This document shows, piece by piece, positions 1 to 64,000 of a DNA stretch of 64,000 nucleotides. The DNA is taken from IMG/VR virus record IMGVR_UViG_3300025120_014916, positions 1 to 64,000 of that record; one strand, given 5' to 3'. The notes under the pieces are model-generated. The model searched no databases. It had not been told where the DNA came from and saw only the letters and a program-made list of their open reading frames with translations. Within the stretch, counting starts at the first letter, position 1. Each line of letters starts with the position of its first letter. The position numbers were made by a program, and so were the translations under genes. Origin of the DNA: a virus.

Positions 1-332
1 AAAGTTGCATCCGGATCCATATAACGCATACCTTCTTCGCCAAAAGTAAATAATATTGCGCCGCAACTCATAGCTTTACCTTCAACTATTGTTGCAACGG
101 GTAATTCTGATGCTTTGATTGCCGCTATCATACTCATTAAAGAATAAACTTGACCGCCGTAACTGTCAATAATAATAGGGATTACTTTTTGTCCCGTATT
201 ATGTGCTAATGACATTTGTGATGCAAATTCTTTTGCACTTTCCTCATCAAACTTATTAACCCTGATTATAACAGGATTGTGTCTCAATTCAAGCTCTTTT
301 ACCTGTTTATCGATATTTAATTTCCACAACAT
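1..332 (-). CDS. ClpP-like serine protease, 3' end outside window
   Basis: This gene encodes the N-terminal part of a ClpP/crotonase-fold peptidase; the C-terminus lies beyond the window. Reading back from ATG at 332 gives MLWKLNIDKQ..., then DSYGGQVYSLMSM, which matches the ClpP NSPGG-type oxyanion region. GKAMSCGAILF follows and places a serine at the nucleophile position (family pattern GxAxSxGA). The catalytic His and Asp would lie downstream and cannot be checked. The start follows an AGGAATTAAT leader. It sits just downstream of the ribonucleotide reductase gene. Phage ClpP-like proteins are either head-maturation proteases or act on host/phage protein turnover. A gp21-type prohead protease exists elsewhere here (41138-41743), so this one is more likely regulatory or accessory, which is inference. 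Confidence 0.8.
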   Translation of the reverse strand, partial: MLWKLNIDKQVKELELRHNPVIIRVNKFDEESAKEFASQMSLAHNTGQKVIPIIIDSYGGQVYSLMSMIAAIKASELPVATIVEGKAMSCGAILFTFGEEGMRYMDPDAT

Positions 333-350
333 ATTAATTCCTTTTTTTAT

Positions 351-2831
351 TTATGAACACTTAGACTGACCGCAAGAAGCACATGTAACACATCCTTCTT
401 GATATATTAAGGCATCTTCAGCTCCGCATATCTCGCAAATTTTATCACTGGGGATTGTACCGTCAACAATATAATTCTTTAAGCATCTAGCGATAACTTT
501 AGAAAAACTAAACAAATCTGACTCTCTATCTTTTTGCATTTGCTCAACCAAGAACTGAACAGGTACACCATGCCTTAAAGAAGTTGAAATAACTCTTGTG
601 TATCCTGCATGATTAGGGTTGTCAAAGACGTTAACAACGCCTTTAATAGTTAACGTATCATCATTTTGACCTAGTGTTAAATCATATTTACTATTTTGAG
701 TTTTAAAAACTCTTTTTGAAAGTATGCCTGTTTTATATTTTCTAGGTATCTCTATCTGATCTGCTTCACCACCAATAACTTCATAAGGTGCACCATTCAT
801 TAGACCTACAAGAACAACCCATTTTTGACCTTTAACAGAAGTATGATGAATGTCACATTCTAACATTTCAGGACGTTTTGGTGCATGTCTAGTAATTATT
901 GCTGTTTGGGATTCTTGCTGTTTCTCATCAGACGATACTAGAACACCACTTCGAGATCCATCGCGATAAACTGTTACACCCTTACAACCTAATTCCCAAC
1001 CCATCATATAAATATCTTTTACTGTTTCTACATCAATATCAGCAGGTAAGTTTGTTGTGTTTGAAATAGCATGACAGATCCATTTTTGTGCTGCGGCTTG
1101 TAATTTAACTTTTGATCGCCAATTTATCTCATTTGCAGTAGCTCCATCGTATGGGCTCTGTTGAACAGCCGCACTGAGTTCTAAATCATTATATTGGGCG
1201 TGCTTCATCCACGCTTTAAATGCATGATGATATACTGTAAATTCTGTCCATTCGTCACCTAGCTCGTCAGTAAACGTTACCTTTTCATTGTTTTGAACTT
1301 TTTTTCTTCTTTTGTAATAAAGCATAAATGCAGGTTCAATTCCTGATGTTGTCTGTGTAAGACATGACACGGAACCCGCGGGTGCTGTTGTTGTGTTTGC
1401 AATATTGCGTCGACCGTAATTGTAATAATCCTTTTTAACTTCAGGCGTTAATTCGCTAATAATTCGATTTAAAAAAGGATGATCAGATTCTTTTTCAGAA
1501 TCCCAAATAGGAAAAGAGCCTCTTTCTTTTGCTAACTGAATAGATTCTTCATACGATGCTAATGCCAACCATTTATATATTTCTTCAGTCGTTTGCACTG
1601 ATTTTTCTGATCCGTATTTCTGCCCTAGCATTGCGAGTGCGTCGCCTAATCCTGTTATTCCTAAGCCAGTCCTTCGACCATCTAGCGCAACATGTCTAAT
1701 CTTATTCCACAAATTTCTTTCGTAATATTTGACTGTGTCTGTTTCTGGGTCTCTATCAATTTTTTCTAGTATTTTGTCAATCTGCTCAACTTCTAGATCA
1801 ATCATATCATCCATGAGTCGTTGAGCTTTTTTAGCAATAATTCTAAAGTGACTATAGTCAAACTTTGCATTATTTGTCCACGGATCACTAATAAAAGAAG
1901 TTAGGTTAACTAACATTAGTCGACAGCTGTCATAAGGAGAAAGAATAATTTCTCCGCAAGGATTAGTCGACACAGATCCAAAGCCTTCTTCTGTGTATGC
2001 GTCAGAAGGCGTCATTCTTGTTGCTGTGTCCCAAAAAAGAACACCTGGCTCTGCAGAAGCATGTGCTGATTCAATCAATGCATTCCAAACTTCGTTTGCG
2101 TCGACGTATTTTGCTACTTCGGGTTCTCTACTGTCTACAGGCCATCGTTGTTGGTATGAATTGTTTGTTTTAACACAATCCATAAAGTCATCTGATACTC
2201 TAACAGAGATATTTGCACCTGTTACTTTTTTGAGATCACGCTTTATTTTAATAAAGTCCATAACTTGCGGGTGATGAACTGATATTGATAACATTAATGC
2301 GCCGCGCCGGCCCCCTTGAGCTACTTCACGACATGAGTTTGAAAACCTTTCTAAAAATACTTCAATACCATCAGTTGTTTTTGCAGCATTTGATGTATAC
2401 ATGCCTTTTGGTCTAATTGTAGATATATCAAATCCTACACCGCCGCGTCTTTTCATAATCTGGACTTGTTCTTGATCAGTCTTTAAAATACCGGCGTAAG
2501 AATCAGCAGGTGGTTCAATAACAAAGCAGTTAGACAAAGATTGTATTTTTGCTTTATTTCCGATACCACTCATTGGTGATCCTTGTGGAATAATATATTT
2601 AAAGTCTTTAAATAGACTGTATATGTCTTCATAATACATAGAATTTTCGTATTTTGCTTCAATTCCCGCAAATTCTGATGCTAGTCTTGAATGCATATCA
2701 TCTGGTGTTAATTCCAAATAATTTCCTTCTGCATCTTGAAGTGCATATTTGCCGGCAAAAACTGATGCAGCTAACTCGTCGCCCTTAAAATAGTCTAAAG
2801 ATGATTCATATACTTGTTGATAGTTGTACAT
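351..2831 (-). CDS. nrdJ: Adenosylcobalamin-dependent (class II) ribonucleotide reductase
   Basis: This enzyme reduces ribonucleotides to deoxyribonucleotides for phage DNA synthesis using a B12-derived radical, so it needs no separate radical-generating subunit. The 826-residue protein shows SNC (Cys102), NPCGE at 290-294 (Cys292 radical thiol, Glu294) and Cys303. The 11-residue spacing between the last two Cys matches the spacing I recall for Thermotoga NrdJ. A conserved APAGSVSCL segment follows. The C-terminus has Cys pairs CEIC and CASCGQSKC, as in class II enzymes where a swinging Cys pair re-reduces the active site. No intein is visible. The start has GGAG five bases upstream. It lies 12 bases after the helicase gene, in the replication block. 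Function depends on host cobalamin. Confidence 0.93.
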   Translation of the reverse strand: MYNYQQVYESSLDYFKGDELAASVFAGKYALQDAEGNYLELTPDDMHSRLASEFAGIEAKYENSMYYEDIYSLFKDFKYIIPQGSPMSGIGNKAKIQSLSNCFVIEPPADSYAGILKTDQEQVQIMKRRGGVGFDISTIRPKGMYTSNAAKTTDGIEVFLERFSNSCREVAQGGRRGALMLSISVHHPQVMDFIKIKRDLKKVTGANISVRVSDDFMDCVKTNNSYQQRWPVDSREPEVAKYVDANEVWNALIESAHASAEPGVLFWDTATRMTPSDAYTEEGFGSVSTNPCGEIILSPYDSCRLMLVNLTSFISDPWTNNAKFDYSHFRIIAKKAQRLMDDMIDLEVEQIDKILEKIDRDPETDTVKYYERNLWNKIRHVALDGRRTGLGITGLGDALAMLGQKYGSEKSVQTTEEIYKWLALASYEESIQLAKERGSFPIWDSEKESDHPFLNRIISELTPEVKKDYYNYGRRNIANTTTAPAGSVSCLTQTTSGIEPAFMLYYKRRKKVQNNEKVTFTDELGDEWTEFTVYHHAFKAWMKHAQYNDLELSAAVQQSPYDGATANEINWRSKVKLQAAAQKWICHAISNTTNLPADIDVETVKDIYMMGWELGCKGVTVYRDGSRSGVLVSSDEKQQESQTAIITRHAPKRPEMLECDIHHTSVKGQKWVVLVGLMNGAPYEVIGGEADQIEIPRKYKTGILSKRVFKTQNSKYDLTLGQNDDTLTIKGVVNVFDNPNHAGYTRVISTSLRHGVPVQFLVEQMQKDRESDLFSFSKVIARCLKNYIVDGTIPSDKICEICGAEDALIYQEGCVTCASCGQSKCS

Positions 2832-2843
2832 TGATACTCCGAT

Positions 2844-4238
2844 TTACTTACCTGTTATTTCTTTCCATTTTGATTTTAACATGTCTTTTGTTCCTGTGTT
2901 CTTACTTTCTAATATTTGTATAGCAGATAATTCTGATGGATCATCAATGACAGTTATTTTTGATTTTGCGCAATCAATTCTTACAGGAAAAAGTATTCCG
3001 TCCTTACCCGCTCTATTTTTTGCAACAAAAAGCCTACCTGCACCCGTTGCTTTTTCGAGTTGTTTTCTAGATAAAGAAACGACAACATCAGCGACCATTG
3101 CCTTACCATAAGCTTCTGACATGCTGTCTAGGCCTACAACTTCTTTTTCAGAAGCCTCTCTATTTGCCTGTGATGCAGTCCATACAGGAATTTTCATTTC
3201 CATTGCTAGGTTTCTTAATTCTTCATATATCAACTTTAATTCATGTCTTAATGAGTCATAACTTCTAGTTGATCGCATAATATCAGCATAGTCTATTATT
3301 ATCAAACTAGGAATAAAATCTTTCATTGCTAATTTTTCTAAATGATTTCTAATAGTCATAACGCTAGCTGAACCGGTTGGATATTCTTTGATAATTAAGC
3401 GGCCAAATTTATTATCATTATACATACTTAAGACTTCTTCTTTTCTGTCCTGAACTTCAGAAGATGATATATCACATAAGTTACTATCATATCTTACACC
3501 TACCGCGGTTTCTGTTAACTCAAAAGTATAATGAACTACGTTTTTTCCTGCCTTTAAAGCTGCAGCTCCTACATTGACAAGCCAGTGAGATTTACCTACA
3601 CCAGTCGGTGCTGTGATTACTCCTATCTCTCCTCTTGCTAAGCCTCCATTTAAAACATCTTTTTTATCCAGCTGGGGTATTCCTGTCGGGCATGTAATCC
3701 TTGTAAGTTTTGTGAATCTTGCTTCGTAGTCTTCAAAGAAAACATGACCGGTTGTTGACTTTGCGCCTTTTGCCAGTGCGTCTTTCATAATACTTAATAC
3801 AGACTCGTAATTTTCATTACTAATTGCTAGCACGGATTCTTCAAGTGCCTGCTTTAAAACCTGCTTTTTGCAAAAGTCTAGTGCTTTTTCTTTAACATAC
3901 TTTAGATCACCTAGGTTTGGAGAGCTTTTTAATCTTGAAAGAAATTCAATAACTTGTTCTCTTAGTATGACATCATTACCTGTTGTCAGTTCTTCTCTAA
4001 TAATAGAAACAAGAAGTTGTCGTGTTGGAAAGTTTTTGTACTTGTTGTGAAAGCCAAAAAATCTTGTGCCTAAGTACTGAAGATATTTGATTTCAAAGTA
4101 ATCAGCTGTCATTACTTCCATCATCTGGCTTGCCCAAGTATGATCTGTTAGAAGGGCTTGAAAAATTCTTTCTTGAAAATCTTTGCCGTATTTTGAAAAA
4201 TACGTATTTTGTTCTGTTGCTGTCATGTATGCATTCAT
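2844..4238 (-). CDS. Replicative DNA helicase, DnaB/T4 gp41-like
   Basis: This is the hexameric helicase that unwinds the fork and recruits primase. The 464-residue protein has a helical N-terminal domain (about 1-170) and a RecA-fold ATPase. Walker A is APTGVGKS near 210-217 and Walker B is LIIIDYADIM near 312-321. TASQANREA is the DnaB-type sensor/arginine segment, followed by the conserved YGKAMVADVVVSL. T4 gp41 is of similar size (about 475 aa). The ATG has AGGA with five-base spacing. It is followed at 14 bases by the upstream exonuclease gene and sits in an exonuclease-helicase-reductase run. Confidence 0.92.
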   Translation of the reverse strand: MNAYMTATEQNTYFSKYGKDFQERIFQALLTDHTWASQMMEVMTADYFEIKYLQYLGTRFFGFHNKYKNFPTRQLLVSIIREELTTGNDVILREQVIEFLSRLKSSPNLGDLKYVKEKALDFCKKQVLKQALEESVLAISNENYESVLSIMKDALAKGAKSTTGHVFFEDYEARFTKLTRITCPTGIPQLDKKDVLNGGLARGEIGVITAPTGVGKSHWLVNVGAAALKAGKNVVHYTFELTETAVGVRYDSNLCDISSSEVQDRKEEVLSMYNDNKFGRLIIKEYPTGSASVMTIRNHLEKLAMKDFIPSLIIIDYADIMRSTRSYDSLRHELKLIYEELRNLAMEMKIPVWTASQANREASEKEVVGLDSMSEAYGKAMVADVVVSLSRKQLEKATGAGRLFVAKNRAGKDGILFPVRIDCAKSKITVIDDPSELSAIQILESKNTGTKDMLKSKWKEITGK

Positions 4239-4252
4239 TTTGTTCCTAGGAT

Positions 4253-5206
4253 TTAGTATTTTTTAAATAATATTTTAGCTTTTAGTAAGTCAATATTTAA
4301 TATGCCATTTTCATTTAATAATTTATGCGCACTCATATTATTCATTGTTTTCTTGGGATTTTCAACTTTTTCATTAATTTTTTGTACCTGGTGCGATACA
4401 AGATTATGCATATCCAAGTGAACTAGCCGCCAATTTCTTTTAATCAAGTCTTGCGTTTCTACTTTTAAAAGTTCATTGACAATTTTTAGTTTTTTAATCT
4501 TTGAAATTTCTGTTACGTCTTTAAAGAAATCTGTCATTAAGTAGTCTGCTTCTAAAGAAAATTTAGGAAAATATTTTGTTAAAGTCTTGTAAGATAATCC
4601 TCTTACACCCGGGATATTGTCACTACTGTCTCCTGTTATACATTTTGCAAGACAAAAATTGTTTGGATGCACCTTAAATCTTTCTATTACTTTTGCACTA
4701 TTAACAAATGATTTAAGTGTAGGCGACCAAATAATTAGTTTATCATTGATTAATTGATAGAAATCATGATCAGCAGATATTATGACTTTGTGATGGTTGT
4801 TTAGCTTATATTTTGCCATGTACCCAATGGCGTCGTCAGCTTCAGCATCTTCTACGTATATCTGAGTTATTGGAAAGCTATCTAAAAGTGATATCAACGT
4901 TTTAATTTGATAATTTCTATTTTGAATGGTGTCGGGTATGTCCTCGTAGTACCTATTAAGCTTAGCTGGCCTTCTACCTTTTTTATATTCTGGATATAAA
5001 TCTCTTTTTCTTTTAGACCCACCGCTTTCCCATATAACGTAAATATGCTCTGGATTTATTCTTTCTACTAGCCTAATAACATTATTAAAAAAACCAACAA
5101 CACCTCCAATTTGTTCACCATTTTTTGACATGCCTGGATGCGCGACATAATGTCTAGTGAACAAATTGTAAGCGTCTATGATAATTACACGATTAGAGAT
5201 CGACAT
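4253..5206 (-). CDS. 5'-3' exonuclease / RNase H (FEN-like, T4 rnh-like)
   Basis: This nuclease of the FEN/PolI-N superfamily removes RNA primers and 5' flaps during lagging-strand processing. The N-terminus shows IIIDAYNLF (metal-binding Asp11), then a KRKRDLYPEYKKGRRP arch segment. Acidic metal ligands appear in EDAEADDAIGY and SADHDFYQ. A helix-3-turn-helix DNA-binding segment is seen at KCITGDSSDNIPGVRG. Length (317 aa) is close to T4 RNase H (305 aa). Its start overlaps the end of recA by 14 bases, which suggests translational coupling. Confidence 0.88.
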   Translation of the reverse strand: MSISNRVIIIDAYNLFTRHYVAHPGMSKNGEQIGGVVGFFNNVIRLVERINPEHIYVIWESGGSKRKRDLYPEYKKGRRPAKLNRYYEDIPDTIQNRNYQIKTLISLLDSFPITQIYVEDAEADDAIGYMAKYKLNNHHKVIISADHDFYQLINDKLIIWSPTLKSFVNSAKVIERFKVHPNNFCLAKCITGDSSDNIPGVRGLSYKTLTKYFPKFSLEADYLMTDFFKDVTEISKIKKLKIVNELLKVETQDLIKRNWRLVHLDMHNLVSHQVQKINEKVENPKKTMNNMSAHKLLNENGILNIDLLKAKILFKKY

Positions 5207-6347
5207 CTAGCTCGTCCGCAAGTGCTTTAATTTCTTCGTAAGACTCAGGATTAATATCTATCCCCTCGTCAGAATTTAAAAGTTTAACCATTGCTTTTTC
5301 AATCAAACCGTCTAAATAAACAGAATATTGTCTATCATTTAATAATTCGTTAAACTCTGTTTTTCTAAACTTCTTTTCTAAAATAATCTCACCAGAGTTT
5401 TTTTCTACAACAGACATGTGTTTCCATCCGCCCGTACCACTTACTTTTACAATATACTCATCAACTATTTCTTCACCATGTTTTCTAAGAAGATCAAAAA
5501 GTTCTTCATGCTCAACGATTCCTTTTCCAAAGTGTATTTGAAAATTAACCTTTCTAAAAGGTGGCGCAACTTTATTTTTAACAGTTTTTGCCCAAACTTG
5601 AATACCTATGACATCATCACCATCTTTAATTTGTTGTCCTGCTCCGAGCTTAATCCTAATTGACGAATGAAAAGGTATTGCCTTTCCTCCCGGTGTTGTG
5701 TCAGGGTCACCGTACATTACACCAATTTTTGTTCTTATCTGATTTAGAATAACAAAAAGTGAATTTGTTTGACCAATTACACCCGTAATCTTTCGCATAC
5801 CTTTCGATATTGCTCTTGCTTGTAATCCTATTGTTTCTTTATCATAGTCACCTAAAAGTTCTGCTTTTGGCGAGGATGCTGCTACTGAATCCCAAACAAT
5901 TGTTACTGGAATATCTTTGTTTAAAGCTTTTGCTTTTAAAATTGTTTTTTCTGCAATTGAGAGTACTTCTTCTGTACAGTGTGTATCAACGTAAACAAAT
6001 CTATTTGAAACGTCTACGCCCAAAGATCCTAAATTTTCAACAGACGTTGCATTTTCTGTGTCTATGTAAACTACAATACCTCCCATAGCTTGTGTACTTC
6101 TTGCGATTTGTGTTGCGATATGAGACTTTCCAATACTAGGCGGGCCAAATATTTCTACAATTCTACCTTCAGGAAAGCCTCCGTTCTTTCTATTCGCACA
6201 AATATAATCTAACATTTTAGATCCTGTGCTGATCCATCGTTTGACATGAGTCGGGCTTTCATCTTCTGAAAGATTATAAGCGACTCTTGTACCGTGATCT
6301 TTGTTTAACGACTTGATCAAGTCTTTCGTAAAGTTATCAGATGACAT
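5193..6347 (-). CDS. RecA/UvsX-like recombinase
   Basis: This ATP-dependent strand-exchange protein supports recombination-dependent replication and repair. The 384-residue sequence shows Walker A FGPPSIGKS at about 67-75, VVYIDTEN, and Walker B VTIVWDSVAA around 148-157. It also has FVILNQIRTKIGVMYGDPDTTPGG, the RecA L2/DNA-binding region, followed by KAIPFHSSIRIKL. The C-terminus is acidic. The start has CGGAG seven to eight bases upstream and is preceded by a sigma70-like promoter (6367-6396). It is the first gene of a run through exonuclease, helicase and reductase. Confidence 0.93.
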   Translation of the reverse strand: MSSDNFTKDLIKSLNKDHGTRVAYNLSEDESPTHVKRWISTGSKMLDYICANRKNGGFPEGRIVEIFGPPSIGKSHIATQIARSTQAMGGIVVYIDTENATSVENLGSLGVDVSNRFVYVDTHCTEEVLSIAEKTILKAKALNKDIPVTIVWDSVAASSPKAELLGDYDKETIGLQARAISKGMRKITGVIGQTNSLFVILNQIRTKIGVMYGDPDTTPGGKAIPFHSSIRIKLGAGQQIKDGDDVIGIQVWAKTVKNKVAPPFRKVNFQIHFGKGIVEHEELFDLLRKHGEEIVDEYIVKVSGTGGWKHMSVVEKNSGEIILEKKFRKTEFNELLNDRQYSVYLDGLIEKAMVKLLNSDEGIDINPESYEEIKALADELDVDL

Positions 6348-6366
6348 ATTTTCTCCGTTTGTTTTT

Positions 6367-6396
6367 ATTATACACTTGCTGCTAATAGATTTTCAA
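6367..6396 (-). promoter_or_regulatory. sigma70-like promoter for the recA run
   Basis: On the minus strand TTGAAA (6391-6396) and TATAAT (6367-6372) are separated by 18 bases, about 20 bases ahead of the recA start. It lies in the gap after the SSB terminator, so recA and the genes below it can be transcribed independently of the SSB gene. Confidence 0.6.
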
Positions 6397-6427
6397 ATAA
6401 AAAGGGAGGTAAAATTAATTACCTCCC
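6396..6427 (-). terminator. Rho-independent terminator after the SSB gene
   Basis: A perfect nine-base stem, GGGAGGTAA (6404-6412) with TTACCTCCC (6419-6427), is followed on the minus strand by TTTTTATTTG. It begins 22 bases after the SSB stop codon. The T-run overlaps the -35 box of the recA promoter. Confidence 0.88.
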
Positions 6428-6448
6428 CCAGATAAAATAATTAATTAA

Positions 6449-7225
6449 TTATTCCATCAAATCTGCAAATGCATCATCTAAACTTCCGTAAGATCCTGAC
6501 TTGTCTTTTGTTTTAGTATCATTGCTAGTATCAGTAGTTGATGAACGTTCAGTGCCCGTATCATCTTCTTCATCACCTGCCAACCAATCATTAATGATTT
6601 TGCTTAGCTCATCATATGACTTAAGCTGGAAAATACTTTCTACGTCAGGAAGATTATCCATCCACTCTTTTGCTTGTTTTGTACTCGAAGCTAGCTTAGT
6701 TTCTCTACCTCGAGGAGTTACTTCTGTCATTGCCCATTGTTGGCCTGGATTTTTACTGCAAACAACATTAATATCTCTACCGGTCGTAGGATCAGTAATA
6801 TCTCCGTAGTCTTCATCGAGCATTAATGCTAAAAGCTTTTGATAAACTGTCTTACCAAATCCCCAAAGTTTTACGCCTTCGCCCTCTTCTCCTCTTACTA
6901 CACATGCGGCATAAACTCTCATTTTTGGATACAACTTCTTTGCCATTTCATAGCTTTCTTTTGTACCTTCATCACGAAGCTTATTGATCAATTCCTGAAT
7001 TGGATCCTTTTTGCCAAATTGAGACGGCGCCAAGAGGCCTCTTTGACCGGGAATATTATAATAAAACATCATTTCTTTAAAAGGCTGCCCATCATTATCA
7101 GGAAAGCTTAAAAGACGAACTGTGTGTTTTTCACCTTCTACCGGTTTCCACATTGAGTTCCTGCTGCTGTTATTGCCGCTTAGTCTGTCTAGTTTACGTT
7201 TAATAGCATCAAAATCGATTGCCAT
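6449..7225 (-). CDS. Single-stranded DNA-binding protein, T4 gp32-like
   Basis: This protein coats single-stranded DNA at the fork and organises recombinase and helicase loading. The N-terminus MAIDFDAIKRKLDRLSG is a basic cooperative segment. Next comes the OB-fold core with KHTVRLLSFPDNDGQPF and YYNIPGQRGLLAP, then YAACVVRG and GKTVYQKLLALM. The C-terminus is a flexible Ser/Thr/Asp-rich linker ending in an acidic tip (SLDDAFADLME), as in gp32. The zinc-binding His/Cys set of T4 gp32 is not seen. I chose ATG at 7225 because TTGGAG lies six bases upstream; an in-frame TTG at 7237 falls inside that Shine-Dalgarno region. It has its own promoter and terminator, fitting high expression. Confidence 0.87.
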   Translation of the reverse strand: MAIDFDAIKRKLDRLSGNNSSRNSMWKPVEGEKHTVRLLSFPDNDGQPFKEMMFYYNIPGQRGLLAPSQFGKKDPIQELINKLRDEGTKESYEMAKKLYPKMRVYAACVVRGEEGEGVKLWGFGKTVYQKLLALMLDEDYGDITDPTTGRDINVVCSKNPGQQWAMTEVTPRGRETKLASSTKQAKEWMDNLPDVESIFQLKSYDELSKIINDWLAGDEEDDTGTERSSTTDTSNDTKTKDKSGSYGSLDDAFADLME

Positions 7226-7284
7226 GATTATCTCCAATTTTTTAATTTTTAATTTGCAATAGTTATTTTTTTTATTGCTTAAGC

Positions 7285-7313
7285 ATTATACCTAAACAGT
7301 ACTCATTATACAA
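7285..7313 (-). promoter_or_regulatory. sigma70-like promoter for the SSB gene
   Basis: Minus-strand TTGTAT (7308-7313) and TATAAT (7285-7290) are separated by 17 bases. A leader of roughly 50 bases follows, holding a weak GCAAT/ATTGC hairpin. Another TATAAT-like hexamer lies 15-20 bases upstream. Confidence 0.5.
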
Positions 7314-7339
7314 ATTAATTATAAAAATATTAACAATCT

Positions 7340-8659
7340 TTAACTTCTTGTTCTACCGGTGGTTTTTAATTTCCAGTCTTGTAATCTTTGAAGATCTTCT
7401 TTGAGCGTCATTAACTTTTTTTGTTGAGCTTTTGTTGGTGACTTTAAAGAAGTTGCATAGCCGCCAACTGCATGTTCTTCGACATCTTCTAATTCTTCTT
7501 CATCTAGATCAGAATATAGGTCTAGATCTTCTTCTAAGTCTTCATCTATCCCATAATACGTAGATTCGCGTACGTTTGCTGCAATAGCTTTGTCTATCAT
7601 TGATTCTAAATTACTAGTTGTTATTTGGGATTTGGCTGCATCAACTGTTGCACCAGCAACATCTGCGATTGGTGATTTTCCGGTTTCTATTGCAGTATAA
7701 AATTCGCCTAATCGGGACATCGATCGGACGGGGTGTGTTAAGATTGCGAGGAAAATCGGACCTCCCTTATCTATGGCTTCACTCATTTTGCTACTTTCAT
7801 CTTTTTCTTTTTGCCCAAGAATAAAGTCAAACATTGCCTTAATCATTGTTGCAAGCTTACCTGTCAAGTCAAGCGCAAATCTTTCCCAAGGCACAGTATC
7901 AGCTACAAAACCAGCAATTGCAGTTGTGAGATTTGTCCCTGTTTCAGCAGCTGCTAGAGCAACAGGACCGCCAACAACGCCGGACGACGCGAACACAGAA
8001 TCATATGATTGAAATGCAGTAGTTATAAAAGTCTTTATGTTGTGAAGTAGATCTTCAAAGTGATCTTCTAGTTCTGCTCTTTCTTTTTCATCTAGACTAT
8101 TAACAACATTAATAATTTCTAGCCATGCTTCGTCATTTTCGCTAGATATTGCCTCAGCAAATGTATTTTCTTCAACACTGGGGACTAATTCAATAATATC
8201 ATCTGTCAGTTGTTTGAAACTACCGATACCCGAAACAAGCATCATGCTGCCAGCAATAGTATCGATAAAAGGTATTGATAATAAAGTGCTTTTTCCTGCA
8301 GCTTTTAATGCCCGGGCGCCATATTTTAATCCTGCGGCTGCTGTATCTAGTATCTCCCAATCTTCGTTAATTGCACTCAACGTTTCGTTTAATGAATATC
8401 CTGTGTTGTTTCTAACTCGGTATTTCAATATATTTTCAGGCATTAGATCTATTTCCTCTTCTGATTCTTCTGATTCTTCTGATTCTTCTTCTATGTCAAT
8501 TTTAACTTTTTTACTTCCTGCCCATGAGCTATATGAGCTAGAAGCTGAATCTGTCATTCCACCGGTGGAGCCTGCGTAGTAAGGTTGTTTTCCTTTAATA
8601 TGCGGTGCGTCTCCTCTTCCAGACGAAGGTGTTAAGTTAATTTCTTTTAGTTTTTTCAT
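7340..8659 (-). CDS. Unknown protein with acidic repeat and hydrophobic helices, possible virion protein
   Basis: I do not recognise this family. The N-terminus MKKLKEINLTPSSGRGD is basic and is followed by a Gly/Ser/Tyr-rich linker and an acidic EES repeat (about residues 52-65). The central part has several hydrophobic stretches, for example STLLSIPFIDTIAGSMMLVSGIG and GGPVALAAAETGTNLTTAIAGFVADTVP, that could insert in membranes or pack as helices. A long acidic segment and a basic C-terminus (ending KLKTTGRTRS) follow. The ATG at 8659 comes five bases after the polymerase stop with no clear Shine-Dalgarno, so re-initiation is likely. An in-frame ATG at 8686 with a weak GAG is an alternative. 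Virion or ejected protein is a guess from the LKE site near the N-terminus. Confidence 0.65.
   Translation of the reverse strand: MKKLKEINLTPSSGRGDAPHIKGKQPYYAGSTGGMTDSASSSYSSWAGSKKVKIDIEEESEESEESEEEIDLMPENILKYRVRNNTGYSLNETLSAINEDWEILDTAAAGLKYGARALKAAGKSTLLSIPFIDTIAGSMMLVSGIGSFKQLTDDIIELVPSVEENTFAEAISSENDEAWLEIINVVNSLDEKERAELEDHFEDLLHNIKTFITTAFQSYDSVFASSGVVGGPVALAAAETGTNLTTAIAGFVADTVPWERFALDLTGKLATMIKAMFDFILGQKEKDESSKMSEAIDKGGPIFLAILTHPVRSMSRLGEFYTAIETGKSPIADVAGATVDAAKSQITTSNLESMIDKAIAANVRESTYYGIDEDLEEDLDLYSDLDEEELEDVEEHAVGGYATSLKSPTKAQQKKLMTLKEDLQRLQDWKLKTTGRTRS
8463..8489. repeat. Three tandem copies of GATTCTTCT
   Basis: The 9-base unit occurs three times in a row inside the gene at 7340-8659 and encodes the Ser-Glu-Glu repeats of its acidic tract. 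The count could vary by slippage without shifting the frame. Confidence 0.8.
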
Positions 8660-8663
8660 ATAG

Positions 8664-9695
8664 TTAATTATCAGCTTTAATTTCATTTATCTCAATAGGG
8701 ATAGATAAATTATCAGTGCCTAGTGATTTAAAATTATTTAAAGTGTTTATTTTTTCATTAGGCACAGAAAAAACAATTGCATCATGTATAACTGCATGCA
8801 GTTTAAAACTTGGGTTGTCATTTAAAAAGTTTAAAAAAGAAAGACAGCAAAAATCTACTGCCGATGATTGTATCCAATAATTAACAAGGTTTGTATCACT
8901 TAATATCGGTCTGTCATACAAGTTTTTAATAAAACCTTTTTTATTAAACTCTTTTTTAAGCATTAATTCAAAATCATCAACATTTAAAATTCTTTTGACT
9001 TCTTTTACTTTTTTTATGTTAATATTTGCGATTTTACTGATTGCTCTTTCATTTGCACCATACAAAATAGAAAGTACAATTCTCTTTAGTTTAGTTCTAT
9101 CACTTATGTTAATACCTATTTCTTTTGCGAGGTATGTATATATGTCTGTTGTTTCTTCTGGCACTAAATTAAAATACCTTGCGTATAAATTAGGTTCACA
9201 AGACTTAAAATCCAATTCAAACAATTGATGATCTTTAAAGGGGCTACGTAACTGCTTCTTGTGTTCTTTCTTCATTGTAAGGTAGTTAACACCACTTTCC
9301 ATAGAAAGTCTTCCTGTTACATTACTGTGTTTGTACACGGGTGGTTTATCACCGGTGCTTAAAACATGTATGTTTCTAAAAAGAGAAAGTCTTTTTGGAA
9401 ATGTTTCGTAAAAATAATTTGTTACATATTTTTCGCTTGAAATTATTTCTTTTTTTAAGTATGAAGAATACTTTGTTTTTTGTAATGCAGGCAAAAACCT
9501 TGACCAGTCAACAACTTGTCTGTTTAAAGAATCATGTATATTTTTGAAATATTCATCTATTGATTTTATTTTATTTAGCTTTAAAGTTTCTAAAATTGCA
9601 TTTACAGTTTTTATTGACAATGTGCGTGATTCATTATTTTTTATTCTTATTGTTTTGTTTTTAAAGTTGTATTCTTTAGTTAATAATAAATTCAT
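8664..9695 (-). CDS. Minimal family A DNA polymerase
   Basis: This is a PolA-type palm/fingers polymerase of only 343 residues. All core motifs are visible: TGRLS (127-131), motif A ELDFKSCEPN with Asp162, motif B R200-x3-K204-x3-L208-x3-Y212-G213, NYWIQSSAVDF, and motif C VIHDAIV with His304-Asp305. The residue matching E. coli Phe762 is Leu208, and the Glu after the HD pair is Ala. There is no 3'-5' exonuclease domain, and about 110 N-terminal residues are left to serve as a thumb. Klenow-type enzymes are about 600 aa. The start has AGGA five bases upstream. It may be the phage replicase or a repair/bypass enzyme; no T4 gp43-like family B polymerase is in the window. Confidence 0.88.
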   Translation of the reverse strand: MNLLLTKEYNFKNKTIRIKNNESRTLSIKTVNAILETLKLNKIKSIDEYFKNIHDSLNRQVVDWSRFLPALQKTKYSSYLKKEIISSEKYVTNYFYETFPKRLSLFRNIHVLSTGDKPPVYKHSNVTGRLSMESGVNYLTMKKEHKKQLRSPFKDHQLFELDFKSCEPNLYARYFNLVPEETTDIYTYLAKEIGINISDRTKLKRIVLSILYGANERAISKIANINIKKVKEVKRILNVDDFELMLKKEFNKKGFIKNLYDRPILSDTNLVNYWIQSSAVDFCCLSFLNFLNDNPSFKLHAVIHDAIVFSVPNEKINTLNNFKSLGTDNLSIPIEINEIKADN

Positions 9696-9712
9696 TATTT
9701 TCCTGTTTTAAA

Positions 9713-12700
9713 CTACACGGTTCTGTATGTGGACGGGCCATTATTTATTTCACCAATAAAACTTTCAGCAATTGGAATTTCTTCAGTTGGTGATACTATA
9801 GCATTTAGCTTTTGTAACAAGTTACCGCGTGCGTTAATAACTGTACCTTGATTTCCAACTACAAGACCCAGACTCGTAGTAAAGTCGCCGCTGCTTATTG
9901 TATGTGTTACTGAATTAACAACGTAGCAATTATCTAAGTCTGTATTTGTTCCCATATCTATAAAAATAATAGTACCTCTTTCAACTAGTGGACAGCCAAG
10001 AATTTGCATATCAATTGTTGCTGGTAGCATTCTAATACTTTCGCCTACTGTATTTACATTTTTACTTACACTTTTTGATCTTCTATTTTTTTCAAAAGTC
10101 AACATTTTTGCCTGAGCTAATCTGTCTGAGGTTGTTGATGAAAGATTAATACTTTTTACAGTTGAAGATCCGGCGCCATATATCACAGTTGCATAATGAC
10201 GCTTAATATATTCTTTAAGTTCTGCATCAGATAGTTTGTTAATTCCTTTTGATATTATATCAGGTACAGTTTGATTTTTTGACAGTGATTTTTTACCACC
10301 ATATAATATCTGATTTGCTAAATCAACATTTGGAGAACCAATATTTACTTCATCAACTACGTGAATTCTTAATATTCTACCTGTGGCATACTCAGTTTGG
10401 GTTTCTTTATCATATAAAGCCCCTGCAGCTCCTAAAAATCTTATATCTGCATCTACATCGCTAGCTCCAATTGGTCGTATTGGTGATAAAACTTCAAGAT
10501 GTATGTTTAAAGCTGGAAACCTAAATGTATTAGTATCAGTTGCACCCAAGCCATCATTGGCGTATATCTCTTCTAATATCTCTAATTTTCTTTCACTAAA
10601 AGATTCTGTTATAAACTGACTGACTGCTGCTTTTAATATTTCTTCTTTCTTTTCTTTTATTTTTATTTTATTGTAATCTGTTAACCCCTTATCTCCAAAC
10701 TTACTAAAATAAGCGCTAATAACCTTCTCTTCAATTTTTTTATCCTTTTTAGCTTGTTTTAACATTTCATCGTATTTAAGTTTTCTTGCTTTTGTACCTA
10801 CTTCAGAAAGACCATATGCAGAAAAATCAGTTGAGTTTGTCAAAGCTGCAATCTTTGCAAACATTGTTTTTGCTGATATTGTGCCTAACTTAATTGTTTC
10901 GTCAAGTGGATCTAGAGAATCATCTTCAGATATCGTTGGTTCAAATATCATATCTAATTCTTCCTTCTTAAAAGGAAATGACGCGGTAGTATATTTTCTT
11001 GCTGCGCCTGCTGCGCTATTTAGAGGATAAAAAAACATCTGCACTTCTGAATAGTCACCTGTTGATATTAAGGGCGCTGCTACAAAGTTTGATATTATTT
11101 TTCCTAAAGAAACATATGATATATCATAAGCAGGACTACCTTCTGTGGCATTATAAAGGCTAGCCAATTCCGTTTCGTCTTTTTCTTCTGCAGTACCTCT
11201 TACGAAGCATGATGCTGTAAAGTAATCAGGCTGGACCATCTCACCATTAATTGAGTGAAAAAGTGAAGTATACTTTTCCTTAAGAAGTTTACCTGTATTT
11301 AATTTTAAGCTGCGGAATGTATTTGTTGCTATTTCTGAATTTGTAGATGTTGTTGTGTCTTTTTTAGATTCAATTTTTAATTTTTTCTTTAATGCTTCAA
11401 AACCTTCCTCTAGATTTTCTATACCTAGCATTTTGGCAATTGCTGTTATTATCGCTTCGTCTAGATTTCCGCCTTGATTTGCCCTTATCTTTGTCACTAT
11501 CTGTTCATAATCTTCAGCATTAACAACTGTTTCTACTGCATTTGCTGTTTGTATTAACAGTTCAAGCTGAGGATGAACGTACGTTATTTCTTCTAGGTGG
11601 ATACCAGATTGCCTTTTTTTTGCTTTTGCTACTAAAGACGTTACTATGCTTTCAATTGCAGGTGCTATAGATCTCAGCGGTATTCGTGCGCCGGCTGCTG
11701 CTGACACATCTTCAATATGTTGATTTCCCATAGAAACTATTTGCAAGTCTGCTTCAACTGAATTTCCTTGAAATCTTAAATTTGAAGATACTAAAGTGTA
11801 CATTTGTGTAGATTTCATTGAATCTAAAAATCTGCCTATCGGGTTATCTGAGTCTACAGCACCGTCCGGGTGACTCCACCCGATTGTTATTTTTACTCTT
11901 GACTTTGCTAATTGATTAATTGATATCAGTGGCGCAAAGTGTTTTAAGCGACTACGATCATGTATTGTTATAGCCATCGATCCTTTTTTATTACTAGTAA
12001 AGCCATAGCCACCCGATACAGTTGATAGTACTACGTTTTTTAGTGTTGCTTGCGGTGCAAATGGATCTAGTGCACTATTGTACGAGTTTGTTTTAATATT
12101 ACCAAGACTGAAAGAACCAGGCTCGCTATTTATATTTGCATTAACCATTGTTTGAGGTGATGTAAATATATTCATATACCCAATGTCTGTATCATATAAA
12201 TTAAGCTCTCTTTCATTGATTGGATATGTTTTGCCGGCGAAACCTTGTAATTTTTGTCTTTCATTACTATCAGTTTCATTACTAAAAAACTTCATATATC
12301 CCGCTGGATTTAAAAAATTCTCTTCGTGAGTACCAAAGTTTTGGTGATAGAATGTTACCTCTATGTACGGTGTGCATCTTGACATCTCTAAAGGCGTAAT
12401 ACCATTAAAAAAAAGTGATAAAAACTCTACTCTTCGCTTACTATAATTAAATTCGCTATCTTTAATTACGTAAGCACACATTTTTTTATCTACTAAAGAT
12501 GCAGGGTTTATTTTACCTTCTTTATTCACTATTTGTGTTTCAATAGGATCAGGTATTTTAAATTCTTCGAGAAAGATCTCTTTCTCTCCGTCTGTATACT
12601 CATCTACGTAAGTTAAACTTCTTGTGCCCAGGACATTTGAAGTATAAGCCTCAGTCCCTATATATATTGATTCACCGTCAGCGACGTCGCTTCCTATATA

Positions 12701-13207
12701 TGTCGCATCAATAATTCTTGATCGCAAATTTATATGTTCTCTTGTCATATACCGCATAGATGCCAAACTATTCTTGGAAACACTGTCGCCTGGGGTTTTT
12801 GAATCTCTATTTTTTAAGAGTACTTCTTTTGAAATACTTTGTTCCGACGATGATGTTGCACTAGTATCTGCAAGAATTTTTATATATCTATGAAGATTAG
12901 AAAGATCTCCTTTTTTATTGATACTAGCTAAACGACTTTGCCCGGAAATAACATCTGACGTGTGATATGCGCCAACAGCTGTGTCTAGTAAAGTTGAAAA
13001 AAACTCTCTTCTTATACTAGTAATATATTCTGCATCTTCATCATCATCTGATATCTTTAAATTAGATTGATTATCATTGTTTAAGCCAAATGAATAAAAA
13101 TCGTTACTCGGTCCTAGACCCATTATAAACCCATCATATTCTTCAATAACACTTAACAAAGTTTTCATTAATTCGTTTGGGTTTCTTGTCCTTTTAAAGT
13201 CTGGCAT
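9713..13207 (-). CDS. Large tail/baseplate structural protein, possible hub
   Basis: The 1164-residue protein has no enzymatic motif I can name. It is beta-rich. A segment around GSMAITIHDRSRLKHFAPLISINQLAKSRVKITIGWSH and a C-terminal part with GCPLVERGTIIFIDMGTNTDLDNCYVVNSVTHTISSGDFTTSLGLV resemble contractile-tail hub proteins (T4 gp27/gp44 type), which carry two tube-like folds. A charged helical insert (KKLKIESKKD, KQAKKDKKIEEK) separates them. It starts in a TAATG overlap with the LysM baseplate gene, so the two are co-translated. The hub assignment is inference from context and local sequence style; baseplate membership is more secure. Confidence 0.6.
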   Translation of the reverse strand: MPDFKRTRNPNELMKTLLSVIEEYDGFIMGLGPSNDFYSFGLNNDNQSNLKISDDDEDAEYITSIRREFFSTLLDTAVGAYHTSDVISGQSRLASINKKGDLSNLHRYIKILADTSATSSSEQSISKEVLLKNRDSKTPGDSVSKNSLASMRYMTREHINLRSRIIDATYIGSDVADGESIYIGTEAYTSNVLGTRSLTYVDEYTDGEKEIFLEEFKIPDPIETQIVNKEGKINPASLVDKKMCAYVIKDSEFNYSKRRVEFLSLFFNGITPLEMSRCTPYIEVTFYHQNFGTHEENFLNPAGYMKFFSNETDSNERQKLQGFAGKTYPINERELNLYDTDIGYMNIFTSPQTMVNANINSEPGSFSLGNIKTNSYNSALDPFAPQATLKNVVLSTVSGGYGFTSNKKGSMAITIHDRSRLKHFAPLISINQLAKSRVKITIGWSHPDGAVDSDNPIGRFLDSMKSTQMYTLVSSNLRFQGNSVEADLQIVSMGNQHIEDVSAAAGARIPLRSIAPAIESIVTSLVAKAKKRQSGIHLEEITYVHPQLELLIQTANAVETVVNAEDYEQIVTKIRANQGGNLDEAIITAIAKMLGIENLEEGFEALKKKLKIESKKDTTTSTNSEIATNTFRSLKLNTGKLLKEKYTSLFHSINGEMVQPDYFTASCFVRGTAEEKDETELASLYNATEGSPAYDISYVSLGKIISNFVAAPLISTGDYSEVQMFFYPLNSAAGAARKYTTASFPFKKEELDMIFEPTISEDDSLDPLDETIKLGTISAKTMFAKIAALTNSTDFSAYGLSEVGTKARKLKYDEMLKQAKKDKKIEEKVISAYFSKFGDKGLTDYNKIKIKEKKEEILKAAVSQFITESFSERKLEILEEIYANDGLGATDTNTFRFPALNIHLEVLSPIRPIGASDVDADIRFLGAAGALYDKETQTEYATGRILRIHVVDEVNIGSPNVDLANQILYGGKKSLSKNQTVPDIISKGINKLSDAELKEYIKRHYATVIYGAGSSTVKSINLSSTTSDRLAQAKMLTFEKNRRSKSVSKNVNTVGESIRMLPATIDMQILGCPLVERGTIIFIDMGTNTDLDNCYVVNSVTHTISSGDFTTSLGLVVGNQGTVINARGNLLQKLNAIVSPTEEIPIAESFIGEINNGPSTYRTV

Positions 13208-13515
13208 TATCTTAGGTATCCTATAATAGAATCAATACCGATGGGTATTTGTAGAAGAGTTCCTGGAGGTACTTGTAAAGACCACCCGATTCCGCTAGCT
13301 GCGGCTATAACCCACCAATATTCTGATGATTTTAAATATAACTGAGCTAAAGTATCTAATCTTTCACCTTCTTGCACAGTATGTGTATTAAATTCTATTT
13401 CTGATCTAGTTATTGCAGACCTTATTCGCACATTGATCTTATTTGTTGATTTAAAAGATTTACCTTCGTCATTTTTCAAAGAAGGTATGAACGAATATCT
13501 AGAAAAAGATGACAT
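13207..13515 (-). CDS. LysM-domain baseplate wedge protein, gp53-like
   Basis: The 102-residue protein has an N-terminal strand region followed by HTVQEGERLDTLAQLYLKSSEYWWVI and the closing VPPGTLLQIP. This is the LysM-type fold seen in T4 gp53 and in tail protein X/XkdP-like proteins. In these assemblies the domain clamps baseplate wedges to the hub. It lies between two very large structural genes and its stop overlaps the next start by one base. T4 gp53 is longer (about 196 aa), so this is a short version. Confidence 0.7.
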   Translation of the reverse strand: MSSFSRYSFIPSLKNDEGKSFKSTNKINVRIRSAITRSEIEFNTHTVQEGERLDTLAQLYLKSSEYWWVIAAASGIGWSLQVPPGTLLQIPIGIDSIIGYLR

Positions 13516-13527
13516 TATGATCTCCTG

Positions 13528-16500
13528 TTATTTCTTACCTGTTATTTTAATACCTTTATTAGCTTGTTTTCTAAACTCAAACTCATCTTCTTTAAAGAAG
13601 CTTTCATATGAATCGCCAGATACGTTTTTCATTATATCACCAACATTATAAAGTGGTGCTCTATTGTATCCACTGTGGTCTAGACCAGGAGCTATATCAT
13701 GAATTACATCAAATGAAAAGCTTATCTTGCATCCGATAGGAGCTCTGCTATTATGATCTATTTCCCATGGAAAGTTATCTAACCAATTAAAAGAAACAGA
13801 TCCGATTGTTCCTGCTAAACCTCTACCGGAGGTTGATTCATAAGCTTTTGCAAATGGGTTGTTGAAAGAATCCATAAAGCTTGATTCTTGTGACTGATAG
13901 AGTGATCTTATCAAATCAATGGCTGGAGCTGTTCCTGTTGAATTTGCAAAACCTTTAATCAAGTTAGAGTTTAGTCCAGAATCTGCTAACGGAGAAATTA
14001 CACCGCCGGCTCCTGCTAATAATAGTCCAAACTCTAGTGTATCGATTAACGTCTTATTTGGCATTTGATATATATCAGAAGGCATGCAATACAAAACTAG
14101 ACTTTGGGCATCTGCGGGTATTGAAAAGTCGACAATTTCAACTTCATAAGTCACCTTAGTTTTACTAGTTTTTTCTAAATCTTTTGAAAATTTAATACCT
14201 TCATAAGAGCTTAAGTTCTTTTTTACTATTTTTACTTTAATTGGCTTTTGGATCATTAAGCGTTTACCAACCATTACATCATTACCGCCAATGATTTTAT
14301 ATCCTTGATTATAGTTTGAATTAAGATAAACAGTATAGTTTTTGTGTGGACCTGAAAGCTGATCGCCAATCGATTCTGCTATAGATTGGCCGGCATTCTG
14401 AGCAGGTGTAGTTTTGTCAAATTTATTTCCAGCTATTGCTGAATTAATCTCTACGTTAGGATCTTTTATTCTATTTAAAACGAAACCCAATGTCAAAGGA
14501 TTGACAAAACCATTTTTTAAAAAGTTTGTTGCTGTTGAGCTAAGACCCGACAGTGCTTTTTGTCCAAAACTGCCAAGTTTGGCAGCTTGGTCTTTAGTAC
14601 CTTGCAAATTAAAAAATTGAATTGGAGATCCATACACAAGTGCTAACAATGAAACACTGTAATCTTTTATTTTATTTATTACATTTTGTGCTTCGTAATC
14701 AAATGCATTTGTTATAATCGCAGCAGGCGAACTATCTGCTGGTAGAGGTTGTACATCGCCATCTCCAATTCCAAACATTCTAGCTAGATTAAACTTTGAA
14801 TAATTTGATTTTATTATATCACCTACTCTCATTCTTACTAACGGTGATGCACCCAGTACTTGGGTATTTGGTTGAAGAAACTTGCTAGTTACTCCGCCCT
14901 CCAAACTTTGGCCTACCATGGTTCCTTTTGTCCACTGTGGATAGAGTAAAGTTACAAACTTATTAATCTTATACCACATTGTGTTAAAATCTTGTTTAGA
15001 AGTTGCAACAACTGTGAAGCCTATTGATATACTTCTAGTGGTACTTTCGTATATTCTTACCGGATCTAGTCTTCCGTAGCCTGGAAACGTACTATAGTTG
15101 GGATTGATAGTGTCAGTAAGTGAATCTAAAAATGCATGAAAAGATATAATTTCATTAGTTCTAAGATCTTGAAAATAAAACGGTACGTATTCAGCATCTA
15201 ATTTGTTTTCTAATGTTTCTACTACCTCTTTTGGTATTCTATTACTTGACCCGTCCATGTTTTTTGAAAAATAAGTTTGATCAACTAATTCAGAACCAAC
15301 CATTGCTGTGAAAGGATTAGGGCCCGAAACTATTTTATCCAATCTTCCTGCTGCTCTTATAGGATTAAGTGGTAATAAATATGCAGAAGGTACATCATTT
15401 TGTGACCAAGCTAATTGGTTTTGCCTGTAACCATTATCTTTTCTGCTCTTTCCCACTCTTGTCCCGGGTGAATCCGGCAATGAATCAACGTTTCTAGATC
15501 TTTTAAAAAATGCGTCATTTGATATATCTCCGCCGCCATATGCCTGAAATGATGCATCACCCACAGTTGCAATTGCATTCATATATCTTATAATGTTATT
15601 TGAGGCCATGGCAGATATAAAATTATTTATACTTTCAGAATCTATATCAGTTTGGCTAAGAAGATCTAAACTGTCAAATGTTTGATTTGCTGACTTAATT
15701 GCTGATCTAGATACAGCTAGCCAAAAACCAGGTGACGATGTAACTTGTTTTGATATTTTTATACTTTCAACTGTTGGTTTTTCCCTTTTGGCAGTATTAT
15801 CTACATATTCAATACCGAATAGAACTTTTAGGCCTCTATCGAAACTAGACTTGTAAGGATATCTAGTTGGAACCAATACAGAATTTTTTATATAATCTAG
15901 TTTTAAATTGACTAGTTTTCTTGCATGTCCTAAAAGTGGCTCGTGAAGAAATTCATTAAAATTATCTTCAATTTTACTGTATACATCGCCATTTAGATCT
16001 GCTATACTAGTCAAGTGTCTAATTATGCTGCTGTAAATTCGCCTTGATACCTCATCAAGCGCGTAAAGAGACAATGCGGCTTGATACTTGTGAAGTTTAT
16101 GATTTTTACCTGAAAAATGCATTCCTGAATTATATGTTGCGCCGTAAGAACTTCTAGTGTCTACATGACCAATAGCCTCACCTCTTCCAGCTCTAATGCT
16201 CTCATCTGACGCTTCTTTTTGTGGAAACCCGGTTGCGTTTTTTGCTCGATAAGCTTCCGCCTGAATTCCTGGCGCACCAATCTCGTTTGGTCTGCCTTTT
16301 ATTAAGCTACTTCTTAATTCCCCGGTCACCATACTAGCTTCTAGTTCTTCTGGGTTTAAACTTTCTCCCGGGGTATCACCATTATCAAATCCACTGACTT
16401 TCATTAGTAAACTAGCACCTAAATTTTTAAGCTGTTCTAGTCTGACTAGTGTTTCTTCATCTAGATGAGAATGAGAACCAAACTTATTGTTAATTTTAAG

Positions 16501-17154
16501 TTTTTCTTTTTGATCATGGGTATCCTGTGATTCGTTTTTACTTACAAAGATTTCTTTGTTTGGAATATTACCAAATCTAGACTTGATTAATACTTCATTG
16601 TGCACAGCTTGTACAACCTTGTTATCTTCACCTTCTTGATGAGTTACTTCTCCATAGTCATTTGTACCGGTACCTTCAATTGAATTTAAAAGTTTATGCC
16701 CACTGTTTTCATCATTGTCTAGACCTATTTTATCTACTACATCTTTAATATTTACAAATTGTCCGTTAGAGTAGACATTAAAGTTTGAAGCCAATTCAGT
16801 ACCGGGCGTTATATATATTTTTTCTGCGCCATGCTCACTAGATATTGCTAGATACTCGCCTCTATTTGTTGGTGCTGAGGCTTCATTTCCCGGGCTAATA
16901 GGATATACATGATCTGCTTCTTTAGATAAAAAACTTAAGTAGTCACCAAGTATTCCTGCCGGGTCAGCACTGTCTAAGTCTAATAAAGTTTGTCCGGAGT
17001 TAGGATCTATTTTAATATCTTCATTACCGCCTAAATGTAAAGAATTTAGATTACCAAGACCGTCAGGCGTAGGCTCCGAATCATGAGAAAAAGATATACT
17101 ATCTTCAGGTATTGCATTTTTTATAAAAAAATCTTTTAAGGTCTCTCTAGACAT
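13528..17154 (-). CDS. Very large tail/baseplate structural protein
   Basis: The 1208-residue protein (from ATG at 17154) has no catalytic motif that I recognise. The N-terminal third is polar and Asn/Asp/Ser-rich. The middle has helical segments (for example LVNLKLDYIKNSVLVPTRYP). A well-ordered region around GRLDPVRIYESTTRSISIGF and NTMWYKINKFVTLLYPQW follows, then a beta-rich C-terminus with KTKVTYEVEIVDFSIPADAQ. Adjacent LysM and hub-like genes suggest a baseplate role. ATG at 17154 is chosen because it overlaps the preceding stop (ATGTCTAG) and GAGA lies upstream; a longer in-frame start at 17190 would run deeper into that gene. Confidence 0.62.
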   Translation of the reverse strand: MSRETLKDFFIKNAIPEDSISFSHDSEPTPDGLGNLNSLHLGGNEDIKIDPNSGQTLLDLDSADPAGILGDYLSFLSKEADHVYPISPGNEASAPTNRGEYLAISSEHGAEKIYITPGTELASNFNVYSNGQFVNIKDVVDKIGLDNDENSGHKLLNSIEGTGTNDYGEVTHQEGEDNKVVQAVHNEVLIKSRFGNIPNKEIFVSKNESQDTHDQKEKLKINNKFGSHSHLDEETLVRLEQLKNLGASLLMKVSGFDNGDTPGESLNPEELEASMVTGELRSSLIKGRPNEIGAPGIQAEAYRAKNATGFPQKEASDESIRAGRGEAIGHVDTRSSYGATYNSGMHFSGKNHKLHKYQAALSLYALDEVSRRIYSSIIRHLTSIADLNGDVYSKIEDNFNEFLHEPLLGHARKLVNLKLDYIKNSVLVPTRYPYKSSFDRGLKVLFGIEYVDNTAKREKPTVESIKISKQVTSSPGFWLAVSRSAIKSANQTFDSLDLLSQTDIDSESINNFISAMASNNIIRYMNAIATVGDASFQAYGGGDISNDAFFKRSRNVDSLPDSPGTRVGKSRKDNGYRQNQLAWSQNDVPSAYLLPLNPIRAAGRLDKIVSGPNPFTAMVGSELVDQTYFSKNMDGSSNRIPKEVVETLENKLDAEYVPFYFQDLRTNEIISFHAFLDSLTDTINPNYSTFPGYGRLDPVRIYESTTRSISIGFTVVATSKQDFNTMWYKINKFVTLLYPQWTKGTMVGQSLEGGVTSKFLQPNTQVLGASPLVRMRVGDIIKSNYSKFNLARMFGIGDGDVQPLPADSSPAAIITNAFDYEAQNVINKIKDYSVSLLALVYGSPIQFFNLQGTKDQAAKLGSFGQKALSGLSSTATNFLKNGFVNPLTLGFVLNRIKDPNVEINSAIAGNKFDKTTPAQNAGQSIAESIGDQLSGPHKNYTVYLNSNYNQGYKIIGGNDVMVGKRLMIQKPIKVKIVKKNLSSYEGIKFSKDLEKTSKTKVTYEVEIVDFSIPADAQSLVLYCMPSDIYQMPNKTLIDTLEFGLLLAGAGGVISPLADSGLNSNLIKGFANSTGTAPAIDLIRSLYQSQESSFMDSFNNPFAKAYESTSGRGLAGTIGSVSFNWLDNFPWEIDHNSRAPIGCKISFSFDVIHDIAPGLDHSGYNRAPLYNVGDIMKNVSGDSYESFFKEDEFEFRKQANKGIKITGKK

Positions 17155-17353
17155 TGTCGTTCTCTTCAATATACTGTTTAATCGATTCACTTAGATTTTT
17201 AATATTAATTTTTTCGACTTTTTTTTGTAAATTAGAAACTAATTGTTCTATAAATATATTAATCTCTTTTTCTTCTTCTTCACTAAGATCAGTAGCAATA
17301 TAATTTTTTGTTTTTTGTAATGATTCTTTTATTTCGTCTATGTTGATTTTCAT
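17147..17353 (-). CDS. Small acidic helical protein between tape-measure and baseplate genes
   Basis: The 68-residue, highly charged protein begins MKINIDEIKESLQKTKNY and has heptad-like spacing (IFIEQLVSNLQKKVEKI) suggesting a coiled coil. I do not recognise it. It fits exactly in the gap after the 683-aa gene (8 bases) and its stop overlaps the next start, so it belongs to the tail operon. A chaperone or small tail component is plausible, but this is inference from position only. Confidence 0.6.
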   Translation of the reverse strand: MKINIDEIKESLQKTKNYIATDLSEEEEKEINIFIEQLVSNLQKKVEKINIKNLSESIKQYIEENDNV

Positions 17354-17361
17354 TATATTCC

Positions 17362-19413
17362 TTATTTAGTTTCTGTTTTAACAATTTTTTGCGGCTCGCC
17401 GGCGATAATAAACTCACCATCTAACATTATCCTACCTAATTCAGACTTGTTTACCATAAGTATTATTTCTTTATTAGAATTTGTATTTTGATTATAATTT
17501 GTCAGTGCCGTTGTTAGTTCCGCCAATTTTCTGTTTGTTTCTTCATTGTTGGTACCAGCTGTCGATGCGTTTAGTATTGCTGTACTTTCAACTTCTTCAA
17601 GTTTTGCAACAATAGCTGAATTACTGTCAGCATTTGATACCGGTTGAGCTGTGTTTGTGCCACCGGTAGTATTTTGAACAGGTGTAATTGCCGCATTCTT
17701 ACCAAAAAGAGCTCCTGATTTGCTTAGCAAAGCAGCTGCTCTGCTTCCATAAGTTGTATTAGCGACTGTCGGAGGAACTTGTGCTTGAACAGACGGGCTA
17801 GCATTTTTAGAAGGATTCTGTTTTTCAGAAACTGCACTAGCTCCTTCTGTCAATAATTCTAGAAATTCATGTACGCCTATTCTTGTTTCAGTATCTATTT
17901 TTGTGCTAGCTGACTTAGCAATACCGCCTTGAGTCTGAACAGCAAATTTCATACCTTCCACAGCAGTTACTTGATCAGTTAAATCTATGTTATCTCTAAT
18001 ATTAGCATTAAGCTTAGAATATTCATCTGAAGCATTAAGCAGATCTTGCTTAAGCGGATGAAGAGCTCTTGTTCTCATATAATTTATAGCCTTAGCTGAA
18101 TCGTTAGCATACTTTGGTGCTAATTCCAATTGATCTGTTAACGCCTGTGCAGCAGGAGTTTTATCAGCTGCGATTTTATCAATTTCATCAATTAACCCAT
18201 GCTCGTCAAACTCTCTACTTGTGTCCAACATGGCTCTAAATTGCTCTCTACCCATGCTTAAGCCGGCTGCCATTTGCCTTTGTTCAGCTTTTCCTAGCGA
18301 TTCGAATTTTTCTTTTGTAAAGTTTCCTGCCAAAAACATTCTTCTCAATTCAGGCAAGAATTTTTCTTGTTCTTCAGATGCTAGATACATTAATTGTTGT
18401 GCATCTAAGTTAACGGCGCCGCCTGTGATTTGAGATATTAGACCGCTTGTTTCTGCAGATGATCCAAACTCTTGAAATTTGTCTAGAACACCGGTAAAGC
18501 TATCATATGTCTGTCCTAATTGTCCTAAGGTTGCTGCTATTCTCGTTGCTTCTTCTGCAGTCACATCACCCATTCGCTGCGTATCATTTGTTATCTGCAC
18601 AGCGTTTTGAGCAATTGATTTTAAAGGTACTCCGGTCGACTTTGCTAATCCTTGTGAAAACTTTGCTATGTCATCTAGCATAGTAGTTTGGGCTTTACCT
18701 GTAGTGTTGATTTGAATCTCAATGTTTTTAGCAACATCTGCAGAAGAGATGCCTAGTGCTTTTGAGTATAAAGGTAATTTGTAGAGAGTTTCTTCGTCTA
18801 ACTGATTAATATACTGTGAATGTTGATCAACTAAACGACCTAGAACTCTTTCTGACTCGTTAAATGCTTCTGCTTCATCCTCGAAATAAGCACTGACAGC
18901 ATTATTAGAAAAGCCTAGTTTTTTAGCCATATCTGTGCCGGAATTACCAACATCGTAGTAGTATTTTTGCATACTGTCTAATCTATCTATGACTGCTTTT
19001 GAAGAGCCGGTAGCTTTGTCTAGATCGATATTTAAACCACCGTATCCTTCCTGTATTGCATTATACTGATCTAGCACCGGTGTTGCCATAGTTGATAGTG
19101 CTTCAAGGCTTCCGTCATAAATCTCAACTGCTTTTGCTGGTAAAGATATAGCTTTTGTAAAAGCAGTCATCTGTTTTTTTAATTGACTGTCGATATTTTT
19201 AGTTGATTCGGAATCAAGATTAATTGATGTGTCGATTTGTCTAGACTCTGTCGACGACCTATCATCTTTCATTTTACTCGGATCAATTGTTTGGTCTCTG
19301 TTATCCGGAACAAACTCTCCAGATTTGGCCACACCATAGTCTGTTAATGCTTTCTTAAAAGCACCTTCTAGCATGTTTTGAACTGACGATTCTTCTTCCC
19401 ACCAATTAGCCAT
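17362..19413 (-). CDS. Putative tail tape-measure protein (gp29-position)
   Basis: The 683-residue protein is mostly helical and Gln/Ala/Asp-rich, with repeated helices such as EEATRIAATLGQLGQTYDSF and EQEKFLPELRRMFLAG. It has a polar, Asn/Thr-rich linker and a short beta-like C-terminus (IILMVNKSELGRIMLDGEFI). It lies just below the overlapping assembly-gene pair (19446-20505) and tube gene, the usual position of a tape measure. Tape measures span the tube and set tail length; T4 gp29 is 590 aa. The start has AGGAGAGGTAA before ATG. It lacks obvious transmembrane helices. An alternative is a helical baseplate/tail-tip protein. Confidence 0.5.
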   Translation of the reverse strand: MANWWEEESSVQNMLEGAFKKALTDYGVAKSGEFVPDNRDQTIDPSKMKDDRSSTESRQIDTSINLDSESTKNIDSQLKKQMTAFTKAISLPAKAVEIYDGSLEALSTMATPVLDQYNAIQEGYGGLNIDLDKATGSSKAVIDRLDSMQKYYYDVGNSGTDMAKKLGFSNNAVSAYFEDEAEAFNESERVLGRLVDQHSQYINQLDEETLYKLPLYSKALGISSADVAKNIEIQINTTGKAQTTMLDDIAKFSQGLAKSTGVPLKSIAQNAVQITNDTQRMGDVTAEEATRIAATLGQLGQTYDSFTGVLDKFQEFGSSAETSGLISQITGGAVNLDAQQLMYLASEEQEKFLPELRRMFLAGNFTKEKFESLGKAEQRQMAAGLSMGREQFRAMLDTSREFDEHGLIDEIDKIAADKTPAAQALTDQLELAPKYANDSAKAINYMRTRALHPLKQDLLNASDEYSKLNANIRDNIDLTDQVTAVEGMKFAVQTQGGIAKSASTKIDTETRIGVHEFLELLTEGASAVSEKQNPSKNASPSVQAQVPPTVANTTYGSRAAALLSKSGALFGKNAAITPVQNTTGGTNTAQPVSNADSNSAIVAKLEEVESTAILNASTAGTNNEETNRKLAELTTALTNYNQNTNSNKEIILMVNKSELGRIMLDGEFIIAGEPQKIVKTETK

Positions 19414-19445
19414 TTACCTCTCCTGATAATACTAATTATATATCA

Positions 19446-19727
19446 TCAAGAATTCTTTGACAACATATCTTCATATTCTCTGAGTTTGCTCATATTTTCA
19501 TGACCCGCATCTTGATTCTGCTTGCCAGATATTGCTTCGTTTCTTTGCTCAATATCTTGCACTATACGGGTGATAAACCACTTGCGATAAGCAACCGGTA
19601 GATTTTTCACCTCTGAATATGACATATTGAGGTGGCGCTGGAGCACGAAAGCTTCTTCTAAGAAACTAACCCTCCAGCTATGTACTGGGCCAAAAAAACT
19701 CTGAAGTAATCGGAAGTTTGATTTCAT
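19446..19727 (-). CDS. Small helical tail-assembly protein, overlapping ORF of a chaperone-like pair
   Basis: Counted from ATG at 19727 this is 93 residues, beginning MKSNFRLLQSFFGPVHSW and rich in helix formers (SYSEVKNLPVAYRKWFITRIVQDIEQRNE). That style matches T4 gp51/gp26-type baseplate-hub assembly proteins, which are short and helical. It overlaps the end of the zinc-ribbon gene by 50 bases in another frame (+1 relative). No Shine-Dalgarno precedes the ATG, and the overlap holds a seven-T run (19692-19698 on the complementary strand). It may therefore be made as a frameshift extension of the upstream protein. It precedes the tape-measure candidate. Confidence 0.65.
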   Translation of the reverse strand: MKSNFRLLQSFFGPVHSWRVSFLEEAFVLQRHLNMSYSEVKNLPVAYRKWFITRIVQDIEQRNEAISGKQNQDAGHENMSKLREYEDMLSKNS

Positions 19728-20505
19728 TTGTATGCCCACAATTTTTACATTCAAAACTGTGTGACATATCCATGCCCGGTTCATTTTTATTTATAAACTT
19801 TCTTAAGGCTTTTGAATCGAATGCCGGCATATTCATTACAAAATGTTTAATTTTGTTCTTATCTCTAATGCCCTCAATTGATAATATTGAGTATTCTAAA
19901 AAAGAAGTTATATTGTTTTCAACTTTTGTTTCTAAATGCCTAGAAGTAAATTTTGCCGCGGCAGCTCTATCTTTATCATCTTTGTCAGTTAAAAATTTAA
20001 AAGTTACTTTTTTCTTTGTAACTGGAAGAAAAAATTCAAATTCATTTTTGCCATTCTCCACAGGAGGTATTTCTAAACGCTTAATCCCTAGATTATCTAG
20101 TTTTGCTGTGGCTTTGTTTTTATAAGAACAACTTTCGCATTCACCCGTATAAGGGTATTCAGGCCCGTATCCAGTAATTCTAATAGAAATCATTAATGCG
20201 TTTCTGTCACCAGATATCATATCAGAAGGATCAAACTTTGTGTTAACAACACAAGATCTAATTAAGTTTGTTACGACTGTGCCTTGTTTTAAAAGCGCTT
20301 GTGATGCTAGAATATCTTCTTCTTTTGCAGTCATTGCTTTTATTTGGACTGATTCTAGCCCATACAAATCAGAATCCGGATCGTATATTACACCTCTTGA
20401 GGGGATTGGAACTAGTTCGTACGGTACTTCCCATCCAAATTCGTCTTTCATTACGTTGCTTTTCATGACATGCTGTGACATGTCTTTTCCAAATAGTTCT
20501 GACAT
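19678..20505 (-). CDS. T4 gp26-like baseplate hub protein with zinc ribbon
   Basis: The 275-residue protein begins with DEFGWEVPYELVPIPSRGVIYD. It then has a first Cys pair, ECESC, and a C-terminal pair, FECKNCGHTNEIKL, ending SEFFWPST. This order (SKG/PSRG loop, helical middle, Cys ribbon and FFWP-like end) matches the T4_baseplate family (gp26 type) as I recall it. Its role is in hub assembly, before tail tube growth. GAGG precedes the ATG at good spacing. It lies between tube and tape-measure genes and its end overlaps the next ORF at a slippery T-run. Confidence 0.68.
   Translation of the reverse strand: MSELFGKDMSQHVMKSNVMKDEFGWEVPYELVPIPSRGVIYDPDSDLYGLESVQIKAMTAKEEDILASQALLKQGTVVTNLIRSCVVNTKFDPSDMISGDRNALMISIRITGYGPEYPYTGECESCSYKNKATAKLDNLGIKRLEIPPVENGKNEFEFFLPVTKKKVTFKFLTDKDDKDRAAAAKFTSRHLETKVENNITSFLEYSILSIEGIRDKNKIKHFVMNMPAFDSKALRKFINKNEPGMDMSHSFECKNCGHTNEIKLPITSEFFWPST
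19692..19698 (-). promoter_or_regulatory. Candidate programmed frameshift site (T7 run)
   Basis: On the minus strand GAG TTT TTT TGG CCC reads in the zinc-ribbon gene 14 bases before its TAG, while the overlapping ORF reads AGT TTT TTT GGC CCA. A +1 or -2 slip on the T7 run with tRNA-Phe in the P site would fuse the two ORFs. Long-tailed phages commonly use a frameshift in the two genes just before the tape measure (lambda G/GT at -1; Mu at -2). Confidence 0.4.
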
Positions 20506-20517
20506 ATTTTCCTCTTA

Positions 20518-20555
20518 TAAAAATAAAAAATCCCTACATAGAATTGTAAGGATTT
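20518..20555 (-). terminator. Terminator between tube and gp26-like genes
   Basis: On the minus strand AAATCCTTAC (20546-20555) pairs with GTAGGGATTT (20528-20537), one G-T pair included, followed by TTTATTTTTAT. It lies about 35 bases after the tube gene stop and probably caps the highly expressed sheath/tube transcripts, with partial read-through to the assembly genes. Confidence 0.7.
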
Positions 20556-20588
20556 AAATTTACTAGTAAAGGTAAATTATATTATAAA

Positions 20589-21077
20589 CTAGAATTGTAA
20601 AACGCAGTTGTCAAATGTTAGAGTTAAATCAATCATCATTATTTCATTACCGCTATAGTCTAAGCTTCCAAAGTTTGCTTGCTTAATAAACGCACCCTTT
20701 ATATCCCATAACTCAACTACAGTTCCAATTGGATCCAAAAGTTTTAATTGAATGTCTCTTTTGTAAAAGTCAGCGTAACCTGCACGACCTGAAACAGACT
20801 CATAATGCGTTCTGATCCATTCCATAACTTGTTGCGCGCCACTAGGAGCAATCGGGTCATGAAGTTGTACAGATATATCACCCATATCAAGCTTTCCAGA
20901 TATTTTACGATAACTATTAATATAGTCTATTTTCATGTCTTGAAGCGTGAAGTCAGGGCGTTTTGTTGTCTTAGCTAAAAATGAGTCAATACCTTCAATA
21001 GCAAGAACCCATCTATAATTTCTTTTAGGTTCAAACTTGTTGGGTAGCATGTCTGTTACTGATAGTGTTTCTGCCAT
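20589..21077 (-). CDS. Tail tube protein, T4 gp19-like
   Basis: This 162-residue protein polymerises into the inner tail tube through which DNA passes. It shows gp19-family features: KFEPKRNYRWVLAIEGIDSFLAKTTKRPDF, then SGKLDMGDISVQLHDPIAPSGAQQVMEWIRTH, then the C-terminal DLTLTFDNCVLQF. T4 gp19 is 163 aa. AGGAG lies before the ATG, with a TATAAGAA motif (21096-21103) upstream. It follows the first sheath gene, as 18-19 in T4. Confidence 0.95.
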   Translation of the reverse strand: MAETLSVTDMLPNKFEPKRNYRWVLAIEGIDSFLAKTTKRPDFTLQDMKIDYINSYRKISGKLDMGDISVQLHDPIAPSGAQQVMEWIRTHYESVSGRAGYADFYKRDIQLKLLDPIGTVVELWDIKGAFIKQANFGSLDYSGNEIMMIDLTLTFDNCVLQF

Positions 21078-21095
21078 TTTAAATCTCCTGAGATA

Positions 21096-21103
21096 TTCTT
21101 ATA
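21096..21103 (-). promoter_or_regulatory. Candidate T4-late-like promoter box TATAAGAA before tube gene
   Basis: The minus strand reads TATAAGAATATCTCAGGAG then ATTTAAAATG. The box is a one-letter-class variant of the T4 late TATAAATA element, and the same arrangement recurs before the sheath gene at 24602-24609. The transcript would start close to the Shine-Dalgarno. Confidence 0.4.
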
Positions 21104-21130
21104 TATTATTCAACTAGACTTTTTATTAGA

Positions 21131-24100
21131 TTAAAGAAGTTCTGAACCTGCATTTGTAACAACAAAGTCTAAAGCTACAAATTCTACTGTTCTTGTAGGT
21201 TGCAAGAATATTTTACCTCTGATCGTATTGTTTTCAACGTCAGCTTGCGTAGTCGTAGTCGTATCAATGACCACCTTATACCTATCAACACCACTTTGTG
21301 ATTGAATTCTTTGCAAAATAGGATTAACAAGCGCAGAGAATTTTTCTAAAGTTTCTACTCTATTAGGTTCAAATAACAAAGTATTAGCAATATTTCTAAC
21401 TTTTCTTCTAACATCAATAAGCAGCCTTCTAACGTTAACTCTATCCAATGCAGATGCGCCTTGGAGTAATGTTTTTTGTCCCCATACCGTAATACCGGTG
21501 CCTGGAAATGCAGTGATAGGATTAATATCTGCATCATAAAGATCATCTAAATTGTCTCTATTAAGTGTAACAGATGACATTTCTATAGAAGACAATGCGC
21601 CTCTTGAAAAACCAGCAGGAGCAGTCCATGGATGACCAACTACGTCATTTAAGCCGTAAGCACCCAGTACAGCAACTGAAGGTGGGACTTGAACAAATGC
21701 GCCTGTTTCCGGATCAACAGTTGTTAAGTCAGGAAAGTATGCAGCTGCAAATGAAGAGTCCAAAACGCGGTTTTTAAAATCATTAACTGTATTTAATACG
21801 TGAGGATTTTGCACTGACGCAGTAATCACTGTATTTACTGTGTCCCGCTCTTCAATATCCATGATGTAAAGTGAGTCAAATCTAGACTCAACAGCAGATA
21901 TTGCAAAGTCTGTTACAGAAGGATGCCGGATACCTGGGATTGCAAGTAATTTTATCTCTGCATCTGTTTTTGATCCCATAACATCTACAGCTTTACGATA
22001 AGCAGCAACTGTTGGACCGGATGTCTCTCCCTGCGCTGTATCTACCATTTCTCGTCTAACAGCGTTATTTGTTAACTCATACTTGTCTTTATTGAAAATG
22101 TTTGTACCGTCAAATCCGCCTTGCATAGGCAAGGTAAACTTGGCAAATTTTCTATTTGAAACTGTTTGCAAGTCTGTCGCTTTAAATTTTCTAGTTTTTG
22201 CATCTTCATCTGCAGAAATACTTCCTTGACGCATATATTCAGCACTAGTCCAACTACCTGGATTTGCTCTGGTGTTTGAACCGGTTATAACCTTAATCTT
22301 TTCTAAACTAAACCTATTGTTGTTAAATCTGTCGCAATCTAAAACTGTACCACCAGTTAAGTCTGCTGCTCCAGCATTGTTTCCAATAGCAAAAGGTGTT
22401 ACTGACTTTCTATGATTTGGAAAATGTTTGCTATAAGTTCGAATAGACTCGTCAAATGCTGCTGTTTTACTTGGATCTAAAGGTGTTGTAAATTGTTCAG
22501 TTTTCATACCCCAATATAACCCGGTATCTATAACTTGATTCAATCCTGTACCTTTTGCGACCTTTTTTCTCATTGGGAAGGGAGGCTCAACAACACGTTG
22601 AATTAAATCAGTTGTCGCGTAAACAGATCCGTTGTCTCCTGACAGTAATGAACCGCTAGAGTTAAGGTGTCTAGGCCCTCTAAATCCAAACGGAAGTGCT
22701 TCTTTGGGTACTTCTTTCTTTTTTAATGCATTTGATAATTCAACCCTAACATATCTAGACCGGCTTGGATGAACACCATCGACAATAAGTTTTTGAGATT
22801 CTAGATCATTATCAAAGTTAAAGAATATATGCTGATCACCTATTACTCTACCAATATACCTGTCTGCACCCGGGTCTAAAGAAAGACCTCTGTGGGATTC
22901 TAAAACCTTTTTGACATCGTCAGTATCATTAAACTTTCTAATAATTAGGTCAAAGCTACCATACGCTTCTGTTCTATATACTAAGTTTTCAATTGACGCC
23001 TTATATCTTTGTCCGCCCGACTCACCACTATCTAATGCAACAAGCTTGAAAAGGTCATACCCGCCTGGGGAATCAAAACCTTGTGATATCACGAAAGGTG
23101 ACTCTGCATGTGTGAATCTGTCTTGAAAGTCCTCATAATCAGCATGCTCAGCAGTTGTTGCTCCGCCTCTTACCTGAGAACCAGTTAATAAGAATGCAAT
23201 ATCTAGTTTTCCACTGTTTTCAGATCCTGCAGTTAGTGCGCCGCTACCCGTCACGTTTGCAACAGTTGGGTATATATCGTATTGTCCGTAGAGCAAGTGT
23301 CCTTTTTCTTCTATCTTAAGTGGGTCTTTGTTAAATACATCGACAAAATAGCTAGTTGAAGTCATATCAAAAGATGCTGTTACGATTGTTGGATTTGATG
23401 CATCGCCTTTGAAACCGTTCATTAACATAACAAAGTCTTGTGATGATAAGTCAACTGAACCGGTTACACCACCTTTTCGACCCATAAGATCACCAGAAGT
23501 AGCAATTGCAGTGTCTGTGACGCCTGGCGCGCCTGGTGCAGCCATGTTGTTTCCACTAAGATGTAGTATAACGCCACTTGGTGCTAAAAGAACACCACGA
23601 AGAATAGGAACAGCGCCGCCGGCCTCACCAGACAATGCACCGTCATTTGCCATTGTACCACCAGTATCATCAATTCGAATTGGATTTCCGTATGCGCCGT
23701 TACCCGCCAAACCTGGGTTTCTTGCCTTTATTGTAATTTTTCCGTCGCCCGTGCCTTCTTCAAATGTAATACGACTTATAAGATTTGCAACGTCAGCACC
23801 CTGTGTTGTTAATGCTTGGTCGACGCCTGTATTGATTAGCGCTAACAATTGAGTTCTAACTGTATTAGCAACAGATGGGGTTGATAAGGTCAATCCGCTT
23901 GTACCTACTCCAATTGTTCTAGCAGCAGCTGATCCAGCTGCTTGAGCTACAGCGCCAGTAGAATCACCGGTATTTAGCTTAATATATAACGCTGCTGCTC
24001 CACCTGGCCCAGGAACACCAAAGTGAGGAATAGATATCTGAACTTCACTATTCTGGGCACCAACTAGTAAGTTAATTGCATCAACTCTAGTTGCAAATGT

Positions 24101-24583
24101 ATTTGCTTGTTGTATTCCAGCCTCAGAAAAGATTGTGCTTCCGTTCGATTCAGACATGAATGTGCCTAAGAAATATGTACGACCTTTAACACCTGCTGTC
24201 TCATTTGAGAATGGGTTGTTACCTAGGAAGCCGCTGTCTTGAACTATTTTGTCGCCTACTGAGAATCCCGCGTTTGTTACAATGCCTGTTCCCGAGTCTC
24301 TCTTTTTTCCGTCTCCAATCCCCAATACTCTAATATAAGTTCCAGCTCGTGATGATCTCATCCACTCGTTAACAGCAAGAGGGCCAAACTTTTTACCGTC
24401 AGTAGCGCCAAAAATTGTAACAAAGTCTGAAAACGATCCAAATGTCAAGGGGACAAATGCTGGGCCTTCAACTGATGTACCGATGACACCTGCTGGGACA
24501 CCTTGAGGAGTTTGTGGAGTTGGACCAGAAAGATCTATTTCTCTTGTGCTGACTCCAGCTGATTTGAATGTTAATTCTGCCAT
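21131..24583 (-). CDS. Tail sheath protein, T4 gp18-like (paralogue 1)
   Basis: This 1150-residue protein forms the contractile sheath. Conserved sheath parts are the N-terminus (AGVSTREIDLSG, PAGVIGTSVEGPAFVPLTFGSF) and the C-terminal block (APAGFSRGAL, WGQKTLLQGASALDRVNVRRLLIDVRRKV, GKIFLQPTRTVEFVALDFVVTN). T4 gp18 is 659 aa, so nearly 500 residues of inserted, Gly/Ala/Thr-rich surface domains lie in the middle. The start has GGAG eight bases upstream and a TATAAGAA box before it. A second sheath gene lies immediately upstream at 24620-27775. Confidence 0.93.
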   Translation of the reverse strand: MAELTFKSAGVSTREIDLSGPTPQTPQGVPAGVIGTSVEGPAFVPLTFGSFSDFVTIFGATDGKKFGPLAVNEWMRSSRAGTYIRVLGIGDGKKRDSGTGIVTNAGFSVGDKIVQDSGFLGNNPFSNETAGVKGRTYFLGTFMSESNGSTIFSEAGIQQANTFATRVDAINLLVGAQNSEVQISIPHFGVPGPGGAAALYIKLNTGDSTGAVAQAAGSAAARTIGVGTSGLTLSTPSVANTVRTQLLALINTGVDQALTTQGADVANLISRITFEEGTGDGKITIKARNPGLAGNGAYGNPIRIDDTGGTMANDGALSGEAGGAVPILRGVLLAPSGVILHLSGNNMAAPGAPGVTDTAIATSGDLMGRKGGVTGSVDLSSQDFVMLMNGFKGDASNPTIVTASFDMTSTSYFVDVFNKDPLKIEEKGHLLYGQYDIYPTVANVTGSGALTAGSENSGKLDIAFLLTGSQVRGGATTAEHADYEDFQDRFTHAESPFVISQGFDSPGGYDLFKLVALDSGESGGQRYKASIENLVYRTEAYGSFDLIIRKFNDTDDVKKVLESHRGLSLDPGADRYIGRVIGDQHIFFNFDNDLESQKLIVDGVHPSRSRYVRVELSNALKKKEVPKEALPFGFRGPRHLNSSGSLLSGDNGSVYATTDLIQRVVEPPFPMRKKVAKGTGLNQVIDTGLYWGMKTEQFTTPLDPSKTAAFDESIRTYSKHFPNHRKSVTPFAIGNNAGAADLTGGTVLDCDRFNNNRFSLEKIKVITGSNTRANPGSWTSAEYMRQGSISADEDAKTRKFKATDLQTVSNRKFAKFTLPMQGGFDGTNIFNKDKYELTNNAVRREMVDTAQGETSGPTVAAYRKAVDVMGSKTDAEIKLLAIPGIRHPSVTDFAISAVESRFDSLYIMDIEERDTVNTVITASVQNPHVLNTVNDFKNRVLDSSFAAAYFPDLTTVDPETGAFVQVPPSVAVLGAYGLNDVVGHPWTAPAGFSRGALSSIEMSSVTLNRDNLDDLYDADINPITAFPGTGITVWGQKTLLQGASALDRVNVRRLLIDVRRKVRNIANTLLFEPNRVETLEKFSALVNPILQRIQSQSGVDRYKVVIDTTTTTQADVENNTIRGKIFLQPTRTVEFVALDFVVTNAGSELL

Positions 24584-24601
24584 TTAAATTCTCCGATTAT
24601 A

Positions 24602-24609
24602 TTCTTATA
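24602..24609 (-). promoter_or_regulatory. Candidate T4-late-like promoter box TATAAGAA before sheath gene 1
   Basis: The minus strand reads TATAAGAATATAATCGGAGA then ATTTAAAATG, near-identical in order and spacing to the leader of the tube gene. It lies in the 36-base gap between the two sheath genes. Confidence 0.4.
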
Positions 24610-24619
24610 ATTATATATA

Positions 24620-27600
24620 TTACTCAAAACTAACACCTGAATTTGTAATAATAAAATCCATTGCAATAAATTCTATTGCTCTTGTTGGTACTAATATTAT
24701 TTTACCGTTAAGTCTATTTTGTTCAACATCTAATTGCGTGTTATTTGATGCATCCATAACTACTCTAAATTGATCAACACCTTGTTGAACCTGAATATTT
24801 GATAAAGCTGGCGTAACTTCTGCAACAAATCTATTTCTTGTGCTAGGCGTATTTTGTTCAAATACTATTCTATTTGCAATATCAGAAACTATCCGTTTTA
24901 CTTCTAGGAGCATTCTTCTAACATTTACTCTGTCAAGTGCTGATCTAGATTGTTGAAGTGTTTTTTGTCCGAATATAACAAAAGGACCGGTAGGAAAGTT
25001 TGCAATAGGATTAATTCTTGCTTCGTATAGGATGTTTCTATCTTCAGTATTTAATCTAACTTCTGTATTAATAACTTCATTTAGTGCGCCTCTATTAAAT
25101 CCTGCAGGAGCAAACCACGGATATGCAATTGCGTCGTTATACGCTAATGCACCTAGTGCAGCAACTGACGCCGGCATATTGACTGCATCACCATTGATTC
25201 TGTCGTTTTTAATAACATCAGGAAAATATGTTGCAACATAATTGTTGTCAATAGCACGACCATCAAATTGTTCCACGGTTTTTCTAACATTTGGTCTTGT
25301 TGTACTATCATCAAATATTGTGTTCAGATTGTCATCGTATGCGTTGATATCCATTATATATATTGCTTTACTATATTCTTTTGCCAATTGGCCTATATGA
25401 TCTGTTACATAATTGGAACGAATGCCCGGAGTTGCAATAACATTGACTCTTGAAGCTAGCGGATCAGTTATAATCTTTCCAGCAGTTTTATAAGATGAAA
25501 TAATATTATTGTCATCACCTTGACCTGACGTATATCCAGTACCGTTACTAGAATTAAATATTTTAAGAGGCCCATGGTCAGATCCAGCTGCTTTTCCGCC
25601 GGCTGCTGAATCATTTGAGCTCGCCTTGTCATTCATAAGTCGCATATCACGATCAAGAATATTTAAACCGTCAAACCCACCATACATAATGTTTGTAAAT
25701 TTAAGATAATCTGTAAATCTATTAAAATATTTATATTCTGTTGATGCCATCAATGAAGCAAATGTTAATCTTCGCGTAAAGCCTACATCAACAACTGTGC
25801 TGTTTGGAGAAACTAGCTCTGCGTTTCTAATATATGCTGCTTCTCTCATATGTTCGTTTGCAGATCCTGTTATTTCATTTTTAAGTGCATCTTCAAGATT
25901 TGCTGTTGCGTCAGACTGATTATTTAAACACACACGCGCTAAAGTAAATTTATTATTATTAAATGCATCTGCACCCGAACCTGTAACAAGTGTGTCTAGT
26001 TTTTGAATTCCTAGTAACTTTGAATAACTTTCAATAATTTTATTGACCCCACCGTATCCGTTTGGATAAAGTGCAGGCTGACCAATACTTCCAGTTAATC
26101 CTATTCTTTGTGTTTTAACACCCCAGAAATATCTATTATCTGAAAGTTCTAAAGAGCCTGGTTGTCCTGTAAACGTTGGACTGGATGCAACCTTTCCTTT
26201 TGTAGCTTTAAAAGTAAAAGGAATCGGAGGTACGATTGAATGTGTTATTTGTGCATCATTCGCAGTACCCGCCGCAACAAATGATAGTCGTGAACGATTT
26301 GAACCCATGGAAAGTACAGCAGTACCGTCAGTTAGATTGTCATTTAACTTAAGAACAGGTAGGCCTCTAAACCCAAAAGGAAGCGAACTTTTTGGAATTA
26401 ATCCATCTTCTACAGCCGAATTCATTATTATTCTAACATATGAAGACCGGTTTGGTCGCATACCAGATACAACAGCTCTTTTTTCTGATTCAGTGGCAGC
26501 ATCAAAGTTGTAGTAAGCTTTCATGTCACCTATTTTTTTACCTACATAATCGTCGCTGGCTGGATTTAAAGTACACAAGGAATACATTTCAAGAATGTTC
26601 ATATCCCGGTCATTGTCTCGAAGGTCTCTAACTAGAACAGAAAAAGTACCGTACGGATCTTTTATATTCGTTGATCTTCTAATGTTTGATATACTAATTT
26701 TTACTCTTTTGTTGCCTATTTCACCGTCATCTAACGCTTCAAAGTGAAAAAGATCGTATTCGTTTGCACCAAATGGCTGTGATATAAATGAAGTTGTTCT
26801 AGCTGTTTGATATCTTGTTTTAAAGTTTCCAAAAAGATCTCTAAAAGACGTAGTTGAAAGACCGCTATTTGCACTAGTTCCTTCTGAACCTGATGCTATA
26901 ATAACAGAATAATTTGTAGCAGCTGATGGGTCATGCTTTACTTTTGCAATTTCAGATTCAACTGGAAAATCTAAATAGAGGAAATGCTGTGTTTCCTCAA
27001 ATCTATCTGGGTTTGTATTTAAAACTTTTGCAACATAGTATTCGCTGGTAGGATCAAGTGATGCTGTAACGATCTTTATTCCAGGTTTTCCTTCGTCAGA
27101 TGAAAACGAAGCACCTTGTGACGACGATATAACTAGTTTAAATGTACCTTGTATATCTGTTCCATTGTATGATTTAATTGCTGCGACGTCGTTAGTTGTA
27201 GACGTACCAGAATAACTAGCATCGTGGCTTAAAATTTCTATTCGTGAAGCTGTTGTTGGAAAAATTGCAGCACGAACAAGATTTACTTCGAGCGGATCAG
27301 GAAAAGAATTATTGTCTGTAAATCTTAAATCTCCAACACCTTCTTCAGACGCTAATACTTCGTGTGTTGCAGCAATAAATTGAACTGCGCCTCTATGCCT
27401 ACCTAATGTATCTGGCGCGCCGGCAAGTGTACCTTCTATAACATAGCCGGCGTTCTTAACAGTTCCTGCTAATTCTGTTGTCTGTATATCTGCAATTGAG
27501 TTGTTTGCGCCTGCTCCTAAAACTCTAATATATGTTAAAGCAGTCTTGTGCTTAAGAAAAGCATCAGCTGCATAAGGTCCGAATCTATCCGGATCCAAGG

Positions 27601-27775
27601 TGCCAAACTTAAATTCAAAGTCTGAAAAAGATCCAACTGTCACAGGCACAAAAGCAGGGCCCCTCTCAGCAGTCCCAATAACTCCACCGGGGACGCCTTC
27701 AATAGTTGTTTCTCTTGCACTTAGATCAATTTCTCTTTCAAAAAATCCGGGTGATCTGAATGTTTGTTCTTTCAT
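24620..27775 (-). CDS. Tail sheath protein, T4 gp18-like (paralogue 2)
   Basis: The 1051-residue protein is a paralogue of the sheath at 21131-24583. It shares SPGFFEREIDLSA at the start and GGVIGTAERGPAFVPVTVGSFSD soon after. The C-terminal block also matches: APAGFNRGAL, FGQKTLQQSRSALDRVNVRRMLLEVKR, GKIILVPTRAIEFIAMDFIITNSG. The middle regions differ strongly. Ahead of the ATG is GAGGAG. T4 has one sheath gene; two tandem copies suggest either mixed sheaths or a specialised copy, for example at a tail end. Which copy forms the bulk sheath is unknown. Confidence 0.92.
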   Translation of the reverse strand: MKEQTFRSPGFFEREIDLSARETTIEGVPGGVIGTAERGPAFVPVTVGSFSDFEFKFGTLDPDRFGPYAADAFLKHKTALTYIRVLGAGANNSIADIQTTELAGTVKNAGYVIEGTLAGAPDTLGRHRGAVQFIAATHEVLASEEGVGDLRFTDNNSFPDPLEVNLVRAAIFPTTASRIEILSHDASYSGTSTTNDVAAIKSYNGTDIQGTFKLVISSSQGASFSSDEGKPGIKIVTASLDPTSEYYVAKVLNTNPDRFEETQHFLYLDFPVESEIAKVKHDPSAATNYSVIIASGSEGTSANSGLSTTSFRDLFGNFKTRYQTARTTSFISQPFGANEYDLFHFEALDDGEIGNKRVKISISNIRRSTNIKDPYGTFSVLVRDLRDNDRDMNILEMYSLCTLNPASDDYVGKKIGDMKAYYNFDAATESEKRAVVSGMRPNRSSYVRIIMNSAVEDGLIPKSSLPFGFRGLPVLKLNDNLTDGTAVLSMGSNRSRLSFVAAGTANDAQITHSIVPPIPFTFKATKGKVASSPTFTGQPGSLELSDNRYFWGVKTQRIGLTGSIGQPALYPNGYGGVNKIIESYSKLLGIQKLDTLVTGSGADAFNNNKFTLARVCLNNQSDATANLEDALKNEITGSANEHMREAAYIRNAELVSPNSTVVDVGFTRRLTFASLMASTEYKYFNRFTDYLKFTNIMYGGFDGLNILDRDMRLMNDKASSNDSAAGGKAAGSDHGPLKIFNSSNGTGYTSGQGDDNNIISSYKTAGKIITDPLASRVNVIATPGIRSNYVTDHIGQLAKEYSKAIYIMDINAYDDNLNTIFDDSTTRPNVRKTVEQFDGRAIDNNYVATYFPDVIKNDRINGDAVNMPASVAALGALAYNDAIAYPWFAPAGFNRGALNEVINTEVRLNTEDRNILYEARINPIANFPTGPFVIFGQKTLQQSRSALDRVNVRRMLLEVKRIVSDIANRIVFEQNTPSTRNRFVAEVTPALSNIQVQQGVDQFRVVMDASNNTQLDVEQNRLNGKIILVPTRAIEFIAMDFIITNSGVSFE

Positions 27776-27831
27776 TATTCACTCCTCAATATATTCATAA
27801 CTATCTTCTTCCTTATCAAAAAACTGCTATT

Positions 27832-29031
27832 TTACTCATTCTGGTTTTCAATATCTTTAATTATTAAAGAAGAACCTACAGTTTCTCCTTTTCTTTGATT
27901 TCTGTGTCTGATTTTTGAAAACTGAATGGTTTCTTCACCAGTAAACGGGTTGACGATTCTTTCCTCGATCACTGGTGACAAGTCGCCTCTTTTGTTTTCC
28001 TCTAAAGGGTTTGTTAAGTCTTGAAGTACATTTTTTTTAAACATATCTTTTTTCCTTTCTGGCTGATTATTTTCTACTATTTTTGCAAATGGTTCTTGAT
28101 ATCCAAAGTCAATAGTCGGTGCTGAAAAATAAGATCGCGCAAGATTAGGAAGTCCAGGATTTTTAGGATTAAGTATATAACCCGGTATCGTAAGACTAAT
28201 ACTATTTTTGACTATTCTTTCATCGTCTGAGTAATTATCAAAATTGGATGCATTTGTAAAGCTTGTTTCAAAAAAAGCAATTAATTCATAGCCTGTGTCT
28301 GTTTTCATTGCTATTTCTTGACCTTGACCGTCAAAGTTAAAGATAAGTGTTTCCATCATTTGATTTGCTTGTTGAATATATTGTGTCCAGAAAGTTACTT
28401 CGTAAGTTATTGCAATAAATTCTGGATATGGAATATCAATTATTTCAAAAATATTATTTCCTAAACTAGCATCTAGGTTTATAAGCCCTGCCTGCGAAGA
28501 AAAGCTAATATTGTTACCGTTCCTCCTAGAAGCTTGTTCGTCGTTCTTAGCAACGTTACCGGGCACAATATCGTTAAGTACAAAAGCACGCCTAGAAGAT
28601 ACATTTTTTTGATTTGTTAAACCTATCTTATTTATAACATTTTGATAATTTCTATCTTTTTTGCTTAATCTTTTTTTAATTGTGTATGAAGGTTGGTTTC
28701 TAAAAGAAATTGCTGTGCCTTTTCCTTTTTGATCTGCAGAAAAGTCTATGTCGTTTCTTATTATAGATATTAAAGGCAAGATTAAAGCATTGTTCTTATC
28801 TCTTATAGGATTTTTTCTACGTGTAAGTGCGAATCTTTCGCCCGAAGCGAAAACAACTGGTACTTTTTTAGATTCTTTTTTTTGCGTTGTTTGAAAATTT
28901 AATTTTGCATCAAATAACTTAAATACTGCTCTATCAATATCTTCTATTCCAATACTTGGAAAATCAAAGTCTTCTGGGGGATTATCACCTTCAAACTTTT
29001 TAATAACTTTATCACCTTTTTTAGTACTCAT
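27832..29031 (-). CDS. Tail sheath stabiliser/terminator, T4 gp15-like
   Basis: Gp15 caps the finished tail and joins it to the head. The 399-residue protein contains KKVPVVFASGERFAL, then LPLISIIRNDIDFSA, then ITYEVTFWTQYIQQANQMMETLI, then NSISLTIPGYILNPKN. These follow in the same order as corresponding strands of T4 gp15 that I recall (VPITYASKEHF, LPRINLHLVDF, YELSIFTRYEDDMFQI, and the C-terminal strand). T4 gp15 is 272 aa; extra length lies at both ends. It overlaps the gp14-like gene by four bases (ATGA) and precedes the sheaths. Confidence 0.68.
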   Translation of the reverse strand: MSTKKGDKVIKKFEGDNPPEDFDFPSIGIEDIDRAVFKLFDAKLNFQTTQKKESKKVPVVFASGERFALTRRKNPIRDKNNALILPLISIIRNDIDFSADQKGKGTAISFRNQPSYTIKKRLSKKDRNYQNVINKIGLTNQKNVSSRRAFVLNDIVPGNVAKNDEQASRRNGNNISFSSQAGLINLDASLGNNIFEIIDIPYPEFIAITYEVTFWTQYIQQANQMMETLIFNFDGQGQEIAMKTDTGYELIAFFETSFTNASNFDNYSDDERIVKNSISLTIPGYILNPKNPGLPNLARSYFSAPTIDFGYQEPFAKIVENNQPERKKDMFKKNVLQDLTNPLEENKRGDLSPVIEERIVNPFTGEETIQFSKIRHRNQRKGETVGSSLIIKDIENQNE

Positions 29032-29696
29032 TTATCATCTCCGTAAAAAGACGATCCTGCGCCTGTTTCGTCACCCTTAGGTGAAACCTCCCTAGGACCG
29101 GTTAAAGGTGATTCAAGAACTCCATTTTTCTGAAGATCTCTTACGTCGTTAGTTTTCCCTTCGCTATTTTCAGATTGCCCTCTTTGCTGCACAAACGTTT
29201 CTTGAACTGCGTCTGCATCTGTGTACTGTTCTGATGTTGGACCAAAAACTTTTGAAATAAACTGCCCTTTTCTTGATTGTTTTGCTTTTACTGAAATATA
29301 TCGTCCATGTTCTATTTGTCCAAATATAACGTCTGCGTTTGGGCTTTGTGTGACTTCAAAAAATACTGAACCGTATGAGAAGAAATCACCTTCAAGTACT
29401 TCTATCTTCTTATCTAATAAGTCTCGAGACTGTATGTAGACTTCGACAGAATAATACTTTTCTGATCCAAATCTATCGGTTGTTGTAGCAGGTGCTTCAT
29501 ATTTTACAAAACAATCAATTTCAATAGGGTTATCAAATATCTTTTCTGGTGATTCTTCATATACATCATGTACTTTTGACTTGATCTCACTTATTGGGAA
29601 GTAATAGATTTTTTGACCGACGACATCTTTAACCAACTCCTTTGCAATATCGTTAATAAAATTAATCTCTCTTGGCGTAATAAAAAATCTACTCAT
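29028..29696 (-). CDS. Neck protein, T4 gp14-like
   Basis: This 222-residue protein is likely part of the neck that closes the filled head. Its N-terminal half includes ELVKDVVGQKIYYFPISEI, then EIDCFVKYEAPATTTDRFG, then EGDFFSYGSVFFEVTQSPN. The order recalls the T4 gp14 segments for protein joining (ECYYVPREY, EGDLIYFPMDNSLFEI). The C-terminus is polar and probably disordered. Gene order 13-14-15 is as in T4 and supports the call. The stop overlaps the gp15-like start. Confidence 0.65.
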   Translation of the reverse strand: MSRFFITPREINFINDIAKELVKDVVGQKIYYFPISEIKSKVHDVYEESPEKIFDNPIEIDCFVKYEAPATTTDRFGSEKYYSVEVYIQSRDLLDKKIEVLEGDFFSYGSVFFEVTQSPNADVIFGQIEHGRYISVKAKQSRKGQFISKVFGPTSEQYTDADAVQETFVQQRGQSENSEGKTNDVRDLQKNGVLESPLTGPREVSPKGDETGAGSSFYGDDK

Positions 29697-29699
29697 ATT

Positions 29700-30872
29700 T
29701 TATCCTAGAAATATTGCTGAACCATTAGGCATTGGCACATACTTTAGCTGTTTATTCATATTTTCTGCTCTTGTTGCCTGCATTTCTATTAATTTGTCGT
29801 AAGTCATAGTATCTAACATTTCACGGAGTGTTGTTATTAACTTATCCTTATCTTCTCTTCCCTGACTGATCAATTCAGTACCATTTAAACTAACCTCAGC
29901 ACCCGGTACGGGAATACTTCCAAATTTTGATCTAATTAAACCTAATATTTCCCTACACAATGCAACTGTAAATTGTCTAATCCACTGGCGCCCAATTGAA
30001 TTAATTTTATTGTACTGTATGTTACCAAACGGTAGATTGCCCATATTTGAAACGCCAAATATTGTTGCGTCTTTGTAAGAAGGTGAATTAGGATCAGGAT
30101 ATTGTCTAACTCTAAGCCACATCTTATTTTGTCTTCCTGAAGGACACGGAAACAATCTTATTTTTGTACCTTCCACTCTATAACTATAGTTTGATCTTCT
30201 TACTCTGTTTGATAAATCGAGCTGGCCAGCTCTTAATATGTCTTCAAAGACTGGTAGCACATAAAAAATTGTTTCCGGCGTAAAAGATTCAAAACTAAAT
30301 TCATTATTAAGATAATTTATTGCTGATGTTGTATCAAAAAATCTATATGCTGCTTGCGGATTAAAATGGTATACCTCGGCTATTTTTATTTTACCCTTTG
30401 CACTATTAAATACTAGCGTACCGTCTTCTTTTTTTAATTCTGTATAAATGTCATAGTCTTGTTGTCCGGGTTTTAAAGTAATAGACCCAGATGTTGTATT
30501 GTAAGAGCCTCCGATACCTGCTTCCATAGCATAAGGTTCCGCAAATCTTGTCAAGTATTCTAGGTTATCTCTAGGATACTTTTCTTGCGAATTTGTTTCC
30601 ATATGAGGTTTTTCATCGCTTCCAGTTGGAAAGCCTAAATAATTAACTAATTGAGATTTAGCCTGAAATTGGTTAAGAATTGAACTATATTCTAATACTG
30701 CTTCTTCAAATGCACCAAATATTTGCTTTTTTGTGAGCTCGACAGAAAGAATATCATCACCCATCTTACGCTTAACAAAAGTAACCATATTGTCAGCCTC
30801 AGTAATAAAATCACCCTCAGCATCATAAAATCCAAACGGAGTTGGATTAGTAATTTGAGCAAATGTAGCCAT
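29700..30872 (-). CDS. Neck protein, T4 gp13-like
   Basis: The 390-residue protein matches the gp13 neck/head-completion style: an N-terminal helical part with MVTFVKRKMGDDILSVELT and AFEEAVLEYSSILNQF, then beta segments (QDYDIYTEL, GTKIRLFPCPSGRQNKMWLRVRQYPDP). A C-terminal helical part follows (ALCREILGLIRSKFGSIPVPG, LISQGREDKDKLITTLREML). T4 gp13 is 309 aa. Three bases separate it from the gp14-like gene. The ATG has AGAGGATGCAGC upstream. It is the first gene of the neck/tail run. Confidence 0.72.
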   Translation of the reverse strand: MATFAQITNPTPFGFYDAEGDFITEADNMVTFVKRKMGDDILSVELTKKQIFGAFEEAVLEYSSILNQFQAKSQLVNYLGFPTGSDEKPHMETNSQEKYPRDNLEYLTRFAEPYAMEAGIGGSYNTTSGSITLKPGQQDYDIYTELKKEDGTLVFNSAKGKIKIAEVYHFNPQAAYRFFDTTSAINYLNNEFSFESFTPETIFYVLPVFEDILRAGQLDLSNRVRRSNYSYRVEGTKIRLFPCPSGRQNKMWLRVRQYPDPNSPSYKDATIFGVSNMGNLPFGNIQYNKINSIGRQWIRQFTVALCREILGLIRSKFGSIPVPGAEVSLNGTELISQGREDKDKLITTLREMLDTMTYDKLIEMQATRAENMNKQLKYVPMPNGSAIFLG

Positions 30873-30951
30873 GCTGCATCCTCTTAAAGTTAAAAAATCT
30901 TCGCTATTAATATATATGCAAACTCAACAAGACTGTCTAATTTTAAAGAAA

Positions 30952-31299
30952 CTATTCGCCTCCGCCGTCAAAGCCGGCTTCGATACCACCTTCTATGCCG
31001 GGTTCATAATAATTGTCATGATCTCTGTAGCCATAAAAATAAGGGTATAGCTTTTTTAAATTTCTTTTAGAAGTTTTTTTCTTTTTCTTTTTTTTGTATT
31101 TTTTGTATTTTCTTTCGCTAATAGCAGACCCTTCTTCGTGCATTTCAATGCCATGCTTTTCGTGAAGTTCGTCAATACTATCTGAATCTTTTACTTTTTC
31201 AAGCAATATTGCAGGAATATCAGTCTCAATAGCACCACCAGACCATCTTACGTCATAAAAGTTAATATCACCATTCTCTTTCAATGAATGCCACATCAC
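30952..31299 (-). CDS. Lys-tract and Gly-rich-tail protein; downstream part of a TGA-interrupted ORF
   Basis: From ATG at 31299 the product is 115 residues. It has a folded N-terminal half (INFYDVRWSGGAIETDIPAILLEKV), a polylysine tract (KYKKYKKKKKKK) and an acidic/Gly tail (GIEGGIEAGFDGGGE). The same frame continues upstream without a stop as LTHVRKKGSSLNEVGEV to a TGA at 31348-31350, and beyond that TGA into the 49-residue ORF at 31348-31497. The intact gene would therefore be 30952-31497. Re-initiation at 31299 is possible (GGTGA four bases upstream). I do not know its function; virion-associated is inferred from location. Confidence 0.6.
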   Translation of the reverse strand: MMWHSLKENGDINFYDVRWSGGAIETDIPAILLEKVKDSDSIDELHEKHGIEMHEEGSAISERKYKKYKKKKKKKTSKRNLKKLYPYFYGYRDHDNYYEPGIEGGIEAGFDGGGE

Positions 31300-31347
31300 T
31301 TCACCAACTTCATTTAAGGAAGAACCCTTCTTCCGGACATGAGTCAG

Positions 31348-31497
31348 TCATGTATGTCCTATAATATCTTTTGCAGCTTGATCCTTATTGCTCACATGAT
31401 TAATGCCGTAAGTAAACCCGTCTTCCTTGCTGACGTAAGAAAGCCTTTCTAGCTCTTCAAATATTAGAGCTCGCAATTTGCTTATTGATAGTTTCAT
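31348..31497 (-). CDS. Short protein with targeting-like N-terminus; upstream part of a TGA-interrupted ORF
   Basis: The 49-residue ORF starts MKLSISKLRALIFEELERLS and ends DIIGHT before TGA. Its N-terminus has the same pattern as at least five other small proteins here: MK(L), basic residues, an LxxLI helix, and Glu-Glu (see the targeting-signal finding). The frame after the TGA stays open to 30952 and looks like coding sequence. This could be a nonsense mutation, a readthrough site (the next base is C), or a sequencing error. TGA is used as a true stop elsewhere in the window. Confidence 0.55.
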   Translation of the reverse strand: MKLSISKLRALIFEELERLSYVSKEDGFTYGINHVSNKDQAAKDIIGHT

Positions 31498-31515
31498 TTT
31501 GTTTTTCTTGCTTGG

Positions 31516-31884
31516 TTAATAATTTCGATCTTCATCCGGATCTCGGGCATTCATTCGAACATATTCCATATAACTGTCATGCTGATCAGGTGCTAAGTCT
31601 TCAGAACTTTGTTCATCATATTCTAAAGGTAGTGCTAATTGCTCAGGTTGAGATTCTATCTGATAGATTTTAGAATATATACTACTTAATTCTGTTTCCA
31701 TCGGGCCGAGATATCCATACGCGTATGCTTCGTTCTCTCCGCCCATATCTAACACATGATCATTCATCTGCTTTGTGAGCATGGCTGCTTTTTCTTTAAG
31801 AGCACGCAATTCATTGCTAGCTTCTGCAATTAAGCTTAGCTCTTCTTTAATGAGTCTTCTTATTGCTTTTCTATTTAATTTCAT
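31516..31884 (-). CDS. Small helical protein with targeting-like N-terminus
   Basis: The 122-residue protein begins MKLNRKAIRRLIKEELSL followed by IAEASNELRALKEKAAMLTK, so IAE-A sits 20-23 residues in, like the T4 gp21 cleavage pattern (I/L)-x-E. The rest is a charged helix and a polar tail (LGPMETELSSIYSKIYQIES). AGGAG lies seven bases before the ATG. I do not recognise the family. It sits with similar small genes between the neck and capsid regions, and being packaged in the prohead is a hypothesis. Confidence 0.7.
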   Translation of the reverse strand: MKLNRKAIRRLIKEELSLIAEASNELRALKEKAAMLTKQMNDHVLDMGGENEAYAYGYLGPMETELSSIYSKIYQIESQPEQLALPLEYDEQSSEDLAPDQHDSYMEYVRMNARDPDEDRNY

Positions 31885-31905
31885 TTCTTGCTCCTAAAAT
31901 TTAAA

Positions 31906-32304
31906 CTATCTATCGTAGTCGCCGCTCATGATATCTTCACAGCATTCAATGAGCGCAGCTTTTGTTATTTCGCAAGAGCAACATTCAATAAGGCACATAA
32001 CAGCTGCACAGCAGTCTTCACGAGAAACATTGCCCATTGAAGATCCCATCATTGGAGTTGCGTCTGATGTGTGCATTGGAAGAAGTGCATCCATGTCATT
32101 ATCCTTAGGCATGTCATCTTCGTATTCATCACAACCGCAAGGACTCATTCCACATGCGTCACATCCGTGTTTATGACTTCCAACATGTCCTATGTCTTGT
32201 GAGAATGCACCGACTTTTCCGAAAGGTTGCATTCCAGTCATACCGATCATTTTAAATTCTGTAAGAATCATTTTTTGTAGTTGTTTCCGATTTAGTTTTG
32301 ACAT
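31906..32304 (-). CDS. Cysteine-rich small protein, probable metal-binding
   Basis: The 132-residue protein begins MSKLNRKQLQKMILTEFKMIG, the same type of N-terminus as its neighbour. It then carries HKHGCDACGMSPCGCDE, a His/Cys cluster, and a C-terminal helix-like segment with CCAAVMCLIECCSCEI and LIECCEDIM, about twelve Cys in all. The i, i+3/4 spacing along helices recalls four-helix metal-storage proteins, but I cannot show homology. Zinc or copper binding is a guess. AGGAG precedes the ATG, and a terminator separates it from the gene above at 32470-33288. Confidence 0.7.
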   Translation of the reverse strand: MSKLNRKQLQKMILTEFKMIGMTGMQPFGKVGAFSQDIGHVGSHKHGCDACGMSPCGCDEYEDDMPKDNDMDALLPMHTSDATPMMGSSMGNVSREDCCAAVMCLIECCSCEITKAALIECCEDIMSGDYDR

Positions 32305-32391
32305 CTCTGTGCTCCTGTAAAGTTTACCTTATTAAATATACCTGTGCGAACGTAAATGATCATAGATTTTAACCTCGTTTGCAGAAAACAT

Positions 32392-32417
32392 AAAAAAAGA
32401 CACCCACAAGGGGTGTC
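32392..32417 (-). terminator. Rho-independent terminator after the 272-aa gene
   Basis: GACACCC (32399-32405) and GGGTGTC (32411-32417) form a seven-base stem; on the minus strand TTTTTTT follows. AAAGACACC on the other side also gives a plus-strand T-run (TCTTT), so it may be weakly bidirectional. Confidence 0.88.
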
Positions 32418-32469
32418 TTTAAAATATTATTAGACTAACTAATTTATACTTTTTAAGAGCTTATTGTAT

Positions 32470-33288
32470 TTATTGCAATCCAAATTCAAACTCTTTCCAA
32501 ATCAGCGCGCCACCTACGTCGGAGTCGTGTCTGTGGAACCAGTATGGCGTTACAACTTCAGCATCGTCAAAGCTATAAGCTACAGCACCAGTGCCTGCTA
32601 CTCCGTCAATAGTATATGTTACTGCGCCTGCTGCAGATACCATAACTTTAAGTGTATGAGTTCCACCATTTGCCCAGTTTCCGGCGCCGTCGCCACCGCC
32701 AGATGTGATATCTGTTACAACTGTACTGGCATTATTAATAATTGTTGTGGTTTTAATATCGCCTGAAACTACTGATAGTGCAGCTAGCTCATCTAATGCG
32801 TCTGGACTGGCGTTGTGTGCCTCAACCTTTGCAAAGCCGCATCGAATATCATCAAACCCGGAAACATCTTCTATTGAAAACTTAACAGACATAAAGAATG
32901 CTGGAGATGTGCCTACTGTAAAATAGTCTTTGTTTAGTTTGCCTAAGGCTGCTACTGATCTACCTCGAATAGCCCAGCCTTCATTATTTGTTTGATCGCC
33001 TGATACATTTAACCCTGCTACATTTAATGCTGGTGCTAAAAGCGTTTGAGTTCCAATAGCATGTACTGCTAGTGTATTACCACATCTAAATCCCCATTGA
33101 TTAATTTCTCCGGTTGCGCCGGAGAAAATTGTCCCGTCTGATTGTGGATCTAAACTTACTTGTGCACCTAAATCAAATTTAGTTACGCGTATGTCACTAG
33201 TAGTAAATGTAACTGTTGACGCACAGTTGACACCTGATCCTGTTTTTTGAATCAGACCTTTTGAGTCTGTGATTTCTATTGCTGGCAT
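32470..33288 (-). CDS. Beta-rich protein, likely virion surface or capsid decoration
   Basis: The 272-residue protein begins MPAIEITDSKGLIQKTG and is Gly/Ala/Thr-rich with a low charge, like jelly-roll or lectin-type domains: SVKFSIEDVSGFDDIRCGF, HTLKVMVSAAGAVTYTIDGV, and the end PYWFHRHDSDVGGALIWKEFEF. I do not recognise a specific family. The last part resembles concanavalin-type lectin edges. It is an isolated transcription unit with its own structured leader (33289-33392) and a strong terminator, fitting an abundant late protein. Confidence 0.6.
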   Translation of the reverse strand: MPAIEITDSKGLIQKTGSGVNCASTVTFTTSDIRVTKFDLGAQVSLDPQSDGTIFSGATGEINQWGFRCGNTLAVHAIGTQTLLAPALNVAGLNVSGDQTNNEGWAIRGRSVAALGKLNKDYFTVGTSPAFFMSVKFSIEDVSGFDDIRCGFAKVEAHNASPDALDELAALSVVSGDIKTTTIINNASTVVTDITSGGGDGAGNWANGGTHTLKVMVSAAGAVTYTIDGVAGTGAVAYSFDDAEVVTPYWFHRHDSDVGGALIWKEFEFGLQ

Positions 33289-33392
33289 AATTTTCTCCTA
33301 TTTTTTAGATTTGTTTTAGAGTTTACTTGTTCGCAAGATTCCGTCACGCTGGCGAGGTCAGCTTTATGCAATGTGTCGGGCCTACTATTATA
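33289..33392 (-). promoter_or_regulatory. Promoter and structured 5' leader of the 272-aa gene
   Basis: TATAAT (33387-33392 on the minus strand) has only a poor -35 (AT-rich). About 90 transcribed bases follow before the ATG, unusually GC-rich for this genome, with short hairpins GCTG-ACCTCGC-CAGC and CTTG-CGAA-CAAG, then AGGAG. It may be a regulatory or stabilising leader. No riboswitch family is recognised. Confidence 0.35.
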
Positions 33393-33427
33393 TATTACTT
33401 AAGAATGCATTTAATTACAACAAATGA

Positions 33428-33769
33428 TTATTTGTTTTTATATTTTAATCTTAATTGCGCATAACCAATATTATGCTTAATGTTTGAAATTAACTTATCA
33501 ACTCTAGGATCTCTAGCTGATAATTCTTTAGAGTTAGTCTCGCCAACTTTTAACTTAAGCAATTCTAAAGTCTCAGCAAGCTGTGCATCTGATTTCTCAT
33601 GAGCAATAATTGACTCAGCAAGCGCTAATTTTAAAATAGCAACTTCTTTCTTTAAACTATCAATATCTGACTTAAGTTCTGAGTGGTCATGCGAAACTGC
33701 TGCAACTTCTTTTTTCGCTACTGCGGGCTTTTTTGCTGTAGGCACAGCTGTTGTTTTCTTTGAGGGCAT
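33428..33769 (-). CDS. Lys/Ala-rich N-terminus with coiled coil, unknown
   Basis: The 113-residue protein begins MPSKKTTAVPTAKKPAVAKK, a histone-H1-like basic tract. It continues with a heptad-patterned helix (DIDSLKKEVAILKLALAESIIAHE) and a basic C-terminal helix (HNIGYAQLRLKYKNK). It may bind DNA or the capsid interior, but this is inference. GGAG lies eight bases before the ATG. It is divergent from the plus-strand gene next to it. Confidence 0.65.
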   Translation of the reverse strand: MPSKKTTAVPTAKKPAVAKKEVAAVSHDHSELKSDIDSLKKEVAILKLALAESIIAHEKSDAQLAETLELLKLKVGETNSKELSARDPRVDKLISNIKHNIGYAQLRLKYKNK

Positions 33770-33851
33770 TTTTATTTCTCCTATGAAATTATTAATTAAT
33801 ACATATAATTATAACGTCAAAACAAAAATTTTAAAGGAATATAGAAATATT

Positions 33852-34202
33852 ATGAAGCCTATTATTATTAAGTCAAATCTAATCACAAAAGTGCTCTCTG
33901 TCTACATAGACGTCTGCGCCATTACATTATACCCATTTATAGTAATTAACGAAGCTTGTGATCATCCTGTTATCATGAACCATGAAAAGATTCATTTAAA
34001 GCAACAAAGTGAGCTCTGGATCATTCCTTTTTATGTTCTATATGTATGGTATTGGCTTAAAGGAAGGATGCAAGGAATGGACAACCACGATGCTTATATG
34101 TCTATTCCGTTTGAAAAAGAAGCATATGAACATCAATACGATTTTGAGTATATTGAGAACAGAAAACCCGGGTCATGGAAAAGTTATATTAATTTAACTT
34201 AA
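33852..34202 (+). CDS. HExxH putative membrane-associated metallopeptidase (only plus-strand gene)
   Basis: The protein (116 aa from ATG 33852) has a hydrophobic start (VCAITLYPFIVI), a zinc motif in MNHEKIHLKQQSELW (HExxH), a likely transmembrane stretch (IIPFYVLYVWYWL) and a downstream acidic motif, FEKEAYEHQ, that could give the third ligand. It resembles small M56/M48-like gluzincins; a family of such short proteins occurs in phages and bacteria, but function is unknown. An ATG at 33783 is in frame with no Shine-Dalgarno and would overlap the divergent gene's leader; TATAAT at 33804-33809 would place the transcript start before 33852. It ends 14 bases inside the convergent gene. Confidence 0.6.
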   Translation: MKPIIIKSNLITKVLSVYIDVCAITLYPFIVINEACDHPVIMNHEKIHLKQQSELWIIPFYVLYVWYWLKGRMQGMDNHDAYMSIPFEKEAYEHQYDFEYIENRKPGSWKSYINLT

Positions 34203-34926
34203 CACCCATAAAAAGACCTATTGAGGCTTGATGAAGATTTTTGTCAATAAGTCTAGGGGGTATAGAAAACCTTAAAGGTAGATCTTCTTTAGACTTATCA
34301 ATGTTTGTTACTGAATTAATCTGCGGGTTAACGGGAACCGGTATACAATTTGCACCAACACAGTTAACGTTACTAGGTTGAACTACTGTCGGTGTGGTTG
34401 TTGCAGAATTTGATCTGACTTCTTGCTGCTTGATCCACTTTACAACTTCTTTAGACCCGTTGGAAGATGTGTTAACAATAAGTGCACTAGAATTATATAG
34501 CGTCATTCTCACGACTATTTCATAATCATTAATACTAATATTTGTTCGAACTAAGTAATGATCATTCTTTACAGCACATGCTAATGCATCTTTTTTATAA
34601 TTGCAATCTTCATATGCATAGTTTATTGTATCAGCATCGTATACTTCAATTCTTTCTGTGTGCATTGTTACCGGTTCGTATATGCCTCTTTGATTTTTTA
34701 CTTTACCTAGTCTAGAATGTGAATTTACGTATCCAGCAATTGACGCGTCATTTATATCATCACTTATTTTTTTACTTACATTATCTATGATCGGATCTTC
34801 TACATAAATAACCATATTTCTTCGGGCTTCAACAATAATTGTTTTACCTACATTTTCATCATCAAGCAAAGCCGGTTCATCAGCATATGCTATTTGTATT
34901 ACCAAACCAATCAGAATTGCAATCAT
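34189..34926 (-). CDS. Secreted or periplasmic protein of unknown function
   Basis: The 245-residue protein starts MIAILIGLVIQIAYADEP, a signal peptide with an AYA cleavage site after about residue 15. The mature part has mixed alpha/beta, two Cys close to each other (NVNCVGANCIPVP) that could form a disulphide, a DIVVRMTLYNSSALIVN-like strand region and a C-terminal SIGLFMGVKLN reminiscent of a beta-strand end. It may be displayed in the host envelope or be a superinfection/lysis factor, which is inference. It converges with, and overlaps by 14 bases, the plus-strand metallopeptidase gene. Confidence 0.65.
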   Translation of the reverse strand: MIAILIGLVIQIAYADEPALLDDENVGKTIIVEARRNMVIYVEDPIIDNVSKKISDDINDASIAGYVNSHSRLGKVKNQRGIYEPVTMHTERIEVYDADTINYAYEDCNYKKDALACAVKNDHYLVRTNISINDYEIVVRMTLYNSSALIVNTSSNGSKEVVKWIKQQEVRSNSATTTPTVVQPSNVNCVGANCIPVPVNPQINSVTNIDKSKEDLPLRFSIPPRLIDKNLHQASIGLFMGVKLN

Positions 34927-34964
34927 ATAACTTTCCCTTTTATTATATAAATATACACATGCAT

Positions 34965-34991
34965 AAAAAAAGGATGCTTTAAAAGCACCCT
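34965..34991 (-). terminator. Terminator after the 88-aa gene
   Basis: The minus strand reads AGGGTGCTTTTAAAGCATCC followed by TTTTTTT, a stem of about nine bases (one G-T pair). It lies about 35 bases after the stop of 35025-35291. Confidence 0.8.
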
Positions 34992-35024
34992 CATTAATTT
35001 AAATATCACTTAAATTTAAATATT

Positions 35025-35291
35025 TTATTCATAATCTTCGTATATAAAGTCTAATAACTCTCTGGCACCTTCAATAATGCCGGGAATTGAGACGTCGATA
35101 AACTTGGTATTTGTTTCCCATGATAGATGTGACTGGTGCTCTAGTATTTCTTTTGATAATCCCAGTAGTTGAAGTCTCATTGCAGCAGGAGATATTTCTT
35201 CAGGCTGCTGTATCATTAAAACTTCCTCTTCTTGGGGGGTTTCAACAACTTCGGGTTCTTCTACTAATTCTTGTTTCTTTTTGCGAGGCAT
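35025..35291 (-). CDS. Small acidic protein with Glu-rich linker, unknown
   Basis: The 88-residue protein starts with a basic MPRKKKQELVEE, continues with a Glu/Pro linker and has a predicted helical C-terminal domain (AAMRLQLLGLSKEILEHQSH, GARELLDFIYEDYE). I do not recognise it. GGAG lies before the ATG at good spacing, with its own promoter and terminator, so it is a small stand-alone unit. Confidence 0.65.
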   Translation of the reverse strand: MPRKKKQELVEEPEVVETPQEEEVLMIQQPEEISPAAMRLQLLGLSKEILEHQSHLSWETNTKFIDVSIPGIIEGARELLDFIYEDYE

Positions 35292-35319
35292 AATTTCTCC
35301 TAATTATTTCTTTTGTTAC

Positions 35320-35349
35320 ATTATATAAGGTTTTATTTTGTTTGTACAA
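35320..35349 (-). promoter_or_regulatory. sigma70-like promoter for the 88-aa gene
   Basis: Minus-strand TTGTAC (35344-35349) and TATAAT (35320-35325) are 18 bases apart, about 30 bases before the ATG. The -35 lies within the last codons of the gene upstream. Confidence 0.45.
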
Positions 35350-35545
35350 ACTTATAAAGTTTTTCTGCCTCTAAAATAATGTTTTCTGTGGATGGTAGTG
35401 TAGGCCATACAGTTGTCTTTAAGACAATTGCATCCCGATCACAAAGGTATCTAATTCTTTCATATTCCTGATGATATCTGTGTGTTAAAATTTGCGCAGC
35501 TTGCGCTAACAGGCTTGCCCGCAGTGCATAAGTTGTTCCATTCAT
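35333..35545 (-). CDS. Small conserved phage-type protein, unknown function
   Basis: The 70-residue protein MNGTTYALRASLLAQAAQIL..., with PTLPSTENIILEAEKLYKFVQ at the end, resembles a short hypothetical protein I have seen widely in T4-like marine phages (the TTYALR...LAQA...W...PTxExIxxEAxKLYxFV pattern). Function is not known to me. I start at 35545 because AGGA lies six bases upstream; the longer frame to 35611 has no ribosome site. Confidence 0.7.
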   Translation of the reverse strand: MNGTTYALRASLLAQAAQILTHRYHQEYERIRYLCDRDAIVLKTTVWPTLPSTENIILEAEKLYKFVQTK

Positions 35546-35647
35546 ATCATTTCCTGTGTACTGTGTAGATCTGTTCTTAGTAAACAGTATCAGTATATAC
35601 AAAAAATACACATTTTATAATACTTTATCTATTGGGTGATCATAAAA

Positions 35648-35678
35648 AACAAAAAAGGCGCCCATAAAGAGCGCCTTT
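35648..35678 (-). terminator. Terminator after the major capsid gene
   Basis: AAAGGCGC (35654-35661) and GCGCCTTT (35671-35678) form an eight-base stem with a nine-base loop, followed on the minus strand by TTTTTTGTTTTTTATG. It starts about 34 bases after the capsid stop. Confidence 0.88.
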
Positions 35679-35711
35679 CATTTAACTATACACACCACGA
35701 AGGCGTTAGAT

Positions 35712-37661
35712 TTAGATAATTTCCATATCTAAACATGTAACTGTTCCGTAGAAGTCGGCACGAACCATTTTCTTTCCGTAACGAGTCATAACACCTTTTC
35801 TTGGGGTGAAATCCTCTGGAGCGAAGATGGTAGGTGTAACAATCAATGGTACGTAAGGAGCATAGACGTATCCAGACTCTAAGTAAGAACCACCTTTATA
35901 TCCAACAAGAATCTTGTTACGTGGGAAGTAAGGATCTTTATAAACAGTAAATCTGTTAGTAAGTGATCCAATAGCTTCAGCACCAAGACTGAATGGGGCA
36001 GCAACTTGACCTTGACCATCAATTTTAATTGAAGGCTTGTAAAGTACAGAAGCTTCGAAGATTGTCGCGACTTCAGGGGAAACTACGATGAAGTTTGCAC
36101 TTCCACGAAGAGTCTTTCTGTGAATCTCATTAGCAACGTCGATAATGGTCTCAACAAGAGTCTCATACCATTCGCGAACTGTACCAGTAAAAGTCGGACT
36201 CATTGACAAAGAAGAAGCTAATTCTTGAATTGCCCCTGTTCTTTTGTTAACAAATCTACCTGGCGCACGTGACCAAAAGAAGTTTGCACCTTTTGCTTCA
36301 ACCAAGAGGTCATTAAGAATCTCACGATCGATTTCTAATGCAATCTGCTCTGAAAGAATCTGAGTCAATTCAACTTCAGCGTCCAAAGAGTGATAAGCAT
36401 TAAGATCTTGTGCAAGTTCTGGGGACCAACGAGCTCTTAACTTACGTGTTTGAGCTGTTACCGCAATAGATTCGATCTTAATGTCGATCTCGGGTATGAT
36501 TGGTGTAGGATCAGATCCGGAGAAGCTAGACTCAAAGCTTGGAATTGTAACAACACCACCTGTACCACCCTCGGCAGTTAGACCGTCAGCTTTAGGGTAA
36601 GCTACAATTGTAATGCCACCGGTGAATAATGCATCAGCTGAGGTACTAACAGTACCAGGACAAACAAACAGCACGTCCACAGCAGCCGAATCGGCTGATG
36701 TTCTTTGAGTCCATGTTGATCCATCCCAAGATCCTAATTGATTAAGTCTACGTACGTTTAATACGTTCGTACCTTGCTGAATAGTAGATTTAACTTTAGT
36801 AATACCACCGGAACTAGTTCCTCCAGCTGAATCAAGCAGTGATACACCTTTAACAAGTGTTTTGTCAAAGCTAGTTAGCTTTGATATATCTGCAATTACA
36901 AAGTGATAATTTGTGCTGTTATCAACAATATCAGCAATAATTTGCGGATCATGTTGCAATAGCGCCAAGTTTTTACTATTTGTAGTTTCAATCTGATTAC
37001 CAATCGCAAAAACACCAGTTGTTGCATGGTATGCACCAGCAGCTGTTGCGTGTGCTGCAGCAATTTGTCCAGCAGCATGACCGGAGATTGCGTGTCCTGA
37101 ACCAGTAACATATGCTTTTGAATATGTTGAACCAGCTAAGTCATACATACCGCCGATTGCGTCAGCACCTGACTGAATACTGTTTCCACTTGGTGAGCCA
37201 TAAAGTGAGTTACCTTTTTCAAAAGTAGCTGCTGTATTTCCTGTTAAAGCTGCGTTTCCGAGTGTACTTCCTGCAGAACCGGCATCTTCACCACCTACTT
37301 GACTTCCATAAGAATAGTCTAAGTAGAAAAGAAGTCCACTTGGAAGACTCATTGGCTGAATAGATACTAGTTCATTAGCAACTAAACCACCAAATACACG
37401 GCGTACAATTGGAAATGCGATGTTACTAAAACCATCGATTGCGCCTGCGCCACCAGATCCGTTACCCATTGTGTTAGCTTCTCTAAGTACTTGAGCAGCT
37501 TGATTTTCAAGCAAACGAGCCATATTCTCGCGCTTGGTTTCTTGAAGGCCACGTAACAATCCTGTTCGTGTCCATTTGTTCATAAGTCGGCTACCGTCTT
37601 GACCCACGTTTCTATCGCGGATGCCCTCGGTAAGTTGACCTAATGTAAATTCTCTAGACAT
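35712..37661 (-). CDS. Major capsid protein, T4 gp23-like
   Basis: This HK97-fold protein builds the head. The 649-residue sequence begins with MSREFTLGQL and a helical leader, then VLREANTMGNGS near 58-69, where L-R-E|A fits the gp21 protease site for removing the leader. Mature HK97-fold parts follow: AFPIVRRVFGGLVANELVSIQPM, and towards the C-terminus LRARWSPELAQDLNAYHSLDAEVELTQ, SPEVATIFEAS and RYGKKMVRADFYGTVTCLDMEI. T4 gp23 is 521 aa; the extra residues lie in a Gly/Ala/Thr-rich insert around 130-380. AGGAG precedes the ATG and a strong terminator follows. Confidence 0.94.
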   Translation of the reverse strand: MSREFTLGQLTEGIRDRNVGQDGSRLMNKWTRTGLLRGLQETKRENMARLLENQAAQVLREANTMGNGSGGAGAIDGFSNIAFPIVRRVFGGLVANELVSIQPMSLPSGLLFYLDYSYGSQVGGEDAGSAGSTLGNAALTGNTAATFEKGNSLYGSPSGNSIQSGADAIGGMYDLAGSTYSKAYVTGSGHAISGHAAGQIAAAHATAAGAYHATTGVFAIGNQIETTNSKNLALLQHDPQIIADIVDNSTNYHFVIADISKLTSFDKTLVKGVSLLDSAGGTSSGGITKVKSTIQQGTNVLNVRRLNQLGSWDGSTWTQRTSADSAAVDVLFVCPGTVSTSADALFTGGITIVAYPKADGLTAEGGTGGVVTIPSFESSFSGSDPTPIIPEIDIKIESIAVTAQTRKLRARWSPELAQDLNAYHSLDAEVELTQILSEQIALEIDREILNDLLVEAKGANFFWSRAPGRFVNKRTGAIQELASSLSMSPTFTGTVREWYETLVETIIDVANEIHRKTLRGSANFIVVSPEVATIFEASVLYKPSIKIDGQGQVAAPFSLGAEAIGSLTNRFTVYKDPYFPRNKILVGYKGGSYLESGYVYAPYVPLIVTPTIFAPEDFTPRKGVMTRYGKKMVRADFYGTVTCLDMEII

Positions 37662-37694
37662 GTTATATATCTCCTATAAACAATTGAAATTAAG

Positions 37695-39185
37695 TTATTT
37701 TTTAAGTCCCGCAAGTTTTTGCCAGCGTCCAAGATCACTAGAACCTTGTGCCTTTCTTGAGCTAGCTGACGTAGTAGTGCGGGATGAACTACCGTATCTC
37801 ACTGATTCATTAATTGTACCTTTCCTACTTGAAGAAAGAGATTCAGTTAATGACTTATATAATGCTTTAGTTTCGCTAAGTGAGTTTGCTTCGTCAAGAG
37901 CCTTGATTACAGATTTTTTCTGAGATTCATTAAGTGACTTATTCTGAAGTAGCTTATTCACATAAAGTAATTTAGCATTAAATAAATTGAGATCTTCCAA
38001 CTGTTCACGAAGAGTATTAATAGCTCCTCTGTATTTATTCAGTTTCTCAGACTGAGCTCGATTTGTACGTCTCAGATTTCGAATTGCTTCGTTTAATTTG
38101 TTAATTTGTGGTGGATTGACGAAAGGATCTTGGCCTTCTTTGCCGCCGCCAAATGCTGATTTAACACCTGCGTTCTTCTTTCCTTTTCCGCCATATGATC
38201 CATCGACGCCTGCCTTAGCACCGCCGTTACCACCAAAGTGATGATCCATTTTTCCTTCACGGAGTTGTCTTTTAACTCGAGCTAATTCTTGACGAAGCAT
38301 GCGAGGATCGATATCAAAGGTTTCGTTTAAAGCAGCTTCATCTTCTGCATCTTCACCTTCTTCATCAAACATCCCTTCTAGATCTGGTAATTCTGGAGCA
38401 TCTTCACCTTCTTCGTCTTCTTCACCTTCTTCTTCACCTAGTTCTAACGCGTCTTCTGCATCTTCACCTTCTTCTTCTTCTTCGGCCATGCCTTTAAGAA
38501 TTTCTGGTAGGTTATCAATTTCGATATCATCGCCTAAATCAAGAACAAGACGAATTTCATTCATCAGTGCGTCCATGTCATCTTCTTCCATAGGCTCATC
38601 TGCTTCATATGCATCATCCATTTCTTCCATAGAATCATTATCCATTTCATCCATATCACTCATTTCTTTTTCAATGGATTCTCTTAGTGCTTGAAGATCA
38701 ACTTCATAAAATTTTTCGCGGTTTGACATTTCTGTTTTCTCCTGATTTAAATCAATGTTATTATTTATATTGCGCGATTCTAAAATATCTGCTTTTTTGT
38801 TAAATTTATTTGCAATTTGCTGCAATTTTCTTCTGTTAGAACTTGAAAGACCACCAAGTGTCTTCTCAACAGATTCTTGAACCACACTTGAAGAAGATGA
38901 AAGATCAAATTCAGAAAGTATTTCTTCGCCTCCAACAAGATTAATTAAAGCTTTAAGAGCAGATTCATCCAAGACAACCTCTTCTTTTTCTTCAATATCT
39001 TCTTTTTCAGCGTCTAGTTCGTTTTTATTAGTGTCTTCTTCGTCGCCTTCTATTAATTGAGCTTCGATGAATTCTCTAATTCTAGGTGTAACTGCTTCTA
39101 ATATTGCCTTTTTGGCATTATCTTCAGCAACTTCGCGAAGCTTTTTAGCATCGGCAATTGCTTCTTCAAAAAGTTTGCTTGACAT
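37695..39185 (-). CDS. Prohead core scaffold protein, T4 gp22-like, with internal start
   Basis: The 496-residue protein is in the gp22 position before the capsid gene and has scaffold character: helical, highly charged, with a long Glu/Asp tract (around 215-285), a Gly/Lys linker (MDHHFGGNGGAKAGVDG) and a C-terminal coiled coil (LNEAIRNLRRTNRAQSEKLN). It ends KLAGLKK. It holds many (I/L)xE sites for gp21-type protease. T4 gp22 is 269 aa. An internal ATG at 38729 with AGGAG nine bases upstream could make a 344-residue short form. Confidence 0.78.
   Translation of the reverse strand: MSSKLFEEAIADAKKLREVAEDNAKKAILEAVTPRIREFIEAQLIEGDEEDTNKNELDAEKEDIEEKEEVVLDESALKALINLVGGEEILSEFDLSSSSSVVQESVEKTLGGLSSSNRRKLQQIANKFNKKADILESRNINNNIDLNQEKTEMSNREKFYEVDLQALRESIEKEMSDMDEMDNDSMEEMDDAYEADEPMEEDDMDALMNEIRLVLDLGDDIEIDNLPEILKGMAEEEEEGEDAEDALELGEEEGEEDEEGEDAPELPDLEGMFDEEGEDAEDEAALNETFDIDPRMLRQELARVKRQLREGKMDHHFGGNGGAKAGVDGSYGGKGKKNAGVKSAFGGGKEGQDPFVNPPQINKLNEAIRNLRRTNRAQSEKLNKYRGAINTLREQLEDLNLFNAKLLYVNKLLQNKSLNESQKKSVIKALDEANSLSETKALYKSLTESLSSSRKGTINESVRYGSSSRTTTSASSRKAQGSSDLGRWQKLAGLKK
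38341..38474. repeat. Imperfect direct repeats encoding the acidic tract of the scaffold
   Basis: A 23-base sequence starting TCTTCTGCATCTTCACC occurs at 38341-38363 and again at 38452-38474, with a shorter GCATCTTCACCTTCTTC copy from 38398. They encode repeats of Glu-Glu-Gly-Glu-Asp-Ala-Glu. Such copies can recombine or slip and change tract length. Confidence 0.8.
38727..38743 (-). promoter_or_regulatory. Internal ribosome binding site and start in the scaffold gene
   Basis: AGGAG (38739-38743) precedes in-frame ATG (38727-38729) by nine bases; the product would start MSNREKFYEVDLQALRE. Spacing and match are as good as those of annotated starts in the window. Confidence 0.5.
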
Positions 39186-39212
39186 TATGTCCTACTCCTG
39201 TTAATTCTTTTA

Positions 39213-39220
39213 TACTTATA
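39213..39220 (-). promoter_or_regulatory. Candidate late promoter box TATAAGTA before scaffold gene
   Basis: Minus-strand TATAAGTA lies within the palindrome ATACTTATAAGTAT (39212-39225), about 28 bases before the scaffold ATG, and is a near match to the T4 late element TATAAATA. Confidence 0.4.
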
Positions 39221-39236
39221 AGTATCTTTACTAAAG

Positions 39237-39809
39237 TTAATTATCTCTCAAACACTCATTAATCTTATATAAAGTATGCTTTAATGACTTTTGATATCTT
39301 TTAAACGATCTTTCAATAGGATCTAATATGTCATCTAAACTCTTTATATTGTCATCTTCTGTATCTGTCAATAACTTATGAGGACCAACCCAACCTTTTT
39401 CATCACCAGTAAACATCTGATTACCCGTAGTGCTAAATGCTTGATTAGCGCCACCGGTACCTATTATAGGCCCTGTTCCATTTGGGTATAACTGATTATG
39501 GGAAAAAGGAGAAATAGTTGATCTAGCAGTTGTTGTATGCGTGCCTTCATTTCTATAACCGGTTGTCAAGCTATTCATGTCACTTCTTTGCGGTTCCATC
39601 TTAATAGCAGTATTGCCATCTCCATGTATTTTCTTTGCGATTAAATCTTCTACAAAATCATCTACGTCATTTACATCTTCAGGTACAGGTTCTAGAGTTT
39701 CTGATTCTAATGCATTGTTATACATTGCTCTAGTTGAGCCTAGCGGTCCATTCTTTATAGATCCGTAACCGTGACCTATGTTTCTAGCATGTGCACCAGA
39801 CGAAGACAT
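39237..39809 (-). CDS. Small prohead-region protein, unknown
   Basis: The 190-residue protein is polar, beginning MSSSGAHARNIGHGYGSIKN, with an Asn/Thr/Gly-rich middle and a C-terminal helical part with DDNIKSLDDILDPIERSFKR. I do not recognise a family. It lies three bases after its neighbour and before the scaffold gene, so it probably belongs to the head morphogenesis unit, as a core or head-internal protein. Confidence 0.6.
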   Translation of the reverse strand: MSSSGAHARNIGHGYGSIKNGPLGSTRAMYNNALESETLEPVPEDVNDVDDFVEDLIAKKIHGDGNTAIKMEPQRSDMNSLTTGYRNEGTHTTTARSTISPFSHNQLYPNGTGPIIGTGGANQAFSTTGNQMFTGDEKGWVGPHKLLTDTEDDNIKSLDDILDPIERSFKRYQKSLKHTLYKINECLRDN

Positions 39810-39811
39810 GT

Positions 39812-40336
39812 TTAGGCTTGCCCGTCCGATCCTGCATAAGATCTACCCGAGATATATGAAGATAGATATACACTTTGCTTGCTAATTTCTTTTGCAGTTT
39901 CACTTGGTGAAACAGTACCACCTTTTCCGGAACCAAACTCTATATTAAAATCTTGATCTGGGACGTCGCCTGTGTATGCCGGTTTGTCAGCAGCATTAAT
40001 ACTTCCTGGACCGGGAGATGTCGGATTCGGCATATAAGGTGAAGGCAGATTATGTGTAGTCACATCGACGTCTTCTAAATTTGGGGCATCAACAAAGTCT
40101 CTATTGAAACTATTAAGACCATTACCTGGGCCGGCCAGGGGGCCTCCGCTAACTGCAACGTCGCCTTCCAATGCTAGCTTTGCATACATTTGTTTTCTTT
40201 CTTCATTGCTAATACCACCGGGCGCATAAATTGGAGATCCGGGGAAACATGATGTCAAATTATCTTGTTTTCTAGACCCTTTTGCTGCACCTGTTGCAAC
40301 AACAGGTTCTACAATGATTTGATTTTGTTCAGCCAT
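39812..40336 (-). CDS. Small prohead-region protein, Pro/Gly/Asn-rich, unknown
   Basis: The 174-residue protein is low-complexity (NPTSPGPGSINAADKP, SGGPLAGPGNGLNSFNRDF) and probably disordered, with one Cys. It sits one base after the basic 78-aa gene and three bases before the next, consistent with a joint transcript. Function unknown; head location inferred from context. Confidence 0.6.
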   Translation of the reverse strand: MAEQNQIIVEPVVATGAAKGSRKQDNLTSCFPGSPIYAPGGISNEERKQMYAKLALEGDVAVSGGPLAGPGNGLNSFNRDFVDAPNLEDVDVTTHNLPSPYMPNPTSPGPGSINAADKPAYTGDVPDQDFNIEFGSGKGGTVSPSETAKEISKQSVYLSSYISGRSYAGSDGQA

Positions 40337-40337
40337 C

Positions 40338-40574
40338 TTATAACCTCTTTAATAGTTTTTGTTTAAGAGTATTTTTTACTGCTTCTATTTTTTTTAAATC
40401 AGATCTTTTTTTTGTTTTTGATTCGTTAAGAAGTTTAATAACTTTTAAATACGATTCAATAATTCTTTTATTTGATAATTTACTTTTTCTATTTTGCAAC
40501 TTTCTAAGTTTAAATTTTTCTTCTGCAATTATTCTTTTAAGCGTTGCAGGTGTTAGTTTTCTTACTCTTTTCAT
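40338..40574 (-). CDS. Small very basic protein with targeting-like N-terminus
   Basis: The 78-residue, Lys/Arg-rich protein starts MKRVRKLTPATLKRIIAEEK, where IIAE-E fits the (I/L)xE pattern at residues 15-18. The rest is helical and basic (KLRKLQNRKSKLSNKRIIES). It could bind DNA inside the head, like T4 internal proteins, or act as a core protein (gp67/68 position). These are inferences. AGGAG lies before the ATG. Confidence 0.65.
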   Translation of the reverse strand: MKRVRKLTPATLKRIIAEEKFKLRKLQNRKSKLSNKRIIESYLKVIKLLNESKTKKRSDLKKIEAVKNTLKQKLLKRL

Positions 40575-40589
40575 ATCTTCTCCTGTTAA

Positions 40590-40644
40590 AATAAAAACAC
40601 AACTTAACTTTGCATTTATAACTATCGCCTAGGTTAAGTTGTGT
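40590..40644 (-). terminator. 12-base inverted repeat with T-run: terminator or 5' hairpin
   Basis: ACACAACTTAAC (40597-40608) and GTTAAGTTGTGT (40633-40644) are perfect complements with a 24-base loop, followed on the minus strand by TTTTTATTTTA. It could end the portal-protease transcript. However, the late-type box at 40647-40654 immediately precedes it, so it could also form the 5' hairpin of the next transcript. Confidence 0.6.
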
Positions 40645-40646
40645 CT

Positions 40647-40654
40647 TATTTATA
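40647..40654 (-). promoter_or_regulatory. Exact T4 late promoter element TATAAATA
   Basis: Minus-strand TATAAATA (plus TATTTATA) lies 13 bases after the stop of 40668-41138 and 73 bases before the 40574 start, in the intergenic gap. T4 late promoters consist of this -10 box alone. One match in an AT-rich genome can occur by chance. Confidence 0.45.
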
Positions 40655-40667
40655 AAATAAAAAAATG

Positions 40668-41138
40668 TTATCCAAACGCTAAAGATGCCCATTTTGAAGA
40701 AGCTTCTTCCCCAAACAATTTCTCAGGACTATTACTCTCTACCATTCGCTGCGCAGTATCACCAGAACCTGTGGGTGTAAAACCTTTTTTACTATCTGCT
40801 GCTAATTGATCCTGGAGGGTTGTATGTGCTGTATCAGCCAACATTTCTGCAAGTACAGGATCGTTAGTAATATTTGAAGCTAACTCATCTAGCCTTTTGT
40901 TCTTTTTTATATTCTTACTGACTTCACTGTCATTGTCAATGTTATCTAAGTATTTGGGCGTTTTTGATCTTCTGCTATACTTGCTTTCTGAAACAGACAT
41001 CGCTTCTTTGAGTGTTCTGGCTTTTTTTGCGCTCGAACGCGATGTCTTGGCTTCAGAATTCAAACCTTCAGCTAAGATTTCTATTAAGCATTCTTTAACA
41101 ATACCTTTTATAACGTTTTTGGTTAATTTATCTGCCAT
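40668..41138 (-). CDS. Head-region protein with targeting-like N-terminus
   Basis: The protein (156 aa from ATG 41138) starts MADKLTKNVIKGIVKECLIE followed by ILAEGLNSEAKTSR; LAE-G and similar sites fit the gp21 pattern. The remainder is polar and helical (NDPVLAEMLADTAHTTLQDQ). The start overlaps the protease stop in TAATG. I do not recognise a family; a head core or internal protein is inferred from position and N-terminus. Confidence 0.65.
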   Translation of the reverse strand: MADKLTKNVIKGIVKECLIEILAEGLNSEAKTSRSSAKKARTLKEAMSVSESKYSRRSKTPKYLDNIDNDSEVSKNIKKNKRLDELASNITNDPVLAEMLADTAHTTLQDQLAADSKKGFTPTGSGDTAQRMVESNSPEKLFGEEASSKWASLAFG

Positions 41139-41743
41139 TAGTCTTCCCACCTTAATATGTCATTAAACATTCTATTTATTCTATCTGATTTGTTAAAAGA
41201 TTTGTTAAGCTCAGAATTTGATATTTTCTTACCTTCACTCATCATAAAAGCACCTGGGGTGCTAGGTTCGGAAACCATGTCAAAGCAGATTAATTGAAAA
41301 TCTTCTTGAACTATTTGTGTATCGCCTTGGCTTTGTGTAGAACCTACGCCACGTGATGAGATGCCTAGTGTTACGCCACTCTCAATAAGTGACTGTATAA
41401 TTTTACCGCTAGGCGTATCAAGTAACTCTATGACACCGTAGACGTTGTCACCTTGCATCCTAGCTTCTTTTACTACGTGCGAAACATTTTTAAGTTCAAC
41501 AACAGATGATTCTGGGTGGTCACATTCGCCCAGTGCTCTATTTTCTTGAATGAGTTTTTGATAATTAATCACTTCCCGTTCTAAAATTGTTCTGGGGTAT
41601 ATTCTGCCATTTTGATTAAGTGTATTAGCTCTTTGTATAATGCCTTTTAGTAATACCTTTCCGTATTTTTCTTTTGATTCTTTAAGCATCTGCTTGTCAA
41701 TACTAATTGGACACCATTCTGTTAATAATTTTCTATCTGTCAT
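41138..41743 (-). CDS. Prohead maturation protease, T4 gp21-like
   Basis: This serine protease of the herpes/S77 type cleaves scaffold and capsid proteins at (I/L)xE sites during head maturation. The 201-residue sequence has NGRIYPRTILEREVINYQ, the catalytic His in LGECDHPESSVVELKNVSH, and the Ser region GVTLGISSRGVGS, followed by FDMVSEPSTPGAFM. T4 gp21 is 212 aa. It lies between the portal-side genes and the scaffold, as in T4 (20-67-68-21-22-23). Confidence 0.92.
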   Translation of the reverse strand: MTDRKLLTEWCPISIDKQMLKESKEKYGKVLLKGIIQRANTLNQNGRIYPRTILEREVINYQKLIQENRALGECDHPESSVVELKNVSHVVKEARMQGDNVYGVIELLDTPSGKIIQSLIESGVTLGISSRGVGSTQSQGDTQIVQEDFQLICFDMVSEPSTPGAFMMSEGKKISNSELNKSFNKSDRINRMFNDILRWED

Positions 41744-41745
41744 TT

Positions 41746-42603
41746 TTATTCCCCTAAACTAATTTCTTCAACTAATTTTGTTAAAGTTAAAAACTTACTT
41801 ATCGTACCATCATTAAGCACTTCGACATCTAGATTTATAATTTTATTTTTAACAAGATCGATCTTTTTTGATAAATATGAATTTTCATTTATTGTGCCAA
41901 AACTTTTTAATGATTTTAGTGATATTTGTTTTTGTGTGTTCAAATATTTTTTAAGCTTTTCATGCTTGTCACTATCATTACTATATAATGCGTATTTTTG
42001 CAATATTTCTCTCTGTGATGATGAAAAATCTGTATATTTTTTATTTATTTTTTCCATCATTATTTTTTCAACAAGAACATCAGAATTAGTTTCACTAGCT
42101 GAAGTATTTAAAATATCTAGACTTGAGTCTGATTTTTCTTTAATAAGATGATTTAGCGCGCTTTGCTCTAAAATTACCATCTTTTTCAAATCAGATGTAT
42201 CTCCTTTTTGCCATTCTTGAATCATATTGTGAATATTTGCCAACTCTCTGTACTCTGGGATTGATCGATAATAAAACGATCTATCTTTAATACTATAGTT
42301 AATGTCTCTAATCAACATTGATTTTTCTTTTTCAATTTTATTTCTATTAAATCTTCTAGCTGCGTTTTTTGCTTCTGTTAGAATTGCCGCGGCTATTTCT
42401 GTATTTTGAACTGTTGTCTTTGCCAATGCATTAAAAAGACGAAACTCTTTATACAATTCTGTATCTTTACTAAAACGTTTTTCTATAATTCTGGTTGCAG
42501 ATAATGCACCCTTTCTATCATTTTCAATTAATTTGGTAGATATATGCCTTAACAGTAGTTCGTACATTATACCTATGTTTCTTTTTTTATTATGCTTTGT
42601 CAT
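41746..42603 (-). CDS. Helical head-morphogenesis protein between portal and protease genes
   Basis: The 285-residue, highly charged protein starts MTKHNKKRNIGIMYELLLRHI and is nearly all helix (YGALSA-type surfaces are absent; IIEKRFSKDTELYKEFRLFN and HEKLKKYLNTQKQISLKSL are examples). T4 keeps gp67/gp68 prohead-core proteins here, but this one is longer and I cannot show homology. Its start overlaps the portal gene's stop by 14 bases. A core or assembly role is inferred from location. Confidence 0.6.
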   Translation of the reverse strand: MTKHNKKRNIGIMYELLLRHISTKLIENDRKGALSATRIIEKRFSKDTELYKEFRLFNALAKTTVQNTEIAAAILTEAKNAARRFNRNKIEKEKSMLIRDINYSIKDRSFYYRSIPEYRELANIHNMIQEWQKGDTSDLKKMVILEQSALNHLIKEKSDSSLDILNTSASETNSDVLVEKIMMEKINKKYTDFSSSQREILQKYALYSNDSDKHEKLKKYLNTQKQISLKSLKSFGTINENSYLSKKIDLVKNKIINLDVEVLNDGTISKFLTLTKLVEEISLGE

Positions 42604-44605
42604 CGTCTTCCCCTGATGAATTGTTCTCAGAGATTATACTTTGCTTTAGTGATTTACCAAACTTACCATCAAACCTCTTAAGTGTTGATTCTAACCTTGA
42701 TGTCATTTTAGCGTTTTGTATTATCTTACTATCTAAGTATTCACTAATATCCCATTCTTCTTCATTTAACATCGTATCTTTTGCTAAATTTCTCACTGGG
42801 TTAATTAATGCTTTCATGTCTGACATATGTCGAGGCATTCCAGAAGCGTCAAATTTTCCTTTATTACCCTTATAAGACATTATGTCTTCAGTACCGGCAT
42901 CCTCTTTATGTTTTGCTTTTTTTCTTTTTGTTTTATAATCTTGCTGTGCTTTCTTTTGCCATGATTCAAATTCTGTTAGTTTGAATTCTTCTTTATCTTC
43001 TTCATTGATCATTGCAGCATTATTTATCATGTTTTGTACCCTAATAGGGGCATTTTCATCTGATATGGAAAGTTTATTTTCTTCAGAAAGACCCGGTATA
43101 TCCGGTCCCGGGCCTATTCCGCCTAAATCAAGCCCGGGCAATTGAGGGCCACCATCGCCTATCGTATCTGGTGGCCCTAGCTCAGGACCTTCAGGCGCTT
43201 GCAATTGAGTTCCTTCAATTTCTAAATCTCCGATCTTGTCAGAAACCAATCCCGATCTGATAGCTTTAACTTCTTCATCATTAAGTCTTAATATATTTTT
43301 TTGAACCCATTTTCTATCAACTATACCTGGAACTTGTAATGCTGAACCGGCGACTTCAAATCTAGTTCTAAAAAGCTCAAGTTTTTGTTGTTGTGCTATT
43401 GTAGAAGGATTAGAAAGTCTAAGTTCAAAATCTAGAAGATCTTCGTCAGTAAAACCCTGGCAATAAAGGTGAACTATCGCAATTTTGTTCATTTCTGAAA
43501 GTATTGTTCTTTGTATTCTTGCTATGGTTCTACTAAATCTTATGTCTTCTTGGGATAACGTCGCCTTTGCCCCTAAGCCTTCATCATAGCCTAAATAAGC
43601 TTTAGGTATTTTAAGAGCAGAAAATAATTTCTTTTGAATATACTCAACATCATTTGTTTCACCGGCCATAGTTCCGCCGCCCAAGGTATCTATCGCAGTT
43701 CCCGAATCAGCGCCTCTAACAGGAATAAAATAGTCCTCGTCAACTGAAAGCGGATTATATCTTAGATCAACCTTACCGGTTGTCTTGTCGACAACCTGTG
43801 AACGTTTAAGACTGCTTTGAGCCTGTTCCATGTAGTTTTGTACATCTTCTGGAGGGACGTTACCAACGTCAATTTTAAAAACTCTTCTTTCTGGCGCTCT
43901 GACTATTCTATATACTAGCATCGCGTCTTCTAATAAAATTAATTGTCGCCAAATTCTTCTAGCAGGTTCTAATACTGAAGAACCGTATGGCAAGAATGCA
44001 TCGTTACCTAAAAGTCGCATATGAGAAATTTGCCAGTTTTCTAATATCTGATTACCTTGTGTTACCCATCTAAACCTAACTGCCATCGGATCGTTAGTAT
44101 CAAACCCTTCTTCTCTTTCTAGCTCTGCTATGGGTAGCGGATATGCGTTTATTACACCGTACTTGGGATGTACATCATTAAATAAGAAAAAGTCACCATA
44201 TTTTACTAAATTTCTTACCCATGAAGTCATATTAAATTCAATATTTAGTGTATCATAAAACAATTCGTTTAAGATCTCTTTGATTTTTGAATTTTCTGAG
44301 TATATATGAAGTGTCTTGCCGTTTTCGTCTGCTGCTACTGATTCTTCTGCGTAGATGTCTAAAGCACTCGCGATTTCCGGTGTGTACTCCATTTCTGAAA
44401 AGTCTGCATATCTGGCCATTCTGTCATACGCACCGTATGCAGACATAGCAGCACTGTATACCTGACTCTGGTTTTTTCTAAAAGTTTCAAACGCTGTTGA
44501 TGTTTTGTTATCAATTGGTTTTAAAACATTTCTTTTGACCACCGGTCCGGACCTAAATAGTCGAGTAAGTCTACCAAATAAACTTCCTTGTTGCTTGTCT
44601 GCCAT
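42590..44605 (-). CDS. Portal protein, T4 gp20-like
   Basis: This protein forms the dodecameric portal for DNA entry and exit. The 671-residue sequence contains portal hallmarks: YTPEIASALDIYAEES, then WVRNLVKYGDFFLFNDV, then PAELEREEGFD-type loop, then SVLEPARRIWRQLILLEDAMLVYRIVRAPERRVFKIDV, then LKIPKAYLGYDEGLGAKATLSQEDIRF. T4 gp20 is 524 aa; here a Gly/Pro-rich and charged C-terminal extension of over 150 residues follows. It lies 12 bases after the terminase gene. Confidence 0.93.
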   Translation of the reverse strand: MADKQQGSLFGRLTRLFRSGPVVKRNVLKPIDNKTSTAFETFRKNQSQVYSAAMSAYGAYDRMARYADFSEMEYTPEIASALDIYAEESVAADENGKTLHIYSENSKIKEILNELFYDTLNIEFNMTSWVRNLVKYGDFFLFNDVHPKYGVINAYPLPIAELEREEGFDTNDPMAVRFRWVTQGNQILENWQISHMRLLGNDAFLPYGSSVLEPARRIWRQLILLEDAMLVYRIVRAPERRVFKIDVGNVPPEDVQNYMEQAQSSLKRSQVVDKTTGKVDLRYNPLSVDEDYFIPVRGADSGTAIDTLGGGTMAGETNDVEYIQKKLFSALKIPKAYLGYDEGLGAKATLSQEDIRFSRTIARIQRTILSEMNKIAIVHLYCQGFTDEDLLDFELRLSNPSTIAQQQKLELFRTRFEVAGSALQVPGIVDRKWVQKNILRLNDEEVKAIRSGLVSDKIGDLEIEGTQLQAPEGPELGPPDTIGDGGPQLPGLDLGGIGPGPDIPGLSEENKLSISDENAPIRVQNMINNAAMINEEDKEEFKLTEFESWQKKAQQDYKTKRKKAKHKEDAGTEDIMSYKGNKGKFDASGMPRHMSDMKALINPVRNLAKDTMLNEEEWDISEYLDSKIIQNAKMTSRLESTLKRFDGKFGKSLKQSIISENNSSGEDDDKA

Positions 44606-44616
44606 TACTTATTTCC

Positions 44617-46245
44617 TTACTTTAGAACCCATAACATATCATTAGGTATATTACTGCGATTTGTTGCAGAATTAATATCTGTTTTAACAATTCTTTTATT
44701 TTGATCACCATTTGATCTATAGATCGGTGACCCTAGTCCGTTGCCACTGCTTTCTGATTGATAGCTTTTTCTTTCTACCTTAAATGCGTTTATCATTGCT
44801 TGATTGACAGCTTTTGAATCTTTGCTATAGTCAGAACTAGCATCATATAACCAAGACCCTATTGCAAGACTCATTACTAGATCATCGTTAAAGCCTCTTT
44901 TTGCTTGTGCTTTACCACTTTGCCATGTAAAAACTTTTAATTCTTCATAAAATCGAGAAGAATAAGATATTATTTGCTTATTTCTTATAACTTCTTCTAA
45001 TTTAGCAAGAATCGTACCTCTTGTTTTCCCGTTTGTATTGAAGCCAGCTTGATCGGCTGTTGACGGAGGGACGTAGTTACCTATATAAGCAGCTTTTTTA
45101 TTTTGCTTATAGTAAATCCTAGGGTATCTTAGTTCAATCAATTTAAGTATCGTGGCAAACCCGTACGAATTGTTTTCTGGACACAGCAATGCTTTATTAT
45201 ATTTTATGCCAAATTCATTTAAAAGCAAACCGAAGTTATCTGGCCTTATTTTACCTTTATACTCACAAACAACTTCGCCTGTATTGCAGTCAACTATATG
45301 AAACGTTGAGTAGTCTTTTGAATCGCCTCTTGATACATCTGCAGACATTATATAGTCATGTTCTGAGAGAGGATATTTCCATATCCAAACATTTCTGTCG
45401 TCGCCAGCTCTATCAATAGGCTTTTGTATACAGGTTCTCATCCATTCTATAGCAGCATCATCTAAAAACGTTTCACCGCTGCTAGCAAAATCACATAAAA
45501 ATTCTTGAGCAATCTGTCTTTTTGACATGTTTGATGTCATCTTGTCAAACCATGCTTGATCATAATCAGGGTTGAAGTGCCATGGGATTTTTATTGCATT
45601 AAATTCATTAAGGTTTGCTTCAGCTTGTGTATAGAGTTTATAATATTGGCCGCCGGCTCCATTTGGCGTTGACAGTATAATTGCACGCCCACCTGTCGAT
45701 AGTGTTGGGTATATACCCGTCCATATAGTATCAAAATTTCTTACAAAAGCAGCCTCATCTACAATGAGTAGTGATAACGACTCAGAACGTCCAGCATCTT
45801 CAGAAGTTGGAATTGCTTTTATTTGTGAGCCAGTGTTAAATACGATCTCTTGCTTATTATTTGATACCATTTCTGGGAGTATCAGCCACTTAGGTAATGA
45901 TCTTAGCATAGACTTTACTTTTACAATAAAGTTTTGAGCAATTTTAAGTTTTGTGGCAATTACTAATATACTTTGTTCTTTTTTAAATATAGCTAGCCAA
46001 ACAGAATATGCTGCAGCCAGTGTCGACAATCCTTGTTGTCTAGATTTAAGAACTATGTTAAATCTATGTTCATTAAAATCATCAATGCAATCTTTTTGAA
46101 AGTCATACATGTTAAACGGGATCATTCCGCGCATAGGATGCTGTATCTTTACATAAGTTTCAAAGAAATAATTAGCATTCTTACCACACTTAATTATTTC
46201 TTGAACTTGCTGCTGCCTAGATTTAATGCTAGATTTAATTGCCAT
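44617..46245 (-). CDS. Terminase large subunit, T4 gp17-like
   Basis: This ATPase/nuclease packages DNA. The 542-residue protein has Walker A-like KSRQQGLST (67-75), Walker B LLIVDEAAF with Asp163-Glu164, and LSTPNG coupling motif. The RNase H-type nuclease domain has MSADVSRG (Asp303), CPENNS (Glu357) and FNDDLVMSLA. T4 gp17 is 610 aa. The start overlaps the preceding stop by one base (TAATG), with the putative small subunit just upstream. Confidence 0.95.
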   Translation of the reverse strand: MAIKSSIKSRQQQVQEIIKCGKNANYFFETYVKIQHPMRGMIPFNMYDFQKDCIDDFNEHRFNIVLKSRQQGLSTLAAAYSVWLAIFKKEQSILVIATKLKIAQNFIVKVKSMLRSLPKWLILPEMVSNNKQEIVFNTGSQIKAIPTSEDAGRSESLSLLIVDEAAFVRNFDTIWTGIYPTLSTGGRAIILSTPNGAGGQYYKLYTQAEANLNEFNAIKIPWHFNPDYDQAWFDKMTSNMSKRQIAQEFLCDFASSGETFLDDAAIEWMRTCIQKPIDRAGDDRNVWIWKYPLSEHDYIMSADVSRGDSKDYSTFHIVDCNTGEVVCEYKGKIRPDNFGLLLNEFGIKYNKALLCPENNSYGFATILKLIELRYPRIYYKQNKKAAYIGNYVPPSTADQAGFNTNGKTRGTILAKLEEVIRNKQIISYSSRFYEELKVFTWQSGKAQAKRGFNDDLVMSLAIGSWLYDASSDYSKDSKAVNQAMINAFKVERKSYQSESSGNGLGSPIYRSNGDQNKRIVKTDINSATNRSNIPNDMLWVLK

Positions 46246-46622
46246 TAACTAATCTCAAACGAATAGACATTTCTTACTAGCGCAGTACCTTTTGGTGAAA
46301 AAGCAGACATATTTATTAACTCTACAGATGGGTTTTCACCTATATTTTTAGTCTTGAGTACTCGACCCGCTGCTATCTTAAATTCATCTTTAATTTCTTT
46401 AAGACTAACATCACATGCTTTGTTTAGTTGATCTTGAGCTTTTTTAGCTTCTGCATGCATTTCAGATCGGTTCAACAAATTAACAACTGTCATGACAGTT
46501 ATTTCTAGCAGGCCTTCAGAGACAATTTTTGGAAGTACCTTAAAAGCTCCGATGCTGTCATATGCATTTTTATATGTTGGATCAATAATGTTTCCTAATA
46601 TGTTAGTTTCTTCTAAATTCAT
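46245..46622 (-). CDS. Putative terminase small subunit, gp16 position
   Basis: The 125-residue protein has an acidic N-terminus (MNLEETNILGNII), a central helical pair (LLEITVMTVVNLLNRSEMHAEAKKAQDQLNKACDVSLKEIKDEF) and a beta-like tail (GTALVRNVYSFEIS). T4 gp16 has helical hairpins and lies right before gp17, as here. Sequence homology is not evident, so the call rests on order and size. GGAG lies before the ATG; ends in TAATG overlap. Confidence 0.5.
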   Translation of the reverse strand: MNLEETNILGNIIDPTYKNAYDSIGAFKVLPKIVSEGLLEITVMTVVNLLNRSEMHAEAKKAQDQLNKACDVSLKEIKDEFKIAAGRVLKTKNIGENPSVELINMSAFSPKGTALVRNVYSFEIS

Positions 46623-46885
46623 TTTTTCTCCTCAGGGTTTAACTGACATTTTCTATTATAAATATGCGTTTCTAGAGTTTCTTTATCAGGTCGCCACCCT
46701 TCTTTCCATTCTTTTTTTCTTGCTTCTATAAAAGTTAAGTAACAATCATTACAAGAACCGTCATAATCTTTTGAACTTTTAAAGTCTAATAAAGATGTTA
46801 ATGTAAACTTGCACAACGAACAGAAAAAATATTCATTACTTTGAGATAGTGAATCTTTAAAAATAACTTTATGGTTGATATACAT
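46619..46885 (-). CDS. Small zinc-ribbon-like protein
   Basis: The 88-residue protein has two Cys pairs, FFCSLC and SCNDC, 22 residues apart, and a charged C-terminus (WRPDKETLETHIYNRKCQL). It is probably a small zinc-binding protein. It overlaps the SbcCD-like gene by 17 bases and the next gene by 4 bases (ATGA). Function unknown; it lies at the junction between recombination and packaging genes. Confidence 0.65.
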   Translation of the reverse strand: MYINHKVIFKDSLSQSNEYFFCSLCKFTLTSLLDFKSSKDYDGSCNDCYLTFIEARKKEWKEGWRPDKETLETHIYNRKCQLNPEEKK

Positions 46886-49800
46886 GTGAATCTACTCCTT
46901 CTTTTATTATTTCTATTGTATTGTCTACAATATCTTTAATCGCATCAATATGAGAAATAATTATAATGTTTTTAAATAATTTTTTAAACGATGTTAGTAG
47001 TTTACTACAAGATTCTAGATTTGTTTCATCTAGCGCACCAAAACCTTCATCAATTATCAGCATGTTTGTCTTAGGAAGCGTTGAGACATTAATCAATGCA
47101 ACCCTTATCGCCAACGATGCCATCATTTTTTCCATACCTGATGCTAATTCAACAATTCTTCTGCTATCACCGTAGTTTATATAGATATCCATAGCATTAC
47201 TTTTTAAATCTGCTTCTAACTCTATAGTGAATCCGACAACGCCTTGTAAGATTTTTGATATCTCTGCATTAATTTTTGGTAATAGTGAGTATAGAAGCTG
47301 AACTGGAATTCCTCTTTTTGAGGTTGCTTGAATAAACATGTCATAAAGTTTAAGATCTTTATTTATTTTCTGATAATCCTCTAAATTCTTTTTGTAGAGA
47401 TCTCTTTTTGCGCGCCATGATGCAGTTTGACTTATCGCAGTGTCTCTTTTAGAATTAATTTGTTTTCTTTCTCTTTCAAGCTGACTGATGCGATTATGTA
47501 TTTCTTGAAACTCGCTCGAGTCTTGCGAATTAAAAAGTACTAATGTGTTTTTGTAATCTTGTTCTGCAGTGTTTAGCTGTCTTTTTAAGTTAACTATAGT
47601 TTGAATTGCTCTTTCAATTTTAATCTTTCTTTCAGATATTTCATCTACAAATTTTGACTTTTTGCTTAGAATTGTATTGTATTGTTCTATTTTCTTTTCG
47701 TAATCTTCTGATAGATTATTTAATTCGTTATCTATGTCATCAACTTTTACAGATAGAAAAGTTACTTTTTCTTCTTGATTGTCAAGTTTTTGCTTATTTC
47801 TATGTGAATTCTTAATGAATTTGCATGTTGGGAAACTGTCGCCACAAGGTACTTGATCTAGTATTTTTACAGATTTAGATATGTTATCTAATTCTTTCCT
47901 CTCAAGTTTTAAATTTCCTTTGAGTTCAATCAAAGATTGCCTGATTTTTCTTTTTGCGTCCCTCTTCTTTTTTATATCTTTTAAATTAAAATTGACTAAA
48001 AAGTTTTCAATCTTTTTAATTTTTGCTGTTTGCTCACTAATAGATTCAACTAGTTCAAACTTTTTATTTTCTAAAATTGATATATCGTTTTTTATCTTTA
48101 TGCAGCTAGCTTCCTTCTTATCAACAGTAGACTGCGGCATGTATTCTATTTCTTCGCTTATGCTCGTTTTCATTTCTTTTATTGTTGATTCAACTTCTTC
48201 TAGCTTGTTTTCACACGAAACCTTTACTAATAAGTGTTCATCAATCTTGCTTAAGCAGTGATTGTATTTATCTTCCCAGTTATCTGATGACAATACATTG
48301 ATTTTACTTCTTAAAGGACTGCACTCTTTTTTTGCCAATTCTGACATTTTATCGAAAACTTCCAAGTCTAAAAAGTTTGATAGGATATTTTTTCTAGCAG
48401 CCGCCTTTTCTTTAATAAAATTATTTATCTCTCCCTGTGAAGCTAAACTTGTCATTAAAAATTCTTCACTGGTGCCTATTGTCTTTCTAAGTATTTTTTC
48501 TGTTTCTCTTCTTTGTTCATCTGTTAAATCCTCTATAATATCTCCCGATCCGTTAAGTCTATAAAACTTTAAAGAGGTAGGTGCCCAAATATCTTTCTTT
48601 GTCTGCTTTTTAATTGTTTCTCTAGATATTCTATAAGGTATTCCTGCTACGCTTATGTCTATGTCTGCTGAACAGCTACTAAATCTTGTGTTGATTATGT
48701 GTAGATTTTTTATAGAGCCACGATCTGATGCATTAAAAAGTCCGTATACTAGACTTCCAATAACAGAAGACTTTCCGCGTGCATTTCTTCCAAATATACC
48801 AGTAATACCCGGCAAATTATCAAAATTAATATAGTTACCTTTACCGTATGAAAAGGTACTATCAAATTTCATGGAGTTGATGGTCCAATTGGAATTTCTA
48901 TTGTCTTCACCAGATTTTGATATTGTGTCAATATATTGGCTAGTCATTAAATTTAACTTTTCCCACTGATGATCATCTAAGTCATGACTGTCATAATAAG
49001 CTTTGATTAATTCAATTTGAACGTTTGAGTCTCTTAGATTTAATGCCTTATCATTTGTTTGATCGACTAGATTTTTTTCAGAATCAAACTTTGTCTCTAT
49101 CTTAAAAACAACTTCTTTTGCGTTATGACTCTTTTTTAACTGTTTTCTCAGTCTTTTAGCATCTGCTTGGGATATAAAATTATCAGCGCGTATTCTAAAT
49201 CTAGATTGGCGCGGATGATATTTGCATTCTATTAGCGTTGTCTTTATATCGCCTTGCCAGTCAACAGTTATGAAAGGATGAATATTTTTTACAGGTATGT
49301 ATTTAACATCAAAGTCGTTTCGGCCTCTTATGTCCCAAAACAAAAAACCCTTATCTGGCGTTTCGCCATAATTTTGCTGAATCGTACTTCCACAATACGC
49401 AACAGTTTTGTGTTTATCTAGAAACTGTCGCTTATGTATGTCTCCTAGTAATGCAAAATCATAATTTTTAAAAAACCCTAAGTTAACTTCGCCGCCTAAT
49501 TGCCAATCAATGTCTGTTAGTGATCCTCGCACGGAGCCATGAAACAATGCGATATTTATATCAGAAGGATCAGGTTTTAGATCGACCCAGTTTTCTTCAT
49601 CAAAACATGAAAAGACGCACCATTTAAAACCTGGATGACCCGTATCATATATACCTGTATCCTTTAAAAGAAATATGTTAGGATTGTCTATAGCGTTTAT
49701 GATTGGTGTGATTGCGTCTTGTCGATCTTTGTTTAATATGAGTCCGTCATGATTGCCTAATATTACATGAACTGGGCATATTGATGCCATCTTATTAAAC

Positions 49801-49991
49801 CACCAACAGAGACTCTGTATTAGCTCTGGTGATATTCCTTGTGTTTTACTATGTACAATATCACCCCCAATGTATATTACGTCAGGTTTGCAATCTCGTG
49901 CTTTTTTAAAAAAATCATTAAATGCTAATATGTACTCTTCATGCCTAGATAGTCCGCGCCAGTGGACGTCTGCAATATGAATAATCTTCAT
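46869..49991 (-). CDS. Fused Mre11/SbcD nuclease and Rad50/SbcC ATPase (T4 gp47-gp46 fusion)
   Basis: This 1040-residue protein joins two enzymes that T4 makes separately. Residues 1-300 carry the Mre11/gp47 phosphoesterase motifs: ADVH (7-10), GGDIVH, LGNHDG (78-83), FHGSV, GDIHKR. From about 370 on is a Rad50/gp46 ATPase: Walker A IFGRNARGKSS (399-409), a long coiled coil with a possible zinc hook at Cys716 and Cys723, a signature ELASGMEKMMAS, and Walker B MLIIDEGFGALDETN (977-991). The complex processes DNA ends for recombination and replication. The frame is open with no stop between halves. The start is preceded by AAGGAG. Confidence 0.9.
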   Translation of the reverse strand: MKIIHIADVHWRGLSRHEEYILAFNDFFKKARDCKPDVIYIGGDIVHSKTQGISPELIQSLCWWFNKMASICPVHVILGNHDGLILNKDRQDAITPIINAIDNPNIFLLKDTGIYDTGHPGFKWCVFSCFDEENWVDLKPDPSDINIALFHGSVRGSLTDIDWQLGGEVNLGFFKNYDFALLGDIHKRQFLDKHKTVAYCGSTIQQNYGETPDKGFLFWDIRGRNDFDVKYIPVKNIHPFITVDWQGDIKTTLIECKYHPRQSRFRIRADNFISQADAKRLRKQLKKSHNAKEVVFKIETKFDSEKNLVDQTNDKALNLRDSNVQIELIKAYYDSHDLDDHQWEKLNLMTSQYIDTISKSGEDNRNSNWTINSMKFDSTFSYGKGNYINFDNLPGITGIFGRNARGKSSVIGSLVYGLFNASDRGSIKNLHIINTRFSSCSADIDISVAGIPYRISRETIKKQTKKDIWAPTSLKFYRLNGSGDIIEDLTDEQRRETEKILRKTIGTSEEFLMTSLASQGEINNFIKEKAAARKNILSNFLDLEVFDKMSELAKKECSPLRSKINVLSSDNWEDKYNHCLSKIDEHLLVKVSCENKLEEVESTIKEMKTSISEEIEYMPQSTVDKKEASCIKIKNDISILENKKFELVESISEQTAKIKKIENFLVNFNLKDIKKKRDAKRKIRQSLIELKGNLKLERKELDNISKSVKILDQVPCGDSFPTCKFIKNSHRNKQKLDNQEEKVTFLSVKVDDIDNELNNLSEDYEKKIEQYNTILSKKSKFVDEISERKIKIERAIQTIVNLKRQLNTAEQDYKNTLVLFNSQDSSEFQEIHNRISQLERERKQINSKRDTAISQTASWRAKRDLYKKNLEDYQKINKDLKLYDMFIQATSKRGIPVQLLYSLLPKINAEISKILQGVVGFTIELEADLKSNAMDIYINYGDSRRIVELASGMEKMMASLAIRVALINVSTLPKTNMLIIDEGFGALDETNLESCSKLLTSFKKLFKNIIIISHIDAIKDIVDNTIEIIKEGVDSHVYQP

Positions 49992-50004
49992 TTATTCTCC
50001 TTGT

Positions 50005-51264
50005 TTAACTCATCTTCACAATAGAATCTCTTTTTTCTTTTGTGAAGTGAAGTTCGTATCCTGGTAATAATACCCAGCATCTTTTAGAAATACAAGTTTT
50101 TGGTTTAGGGGCACAACCATCTGTCATTACAATGCAACCGTCAAACTCAGATGATCTAGATCGAAAGTGATCTTCAACGCAATTAAAACATGTACCACCT
50201 GTTAATGTTCTCATAGGATTTCTATATTTCTGACCTTTTCTCCATGCGTACTCTGAGCCTTTATCAACTGTTGTATCAAAATGAAAGACCTTAAATGATA
50301 CGTTTTTTGCTAGTCCTTCTAAGGCTGAAAAAAACATTGCAATGCCATCATCGCCAACAGATCCGGATTGATCTATGTATATCGCAAGACTGGACGTCCT
50401 TCTTACTCTTGTCCCAGGATGAATATAAGGATATTTTCTATTTATTTTTCTAAAAGTTCTAGATTTTTTTGACTTTTGTTTAGTTCCACAAAAGTACTGG
50501 AGCGTTTTTTTCCAATCAATAACGGTGTCAAACATTAACGATATATCATCTTTTACCAATGTTGAACATGATCCCCAGCCATTCGATCTTGTATTTGCTT
50601 TATTTGCTGATCTCTTTATAATATCTTTAAGTTTTCCTTTCATAATTTCAATATCAGAATCTGTTAATGATCCGTCACCATCTAGATGCACATCAAAACC
50701 TGATGATGTTCCATCACCATATGCTTCTTGAAAAGCGCTTGAGACTTCTTTGTCTTCCTTAAGCTTTTCCATGTACCACTCTGAAGCCTTGCACTTTGGA
50801 AGATCAGCTAAAAACTTAGACATTTTTTTATTTCTTTTAATTATTTCTTCGGGCAAGTCTGACACACTTTTTTCGCTTAACGGTTTTCCCGGAATCAAAC
50901 CACCATCTGGTAGATAGTTTTCTGAAATAAGTGAATTAATTGCGAGATCTGTTGCTATATTCCAAAGTGTGTGTGGATCTTGCTTTCTAGCTACTACGTG
51001 TTGGTATATCAAGTGGTAACATTCATGTTTCATAAGTCCATAAAATTTAAGCTTGGGTAAGCTCGAAACAAAGTCAGGATTCCAATAAAGTGCAAAAGAG
51101 TTGTCTTTTACTGTAACACCCGCAGTCGGAATGTCATACGTCTTTATTTTCTTTAAATTCATAACTATTGATGCAAAAAATGGTTCTTCAAGTAAAAAAT
51201 CAACCATTAATTTATCAAATTTTCTGTCTGTTATCGTATGACCGTTAAATTCTTTAATTTCCAT
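50005..51264 (-). CDS. VWA-domain protein with metallopeptidase-like N-terminal domain (DUF2201-like)
   Basis: The 419-residue protein has an N-terminal helical part with KHECYHLIYQH (HExxH, residues 80-84). A basic linker and a C-terminal von Willebrand A fold follow, with MIDAS motif YIDQSGSVG, FHFDTTVDKG and IVMTDGC. This architecture (metallopeptidase-like plus VWA) is the usual partner of MoxR AAA+ ATPases, and a MoxR gene lies just upstream. Such pairs act as chaperone or metal-insertion machines. Whether the zinc site is catalytic is unknown. Start has AAGGAG. Confidence 0.85.
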   Translation of the reverse strand: MEIKEFNGHTITDRKFDKLMVDFLLEEPFFASIVMNLKKIKTYDIPTAGVTVKDNSFALYWNPDFVSSLPKLKFYGLMKHECYHLIYQHVVARKQDPHTLWNIATDLAINSLISENYLPDGGLIPGKPLSEKSVSDLPEEIIKRNKKMSKFLADLPKCKASEWYMEKLKEDKEVSSAFQEAYGDGTSSGFDVHLDGDGSLTDSDIEIMKGKLKDIIKRSANKANTRSNGWGSCSTLVKDDISLMFDTVIDWKKTLQYFCGTKQKSKKSRTFRKINRKYPYIHPGTRVRRTSSLAIYIDQSGSVGDDGIAMFFSALEGLAKNVSFKVFHFDTTVDKGSEYAWRKGQKYRNPMRTLTGGTCFNCVEDHFRSRSSEFDGCIVMTDGCAPKPKTCISKRCWVLLPGYELHFTKEKRDSIVKMS

Positions 51265-51290
51265 TATTTCTCCTTTATGTTTATAATACT

Positions 51291-51349
51291 ATTATAACGT
51301 ATTATGCATACCGTTACATGCGTTAACAATTACTGCATATGCATAATAC
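51291..51349 (-). promoter_or_regulatory. TATAAT and inverted repeat between MoxR and VWA genes
   Basis: GTATTATGCAT (51299-51309) and ATGCATAATAC (51339-51349) are perfect inverted 11-base arms with a 29-base spacer. Minus-strand TATAAT (51291-51296) follows directly, about 27 bases ahead of the VWA start. The repeat has no T-run, so it may be an operator or mRNA hairpin instead of a terminator. Confidence 0.45.
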
Positions 51350-51364
51350 ATGCTTATAAAACTA

Positions 51365-52432
51365 TTATTTCATTTCCGGACTGGCTTTGACTATTTTTGT
51401 TACTAGCGTTCCAAAATGTCTATGAAAATTCTTTATCAAATTAAGAATTTTTGTTTCCATAATCAAGTTAAAGAAATTGACAATCATTTCATCCGGACAT
51501 GCTTTAACATAATCTGAAATATTTTTAACTTGCTTAAGTGTAATGGTTTCGTGATTGGCATCAAGATATAACATGATTTTTTCAATTAAATCATTTTTCT
51601 TATCTTCGTTTAACATTGTCATTATGTCGTCTTTTACTTCACCATAACGATCTGCTACATCTTCAGCGCTAAAGCTTCTTGTATAGTCTTGCAAAAATCC
51701 AATAAACTTAGTTGTTGCAGAACTTCCAATAAATCCTAAACTTAGAGGAAATAAAAGTGCCGGCATTGATTTGTTTCCAGCATAATGATTAGGATTTAAA
51801 TTAGCGTGAATGAGTGTTTCACATAATCTATGCCATGACGCAGGATTTGGATATACTTTCCCCGGTTCCATTTCACCAGTATGACGCAAAAAATTTGAAT
51901 GCGTTTTTATAAATTCTTGCACAACAGAAGGAATATCGTCTCTGCTATACGCCCAGTCTAACCAGTCGTCTACAGTAGGCTCTAAGTCTATAGTCCAAAA
52001 TCTACGCAATAGTGCTGGATCCATATCTAGAACTTGGTATTCACTGCCTTCGTTAACTGCTGCATAAACACGTGTCTCTGGGTGCAATTTATGGCCGTTA
52101 AGCTCTCTATCTAAAACGATCTGGAATGCGCATTGTTGTACTTCCAAAGTTGCTCTGTTAAGCTCATCAAAAAATAGTACAACAGGCTCTTTACATGCCC
52201 TTACATACCAGTTTACCGGTGCAAAGCGCGTAACGCCATCAACCAATTCCGGAAGGCCTATAATATCACCTTCAGTCATTTGTGCTAGACGTCTATCGAT
52301 AACCGGCATATTAAGCGCTTTACCGACACTATGAACAATGTGTGATTTTCCAATACCTGTTGGGCCTTTTGCCAAAATAGAAATATGTGCAGGTAGGTTT
52401 GATGCTGACTTGATGAATGTTTTGATATCCAT
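51365..52432 (-). CDS. MoxR-type AAA+ ATPase
   Basis: The 355-residue protein has Walker A KGPTGIGKSH (22-31), Walker B PVVLFFDELNRA with Asp89-Glu90, sensor 1 RVYAAVN, and the arginine region DPALLRRFWTIDL. It forms hexameric rings that remodel protein complexes with a VWA partner. The downstream VWA/metallopeptidase gene (50005-51264) is the expected partner. C-terminal helices follow. GGAG lies at a good distance from the ATG. Substrate unknown; it may help virion maturation or reprogram a host complex. Confidence 0.9.
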   Translation of the reverse strand: MDIKTFIKSASNLPAHISILAKGPTGIGKSHIVHSVGKALNMPVIDRRLAQMTEGDIIGLPELVDGVTRFAPVNWYVRACKEPVVLFFDELNRATLEVQQCAFQIVLDRELNGHKLHPETRVYAAVNEGSEYQVLDMDPALLRRFWTIDLEPTVDDWLDWAYSRDDIPSVVQEFIKTHSNFLRHTGEMEPGKVYPNPASWHRLCETLIHANLNPNHYAGNKSMPALLFPLSLGFIGSSATTKFIGFLQDYTRSFSAEDVADRYGEVKDDIMTMLNEDKKNDLIEKIMLYLDANHETITLKQVKNISDYVKACPDEMIVNFFNLIMETKILNLIKNFHRHFGTLVTKIVKASPEMK

Positions 52433-52502
52433 GTTTTTCTCCTTGATTGTTATTTTGTTTGCTTTATTATTATATTTGGTTTTTGTTTTGATTGCACGAT
52501 TT

Positions 52503-52931
52503 TCATCTAACGGGTTTTAATGTTTTTGGGTAATACCAGTTATTACCGGAGGAAGTAACAACATATACTTGACCCGAATAGCTATCTAGATTTTTTTTCA
52601 TATCATGAGCGTGATTTTGATTTAATTCTATGTTTACTGCATTGTTGTTAACTATAATACCGATTTCACCATTTGGTAAGTATACTAACTCACCTTCTAA
52701 ATAGTTCCAGCTTACTTTAGGCTTAGGCTTGTTAATTTCTTTCTTGCGATCATATATTTCAGACCGGTCCTTCCTGGTAAAGCCTAACTTGTCTTTTTTC
52801 TCTTTAGACTCAATAACTTTTTCTTCATACATGTCAGGATTTTTGTCTTTCAGCGCTTCAAGTTCTAGTTGCCTTTTTTCTTTAGCTTGCTCTCTGGCTT
52901 TTTTTATTTGGGATCTAGATAATTTTGCCAT
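52503..52931 (-). CDS. Small protein with basic helix and SH3-like tail
   Basis: The 142-residue protein begins MAKLSRSQIKKAREQAKEKR, a long basic/charged helix, and ends in a beta-rich domain (GELVYLPNGEIGIIVNN, GQVYVVTSSGNNWYYPKTLK) like an SH3/KOW barrel. It could bind nucleic acid or protein; no known family recognised. It is encoded above the MoxR gene by 70 bases. Confidence 0.65.
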   Translation of the reverse strand: MAKLSRSQIKKAREQAKEKRQLELEALKDKNPDMYEEKVIESKEKKDKLGFTRKDRSEIYDRKKEINKPKPKVSWNYLEGELVYLPNGEIGIIVNNNAVNIELNQNHAHDMKKNLDSYSGQVYVVTSSGNNWYYPKTLKPVR

Positions 52932-52974
52932 GGCTGTACCTTTTGTTTAATTGTTATGTTTATATTATATACCA

Positions 52975-53003
52975 ATTATAAGGTGATTGCATGAAAATTA
53001 CAA
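52975..53003 (-). promoter_or_regulatory. sigma70-like promoter ahead of the MoxR module
   Basis: Minus-strand TTGTAA (52998-53003) and TATAAT (52975-52980) are 17 bases apart in the gap after the PAP2-Fic gene. A second TATAAT lies slightly downstream. This would drive 52503-52931 and probably the MoxR gene. Confidence 0.5.
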
Positions 53004-53008
53004 GTATA

Positions 53009-54274
53009 CTATCTTAAAGCATCAAAGTACAAGTTTAATTTATCTATATAGTTATGACCTATTATTTTATTGACCCTTTCAAAGTTATAATTCATGTCTT
53101 TGCAAAGAATTGTTCTGCCAATCCTTCCATTACCATCAGAAAATGGATGTATATGCTCAAAATATGCGTGTCTCATGAATGGGTTTGAAGAATCTAGCGC
53201 GCAAAAATATTGTAGTTCATTGTAAATTTTATTAGTATCTATATATTTGTGACCGGTCGGGGAATTATGTTCAAAGTTTCGAAATTCCCCAGGTTTACCT
53301 CTTGTAAGACACTCAGGAAACATCTGGTTGTGCAAAGCAACAATATTAAAAGGGCTTTCAATATCATTAAACTTATATGAATATACTAGTGGTGCTATTA
53401 AAGTTTTTAAAAAAACACTATCAGTAACATATTCGAGAGGATACCCGCTATAAACTTTTGATGCCGCATTAATGCATTCTTGATATGGTACATTAAAGTT
53501 TTCTTTTTGATTAGACTTGTGAAGAAATGTGGCTAATGCAGTAATTGAATTATCTAGATTGTTTGACTTTTTTATCAAGAAGTTTGCAAAGCTTTTGTGA
53601 TCAGCTTTTTTTAACTTTTCAAAATTATAATTTTTATCTTGTGTTCCTGCAATAAATATTGCAGATAACATTTGGCCTATTATTTTGCCTGATGATATAT
53701 CAGTCGGGTAGTGTTTTCCGTTTTCTATTCTTGACTGGCCAATTAACTCTGCCAACATTTCCAAATCAGGCATCAATTCAGGATAAGAATCTCCAAGAAT
53801 GCCAGCTATAAAATAAGCTATACATGTATGTCCGGACGGAAAAGAAGGCGAAGATGATTCCTTAATTGACTCATAAATACTTCCCTCATCAACCAGGTAT
53901 GTTTTTGGTCGGGGCCGCTTGTGGGTGTACTTAAGTCTAAGAATGATTGTGTCTACATCTTTTAGAATATTTTTTATTTTTTTCCAATCAGGATTTAAAC
54001 TCATTTCTTCACAAAATACATTAAAACAATCTTCAACGGAACTGTCAGAAAGATTTAAAAAGCCGTCATCAAGACTAGGATTACTATAATAAAACTTTAC
54101 TGCGTCTAGATCTCTTTGATGCTCTATAGAGAAAACATCGGGACATGTTAATCGAGGTAGATTTTTTTCACTGTCTATAATAAACTTGCAATCTCTAGCA
54201 ATTCTTTTCTTAAATTTCTTAGGTACAACATTGTCGTCCTTAGTAAGATCAAATAGAGATTGTATCGAATTCAT
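53009..54274 (-). CDS. PAP2-type phosphatase domain fused to a Fic domain
   Basis: The 421-residue protein combines two enzyme families. Residues 110-200 carry the PAP2/acid phosphatase signature: K115-x6-R122P, PSFPSGHT (143-150), and SRxxxxxHxxxD (Ser181, Arg182, His188, Asp192). Residues 280-400 carry a Fic domain: LHNQMFPE, GEFRNFEHNSP, and the core HPFSDGNGRIGR with His376 and Arg384/387. Fic enzymes transfer AMP or another nucleotide to proteins; PAP2 enzymes remove phosphate. The usual inhibitory motif (S/T)xxxE(G/N) is at best degenerate (FNDIES). No transmembrane segment or signal peptide is seen, so it acts in the cytoplasm. It starts in a TAATG overlap after the zinc-ribbon gene. 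I know of no characterised phage protein with this pairing. Confidence 0.85.
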   Translation of the reverse strand: MNSIQSLFDLTKDDNVVPKKFKKRIARDCKFIIDSEKNLPRLTCPDVFSIEHQRDLDAVKFYYSNPSLDDGFLNLSDSSVEDCFNVFCEEMSLNPDWKKIKNILKDVDTIILRLKYTHKRPRPKTYLVDEGSIYESIKESSSPSFPSGHTCIAYFIAGILGDSYPELMPDLEMLAELIGQSRIENGKHYPTDISSGKIIGQMLSAIFIAGTQDKNYNFEKLKKADHKSFANFLIKKSNNLDNSITALATFLHKSNQKENFNVPYQECINAASKVYSGYPLEYVTDSVFLKTLIAPLVYSYKFNDIESPFNIVALHNQMFPECLTRGKPGEFRNFEHNSPTGHKYIDTNKIYNELQYFCALDSSNPFMRHAYFEHIHPFSDGNGRIGRTILCKDMNYNFERVNKIIGHNYIDKLNLYFDALR

Positions 54275-54813
54275 TACAGATCGCCTTCAAATTTATCGTA
54301 GTCAAGCGAGTGATACACTTCTGATATATCATCAGATATTTGTGCTATTTTAGTTCTTTGCCAATCATCTAGCTCGTAACCATCAGGAATCATTCCTAAA
54401 AGCTTTTGTGCGTATTTTGCAACTTTATAAAGTGAAGGCTTTGCCATGTAATTGTTGGATTTAATTTCGTGACTGTTAGCGTCGTTAAAACTAATCTGTG
54501 TTGATTTTGCGCCTACATCAAACAAATCATACATTGCATCTATAGAATTGTCTGTGCTATTATTAGAAGATCCTCCGCAACCGCAGTCACCCTCAGTCAA
54601 ACTAGATATTTCATACATGCTACCGCATTGTTCGCAAACTGATTCACCTTCATACATTGCTGACCCACACTCTGTACATGATCTTTTATTCTGCATGCTT
54701 CTATACAAATCTTGTCGACCCGGGTCATCAAAGCCTGATTGTAATGCGTCTTCTTTGATTTTATTTATTTCTTGAATTATAAGCTTTCTAATTATGCTTC
54801 TTTTTAGCTTCAT
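54274..54813 (-). CDS. Zinc-ribbon protein with targeting-like N-terminus
   Basis: The 179-residue protein begins MKLKRSIIRKLIIQEINK followed by IKEDA, again the small-protein N-terminus with (I/L)xE sites. Next are CTECGSAMYEGESVCEQCG, a zinc ribbon, and a CGCGG cluster. The C-terminal helical domain with LYKVAKYAQKLL and DDWQRTKIAQISDDISEVYH resembles a domain seen widely in marine phage hypotheticals (W..KI..A.D.I..VYH). Its stop overlaps the PAP2-Fic start, so the two are co-translated. Function unknown. Confidence 0.7.
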   Translation of the reverse strand: MKLKRSIIRKLIIQEINKIKEDALQSGFDDPGRQDLYRSMQNKRSCTECGSAMYEGESVCEQCGSMYEISSLTEGDCGCGGSSNNSTDNSIDAMYDLFDVGAKSTQISFNDANSHEIKSNNYMAKPSLYKVAKYAQKLLGMIPDGYELDDWQRTKIAQISDDISEVYHSLDYDKFEGDL

Positions 54814-54823
54814 GGTATATCCT

Positions 54824-55789
54824 TTAAAACATTGAGCCTGAATTGATGTTCGATATTAAATATCTTACAGACTGAGCAAAATCAAAAGGTTTTGCATTGT
54901 TTATGTAGTATTGTACTTCATCTTTTTTCATGTCACCAAAATCTTTATTTTTGTGAAGTGAGATTCTAGCTGGTACACAATAACTATTAAGTAGCTTAAC
55001 TATATTTAATGATTTTTTTCTGGCATCCGGGTCTAGACAAACAACAACTGGCGTTTTGTTTTTTACAATTTCTTTAAAAAGCAGGTAGTCTTCACCAAGC
55101 CAACTGCCTAAAATGCAAGTGGCATTGTCAGGAGCATTCATTAAATCAAATACGCCCTCTACAAGAATCAATTCTTTTTTAAAGTCTAAATTAAATTGTC
55201 TAAATATCACTTCTTTTCTGGAAACTGTACAGTTTTTGTATCTTCTTGGATTTTTTCTATTTATAGATCGCGAAACAAAATAATTTAAATTGCCGATAGC
55301 ATCATGCGAAGGAAAGATAACTCTGTCTTTAAACTCATAGCTGTTACTAACGCCTATGCAGAATTTATGTAAATGATCGTTACTCATTCCGCGTTCTTTT
55401 AAATAGTTGATATGATATCGATATCTTTGCATGCCGCGAGAACTTAAGTTTGTCAATAGTGTAAAGTCATCAGGAAGTTCAACCTTTTTTTCTTCTTCCT
55501 CTTCTATTTCTTTTTTAAACCCGCCATACGAATCTGACAGTTTTTTCGCGGTATCTTTGTTTTTTGCAAATTTAAATGCGGGCCGGCCAATATTTCTACC
55601 TTTTGACTCGCAAACCCAGCAGTGATACACACCGCTTTCTAATCGTATTGATAATTTCTTCTTTGAAGATATTTTTCCTTTTTCTTTACAGAAAGGACAT
55701 GCGATAGACACGTTTTTTTCGTCCCCAGATAGGGAATATTTACCAAAGCATGCTTCAATTAAATTTAATTTTTGAGATAATGTAATCAT
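54824..55789 (-). CDS. DNA primase (DnaG/T4 gp61-like)
   Basis: This enzyme makes RNA primers for lagging-strand synthesis. The 321-residue protein has a CHC2-type zinc domain with CPFC (31-34) and HCWVC (56-60), a helical linker, and a Toprim fold with LILVEGVFDL (Glu211) and VVVCLDPDA (Asp253, Asp255). Size is near T4 gp61 (342 aa). It has no upstream Shine-Dalgarno; a strong promoter directly before the ATG suggests a leaderless message. Confidence 0.9.
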   Translation of the reverse strand: MITLSQKLNLIEACFGKYSLSGDEKNVSIACPFCKEKGKISSKKKLSIRLESGVYHCWVCESKGRNIGRPAFKFAKNKDTAKKLSDSYGGFKKEIEEEEEKKVELPDDFTLLTNLSSRGMQRYRYHINYLKERGMSNDHLHKFCIGVSNSYEFKDRVIFPSHDAIGNLNYFVSRSINRKNPRRYKNCTVSRKEVIFRQFNLDFKKELILVEGVFDLMNAPDNATCILGSWLGEDYLLFKEIVKNKTPVVVCLDPDARKKSLNIVKLLNSYCVPARISLHKNKDFGDMKKDEVQYYINNAKPFDFAQSVRYLISNINSGSMF

Positions 55790-55795
55790 GTGTAT

Positions 55796-55824
55796 ATTAT
55801 ATCAAAACATTAATCTTTTTTCAA
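55796..55824 (-). promoter_or_regulatory. Strong sigma70-like promoter, predicted leaderless, for the primase
   Basis: Minus-strand TTGAAA (55819-55824), 17 bases, then TATAAT (55796-55801), with the ATG of the primase six bases after the -10 box. The predicted transcript start falls at the ATG. The -35 overlaps the resolvase stop codon. Confidence 0.65.
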
Positions 55825-56351
55825 ATTTTATTATACGCTCTTCCAATAACATATGCATCTGCCATATCATAACAAGCAGACAGCTCTCTAGTCTTGCCTT
55901 TGCTTGGGCCACTTTTCATAATCTTTGTTGGCCATTTTACATTTTCTTGTAACTTTACCCAATCTAAAACCTGTTCTTTGGTTGAAGCATCAGATTTTCT
56001 ATTAATTTTTAAACCTACAGACTTTCTAGCAGAATTAACATTAATTGATTCTATTTCAACATTAAGCATCTCATGGCATATCCACCTAACAGTTCCGTTA
56101 AACTGGGCTAATGTCATTAAAGTTTTTGCTGAGCTTAGTCCTGGCCTAAATGCTTGCAAGTTCTCTTCAATTCCAATTTTTGTAATATTATACTTTTTAT
56201 TTATCTTAGATATCTCAGATTTGATGTGAGCAGCTTTTTTGTAAAAGTCCTTATGTTTACTTAGTTCTATATAACCGATGTCTCTAAGTTCATCCTGGTC
56301 AAACACACAGTATCCTGTGCAACTAGTTGATACGTCTAGTGATAATAACAT
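55821..56351 (-). CDS. RuvC-like Holliday junction resolvase
   Basis: The 176-residue RNase H-fold nuclease resolves four-way and branched DNA before packaging. The first strand has LLSLDVSTSCTGY (Asp6), a second acidic motif KIGIEENL (Glu62/63), and a C-terminal YDMADAYVI (Asp162/Asp165). Spacing is as in RuvC/poxvirus-type resolvases. T4 uses a different enzyme (gp49). The start overlaps the stop of the structural gene above by one base (TAATG). Confidence 0.78.
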   Translation of the reverse strand: MLLSLDVSTSCTGYCVFDQDELRDIGYIELSKHKDFYKKAAHIKSEISKINKKYNITKIGIEENLQAFRPGLSSAKTLMTLAQFNGTVRWICHEMLNVEIESINVNSARKSVGLKINRKSDASTKEQVLDWVKLQENVKWPTKIMKSGPSKGKTRELSACYDMADAYVIGRAYNKI

Positions 56352-58732
56352 TAAAAATCCTGTTTAAGTCTGATAATAAATTCATCTTCCTCAGTCTTTG
56401 GAATCGGTTGAGAAAAATTTGCCTTCATTATAATATTAAAGTTATCATCATGAATGTTAACTGCTGAAATGTAAACAGTTGTTAAATCTCTATCAGAAAC
56501 AGCATTTGTTGGGGGATTAGGTCTAAATGTTTTATTGCTCGAGCTATTTATCTGGCCTTTTTCACAAGGTACGTTTAATATCATTGTGTGAATGTTTTGA
56601 TCACCTTTAAACTTTATATCTGTCTTGTCTTTTCCAAAATAAGGCAGGTGAGGGGTTTTTAAAACAACCATACCTTCATGATAAAATATGTCACCAATAT
56701 TATTCCATCTTGCTTGTTTTGTTTTACAATCTGCCCTGTAAAGACTTCCAGCACCATTGTCTTTAATCTTTATTTTTATCTTGCCTTCTGATCCTGTCAA
56801 GTTTTCATCATATATTTCTAAAGTCTCTTCTGTTATTTTGTTACCATAATACAGATTAGATATGTCAAAAATAGTTGTTTCATTACTGGAAAGATCTCTT
56901 GTTCTTTGAGCTATTGTAAGAACGCTACCCGGAGCTGATCCGGGGTTTTCCGGGCTAGCTCCAACTATTTGATCAAAGATAGACCCAGCTTGGAAAACTA
57001 ATCCTGGGTACAAAGAAGACGCAGGAATCAAGTCATCTAAATTTATCCTGCCATAATCTACTACACTTCCATTGTTAACATAAGACAAGCTAGCACTTTG
57101 CGCAGATATCGAAAGCGGATAATAGTCAGGATAAAACAGACCATTATCACATGGCAGCAGTGAAAGATTTCTCTTTTTTAGTGAGCCGGTGTTATAGACA
57201 AAGTCATCAGCAGTTATGTTTAATACAGTTTCTGTCATAACAGAACCGGTTAGCGATTGCAATCTCGGGTATTCGCCTTTTATAAATTCTCTTACAAAAT
57301 TTTCTAAATTTATCATCTTGCCGCCTACTCCAAAAGAGTACGCAGTATTAATAGGATCGTCTGTCTTTGTCTTTATTGTCTGAAAAGGCGTGACAATAAC
57401 TTCTCTTGTTCTCGAGTCAGGATAAAAGAAGGGGGGCACATAAAATATAAGATCAGAATACAAACTATCATCTGACACATCACAGCCTTCTTTAGTTGTC
57501 TTGACTTGATTGACACCTTGAATCGCTAGATTGTTTATTTCATGCGGGTTTAAAGCGCGCTTGAATAGCTTAACATCATGTAATTCTGCATTTAGCGGAT
57601 GATTTAATAAACTTTCTTGATTTAAAGGCTCACTTGAAATAGAAGTCAATTGCGTTAAACCTTGAGCTACAGAAACTGTCGAGTTAAAAAATGTTTCGGC
57701 TACTGAAGGGCTACCATTGTAGTAATTACCAATGCATATTATTTTATTATTACTAGTTGTAATAGAACTAGAAGGGATATGAAAATCAGTGTAATTTTTG
57801 TCAATACCAATACTGCCTGATGCATTATTAAAATTTGGATCCCAGTACACAGTTACATGATGCCAATTATTCTTTCTTAAAGCAAAAGAGGAAGTAAATA
57901 TCAAATCACTTTGACCATTAATGTTATTTAAATTTATACTTGCAGGCGTAATGTCAGCACTATGACTAAGTTGTAATAATATTTTATAATCATCAACTAG
58001 ATTATACTCATCTCTCAAAGAGCCTGTAACTAAACTTACAGCAATTGACGATGACATGTGAAATATTGTTCCTGCTGAAAACTCAGCGCTGGGTGTTACA
58101 TTGTCATACCTGGGATTGATCCAGAAATCAAGTGTAAACCCAGCTGATGGGTTGTACACATCATTTTTGTTTGGGTAGATTAAACAACTATCGTCGGGAG
58201 TATTGTTTGTTGTATAAAAATTAAGACAGTTAAAGTTTGTATAGTGTATTCCAGAGTCTGGATATCTGTGTTTGTGATATGGGTATAATATGTTGTTTAA
58301 ATTTCGTTTAACAACATGGTTTAAATTAAACTTTAAAGGTGTGTCAAATCTAAAAATATCAAGAAGTTTGGAAAATCTAATGTTTTTCGGTGCTTTGTTT
58401 GATGCATCTAAATACTCAGACATGTGACTATGTATGTCAATACCCGGAGATGAGTATTTAGATGCAGATGTGATTGTTTTTACTTTTGCATCACTTAAAA
58501 CATTATCAATATTAAAATCTAACTCGTTAAACGCAATATTATCTTTTTTTAAATTGACCTCAGTGATATTATCACTAGCAATATTGCGAATACATTTTGA
58601 TCTTATAGGTGAAACATAAACACTACCAGTCGCAGGTATTTCTCCGATTGAAGAAGAAATGAAATGTACCTGTGGTCTGGTTTTGATAGTTGTTGTTTCA
58701 AACAATTCACGTGATAGTTTAATAAAGGACAT
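56351..58732 (-). CDS. Virion structural protein with LamG-like domain
   Basis: The 793-residue protein starts MSFIKLSRELFETTTIKTRP. A concanavalin/LamG-like region (about 190-400) has FTLDFWINPRY, SFALRKNNWHHVTVYWDP, and ELHDVKLFKRALNPHEINNLA, as in phage LamG-type tail proteins. The C-terminus ends VNIHDDNFNIIMKANFSQPI ... IRLKQDF, which resembles the end of the 401-aa neighbour. Tail or baseplate role is likely; LamG may bind a glycan. Stop overlaps the resolvase start. Confidence 0.65.
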   Translation of the reverse strand: MSFIKLSRELFETTTIKTRPQVHFISSSIGEIPATGSVYVSPIRSKCIRNIASDNITEVNLKKDNIAFNELDFNIDNVLSDAKVKTITSASKYSSPGIDIHSHMSEYLDASNKAPKNIRFSKLLDIFRFDTPLKFNLNHVVKRNLNNILYPYHKHRYPDSGIHYTNFNCLNFYTTNNTPDDSCLIYPNKNDVYNPSAGFTLDFWINPRYDNVTPSAEFSAGTIFHMSSSIAVSLVTGSLRDEYNLVDDYKILLQLSHSADITPASINLNNINGQSDLIFTSSFALRKNNWHHVTVYWDPNFNNASGSIGIDKNYTDFHIPSSSITTSNNKIICIGNYYNGSPSVAETFFNSTVSVAQGLTQLTSISSEPLNQESLLNHPLNAELHDVKLFKRALNPHEINNLAIQGVNQVKTTKEGCDVSDDSLYSDLIFYVPPFFYPDSRTREVIVTPFQTIKTKTDDPINTAYSFGVGGKMINLENFVREFIKGEYPRLQSLTGSVMTETVLNITADDFVYNTGSLKKRNLSLLPCDNGLFYPDYYPLSISAQSASLSYVNNGSVVDYGRINLDDLIPASSLYPGLVFQAGSIFDQIVGASPENPGSAPGSVLTIAQRTRDLSSNETTIFDISNLYYGNKITEETLEIYDENLTGSEGKIKIKIKDNGAGSLYRADCKTKQARWNNIGDIFYHEGMVVLKTPHLPYFGKDKTDIKFKGDQNIHTMILNVPCEKGQINSSSNKTFRPNPPTNAVSDRDLTTVYISAVNIHDDNFNIIMKANFSQPIPKTEEDEFIIRLKQDF

Positions 58733-58733
58733 A

Positions 58734-59939
58734 TTAAAAATCTAGTCTGACTCTCATAGTAAGGTCTTTTTCATCATTTTTCTCAACAGGCCTACTTAAT
58801 TTTGAAACTGCCAACAATTGCTCATTTGCATCATAAAGTCCTACTGTTGTTATAAAAGAAAAAGCTTTTTGGATTGATTGTTGCGATTCGTCAATTACTA
58901 CAATTCTACCTTCAGAATCTGTGTAAGTTGGATTTGAAGAGAAGTTAAATTCATCTGCTGTAGCTCTACAAAATATCAAGGTTGAATTGATTTGTGTATT
59001 GTTTTGAAAAGTTAAAAATGTTTGTGAACCGCTTCCAAATCTTGTGGTTGCAAAATGATCTATACAATCATCCATCGATGCTGACACGATAAAGTTTGGA
59101 ATTAGCTTATCTTCCATTACCACTTTGCCACTCGCAGCGCCCACAGCATTAATAGAACCGCTTATTAATTGAGAGCCTGAACAGATTTTTTCAATGTCAA
59201 GCACTACTATACCTTTTTGATAGAATATTAATCCTAATGTTTCTGATGTGTTTGAACTATTAACAATGTTGCCCACATCTCCACCAAAGCTTGATCTTTC
59301 AATACTGCTAGCAGCGCCTACGTCTGTTAGTATAATAGAACCGCTAATTGAAGAATTGAAGACGTTACTCTGGCCGCCTACAGGTAGTGCACCATCTTCA
59401 GCCTTCTCTGCTGCTGATGCGCTTCGATACATCCTCATTGCAAATGTTTCTCGCTTAATTCCATCACGGACAAATAATCTTTTAAAGTTAAGAAAAAGTG
59501 CTGTATCAATCTTATCAGCATCAGTTGCACTACCAAAAGGAGCTGTGAACTGTTGTGTATTATCTCCTAATAAATCCTGTGTAAACTGATTATAAACTGC
59601 AACTTTCTCTCTCATCATTAATGACTTACTAGGGAATAGAAGCTTGTCATTAATGTCAGTGCCTGTAGATGAATTAGTAACTATATCGGAAGTTTTAAAC
59701 ACACCCAATGTTATGTCAAACAACTCATTTGATGTTTGAAGTGTAAAGTCTTGATCGTAAACTGTCTGATAGATAGAGCTAGTGACGCCTGGATCTGCTG
59801 TTGTTCCCGTCACAAAAACTTTAAACTTTTTTCTAGTTAGTGATCCGGATATATCTTCTTCAACAAAATCTATTAACTGATTTAACGTTGATCTTGTGGT
59901 TTTAATATCAGCGCTTGATATTGTTTTAAAAGTTGCCAT
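58734..59939 (-). CDS. Virion structural protein of T4-like marine phages
   Basis: The 401-residue protein begins MATFKTISSADIKTTRSTLNQLIDFVEEDI and has SIYQTVYDQDFTLQTSNELFDITLGV. This matches a structural protein I recall from T4-like cyanophages. Its C-terminus (VGLYDANEQLLAVSKLSRPV ... MRVRLDF) parallels the end of the neighbouring 793-aa protein. Probably tail or baseplate. It ends TAATATG, one base before the next start. Confidence 0.72.
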   Translation of the reverse strand: MATFKTISSADIKTTRSTLNQLIDFVEEDISGSLTRKKFKVFVTGTTADPGVTSSIYQTVYDQDFTLQTSNELFDITLGVFKTSDIVTNSSTGTDINDKLLFPSKSLMMREKVAVYNQFTQDLLGDNTQQFTAPFGSATDADKIDTALFLNFKRLFVRDGIKRETFAMRMYRSASAAEKAEDGALPVGGQSNVFNSSISGSIILTDVGAASSIERSSFGGDVGNIVNSSNTSETLGLIFYQKGIVVLDIEKICSGSQLISGSINAVGAASGKVVMEDKLIPNFIVSASMDDCIDHFATTRFGSGSQTFLTFQNNTQINSTLIFCRATADEFNFSSNPTYTDSEGRIVVIDESQQSIQKAFSFITTVGLYDANEQLLAVSKLSRPVEKNDEKDLTMRVRLDF

Positions 59940-59949
59940 TATTTTTTCC

Positions 59950-60636
59950 TTATGATATTCTGCATTCTATAGTTTTTGTCAAGCCAGAATTAATACCTAT
60001 AACTTTTATATAAGTTCTTATGTAAGATGAACCAGCTACGCTGTATGTATTGAACGTGCTTGTTGCAAAAGATTTAATTCTAAGCGGTATTTTTGCTGAA
60101 ATTGAATCACCTGTTGACGATTGACTAGTTGGCATTCTATACACTGCAATATTATCTGTGTATCTTACGTCTGGTGTTTCACCAACAATACCTAAAAACA
60201 AATGATTGATTTCAACCAAAACCTCAGGATCAAGTAAATCATATTCGATTGTTGTACCCGTCTGTGAAGCAATTTCAATATTCAATGAGAGTATTGAGAC
60301 GTTTGATTTTCTATCAAATGTAATTGGATTTGTTTTTGATGTCAAAGTCAAAGTTGGCATGTGAGTCAAAAACTCATTTGATATACTCACTAGCGGATAT
60401 TTCAACCCTAAGCTTCCAACTGTCATAGCTTCCATTACAGGCGTGTTTTTTTCTATTTTTTCTTTTCCCACTGTTCTACCGAATTGTTGAATAATGCCAT
60501 AGTCAATTTCATCATCAGCTAGCGCAAATTGATATATTGAAAAAGATCCATCATTTTTTGCTAGTGCTTGTCTTCCCAAATCTGTTAAAACAGCATCAAC
60601 AATAATGTTATTTGTTGAATGATCTAAAAATCCCAT
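59950..60636 (-). CDS. Virion structural protein, conserved in T4-like marine phages
   Basis: The 228-residue protein begins MGFLDHSTNNIIVDAVLTDLGR and continues LAKNDGSFSIYQFALADDEIDYGII. This N-terminal pattern (LTDxGRxxLAxxDGSFxIxxFALxDDEIDY) is familiar from T4-like cyanophage structural proteins. Beta-rich remainder. Probably baseplate or tail-associated. Starts after AGAGGAATATAAGA. Confidence 0.72.
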   Translation of the reverse strand: MGFLDHSTNNIIVDAVLTDLGRQALAKNDGSFSIYQFALADDEIDYGIIQQFGRTVGKEKIEKNTPVMEAMTVGSLGLKYPLVSISNEFLTHMPTLTLTSKTNPITFDRKSNVSILSLNIEIASQTGTTIEYDLLDPEVLVEINHLFLGIVGETPDVRYTDNIAVYRMPTSQSSTGDSISAKIPLRIKSFATSTFNTYSVAGSSYIRTYIKVIGINSGLTKTIECRIS

Positions 60637-60705
60637 TTCTTATATTCCTCTTTAATAATGTATTTATGCATATAAATATAACTTAGCTAAAATTTTTAGT
60701 AAAAC

Positions 60706-62754
60706 TTATTCAACGCCATATTCAAAATTTATGTTACTCTTTGAAATATTTGCAACGCTTGTTAGTTTAGGTATGCCTGATTTGTCTGCTATTTTAATAT
60801 TAACTATCTGGTCTTTCTGATTATCAATATTTAAAATTTGAATTTTATAAGTTACCTTGTCAGGATTGACTATTAAAAAATTTTGATCTTTTTCAACATT
60901 TGGTCCGGTGTTTGCTGCTGCGTTTGTTCTTGTATTAGCTTTAACGCTCTTAACAACTCTATAATACTCCGGATCAAAGAAAACTGTCATTCTGTCGTAA
61001 CCTGATGTTTTCATAGCATCTGAAAATGCATCACTTTCTAAAAGCAGGTTTGGATAAGGTTTTGGGGCGCCTTCTCCACTTATTACTACTGTTTCTATCT
61101 TATTTTTAAAATTATTATATTTTACTTCAATTTGTGCGCTAAGACTAGAGGACATTCCGTGTGCGTCTACACACGAAACTGCATAAATTGCTTTTTCACC
61201 CTTCACATAGCTAGAATCTAAAAAATCTAACTTCGGTGATTTAATTCGATACAAAACTTTTTTACTGGCAATCTCGATCGGTTCAGTTCTTATCATCGAG
61301 TCGTCAAAATCATATTCACACACAAGTGTATATGCATCTAAAATCGATGGCCTTTTAAATATTTGAAATCTTTTAATATCCCGCTGTGTATTTAAAGGAA
61401 ACTGCCAAACTATTACTGGCTTTTTTAGTCTAGGCTCTAGTCTAGCTCTTACTCTTGTTGGAGGCGGTGGAGGAATATTTTCTGTACATGTTACTGATGT
61501 TGTTATTCCCTCTGATGCCAATAAAAACTCTGCTATGCTTAGCTGATCGTATGTTGGATCATTTTCATCTGTATCTCTTAGCAAAGTTTTTACTTTGGAT
61601 ACTGTTCTTATTTTATAAACATATGTTCCGCCATATCTTACGTTCTTGTCTATTGCATATAAACCTATAGGATTGTCGATAAATAGTGGTTCTAAATTTA
61701 CAGCAGATTCGTCAGGCATTATTTCAATTCTTTGAATAATATATCCAAGCTGTGTAACTTCGTGATTAGTAACAAGCATATCACTATCTTTAATTCTGTC
61801 TAGAGGTCGGACGTCAATTGCCTTCACAGAATTTTCAAATTCGGCATCACTTATTACAAACGGATCTATTTTTACTCCTGACTGTATTTCTTCACTTGCT
61901 TCTCGCAAGCTTTCAATTTCATCTTGAAAAACTTTATCAGGAATTCTAGAAGCTGCTTTTATAATATCACTAAAAAATAAATTATTAAACTTTAAAGAAA
62001 ACGTTTGCTTTGACAACGGATCGTCTGATGTTTGCGCAATTTCAGGTGGGACGTCAGATCTTGCAAAGCTCATTCCTTCGGGCTGCATATTTGTCATTGC
62101 TTCTAAAATAAGTTTTTTTGAATTACCTGAAAGACCACCCGATTCGCGAAGTTCTTTTTCTAGTTTTGAGGCTGCTGACGCTGGAGAATCTTTTCCTGTA
62201 ACTGTATCTATAAAAGTAAAAGAACCAGAAAGCATTCTATATATTGTTTTTTCTATATTTGTATCAAGTAATTCTACTCCCGTGTGGAACTTAGAAGAGC
62301 CGGCACCTTCTATTAATAGCTTATCTAGATTGTCTCTAATTATTGTGGCAGAATTTGTTGCCAAAGATTTTGCGTAAGGATCAAGGGCAGGCTGAAAAGA
62401 AAACTTAACATATCTGGGTAGTTTGTCATTTTTAACTTGATAAAATATATCGCTTGTATTGTCTGCATCTAAATTAACTAGCTGTTCATCAGGAGAGAGT
62501 AATTTTCTTACTCTTTCGTCTCTAGTAAAATAATTATATACAAATTCAGCCCGGAGCGATTTTACCTCTGGCACATCATAAGAGAAAACTGCTCTAGATA
62601 AAAAAGATCTGGCCGGGAGTGTCTCACCAAAAAAAGCTTTTTCGACATCACTGTTTATTGAACTTGACTCGATATCCCTAGAAGTTGATCTAACATCTGG
62701 CATCATTTCGCTTTTCATAGGTATTATTTGTAAATTTTTTTTATTATTTATCAT
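60706..62754 (-). CDS. Large virion structural protein with fibronectin-like segments
   Basis: The 682-residue protein has a helical N-terminal half (AFFGETLPARSFLSRAVFSYD and others). A beta-rich C-terminal half follows with a PPPPTRVRARLEPRLKKPVIVWQFPL linker, then FQIFKRP and YAVSCVDAHGMSSSLSAQIEV, which look like fibronectin type III strands. No catalytic motif. Probable baseplate or tail protein, by neighbours. The start at 62754 is internal to a Asn/Lys-rich leader, so an ATG a few codons downstream is possible. Confidence 0.6.
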   Translation of the reverse strand: MINNKKNLQIIPMKSEMMPDVRSTSRDIESSSINSDVEKAFFGETLPARSFLSRAVFSYDVPEVKSLRAEFVYNYFTRDERVRKLLSPDEQLVNLDADNTSDIFYQVKNDKLPRYVKFSFQPALDPYAKSLATNSATIIRDNLDKLLIEGAGSSKFHTGVELLDTNIEKTIYRMLSGSFTFIDTVTGKDSPASAASKLEKELRESGGLSGNSKKLILEAMTNMQPEGMSFARSDVPPEIAQTSDDPLSKQTFSLKFNNLFFSDIIKAASRIPDKVFQDEIESLREASEEIQSGVKIDPFVISDAEFENSVKAIDVRPLDRIKDSDMLVTNHEVTQLGYIIQRIEIMPDESAVNLEPLFIDNPIGLYAIDKNVRYGGTYVYKIRTVSKVKTLLRDTDENDPTYDQLSIAEFLLASEGITTSVTCTENIPPPPPTRVRARLEPRLKKPVIVWQFPLNTQRDIKRFQIFKRPSILDAYTLVCEYDFDDSMIRTEPIEIASKKVLYRIKSPKLDFLDSSYVKGEKAIYAVSCVDAHGMSSSLSAQIEVKYNNFKNKIETVVISGEGAPKPYPNLLLESDAFSDAMKTSGYDRMTVFFDPEYYRVVKSVKANTRTNAAANTGPNVEKDQNFLIVNPDKVTYKIQILNIDNQKDQIVNIKIADKSGIPKLTSVANISKSNINFEYGVE

Positions 62755-62781
62755 TTTGCATCTCTTATAACCTTATTGATA

Positions 62782-64000
62782 CTAATCTATTTTAGACGAT
62801 TTTAAAATTGCAACTTCAATAACAAAAGAAGATACATCTGTCTTGTTACTGTCTAGACCTTTTTTAAATTCCAATATTTTCTTTGCAGGACTATAATTGA
62901 ACATTTCATTAAAAGATGATTTACGCTGTACCTCATCCATCCCTGTTACAGTACTGAGCTTATTAGCACTTATCATTTTTTTATTTGTTAGTGTGAGAAC
63001 GGGTATAGATTCAGGCTTGTATAGAACTGTTGTGTCCATATTATCTTCTGATGTTTTAAGTACAAAGTCTCTTTCTGAAACAGGAATACTGAATATTCTT
63101 TGAAAACATTGCGTTGCTAAACAGCTTTTAAGTCGCGATTCTGATGAAAAGTACAACGTATTCCTTATTGATTTAAAAACTCTATAAAATTTTTGTGCTT
63201 CTTCCGGAATTATGTTTGCTGCTGGGTATCTATTAATAACTTCTCTTGCCAATTCCTCGTAATTTAATTTGGCCGCATCATCAACTGTTCCTTCAAATAA
63301 TACATCTCTATCGATGGGAAATAAAGTTTCAGATATATCAATTCCTGTTGTTGAATGTGTATAAAGTTTTAAATAGTGATCATAAATAAGATTTTCGAGA
63401 ATTGATTCGTATACGTCTTCATCGTATTCTGACTCTTTTTTAGCTGCTGTACTAGCATTCTCAGGCAAATCTACATCTTCGATTATTGTGATTCCGTTTA
63501 AACCAATCCCGTATCCTGGCTTAATGCTACCTGCAGTTAATATTTCAATATTTTCTTTAATATTTTTAATTGACCAATTATCATCATACTTTTCTAGGTG
63601 GTTTCCAAGCGTAAATTTACCTGGCGCTGATACCGTCTTGTAACTTTCAGAAGTTTTAAAAGAAGCTACATGCTTTGCCATATTAAATACGTAAGTTCTA
63701 GATTGATATTTTATTTGTGGATCTAGATCATTCTTTTTTGTTATATGAATAGCTATGTTGTTACTATTATAATATTCTATCTCACCTGTCTTATTATACG
63801 CCTCGTTTTGAAGTGCCTTTAGCATGCCATGAGGAATACCAATATGGAAAATGCTTTTTCTGCCAAGTAAATCATCTGTATCAGAAGTTAAACCTCTACC
63901 TTTTTCAGAAAATAACTTTGCCATAATTTTTAATTCTCTTATGTCATAGCTCTCTAGCTTAAAGTAAGGATAAACTGATATGCCTTCTGGATTTGCTAGC
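62782..64000 (-). CDS. Virion structural protein, 5' end outside window
   Basis: The reading frame stays open to the window edge: before the ATG at 63924 it reads LANPEGISVYPYFKLESYDI then RELKI, so the real start is probably outside. The visible part has alternating strands and charged helices (YKTVSAPGKFTLGNHLEKYD, NIIPEEAQKFYRVFKSIRN) and ends SSFVIEVAILKSSKID. I do not recognise a family. Neighbours suggest a tail or baseplate role. Confidence 0.6.
   Translation of the reverse strand, partial: LANPEGISVYPYFKLESYDIRELKIMAKLFSEKGRGLTSDTDDLLGRKSIFHIGIPHGMLKALQNEAYNKTGEIEYYNSNNIAIHITKKNDLDPQIKYQSRTYVFNMAKHVASFKTSESYKTVSAPGKFTLGNHLEKYDDNWSIKNIKENIEILTAGSIKPGYGIGLNGITIIEDVDLPENASTAAKKESEYDEDVYESILENLIYDHYLKLYTHSTTGIDISETLFPIDRDVLFEGTVDDAAKLNYEELAREVINRYPAANIIPEEAQKFYRVFKSIRNTLYFSSESRLKSCLATQCFQRIFSIPVSERDFVLKTSEDNMDTTVLYKPESIPVLTLTNKKMISANKLSTVTGMDEVQRKSSFNEMFNYSPAKKILEFKKGLDSNKTDVSSFVIEVAILKSSKID

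Follow-up and report, generated by a model that had tools for sequence, protein, structure and literature searches.

In this study we asked whether two overlapping reading frames, located between the tail tube gene and the putative tape-measure gene of a virus, encode two separate proteins or one protein and its frameshifted long form. The DNA analyzed was a stretch of 64,000 nucleotides, which we call the window. In the window the order of the genes on the minus strand is the tail tube gene, the gp26-like gene, ORF2 and the putative tape-measure gene. The same order, that is, tube, PF12322 gene, ORF2 and tape measure, recurs in annotated phages. The positions of these features are listed in Table 1.

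Table 1. Features of the chaperone locus in the window
Feature	Position	Strand	Description
Tail tube gene	20589..21077	-	gp19-like; phrog_4542
TAC-N	19678..20505	-	gp26-like, PF12322 (T4_baseplate / phrog_150 baseplate hub); 275 aa
Slip site TTT TTT TGG C	19689..19698	-	P-site TTT, presumably slow A-site TGG; GGC next after a +1 slip
T7 run within the slip site	19692-19698	-	
ORF2	19784-19446	-	112 aa, as called from ATG 19784
TAC-C	19449..19697	-	extension in the +1 frame (FFGPVHSWRVSFLEEAFVLQRHLNMSYSEVKNLPVAYRKWF...), with a weak resemblance to DUF6760; helical domain by prediction; stop at 19448-19446
Predicted fusion TAC-NC	19449..20505	-	352 aa; junction ...ITSEFF-GPVHSWR...
Possible stem-loop	19637..19678	-	GCUGGAG...CUCCAGC, ~11 nt 3' of the slip site
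Putative tape-measure gene	17362..19413	-	683 aa; assigned by position and by its homology with the gene that comes next to TAC-C in 7 relatives

The gp26-like ORF and ORF2 overlap by 107 nt. The gp26-like ORF ends with ...TCA GAG TTT TTT TGG CCC AGT ACA TAG, and the reading of the same bases in ORF2 is ...CAG AGT TTT TTT GGC CCA GTA CAT AGC TGG. A previous sequence-only reading of this locus had pointed out that the overlap contains a run of seven T, read as TTT TTT in both ORFs, and that a +1 or -2 slip would lead from frame 0 to the frame of ORF2. It had also noted that no Shine-Dalgarno sequence precedes the ATG of ORF2 at 19784. When we read both ORFs across the T7 run, these statements were borne out. 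As for ORF2 itself, the overlap and the T7 run stood as described, but the first ATG at 19784 did not hold as a meaningful start; the meaningful part of ORF2 begins at the T run.

Two other regions of the window should be mentioned here. Two adjoining tail-sheath-like genes of 1150 and 1051 aa (21131-24583 and 24620-27775, minus strand), both of which matched phrog_23 with E values of <1e-54, are a tandem sheath duplication. A protein of 1220 aa encoded downstream of the tape-measure gene (13528-17190, minus strand) gave no notable match in PHROG or Pfam.

Then the conservation of the site among relatives was analyzed. When IMG/VR was scanned with the gp26-like protein as the query, at least 598 relatives were recovered, and the best 80 were kept. 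We read 81 loci, namely the window, 78 of these best 80 relatives and two cultured phages found by tblastn, and in each of them the stop of frame 0 and the open stretch of the +1 frame were identified. ORF2 was in the same +1 frame in 80 of the 81 loci, which is not the arrangement of a -1 heptamer of the X XXY YYZ type. The sequence-only reading had stated that a frameshift would be refuted if close relatives lacked the T run; the site was retained in 80/81 loci, with ORF2 always in +1. These 80 loci form 40 clusters at 60% identity. The site sequence was TTTTTTTGGCC in 73 loci, TTTCTTTGGCC in 6 and TTCTTTTGGCC in 1. That is, the core of the site was TTTTTTTGG (73), TTTCTTTGG (6) or TTCTTTTGG (1), with CC next in every case. 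Microcystis phage Mel-JY01 and Flavobacterium phage immuto are cultured relatives, and immuto carries TTTCTTTGG. The TGGCC on the 3' side of the run was invariant, and the frame-0 stop was only a few codons past the slip site.

Runs of 7 or more T are not rare in themselves, since 14 were found on the minus strand and 47 on the plus strand of the window. The window contained a single copy of the 11-mer TTTYTTTGGCC. Of the 80 copies counted on both strands of the 80 loci (472 kb), 79 were at the slip site. In seven loci belonging to four clusters the T runs did not exceed 4 (TTTCTTTGG and TTCTTTTGG), and the same +1 arrangement was seen in them. As a separate observation, L059 (around 3460-3500) was the sole locus with TTC TTC TGG, and its extension is reachable only by a net -1 shift; this exception is explained either by a true loss or by a contig error of one base.

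The codon use at the site was also characteristic. The two Phe codons of the site were TTT in 79/80 and 74/74 loci. Elsewhere in the gp26-like gene, 523 of the 726 Phe codons were TTT and 203 were TTC, and the other conserved Phe columns were 59-94% TTT. Among the loci with a GC content of 0.44 or higher, the site was TTT TTT in 30/30, compared with 178 TTT and 81 TTC elsewhere. The naive probability of the codon choice at the site was ~1e-13 for the 40 cluster representatives with phylogeny ignored, and for this reason the value means only that the choice is far from codon bias.

In order to be translated as a separate protein, ORF2 needs a start codon. In 41 of the 80 loci, however, no ATG, GTG or TTG was present upstream of the run in the open +1 stretch, and in these loci a stop lying just 2-8 nt upstream of the run often closed the +1 frame. 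Among these 41 loci, 23 had no such codon for 90 nt on the 3' side of the site either, and in one locus, L048, the whole extension contained no ATG, GTG or TTG. The window has +1-frame ATG codons at -86 and -29. We next took, from 17 pairs of loci, the region bounded by the frame-0 stop and by the earliest codon that could serve as a +1 start, and counted the substitutions. The numbers at +1 codon positions 1, 2 and 3 were 74, 34 and 194, respectively; pN was 0.09, pS was 0.60 and dN/dS was ~0.08. These values indicate strong selection at the protein level. Since this region is under coding selection while it precedes any start codon, these comparisons indicate that its translation needs no separate start, that is, that it is translated as a fusion with the gp26-like protein.

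Two explanations that do without a frameshift must be considered against these results. One is that ORF2 forms an independent gene, initiated at ATG 19784 or at an internal codon and perhaps coupled in translation, and that the T run persists because it encodes Phe-Phe in both frames. The ATG codons at -86 and -29 of the window could in principle initiate ORF2, and some phages are annotated with a separate ORF. But the loci without an upstream start, among them L048 with no start whatever, and the coding evolution of the pre-start region lead us to reject an independent start of ORF2, and we regard this explanation as highly improbable. The other is that an AT-rich codon use yields TTT TTT by chance and that ORF2 is a chance ORF, with which the abundance of T7 runs in the window agrees. 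This explanation is refuted by the codon choice at the site, which departs from that in the rest of the gene, by the constant frame and by the dN/dS value, and its probability seems to be negligible. Thus, there is strong support for the proposal that a programmed frameshift leads to a fusion.

We therefore think it very probable that one gene gives both forms of a tail assembly chaperone by a slip at TTT TTT TGG C. Most ribosomes would terminate at the TAG at 19680-19678 and produce the short form, TAC-N, and a minority would slip by +1 at the site. In this slip, the tRNA-Phe in the P site would re-pair one base forward, from TTT to TTT, with the single Trp codon TGG waiting in the A site, probably as a pausing codon. 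The reading would then go on with GGC CCA... and give TAC-NC, the form with the helical C-terminal domain.

The direction of the slip can be considered from the variants of the site as follows. A -2 slip reaches the same frame and gives the same fusion with one extra Phe (FFFG), the T7 run permits re-pairing two bases back in 73/80 loci, and such a slip has a precedent in phage Mu (PMC5009743). In L026, of which the site is TTC TTT TGG (TTCTTTTGG), however, a -2 slip would put the tRNA-Phe on TCT with a mismatch in the middle, whereas a +1 slip pairs perfectly. The TGG C that constantly follows the run also fits a pause at the A site for +1. The six TTTCTTTGG loci are equally compatible with both directions. 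Taken together, a -2 slip seems to be unlikely, and the earlier choice of +1 or -2 is refined in favor of +1 as the most likely direction on the basis of the site variants. Slippage of RNA polymerase on the T7 run, by which the frame change would already be present in the mRNA, is suggested by the homopolymer of 7 T in 73/80 loci. But the +1 arrangement is kept in the seven loci without a long T run, which disfavors slippage on the transcript, and such slippage would not need the invariant TGGCC. We consider this explanation very unlikely, and the ribosomal +1 slip is favored.

As to elements that might stimulate the slip, no Shine-Dalgarno-like stimulator upstream of the site was conserved among the loci read, and no conserved downstream RNA structure was detected across ten loci (z -2.8 to +0.5). 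The stem GCUGGAG/CUCCAGC was kept only in the closest relatives, L002 and L003, and in L003 a paired C-G was changed to U-A. It is possible that this stem functions as a local stimulator. No phage-encoded tRNA was found within the 64-kb window.

To clarify the identity of the proteins, TAC-N was compared with the T4 gp26 family (PF12322), and the match was 60 bits (E 3.5e-16) against a gathering cut-off of 24.5. TAC-N also matched phrog_150. The TAC-N and TAC-C halves were folded separately. The AlphaFold2 model of TAC-N had a pLDDT of 87.5, and its best match among solved structures was 3klu, YqbN, with Z 5.5 and an rmsd of 3.8 over 86 residues; the Z of the next row was 2.6. A Foldseek search with the TAC-N model gave nothing significant. 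YqbN has been described as a phage tail assembly chaperone (PMC9603447). Both gp26 and gp51 of T4 are PF12322 proteins, and gp51 consists of PF12322 plus a C-terminal extension. The profile alignment of the fusion with gp51 crossed the junction and continued to the end of gp51 (E 1.6e-4, probability 50%), and TAC-C alone showed a weak profile match to the gp51 tail (probability 6%). Helices were predicted in TAC-C. Its model matched nothing significant in the PDB, and a tblastn search of the phage collection with ORF2 gave no match. PF20546 (DUF6760) matched 14 of 33 TAC-C members, the best with 8e-4. We do not place TAC-C of the window in PF20546, because its score falls well short of the curated cut-off.

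The 136-kb record of the window, which is possibly incomplete, and each of 5 long relatives contained one PF12322 match, whereas T4 contains two. That is, the two-gene chaperone of T4 (26 + 51) was seen neither in the record of the window nor in the 5 long relatives, although these records may be incomplete. The following features of a G/GT-type chaperone were found. The overlapping ORFs lie between tube and tape measure (the latter being positional in the window), ORF2 needs a frame change, as judged from the 41/80 loci without an upstream start and the dN/dS of 0.08, and a conserved slippery sequence is present at the overlap in 80/81 loci. Since its position, homology and frame arrangement, and tentatively also the modelled fold, agree with this type, the gp26-like pair is probably a G/GT-type chaperone of the PF12322 branch, consisting of TAC-N and TAC-NC. 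The analogy to tail chaperones drawn in the sequence-only reading is thus supported by the position of the gene between tube and putative tape measure, by the homology to T4 gp26/gp51 and, tentatively, by the YqbN-like fold of the model. If the lambda G/GT proteins are taken as the example, TAC-N would be the form that coats the tape measure, and the role of TAC-C would be to recruit the tube protein.

Furthermore, we examined the wider family. In the cyanophage-type loci found with the Syn9 protein, namely L106 (Syn9) and L122-L201, the extension was in the -1 frame at TTTTTTC in 80/80. The gene of Syn9 annotated as 'gp51-like' (L106, about 7176-7390) is a part of this -1 extension and starts at an internal ATG. 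PA5oct and Atu_ph07 possessed the same -1 arrangement. In GXN1 (L084), SP-15 (L085) and LIS04 (L086), the extension was in +1 but without TTTTTTTGG, and CC CGA TT was common to the three; when viral contigs were scanned with the protein of SP-15, SP-15 itself was the sole hit. The window-type site was present in L114-L117, which are binned with Flavobacteriales, and in L118 from an unclassified bin, and the site of L119 was TTTTTTTTC. With -1 in the cyanophage type, +1 here and two genes in T4, one homologous pair therefore shows three solutions. We consider it rather likely that UUU-YUU-UGG-CC, with a pause at a sense Trp codon, is a previously undescribed +1 signal kept across a large T4-related contractile-tailed branch, the homologues of which use -1 (UUUUUUC) or two genes (T4). 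According to this idea, the three forms would be interchangeable ways to set one protein ratio, and the 26/51 pair of T4 would come from a frameshifted ancestor.

According to a review, long-tailed phages share G/GT frameshifting as a conserved trait, 'except T4', and there are +1 and -2 variants in other phages (PMC5009743). As cited in PMC10885494, T4 has been published as using two chaperone genes, 26 and 51. The sequence-only reading had been aware of no frameshift in T4-like phages at this gene pair. Part of the frameshifting in the wider T4-like group may have been described before, since the cyanophage-type relatives carry the -1 TTTTTTC. Vladimirov, Gautam and Davidson reportedly identified the T4-like chaperones in 2022, under a title that refers to a mechanism other than frameshifting. 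PMC12846349 cites Vladimirov 2022 for poly-T -1 signals in T4-like phages, and the -1 form of cyanophages may already have been described.

The present results add to the T4 gp26 family a branch in which frameshifting evidently occurs, in the less common +1 direction and at a simple, highly conserved site. Since this branch lies within the gp26 family, a switch of direction and mechanism in one family becomes directly testable. The results also correct the annotation of public records, in which ORF2 is unannotated, begun at an internal codon or labelled as a separate protein, and the 'baseplate hub' label of the gp26-like gene should be changed to tail assembly chaperone.

Comparing the locus with known systems, lambda G/GT and other frameshifts of phage tail assembly chaperones likewise give a short chaperone and a rare long form between the tube and tape-measure genes, and in lambda, as proposed here, the slip occurs near the end of the first ORF. 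The slip of lambda is -1, whereas the slip proposed here is +1 at TTT-YTT-TGG-CC, and the probable chaperone is a member of the T4 gp26 family (PF12322). A +1 shift in structural or tail genes occurs in Listeria phage PSA (PMC9024508) and in haloarchaeal HSTV-2 (PMC5009743), which we liken to the present locus by description, not by sequence. T4 gp26 and gp51, reportedly TAC-N and TAC-NC (Vladimirov, Gautam and Davidson 2022), resemble the present pair in being homologous PF12322 proteins, with the extension of gp51 placed as TAC-C. In T4, however, each form has a full gene of its own and no frameshift takes place, whereas the branch of the window has one gene and a slip site. In Kyanoviridae, gp26 and the 'gp51-like' protein (e.g. 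of Syn9) also represent one PF12322 gene of which the C-terminal extension is in another frame and adjoins the next tail gene. The shift there is -1 at T TTT TTC in 80/80 loci, in contrast to the +1 of the branch of the window.

Known +1 sites are CUU UGA C of E. coli prfB and CUU AGG C of yeast Ty1. These sites resemble the present one in that YUU is in the P site, a codon that is slow, or here presumably slow, is in the A site, and the shift is +1. The present site differs from both in having the sense codon UGG in the A site and no conserved upstream Shine-Dalgarno-like stimulator. The CTT variants of the slip site recall the CUU of prfB and Ty1.

What the first reader, a model, noticed from the sequence alone, without database searches (positions are those of the whole stretch)
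53009..54274. PAP2-type phosphatase fused to a Fic domain in a phage
Both halves keep their full signatures: PAP2 (K-x6-RP, PSGH, SR-x5-H-x3-D) and Fic (HPFSDGNGRIGR). Fic enzymes AMPylate or otherwise modify proteins, and PAP2 enzymes remove phosphates, so one polypeptide could reversibly modify a host target or process a nucleotide product. The protein has no membrane anchor and is translated with a zinc-ribbon protein that carries a targeting-like N-terminus. The Fic inhibitory motif looks degenerate, which would make it active. I do not know a characterised phage protein with this pairing.
Basis: partly seen in the sequence, partly recalled or inferred. Interest (0 to 1): 0.85.

Follow-up and report, generated by a model that had tools for sequence, protein, structure and literature searches.

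The report
Conserved phage phosphatase–Fic fusion enzyme
A group of uncultivated T4-like phages all carry one protein that joins a phosphate-removing enzyme to an enzyme that attaches AMP to proteins; both active sites are intact and the pairing appears to be undescribed, so it is probably a tool for taking over the host, although what it acts on is unknown.

Summary
ORF 53009-54274(-) is one 421-aa protein with a PAP2 domain (Pfam 56 bits) and a Fic domain (35 bits), both above their cut-offs. The same fusion is a single ORF in 19 related IMG/VR contigs (33-48% identity), in the same gene neighbourhood. PAP2 catalytic residues and the Fic loop HPFxDGNGRxGR are retained, both halves are under purifying selection, and the Fic halves form one clade (100/100). 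I found no such fusion in INPHARED, PLSDB, the best GTDB loci or the papers held. The AlphaFold model is confident (pLDDT 90, pTM 0.87): a soluble class A acid phosphatase fold plus a Fic core.

The Fic inhibitory motif is not degenerate: S254-NQK-E258-N259 fits (S/T)xxxE(G/N) at the class II position, and its glutamate is invariant. The enzyme is probably self-inhibited.

Relatives of each half also occur alone or in other multi-domain phage proteins, several with an N-terminal helix resembling a capsid-targeting tag. The fusion lacks that helix; its translationally coupled zinc-ribbon partner has it. Best reading: a regulated dual-enzyme host-takeover effector, possibly virion-carried. Target and delivery are untested. 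New variant of a known kind.

The parts
53009..54274 (-). PAP2-Fic fusion gene, 421 aa
   Evidence: Pfam PAP2 and Fic both above gathering scores; single ORF in 19 relatives; AlphaFold pLDDT 90.4, pTM 0.87
53645..54274 (-). N-terminal half, aa 1-210: soluble all-helical PAP2 domain of class A acid phosphatase type
   Evidence: PDB profile hits PhoC/PhoN E about 1e-14; Foldseek TM 0.59-0.69 on the target length
53906..53932 (-). PAP2 motif 1, K115-x6-R122P123
   Evidence: K115, R122, P123 invariant in A1
53828..53839 (-). PAP2 motif 2, P146SGH149
   Evidence: invariant in A1
53699..53734 (-). PAP2 motif 3, S181R182-x5-H188-x3-D192
   Evidence: R182, H188, D192 invariant; S181 is T in L008, L011, L023
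53012..53608 (-). C-terminal half, aa 223-421: class II-type Fic domain
   Evidence: Pfam Fic; Foldseek hits FICD, Coxiella Fic2, M. marinum Fic; one clade with tagged solo phage Fics
53498..53557 (-). predicted inhibitory helix and motif S254NQKE258N259 (aa 240-259)
   Evidence: helix 240-257 in the model; Glu258 invariant in 16 fusions and in 18 Fic sequences including the solo ones
53114..53149 (-). Fic active-site loop H376PFSDGNGRIGR387
   Evidence: HPF, DGNGR and GR positions invariant
54274..54813 (-). zinc-ribbon protein, 179 aa, translationally coupled upstream partner (TAATG, one-base overlap)
   Evidence: homologue upstream in most relatives; the same one-base overlap in L006, L008, L009, L010, L011, L016, L023, L024
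54763..54813 (-). tag-like N-terminal helix of the zinc-ribbon protein, MKLKRSIIRKLIIQEIN
   Evidence: tag HMM E 8.3e-5; 10/115 N-termini against 4/1162 internal windows, Fisher p 1.8e-8

Best explanation
The gene encodes a soluble two-domain enzyme, a core gene of one clade of uncultivated T4-like phages. Its N-terminal half is a class A acid-phosphatase-type PAP2 phosphohydrolase and its C-terminal half a class II Fic AMP-transferase. The most likely role is host takeover or counter-defence. The Fic site would attach AMP (or another nucleotide monophosphate) from an NTP to hydroxyl groups of a host protein. It would be held off by its own inhibitory helix (Glu258) until a target, a partner or a change of oligomer releases it. 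The PAP2 site would remove phosphate from a nucleotide or phosphoprotein in the same pathway. The translationally coupled zinc-ribbon protein, with its tag-like N-terminus, is the likely stoichiometric partner, and may bring the enzyme to DNA or into the head so that it enters the cell with the genome. Shown here: the fusion, its conservation, both intact catalytic signatures, the conserved inhibitory glutamate, the gene coupling, and the use of both domain types in tagged or multi-domain phage proteins elsewhere. Inferred: AMP as donor group, a host target, auto-inhibition in fact, a complex with the zinc ribbon, virion delivery, and the substrate of PAP2.
For: Both domains above Pfam cut-offs; catalytic residues of both and Glu258 invariant; low dN/dS in both halves. 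One ORF in the order primase / zinc ribbon / fusion / MoxR ATPase / VWA / SbcDC / terminase / portal in most relatives. Confident single model with PhoC/PhoN and FICD-type matches. Nearest solo Fic genes begin with the tag helix (L042, L043) or sit in multi-domain proteins: Fic-NUDIX (L047), LRV repeats-Fic (L044), polyA polymerase-Fic (L046). Nearest other PAP2 genes also carry the tag (L215, L207) or are fused, e.g. to topoisomerase IB (L220). The tag is enriched on N-termini of this genome, which has a head maturation protease. T-even internal proteins are a diverse set of anti-restriction proteins sharing only a capsid-targeting sequence (PMC3012670).
Against: The fusion itself carries no detectable tag. 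No virion proteome, expression or activity data exist for this clade. The gene lies among replication and structural genes rather than in an obvious early takeover cluster. That the N-terminal helix is a capsid-targeting signal is an analogy with T4, not a demonstration. Donor and target cannot be read from sequence.
Confidence: 0.5

Rival explanations
1. Nucleotide-pool or DNA-metabolism enzyme: PAP2 is the working catalyst (nucleotide or pyrophosphate phosphatase serving replication) and Fic is a regulatory or target-binding domain that modifies a phage replication protein or the PAP2 half itself.
For: Neighbours are primase, RuvC-like resolvase, MoxR ATPase and SbcDC. Class A acid phosphatases, the nearest solved relatives, are known to hydrolyse nucleotides (general knowledge). 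The Fic relative in L047 is fused to a NUDIX domain.
Against: PAP2 and Fic relatives elsewhere occur as tagged solo or multi-domain proteins away from replication genes. All Fic catalytic residues are kept, so Fic is not just a scaffold.
Confidence: 0.2
2. Counter-defence against nucleotide signalling or nucleotide-consuming immunity: PAP2 degrades a phosphorylated signal and Fic inactivates a sensor or effector protein.
For: Jumbo-phage literature predicts many phage proteins, some injected, that destroy nucleotide signals, and reports fusions of signal-making and signal-degrading domains (PMC7824862). Fic relatives here pair with NUDIX and polyA polymerase domains.
Against: No defence system or signal is identified; PADLOC matches are only generic Fic models. 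Strict conservation as a core gene suggests a general role rather than one against a patchy defence.
Confidence: 0.15
3. Self-contained reversible switch: Fic AMPylates a target and PAP2 removes the modification or clears its product.
For: Both activities are in one polypeptide with a fixed predicted arrangement (pTM 0.87).
Against: PAP2 enzymes are not known as phosphodiesterases of AMP-protein bonds (general knowledge). FICD deAMPylates with its own Fic site and Glu234 (PMC6826200), and the equivalent Glu258 is kept here. Solo Fics of the same clade manage without PAP2.
Confidence: 0.08
4. Artefact of assembly or gene calling: two genes joined by chance in one contig.
For: None found.
Against: The same single ORF in 19 relatives from different metagenomes; Fic halves monophyletic 100/100.
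Confidence: 0.01

Closest known systems
Class A non-specific acid phosphatases PhoC/PhoN (PAP2 superfamily, PDB 1d2t, 2a96, 9qcj)
   Same: Soluble helical PAP2 fold; K-x6-RP, PSGH, SR-x5-H-x3-D; best sequence and fold matches of the N-terminal half
   Different: No signal peptide, 20-24% identity, fused to Fic, phage-encoded
Class II Fic AMP-transferases (SoFic, FICD/HYPE, Coxiella Fic2)
   Same: HPFxDGNGRxxR loop and an N-terminal (S/T)xxxE(G/N) inhibitory helix (PMC3667792); fold matches
   Different: No TPR or winged-helix part; PAP2 domain in front; the residue after Glu varies in the clade; no target known
T4-type internal head proteins (IPI-III, Alt)
   Same: Diverse effector or enzyme proteins that share only an N-terminal tag, in a phage with a head maturation protease (PMC3012670)
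   Different: The tag sequence differs from T4's, and the fusion itself lacks it; only its coupled zinc-ribbon partner has it
Polyvalent proteins of phages (Iyer et al. 2017, PMC5512222)
   Same: Injected multi-domain proteins combining unrelated enzymatic domains; relatives of each half occur in such large proteins (L044, L046, L220)
   Different: Only two domains; that paper mentions neither Fic nor PAP2 in its main text; injection not shown here

Membership tests
PAP2 superfamily, class A acid phosphatase type | Sequence and fold similarity above curated cut-offs | tested here: met
   PF01569 56.4 bits, cut-off 27.2; PhoC/PhoN E about 1e-14 and TM 0.59-0.69 on target
PAP2 superfamily, class A acid phosphatase type | Catalytic K, R, S/H, R, H, D residues | tested here: met
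   K115, R122, S147, H149, R182, H188, D192 invariant in 16 sequences
PAP2 superfamily, class A acid phosphatase type | Periplasmic export by a signal peptide | tested here: not met
   No hydrophobic N-terminus; so the fold type, not the periplasmic class A enzyme group
PAP2 superfamily, class A acid phosphatase type | Phosphatase activity | not testable with these tools
   needs enzyme assay
Fic/Fido AMP-transferase, class II | HxFx(D/E)GNGRxxR active-site motif | tested here: met
   HPFSDGNGRIGR 376-387, invariant core
Fic/Fido AMP-transferase, class II | (S/T)xxxE(G/N) inhibitory helix N-terminal to the Fic core | tested here: met
   S254NQKEN259 at the end of model helix 240-257; Glu invariant in 18 Fic sequences; the G/N after it is not kept in most fused relatives
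Fic/Fido AMP-transferase, class II | Glu-Arg(2) contact occluding the gamma-phosphate site | not tested
Fic/Fido AMP-transferase, class II | AMP transfer to protein hydroxyls | not testable with these tools
   needs enzyme assay
T4-type internal head protein | N-terminal capsid-targeting tag on the protein | tested here: not met
   fused proteins score at background with the tag HMM (best E 0.095, L017); the coupled zinc-ribbon partner scores 8.3e-5
T4-type internal head protein | Presence in the virion | not testable with these tools
   needs virion proteomics

The most novel reading that the evidence does not exclude
A virion-delivered, self-inhibited AMP-transferase coupled to a nucleotide/protein phosphatase in one polypeptide. 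It would be a phage enzyme that AMPylates host proteins at infection, by analogy with T4's ADP-ribosylating Alt, activated on delivery together with a tagged zinc-ribbon carrier.
Probability: 0.25. Interest if true: 0.8.

Novelty: new variant of a known kind. Interest (0 to 1): 0.55.

Why it matters
Phages reprogram hosts by ADP-ribosylation (T4 Alt/ModA/ModB) and acetylation (Rac); AMPylation by a phage takeover enzyme was not described in any paper found here. A strictly conserved PAP2-Fic core gene, whose two modules recur in tagged or multi-domain phage proteins, makes that question directly testable with one small soluble protein. It also points to a pool of effector-like modules in uncultivated T4-like phages, recognisable by a shared N-terminal helix.

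Tried and rejected
(1) Single-sequence scans of viral contigs and genome contigs with the fusion found no relative; going through the neighbouring MoxR ATPase worked. (2) Conserved frameshift or two-gene explanation: rejected, one ORF in 19 relatives. (3) Degenerate inhibitory motif: rejected. (4) Membrane lipid phosphatase of LpxE or BcrC type: sequence hits exist, but no segment is hydrophobic enough for a membrane span. (6) Toxin-antitoxin reading of the zinc-ribbon partner: the fusion already carries its own inhibitory helix; not pursued further. (7) Papers on Fic with PAP2, or phage Fic takeover: none found.

Full report
WHAT WAS CHECKED. The window is bases 1-64000 of a 136,409-base IMG/VR virus record, G+C 34%, nearly all genes on the minus strand. 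The ORF at 53009-54274(-) encodes 421 aa. Pfam gives PAP2 (56.4 bits, cut-off 27.2, aa 114-214) and Fic (35.5 bits, cut-off 24, aa 311-390). Catalytic positions are K115, R122, P123, P146-H149, S181, R182, H188, D192 and H376-R387. The virus is T4-like: portal, terminase, head maturation protease, major head protein and tail sheath are recognised by PHROGs, and the terminase is closest to those of T4-like phages at up to 39-40% identity.

IT IS CONSERVED AND IT IS ONE GENE. Scanning IMG/VR with the neighbouring MoxR-type ATPase gave 20 loci. All 16 that cover the region in related phages carry the fusion as one uninterrupted ORF between the primase (with the zinc-ribbon gene in most) and the ATPase, followed by the VWA/metallopeptidase gene, an SbcD-SbcC gene, terminase and portal. 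L014, L015 and L025 share only the ATPase/VWA pair and belong to other phages; L019 is cut before the gene. A profile scan added L033, L035 and L039. Identity to the window protein is 33-48% in the pairwise searches. In A1 the invariant columns include K115, R122, P123, P146-H149, R182, H188, D192, E258, H315, R332, H336, H376-F378, D380-R384 and R387. In the pairs measured, dN is well below dS in each half (for example L018/L020: PAP2 0.12 against 0.79, Fic 0.08 against 1.36). Synonymous sites are saturated in several pairs. The Fic halves form one clade with 100/100 support, so the fusion most simply arose once; the PAP2 tree is less resolved.

STRUCTURE. AlphaFold2 with A1 gave pLDDT 90.4 and pTM 0.87; only the first ~15 residues, the linker near 211-220 and the last residue are weak. 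Foldseek against the PDB matches class A acid phosphatases (PhoC, PhoN, E. blattae; TM 0.59-0.69 on the target) and, for the rest, FICD, Coxiella Fic2 and a Mycobacterium marinum Fic protein. The full-length FICD superpositions have large rmsd (about 17 A), so they support the domain, not the overall arrangement. Sequence profiles agree: PhoC/PhoN E about 1e-14, best Fic proteins E 2e-7 to 1e-5. No segment is hydrophobic enough for a membrane span.

THE INHIBITORY MOTIF. Class II Fic proteins carry (S/T)xxxE(G/N) on a helix before the Fic core; the glutamate competes with the ATP gamma-phosphate for the second Arg of the active-site motif (PMC3667792). The window has S254NQKEN259 at the end of model helix 240-257, 118 residues before His376. 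Fused relatives read TNEIEN, TNQIER, SNEIER and the like; four of the solo Fics read SNKIEG or SNEIEG. The Glu is invariant in all 18 aligned Fic sequences, and also in L033, L035 and L039. The Ile-to-Lys change before Glu258 in the window might weaken the helix; that is untested. In FICD the same Glu is needed for deAMPylation, and oligomeric state switches the activity (PMC6826200).

WHERE THE MODULES COME FROM. Other members of the same Fic clade (100/98 apart from other phage Fics) have no PAP2. L042 and L043 are ~210-aa Fic proteins beginning MRITRKNLRKIILENI / MRITKNDLRKIIVESI; L047 is Fic-NUDIX; L044 has leucine-rich-variant repeats before Fic; L046 has a polyA polymerase head domain before Fic; L041 is a short Fic next to a Swiss-army-knife HAD/polyA polymerase gene. 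PAP2 relatives outside the clade (L204-L220) are mostly ~210-250-aa solo proteins, some with the same kind of N-terminus (L215, L207), plus larger fusions such as L220 with topoisomerase IB. A profile of this N-terminal helix, trained only on other phages, hits 10 of 115 N-termini of this genome at E<=0.1 against 4 of 1162 internal windows (Fisher p 1.8e-8); it hits the zinc-ribbon protein at 8.3e-5 but not the fusion. The genome has a head maturation protease. The helix therefore looks like a capsid-targeting tag in the sense of T4 internal proteins (PMC3012670), but that is an analogy. Five of the ten tag hits are individually weak (E 0.01-0.1); the enrichment is the evidence.

THE PARTNER. 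The zinc-ribbon stop codon overlaps the fusion's start codon by one base (TAATG), as in L006, L008, L009, L010, L011, L016, L023 and L024; in L007, L033, L035 and L039 the two genes are adjacent or separated by one or two bases. Conserved coupling suggests stoichiometric synthesis and perhaps a complex. Its C-terminal ~65 residues are strongly conserved. In L012, L017, L018 and L020 the slot holds a shorter tagged ORF without that C-terminus.

MECHANISM. Most likely a regulated host-takeover or counter-defence enzyme: NMP transfer by Fic to a host protein, repressed by Glu258, and a phosphohydrolase acting in the same pathway. The zinc-ribbon protein is the candidate carrier or regulator. Each functional step is inference from families. 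The rivals (nucleotide metabolism, nucleotide-signal counter-defence, self-reversing switch) are listed with tests.

NOVELTY. The Fido survey of fused domains does not list PAP2 (PMC2686095), and the polyvalent-protein paper mentions neither in its main text. Both families are well known, so this is a new architecture of known kinds: a new variant, moderately interesting until an activity is shown.

LIMITS. All relatives are metagenomic contigs; the host is unknown; no activity, expression or virion data exist. Start sites of L017, L021 and L022 are uncertain. L012 and L013 are near-identical, so 19 contigs give 18 independent sequences.

Noticed in passing
genome-wide; e.g. 31516-31884, 31906-32304, 40338-40574, 40668-41150, 54274-54813 and L005 4898-5542, 5545-7647, 7666-8340, 9284-9685, 10850-11869 (all -): About ten otherwise unrelated proteins share an N-terminal helix of the type MKLxRxxLRxLIxEE; it is even more common in loci L042-L047. 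Possible capsid-targeting tag of this phage group.
   Followed up: partly
46869-49991 (-): SbcD-like nuclease and SbcC-like ATPase fused in one 1040-aa protein; the same full-length fusion lies in the relatives (PHROG 77 and 100).
   Followed up: no
50005-52432 (-): MoxR-type AAA ATPase next to a DUF2201 VWA/metallopeptidase-like protein; this pair is shared with otherwise unrelated phages (L014, L015, L025).
   Followed up: no
L047:5986-6975: Solo relative with Fic fused to a NUDIX hydrolase (329 aa), starting MKLILESWRKFVKEE; another pairing of Fic with a nucleotide-cleaving enzyme.
   Followed up: partly
L046:4795-8295 and L044:4009-7089: Very large phage proteins with polyA polymerase + Fic (1166 aa) and leucine-rich-variant repeats + Fic (1026 aa).
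   Followed up: partly
L220:5356-8232: 958-aa phage protein joining PAP2 to a eukaryote-type topoisomerase IB core.
   Followed up: no
record positions about 88100-108218 (L003, L004): Block of glycosyltransferase, sugar epimerase, KdsA-like and cytidylyltransferase-like genes judged by eye from N-termini; looks like surface-sugar biosynthesis.
   Followed up: no
L005:4898-5542 (-): Tagged protein with a weak VanY D-Ala-D-Ala carboxypeptidase match (16.5 bits, below cut-off).
   Followed up: no
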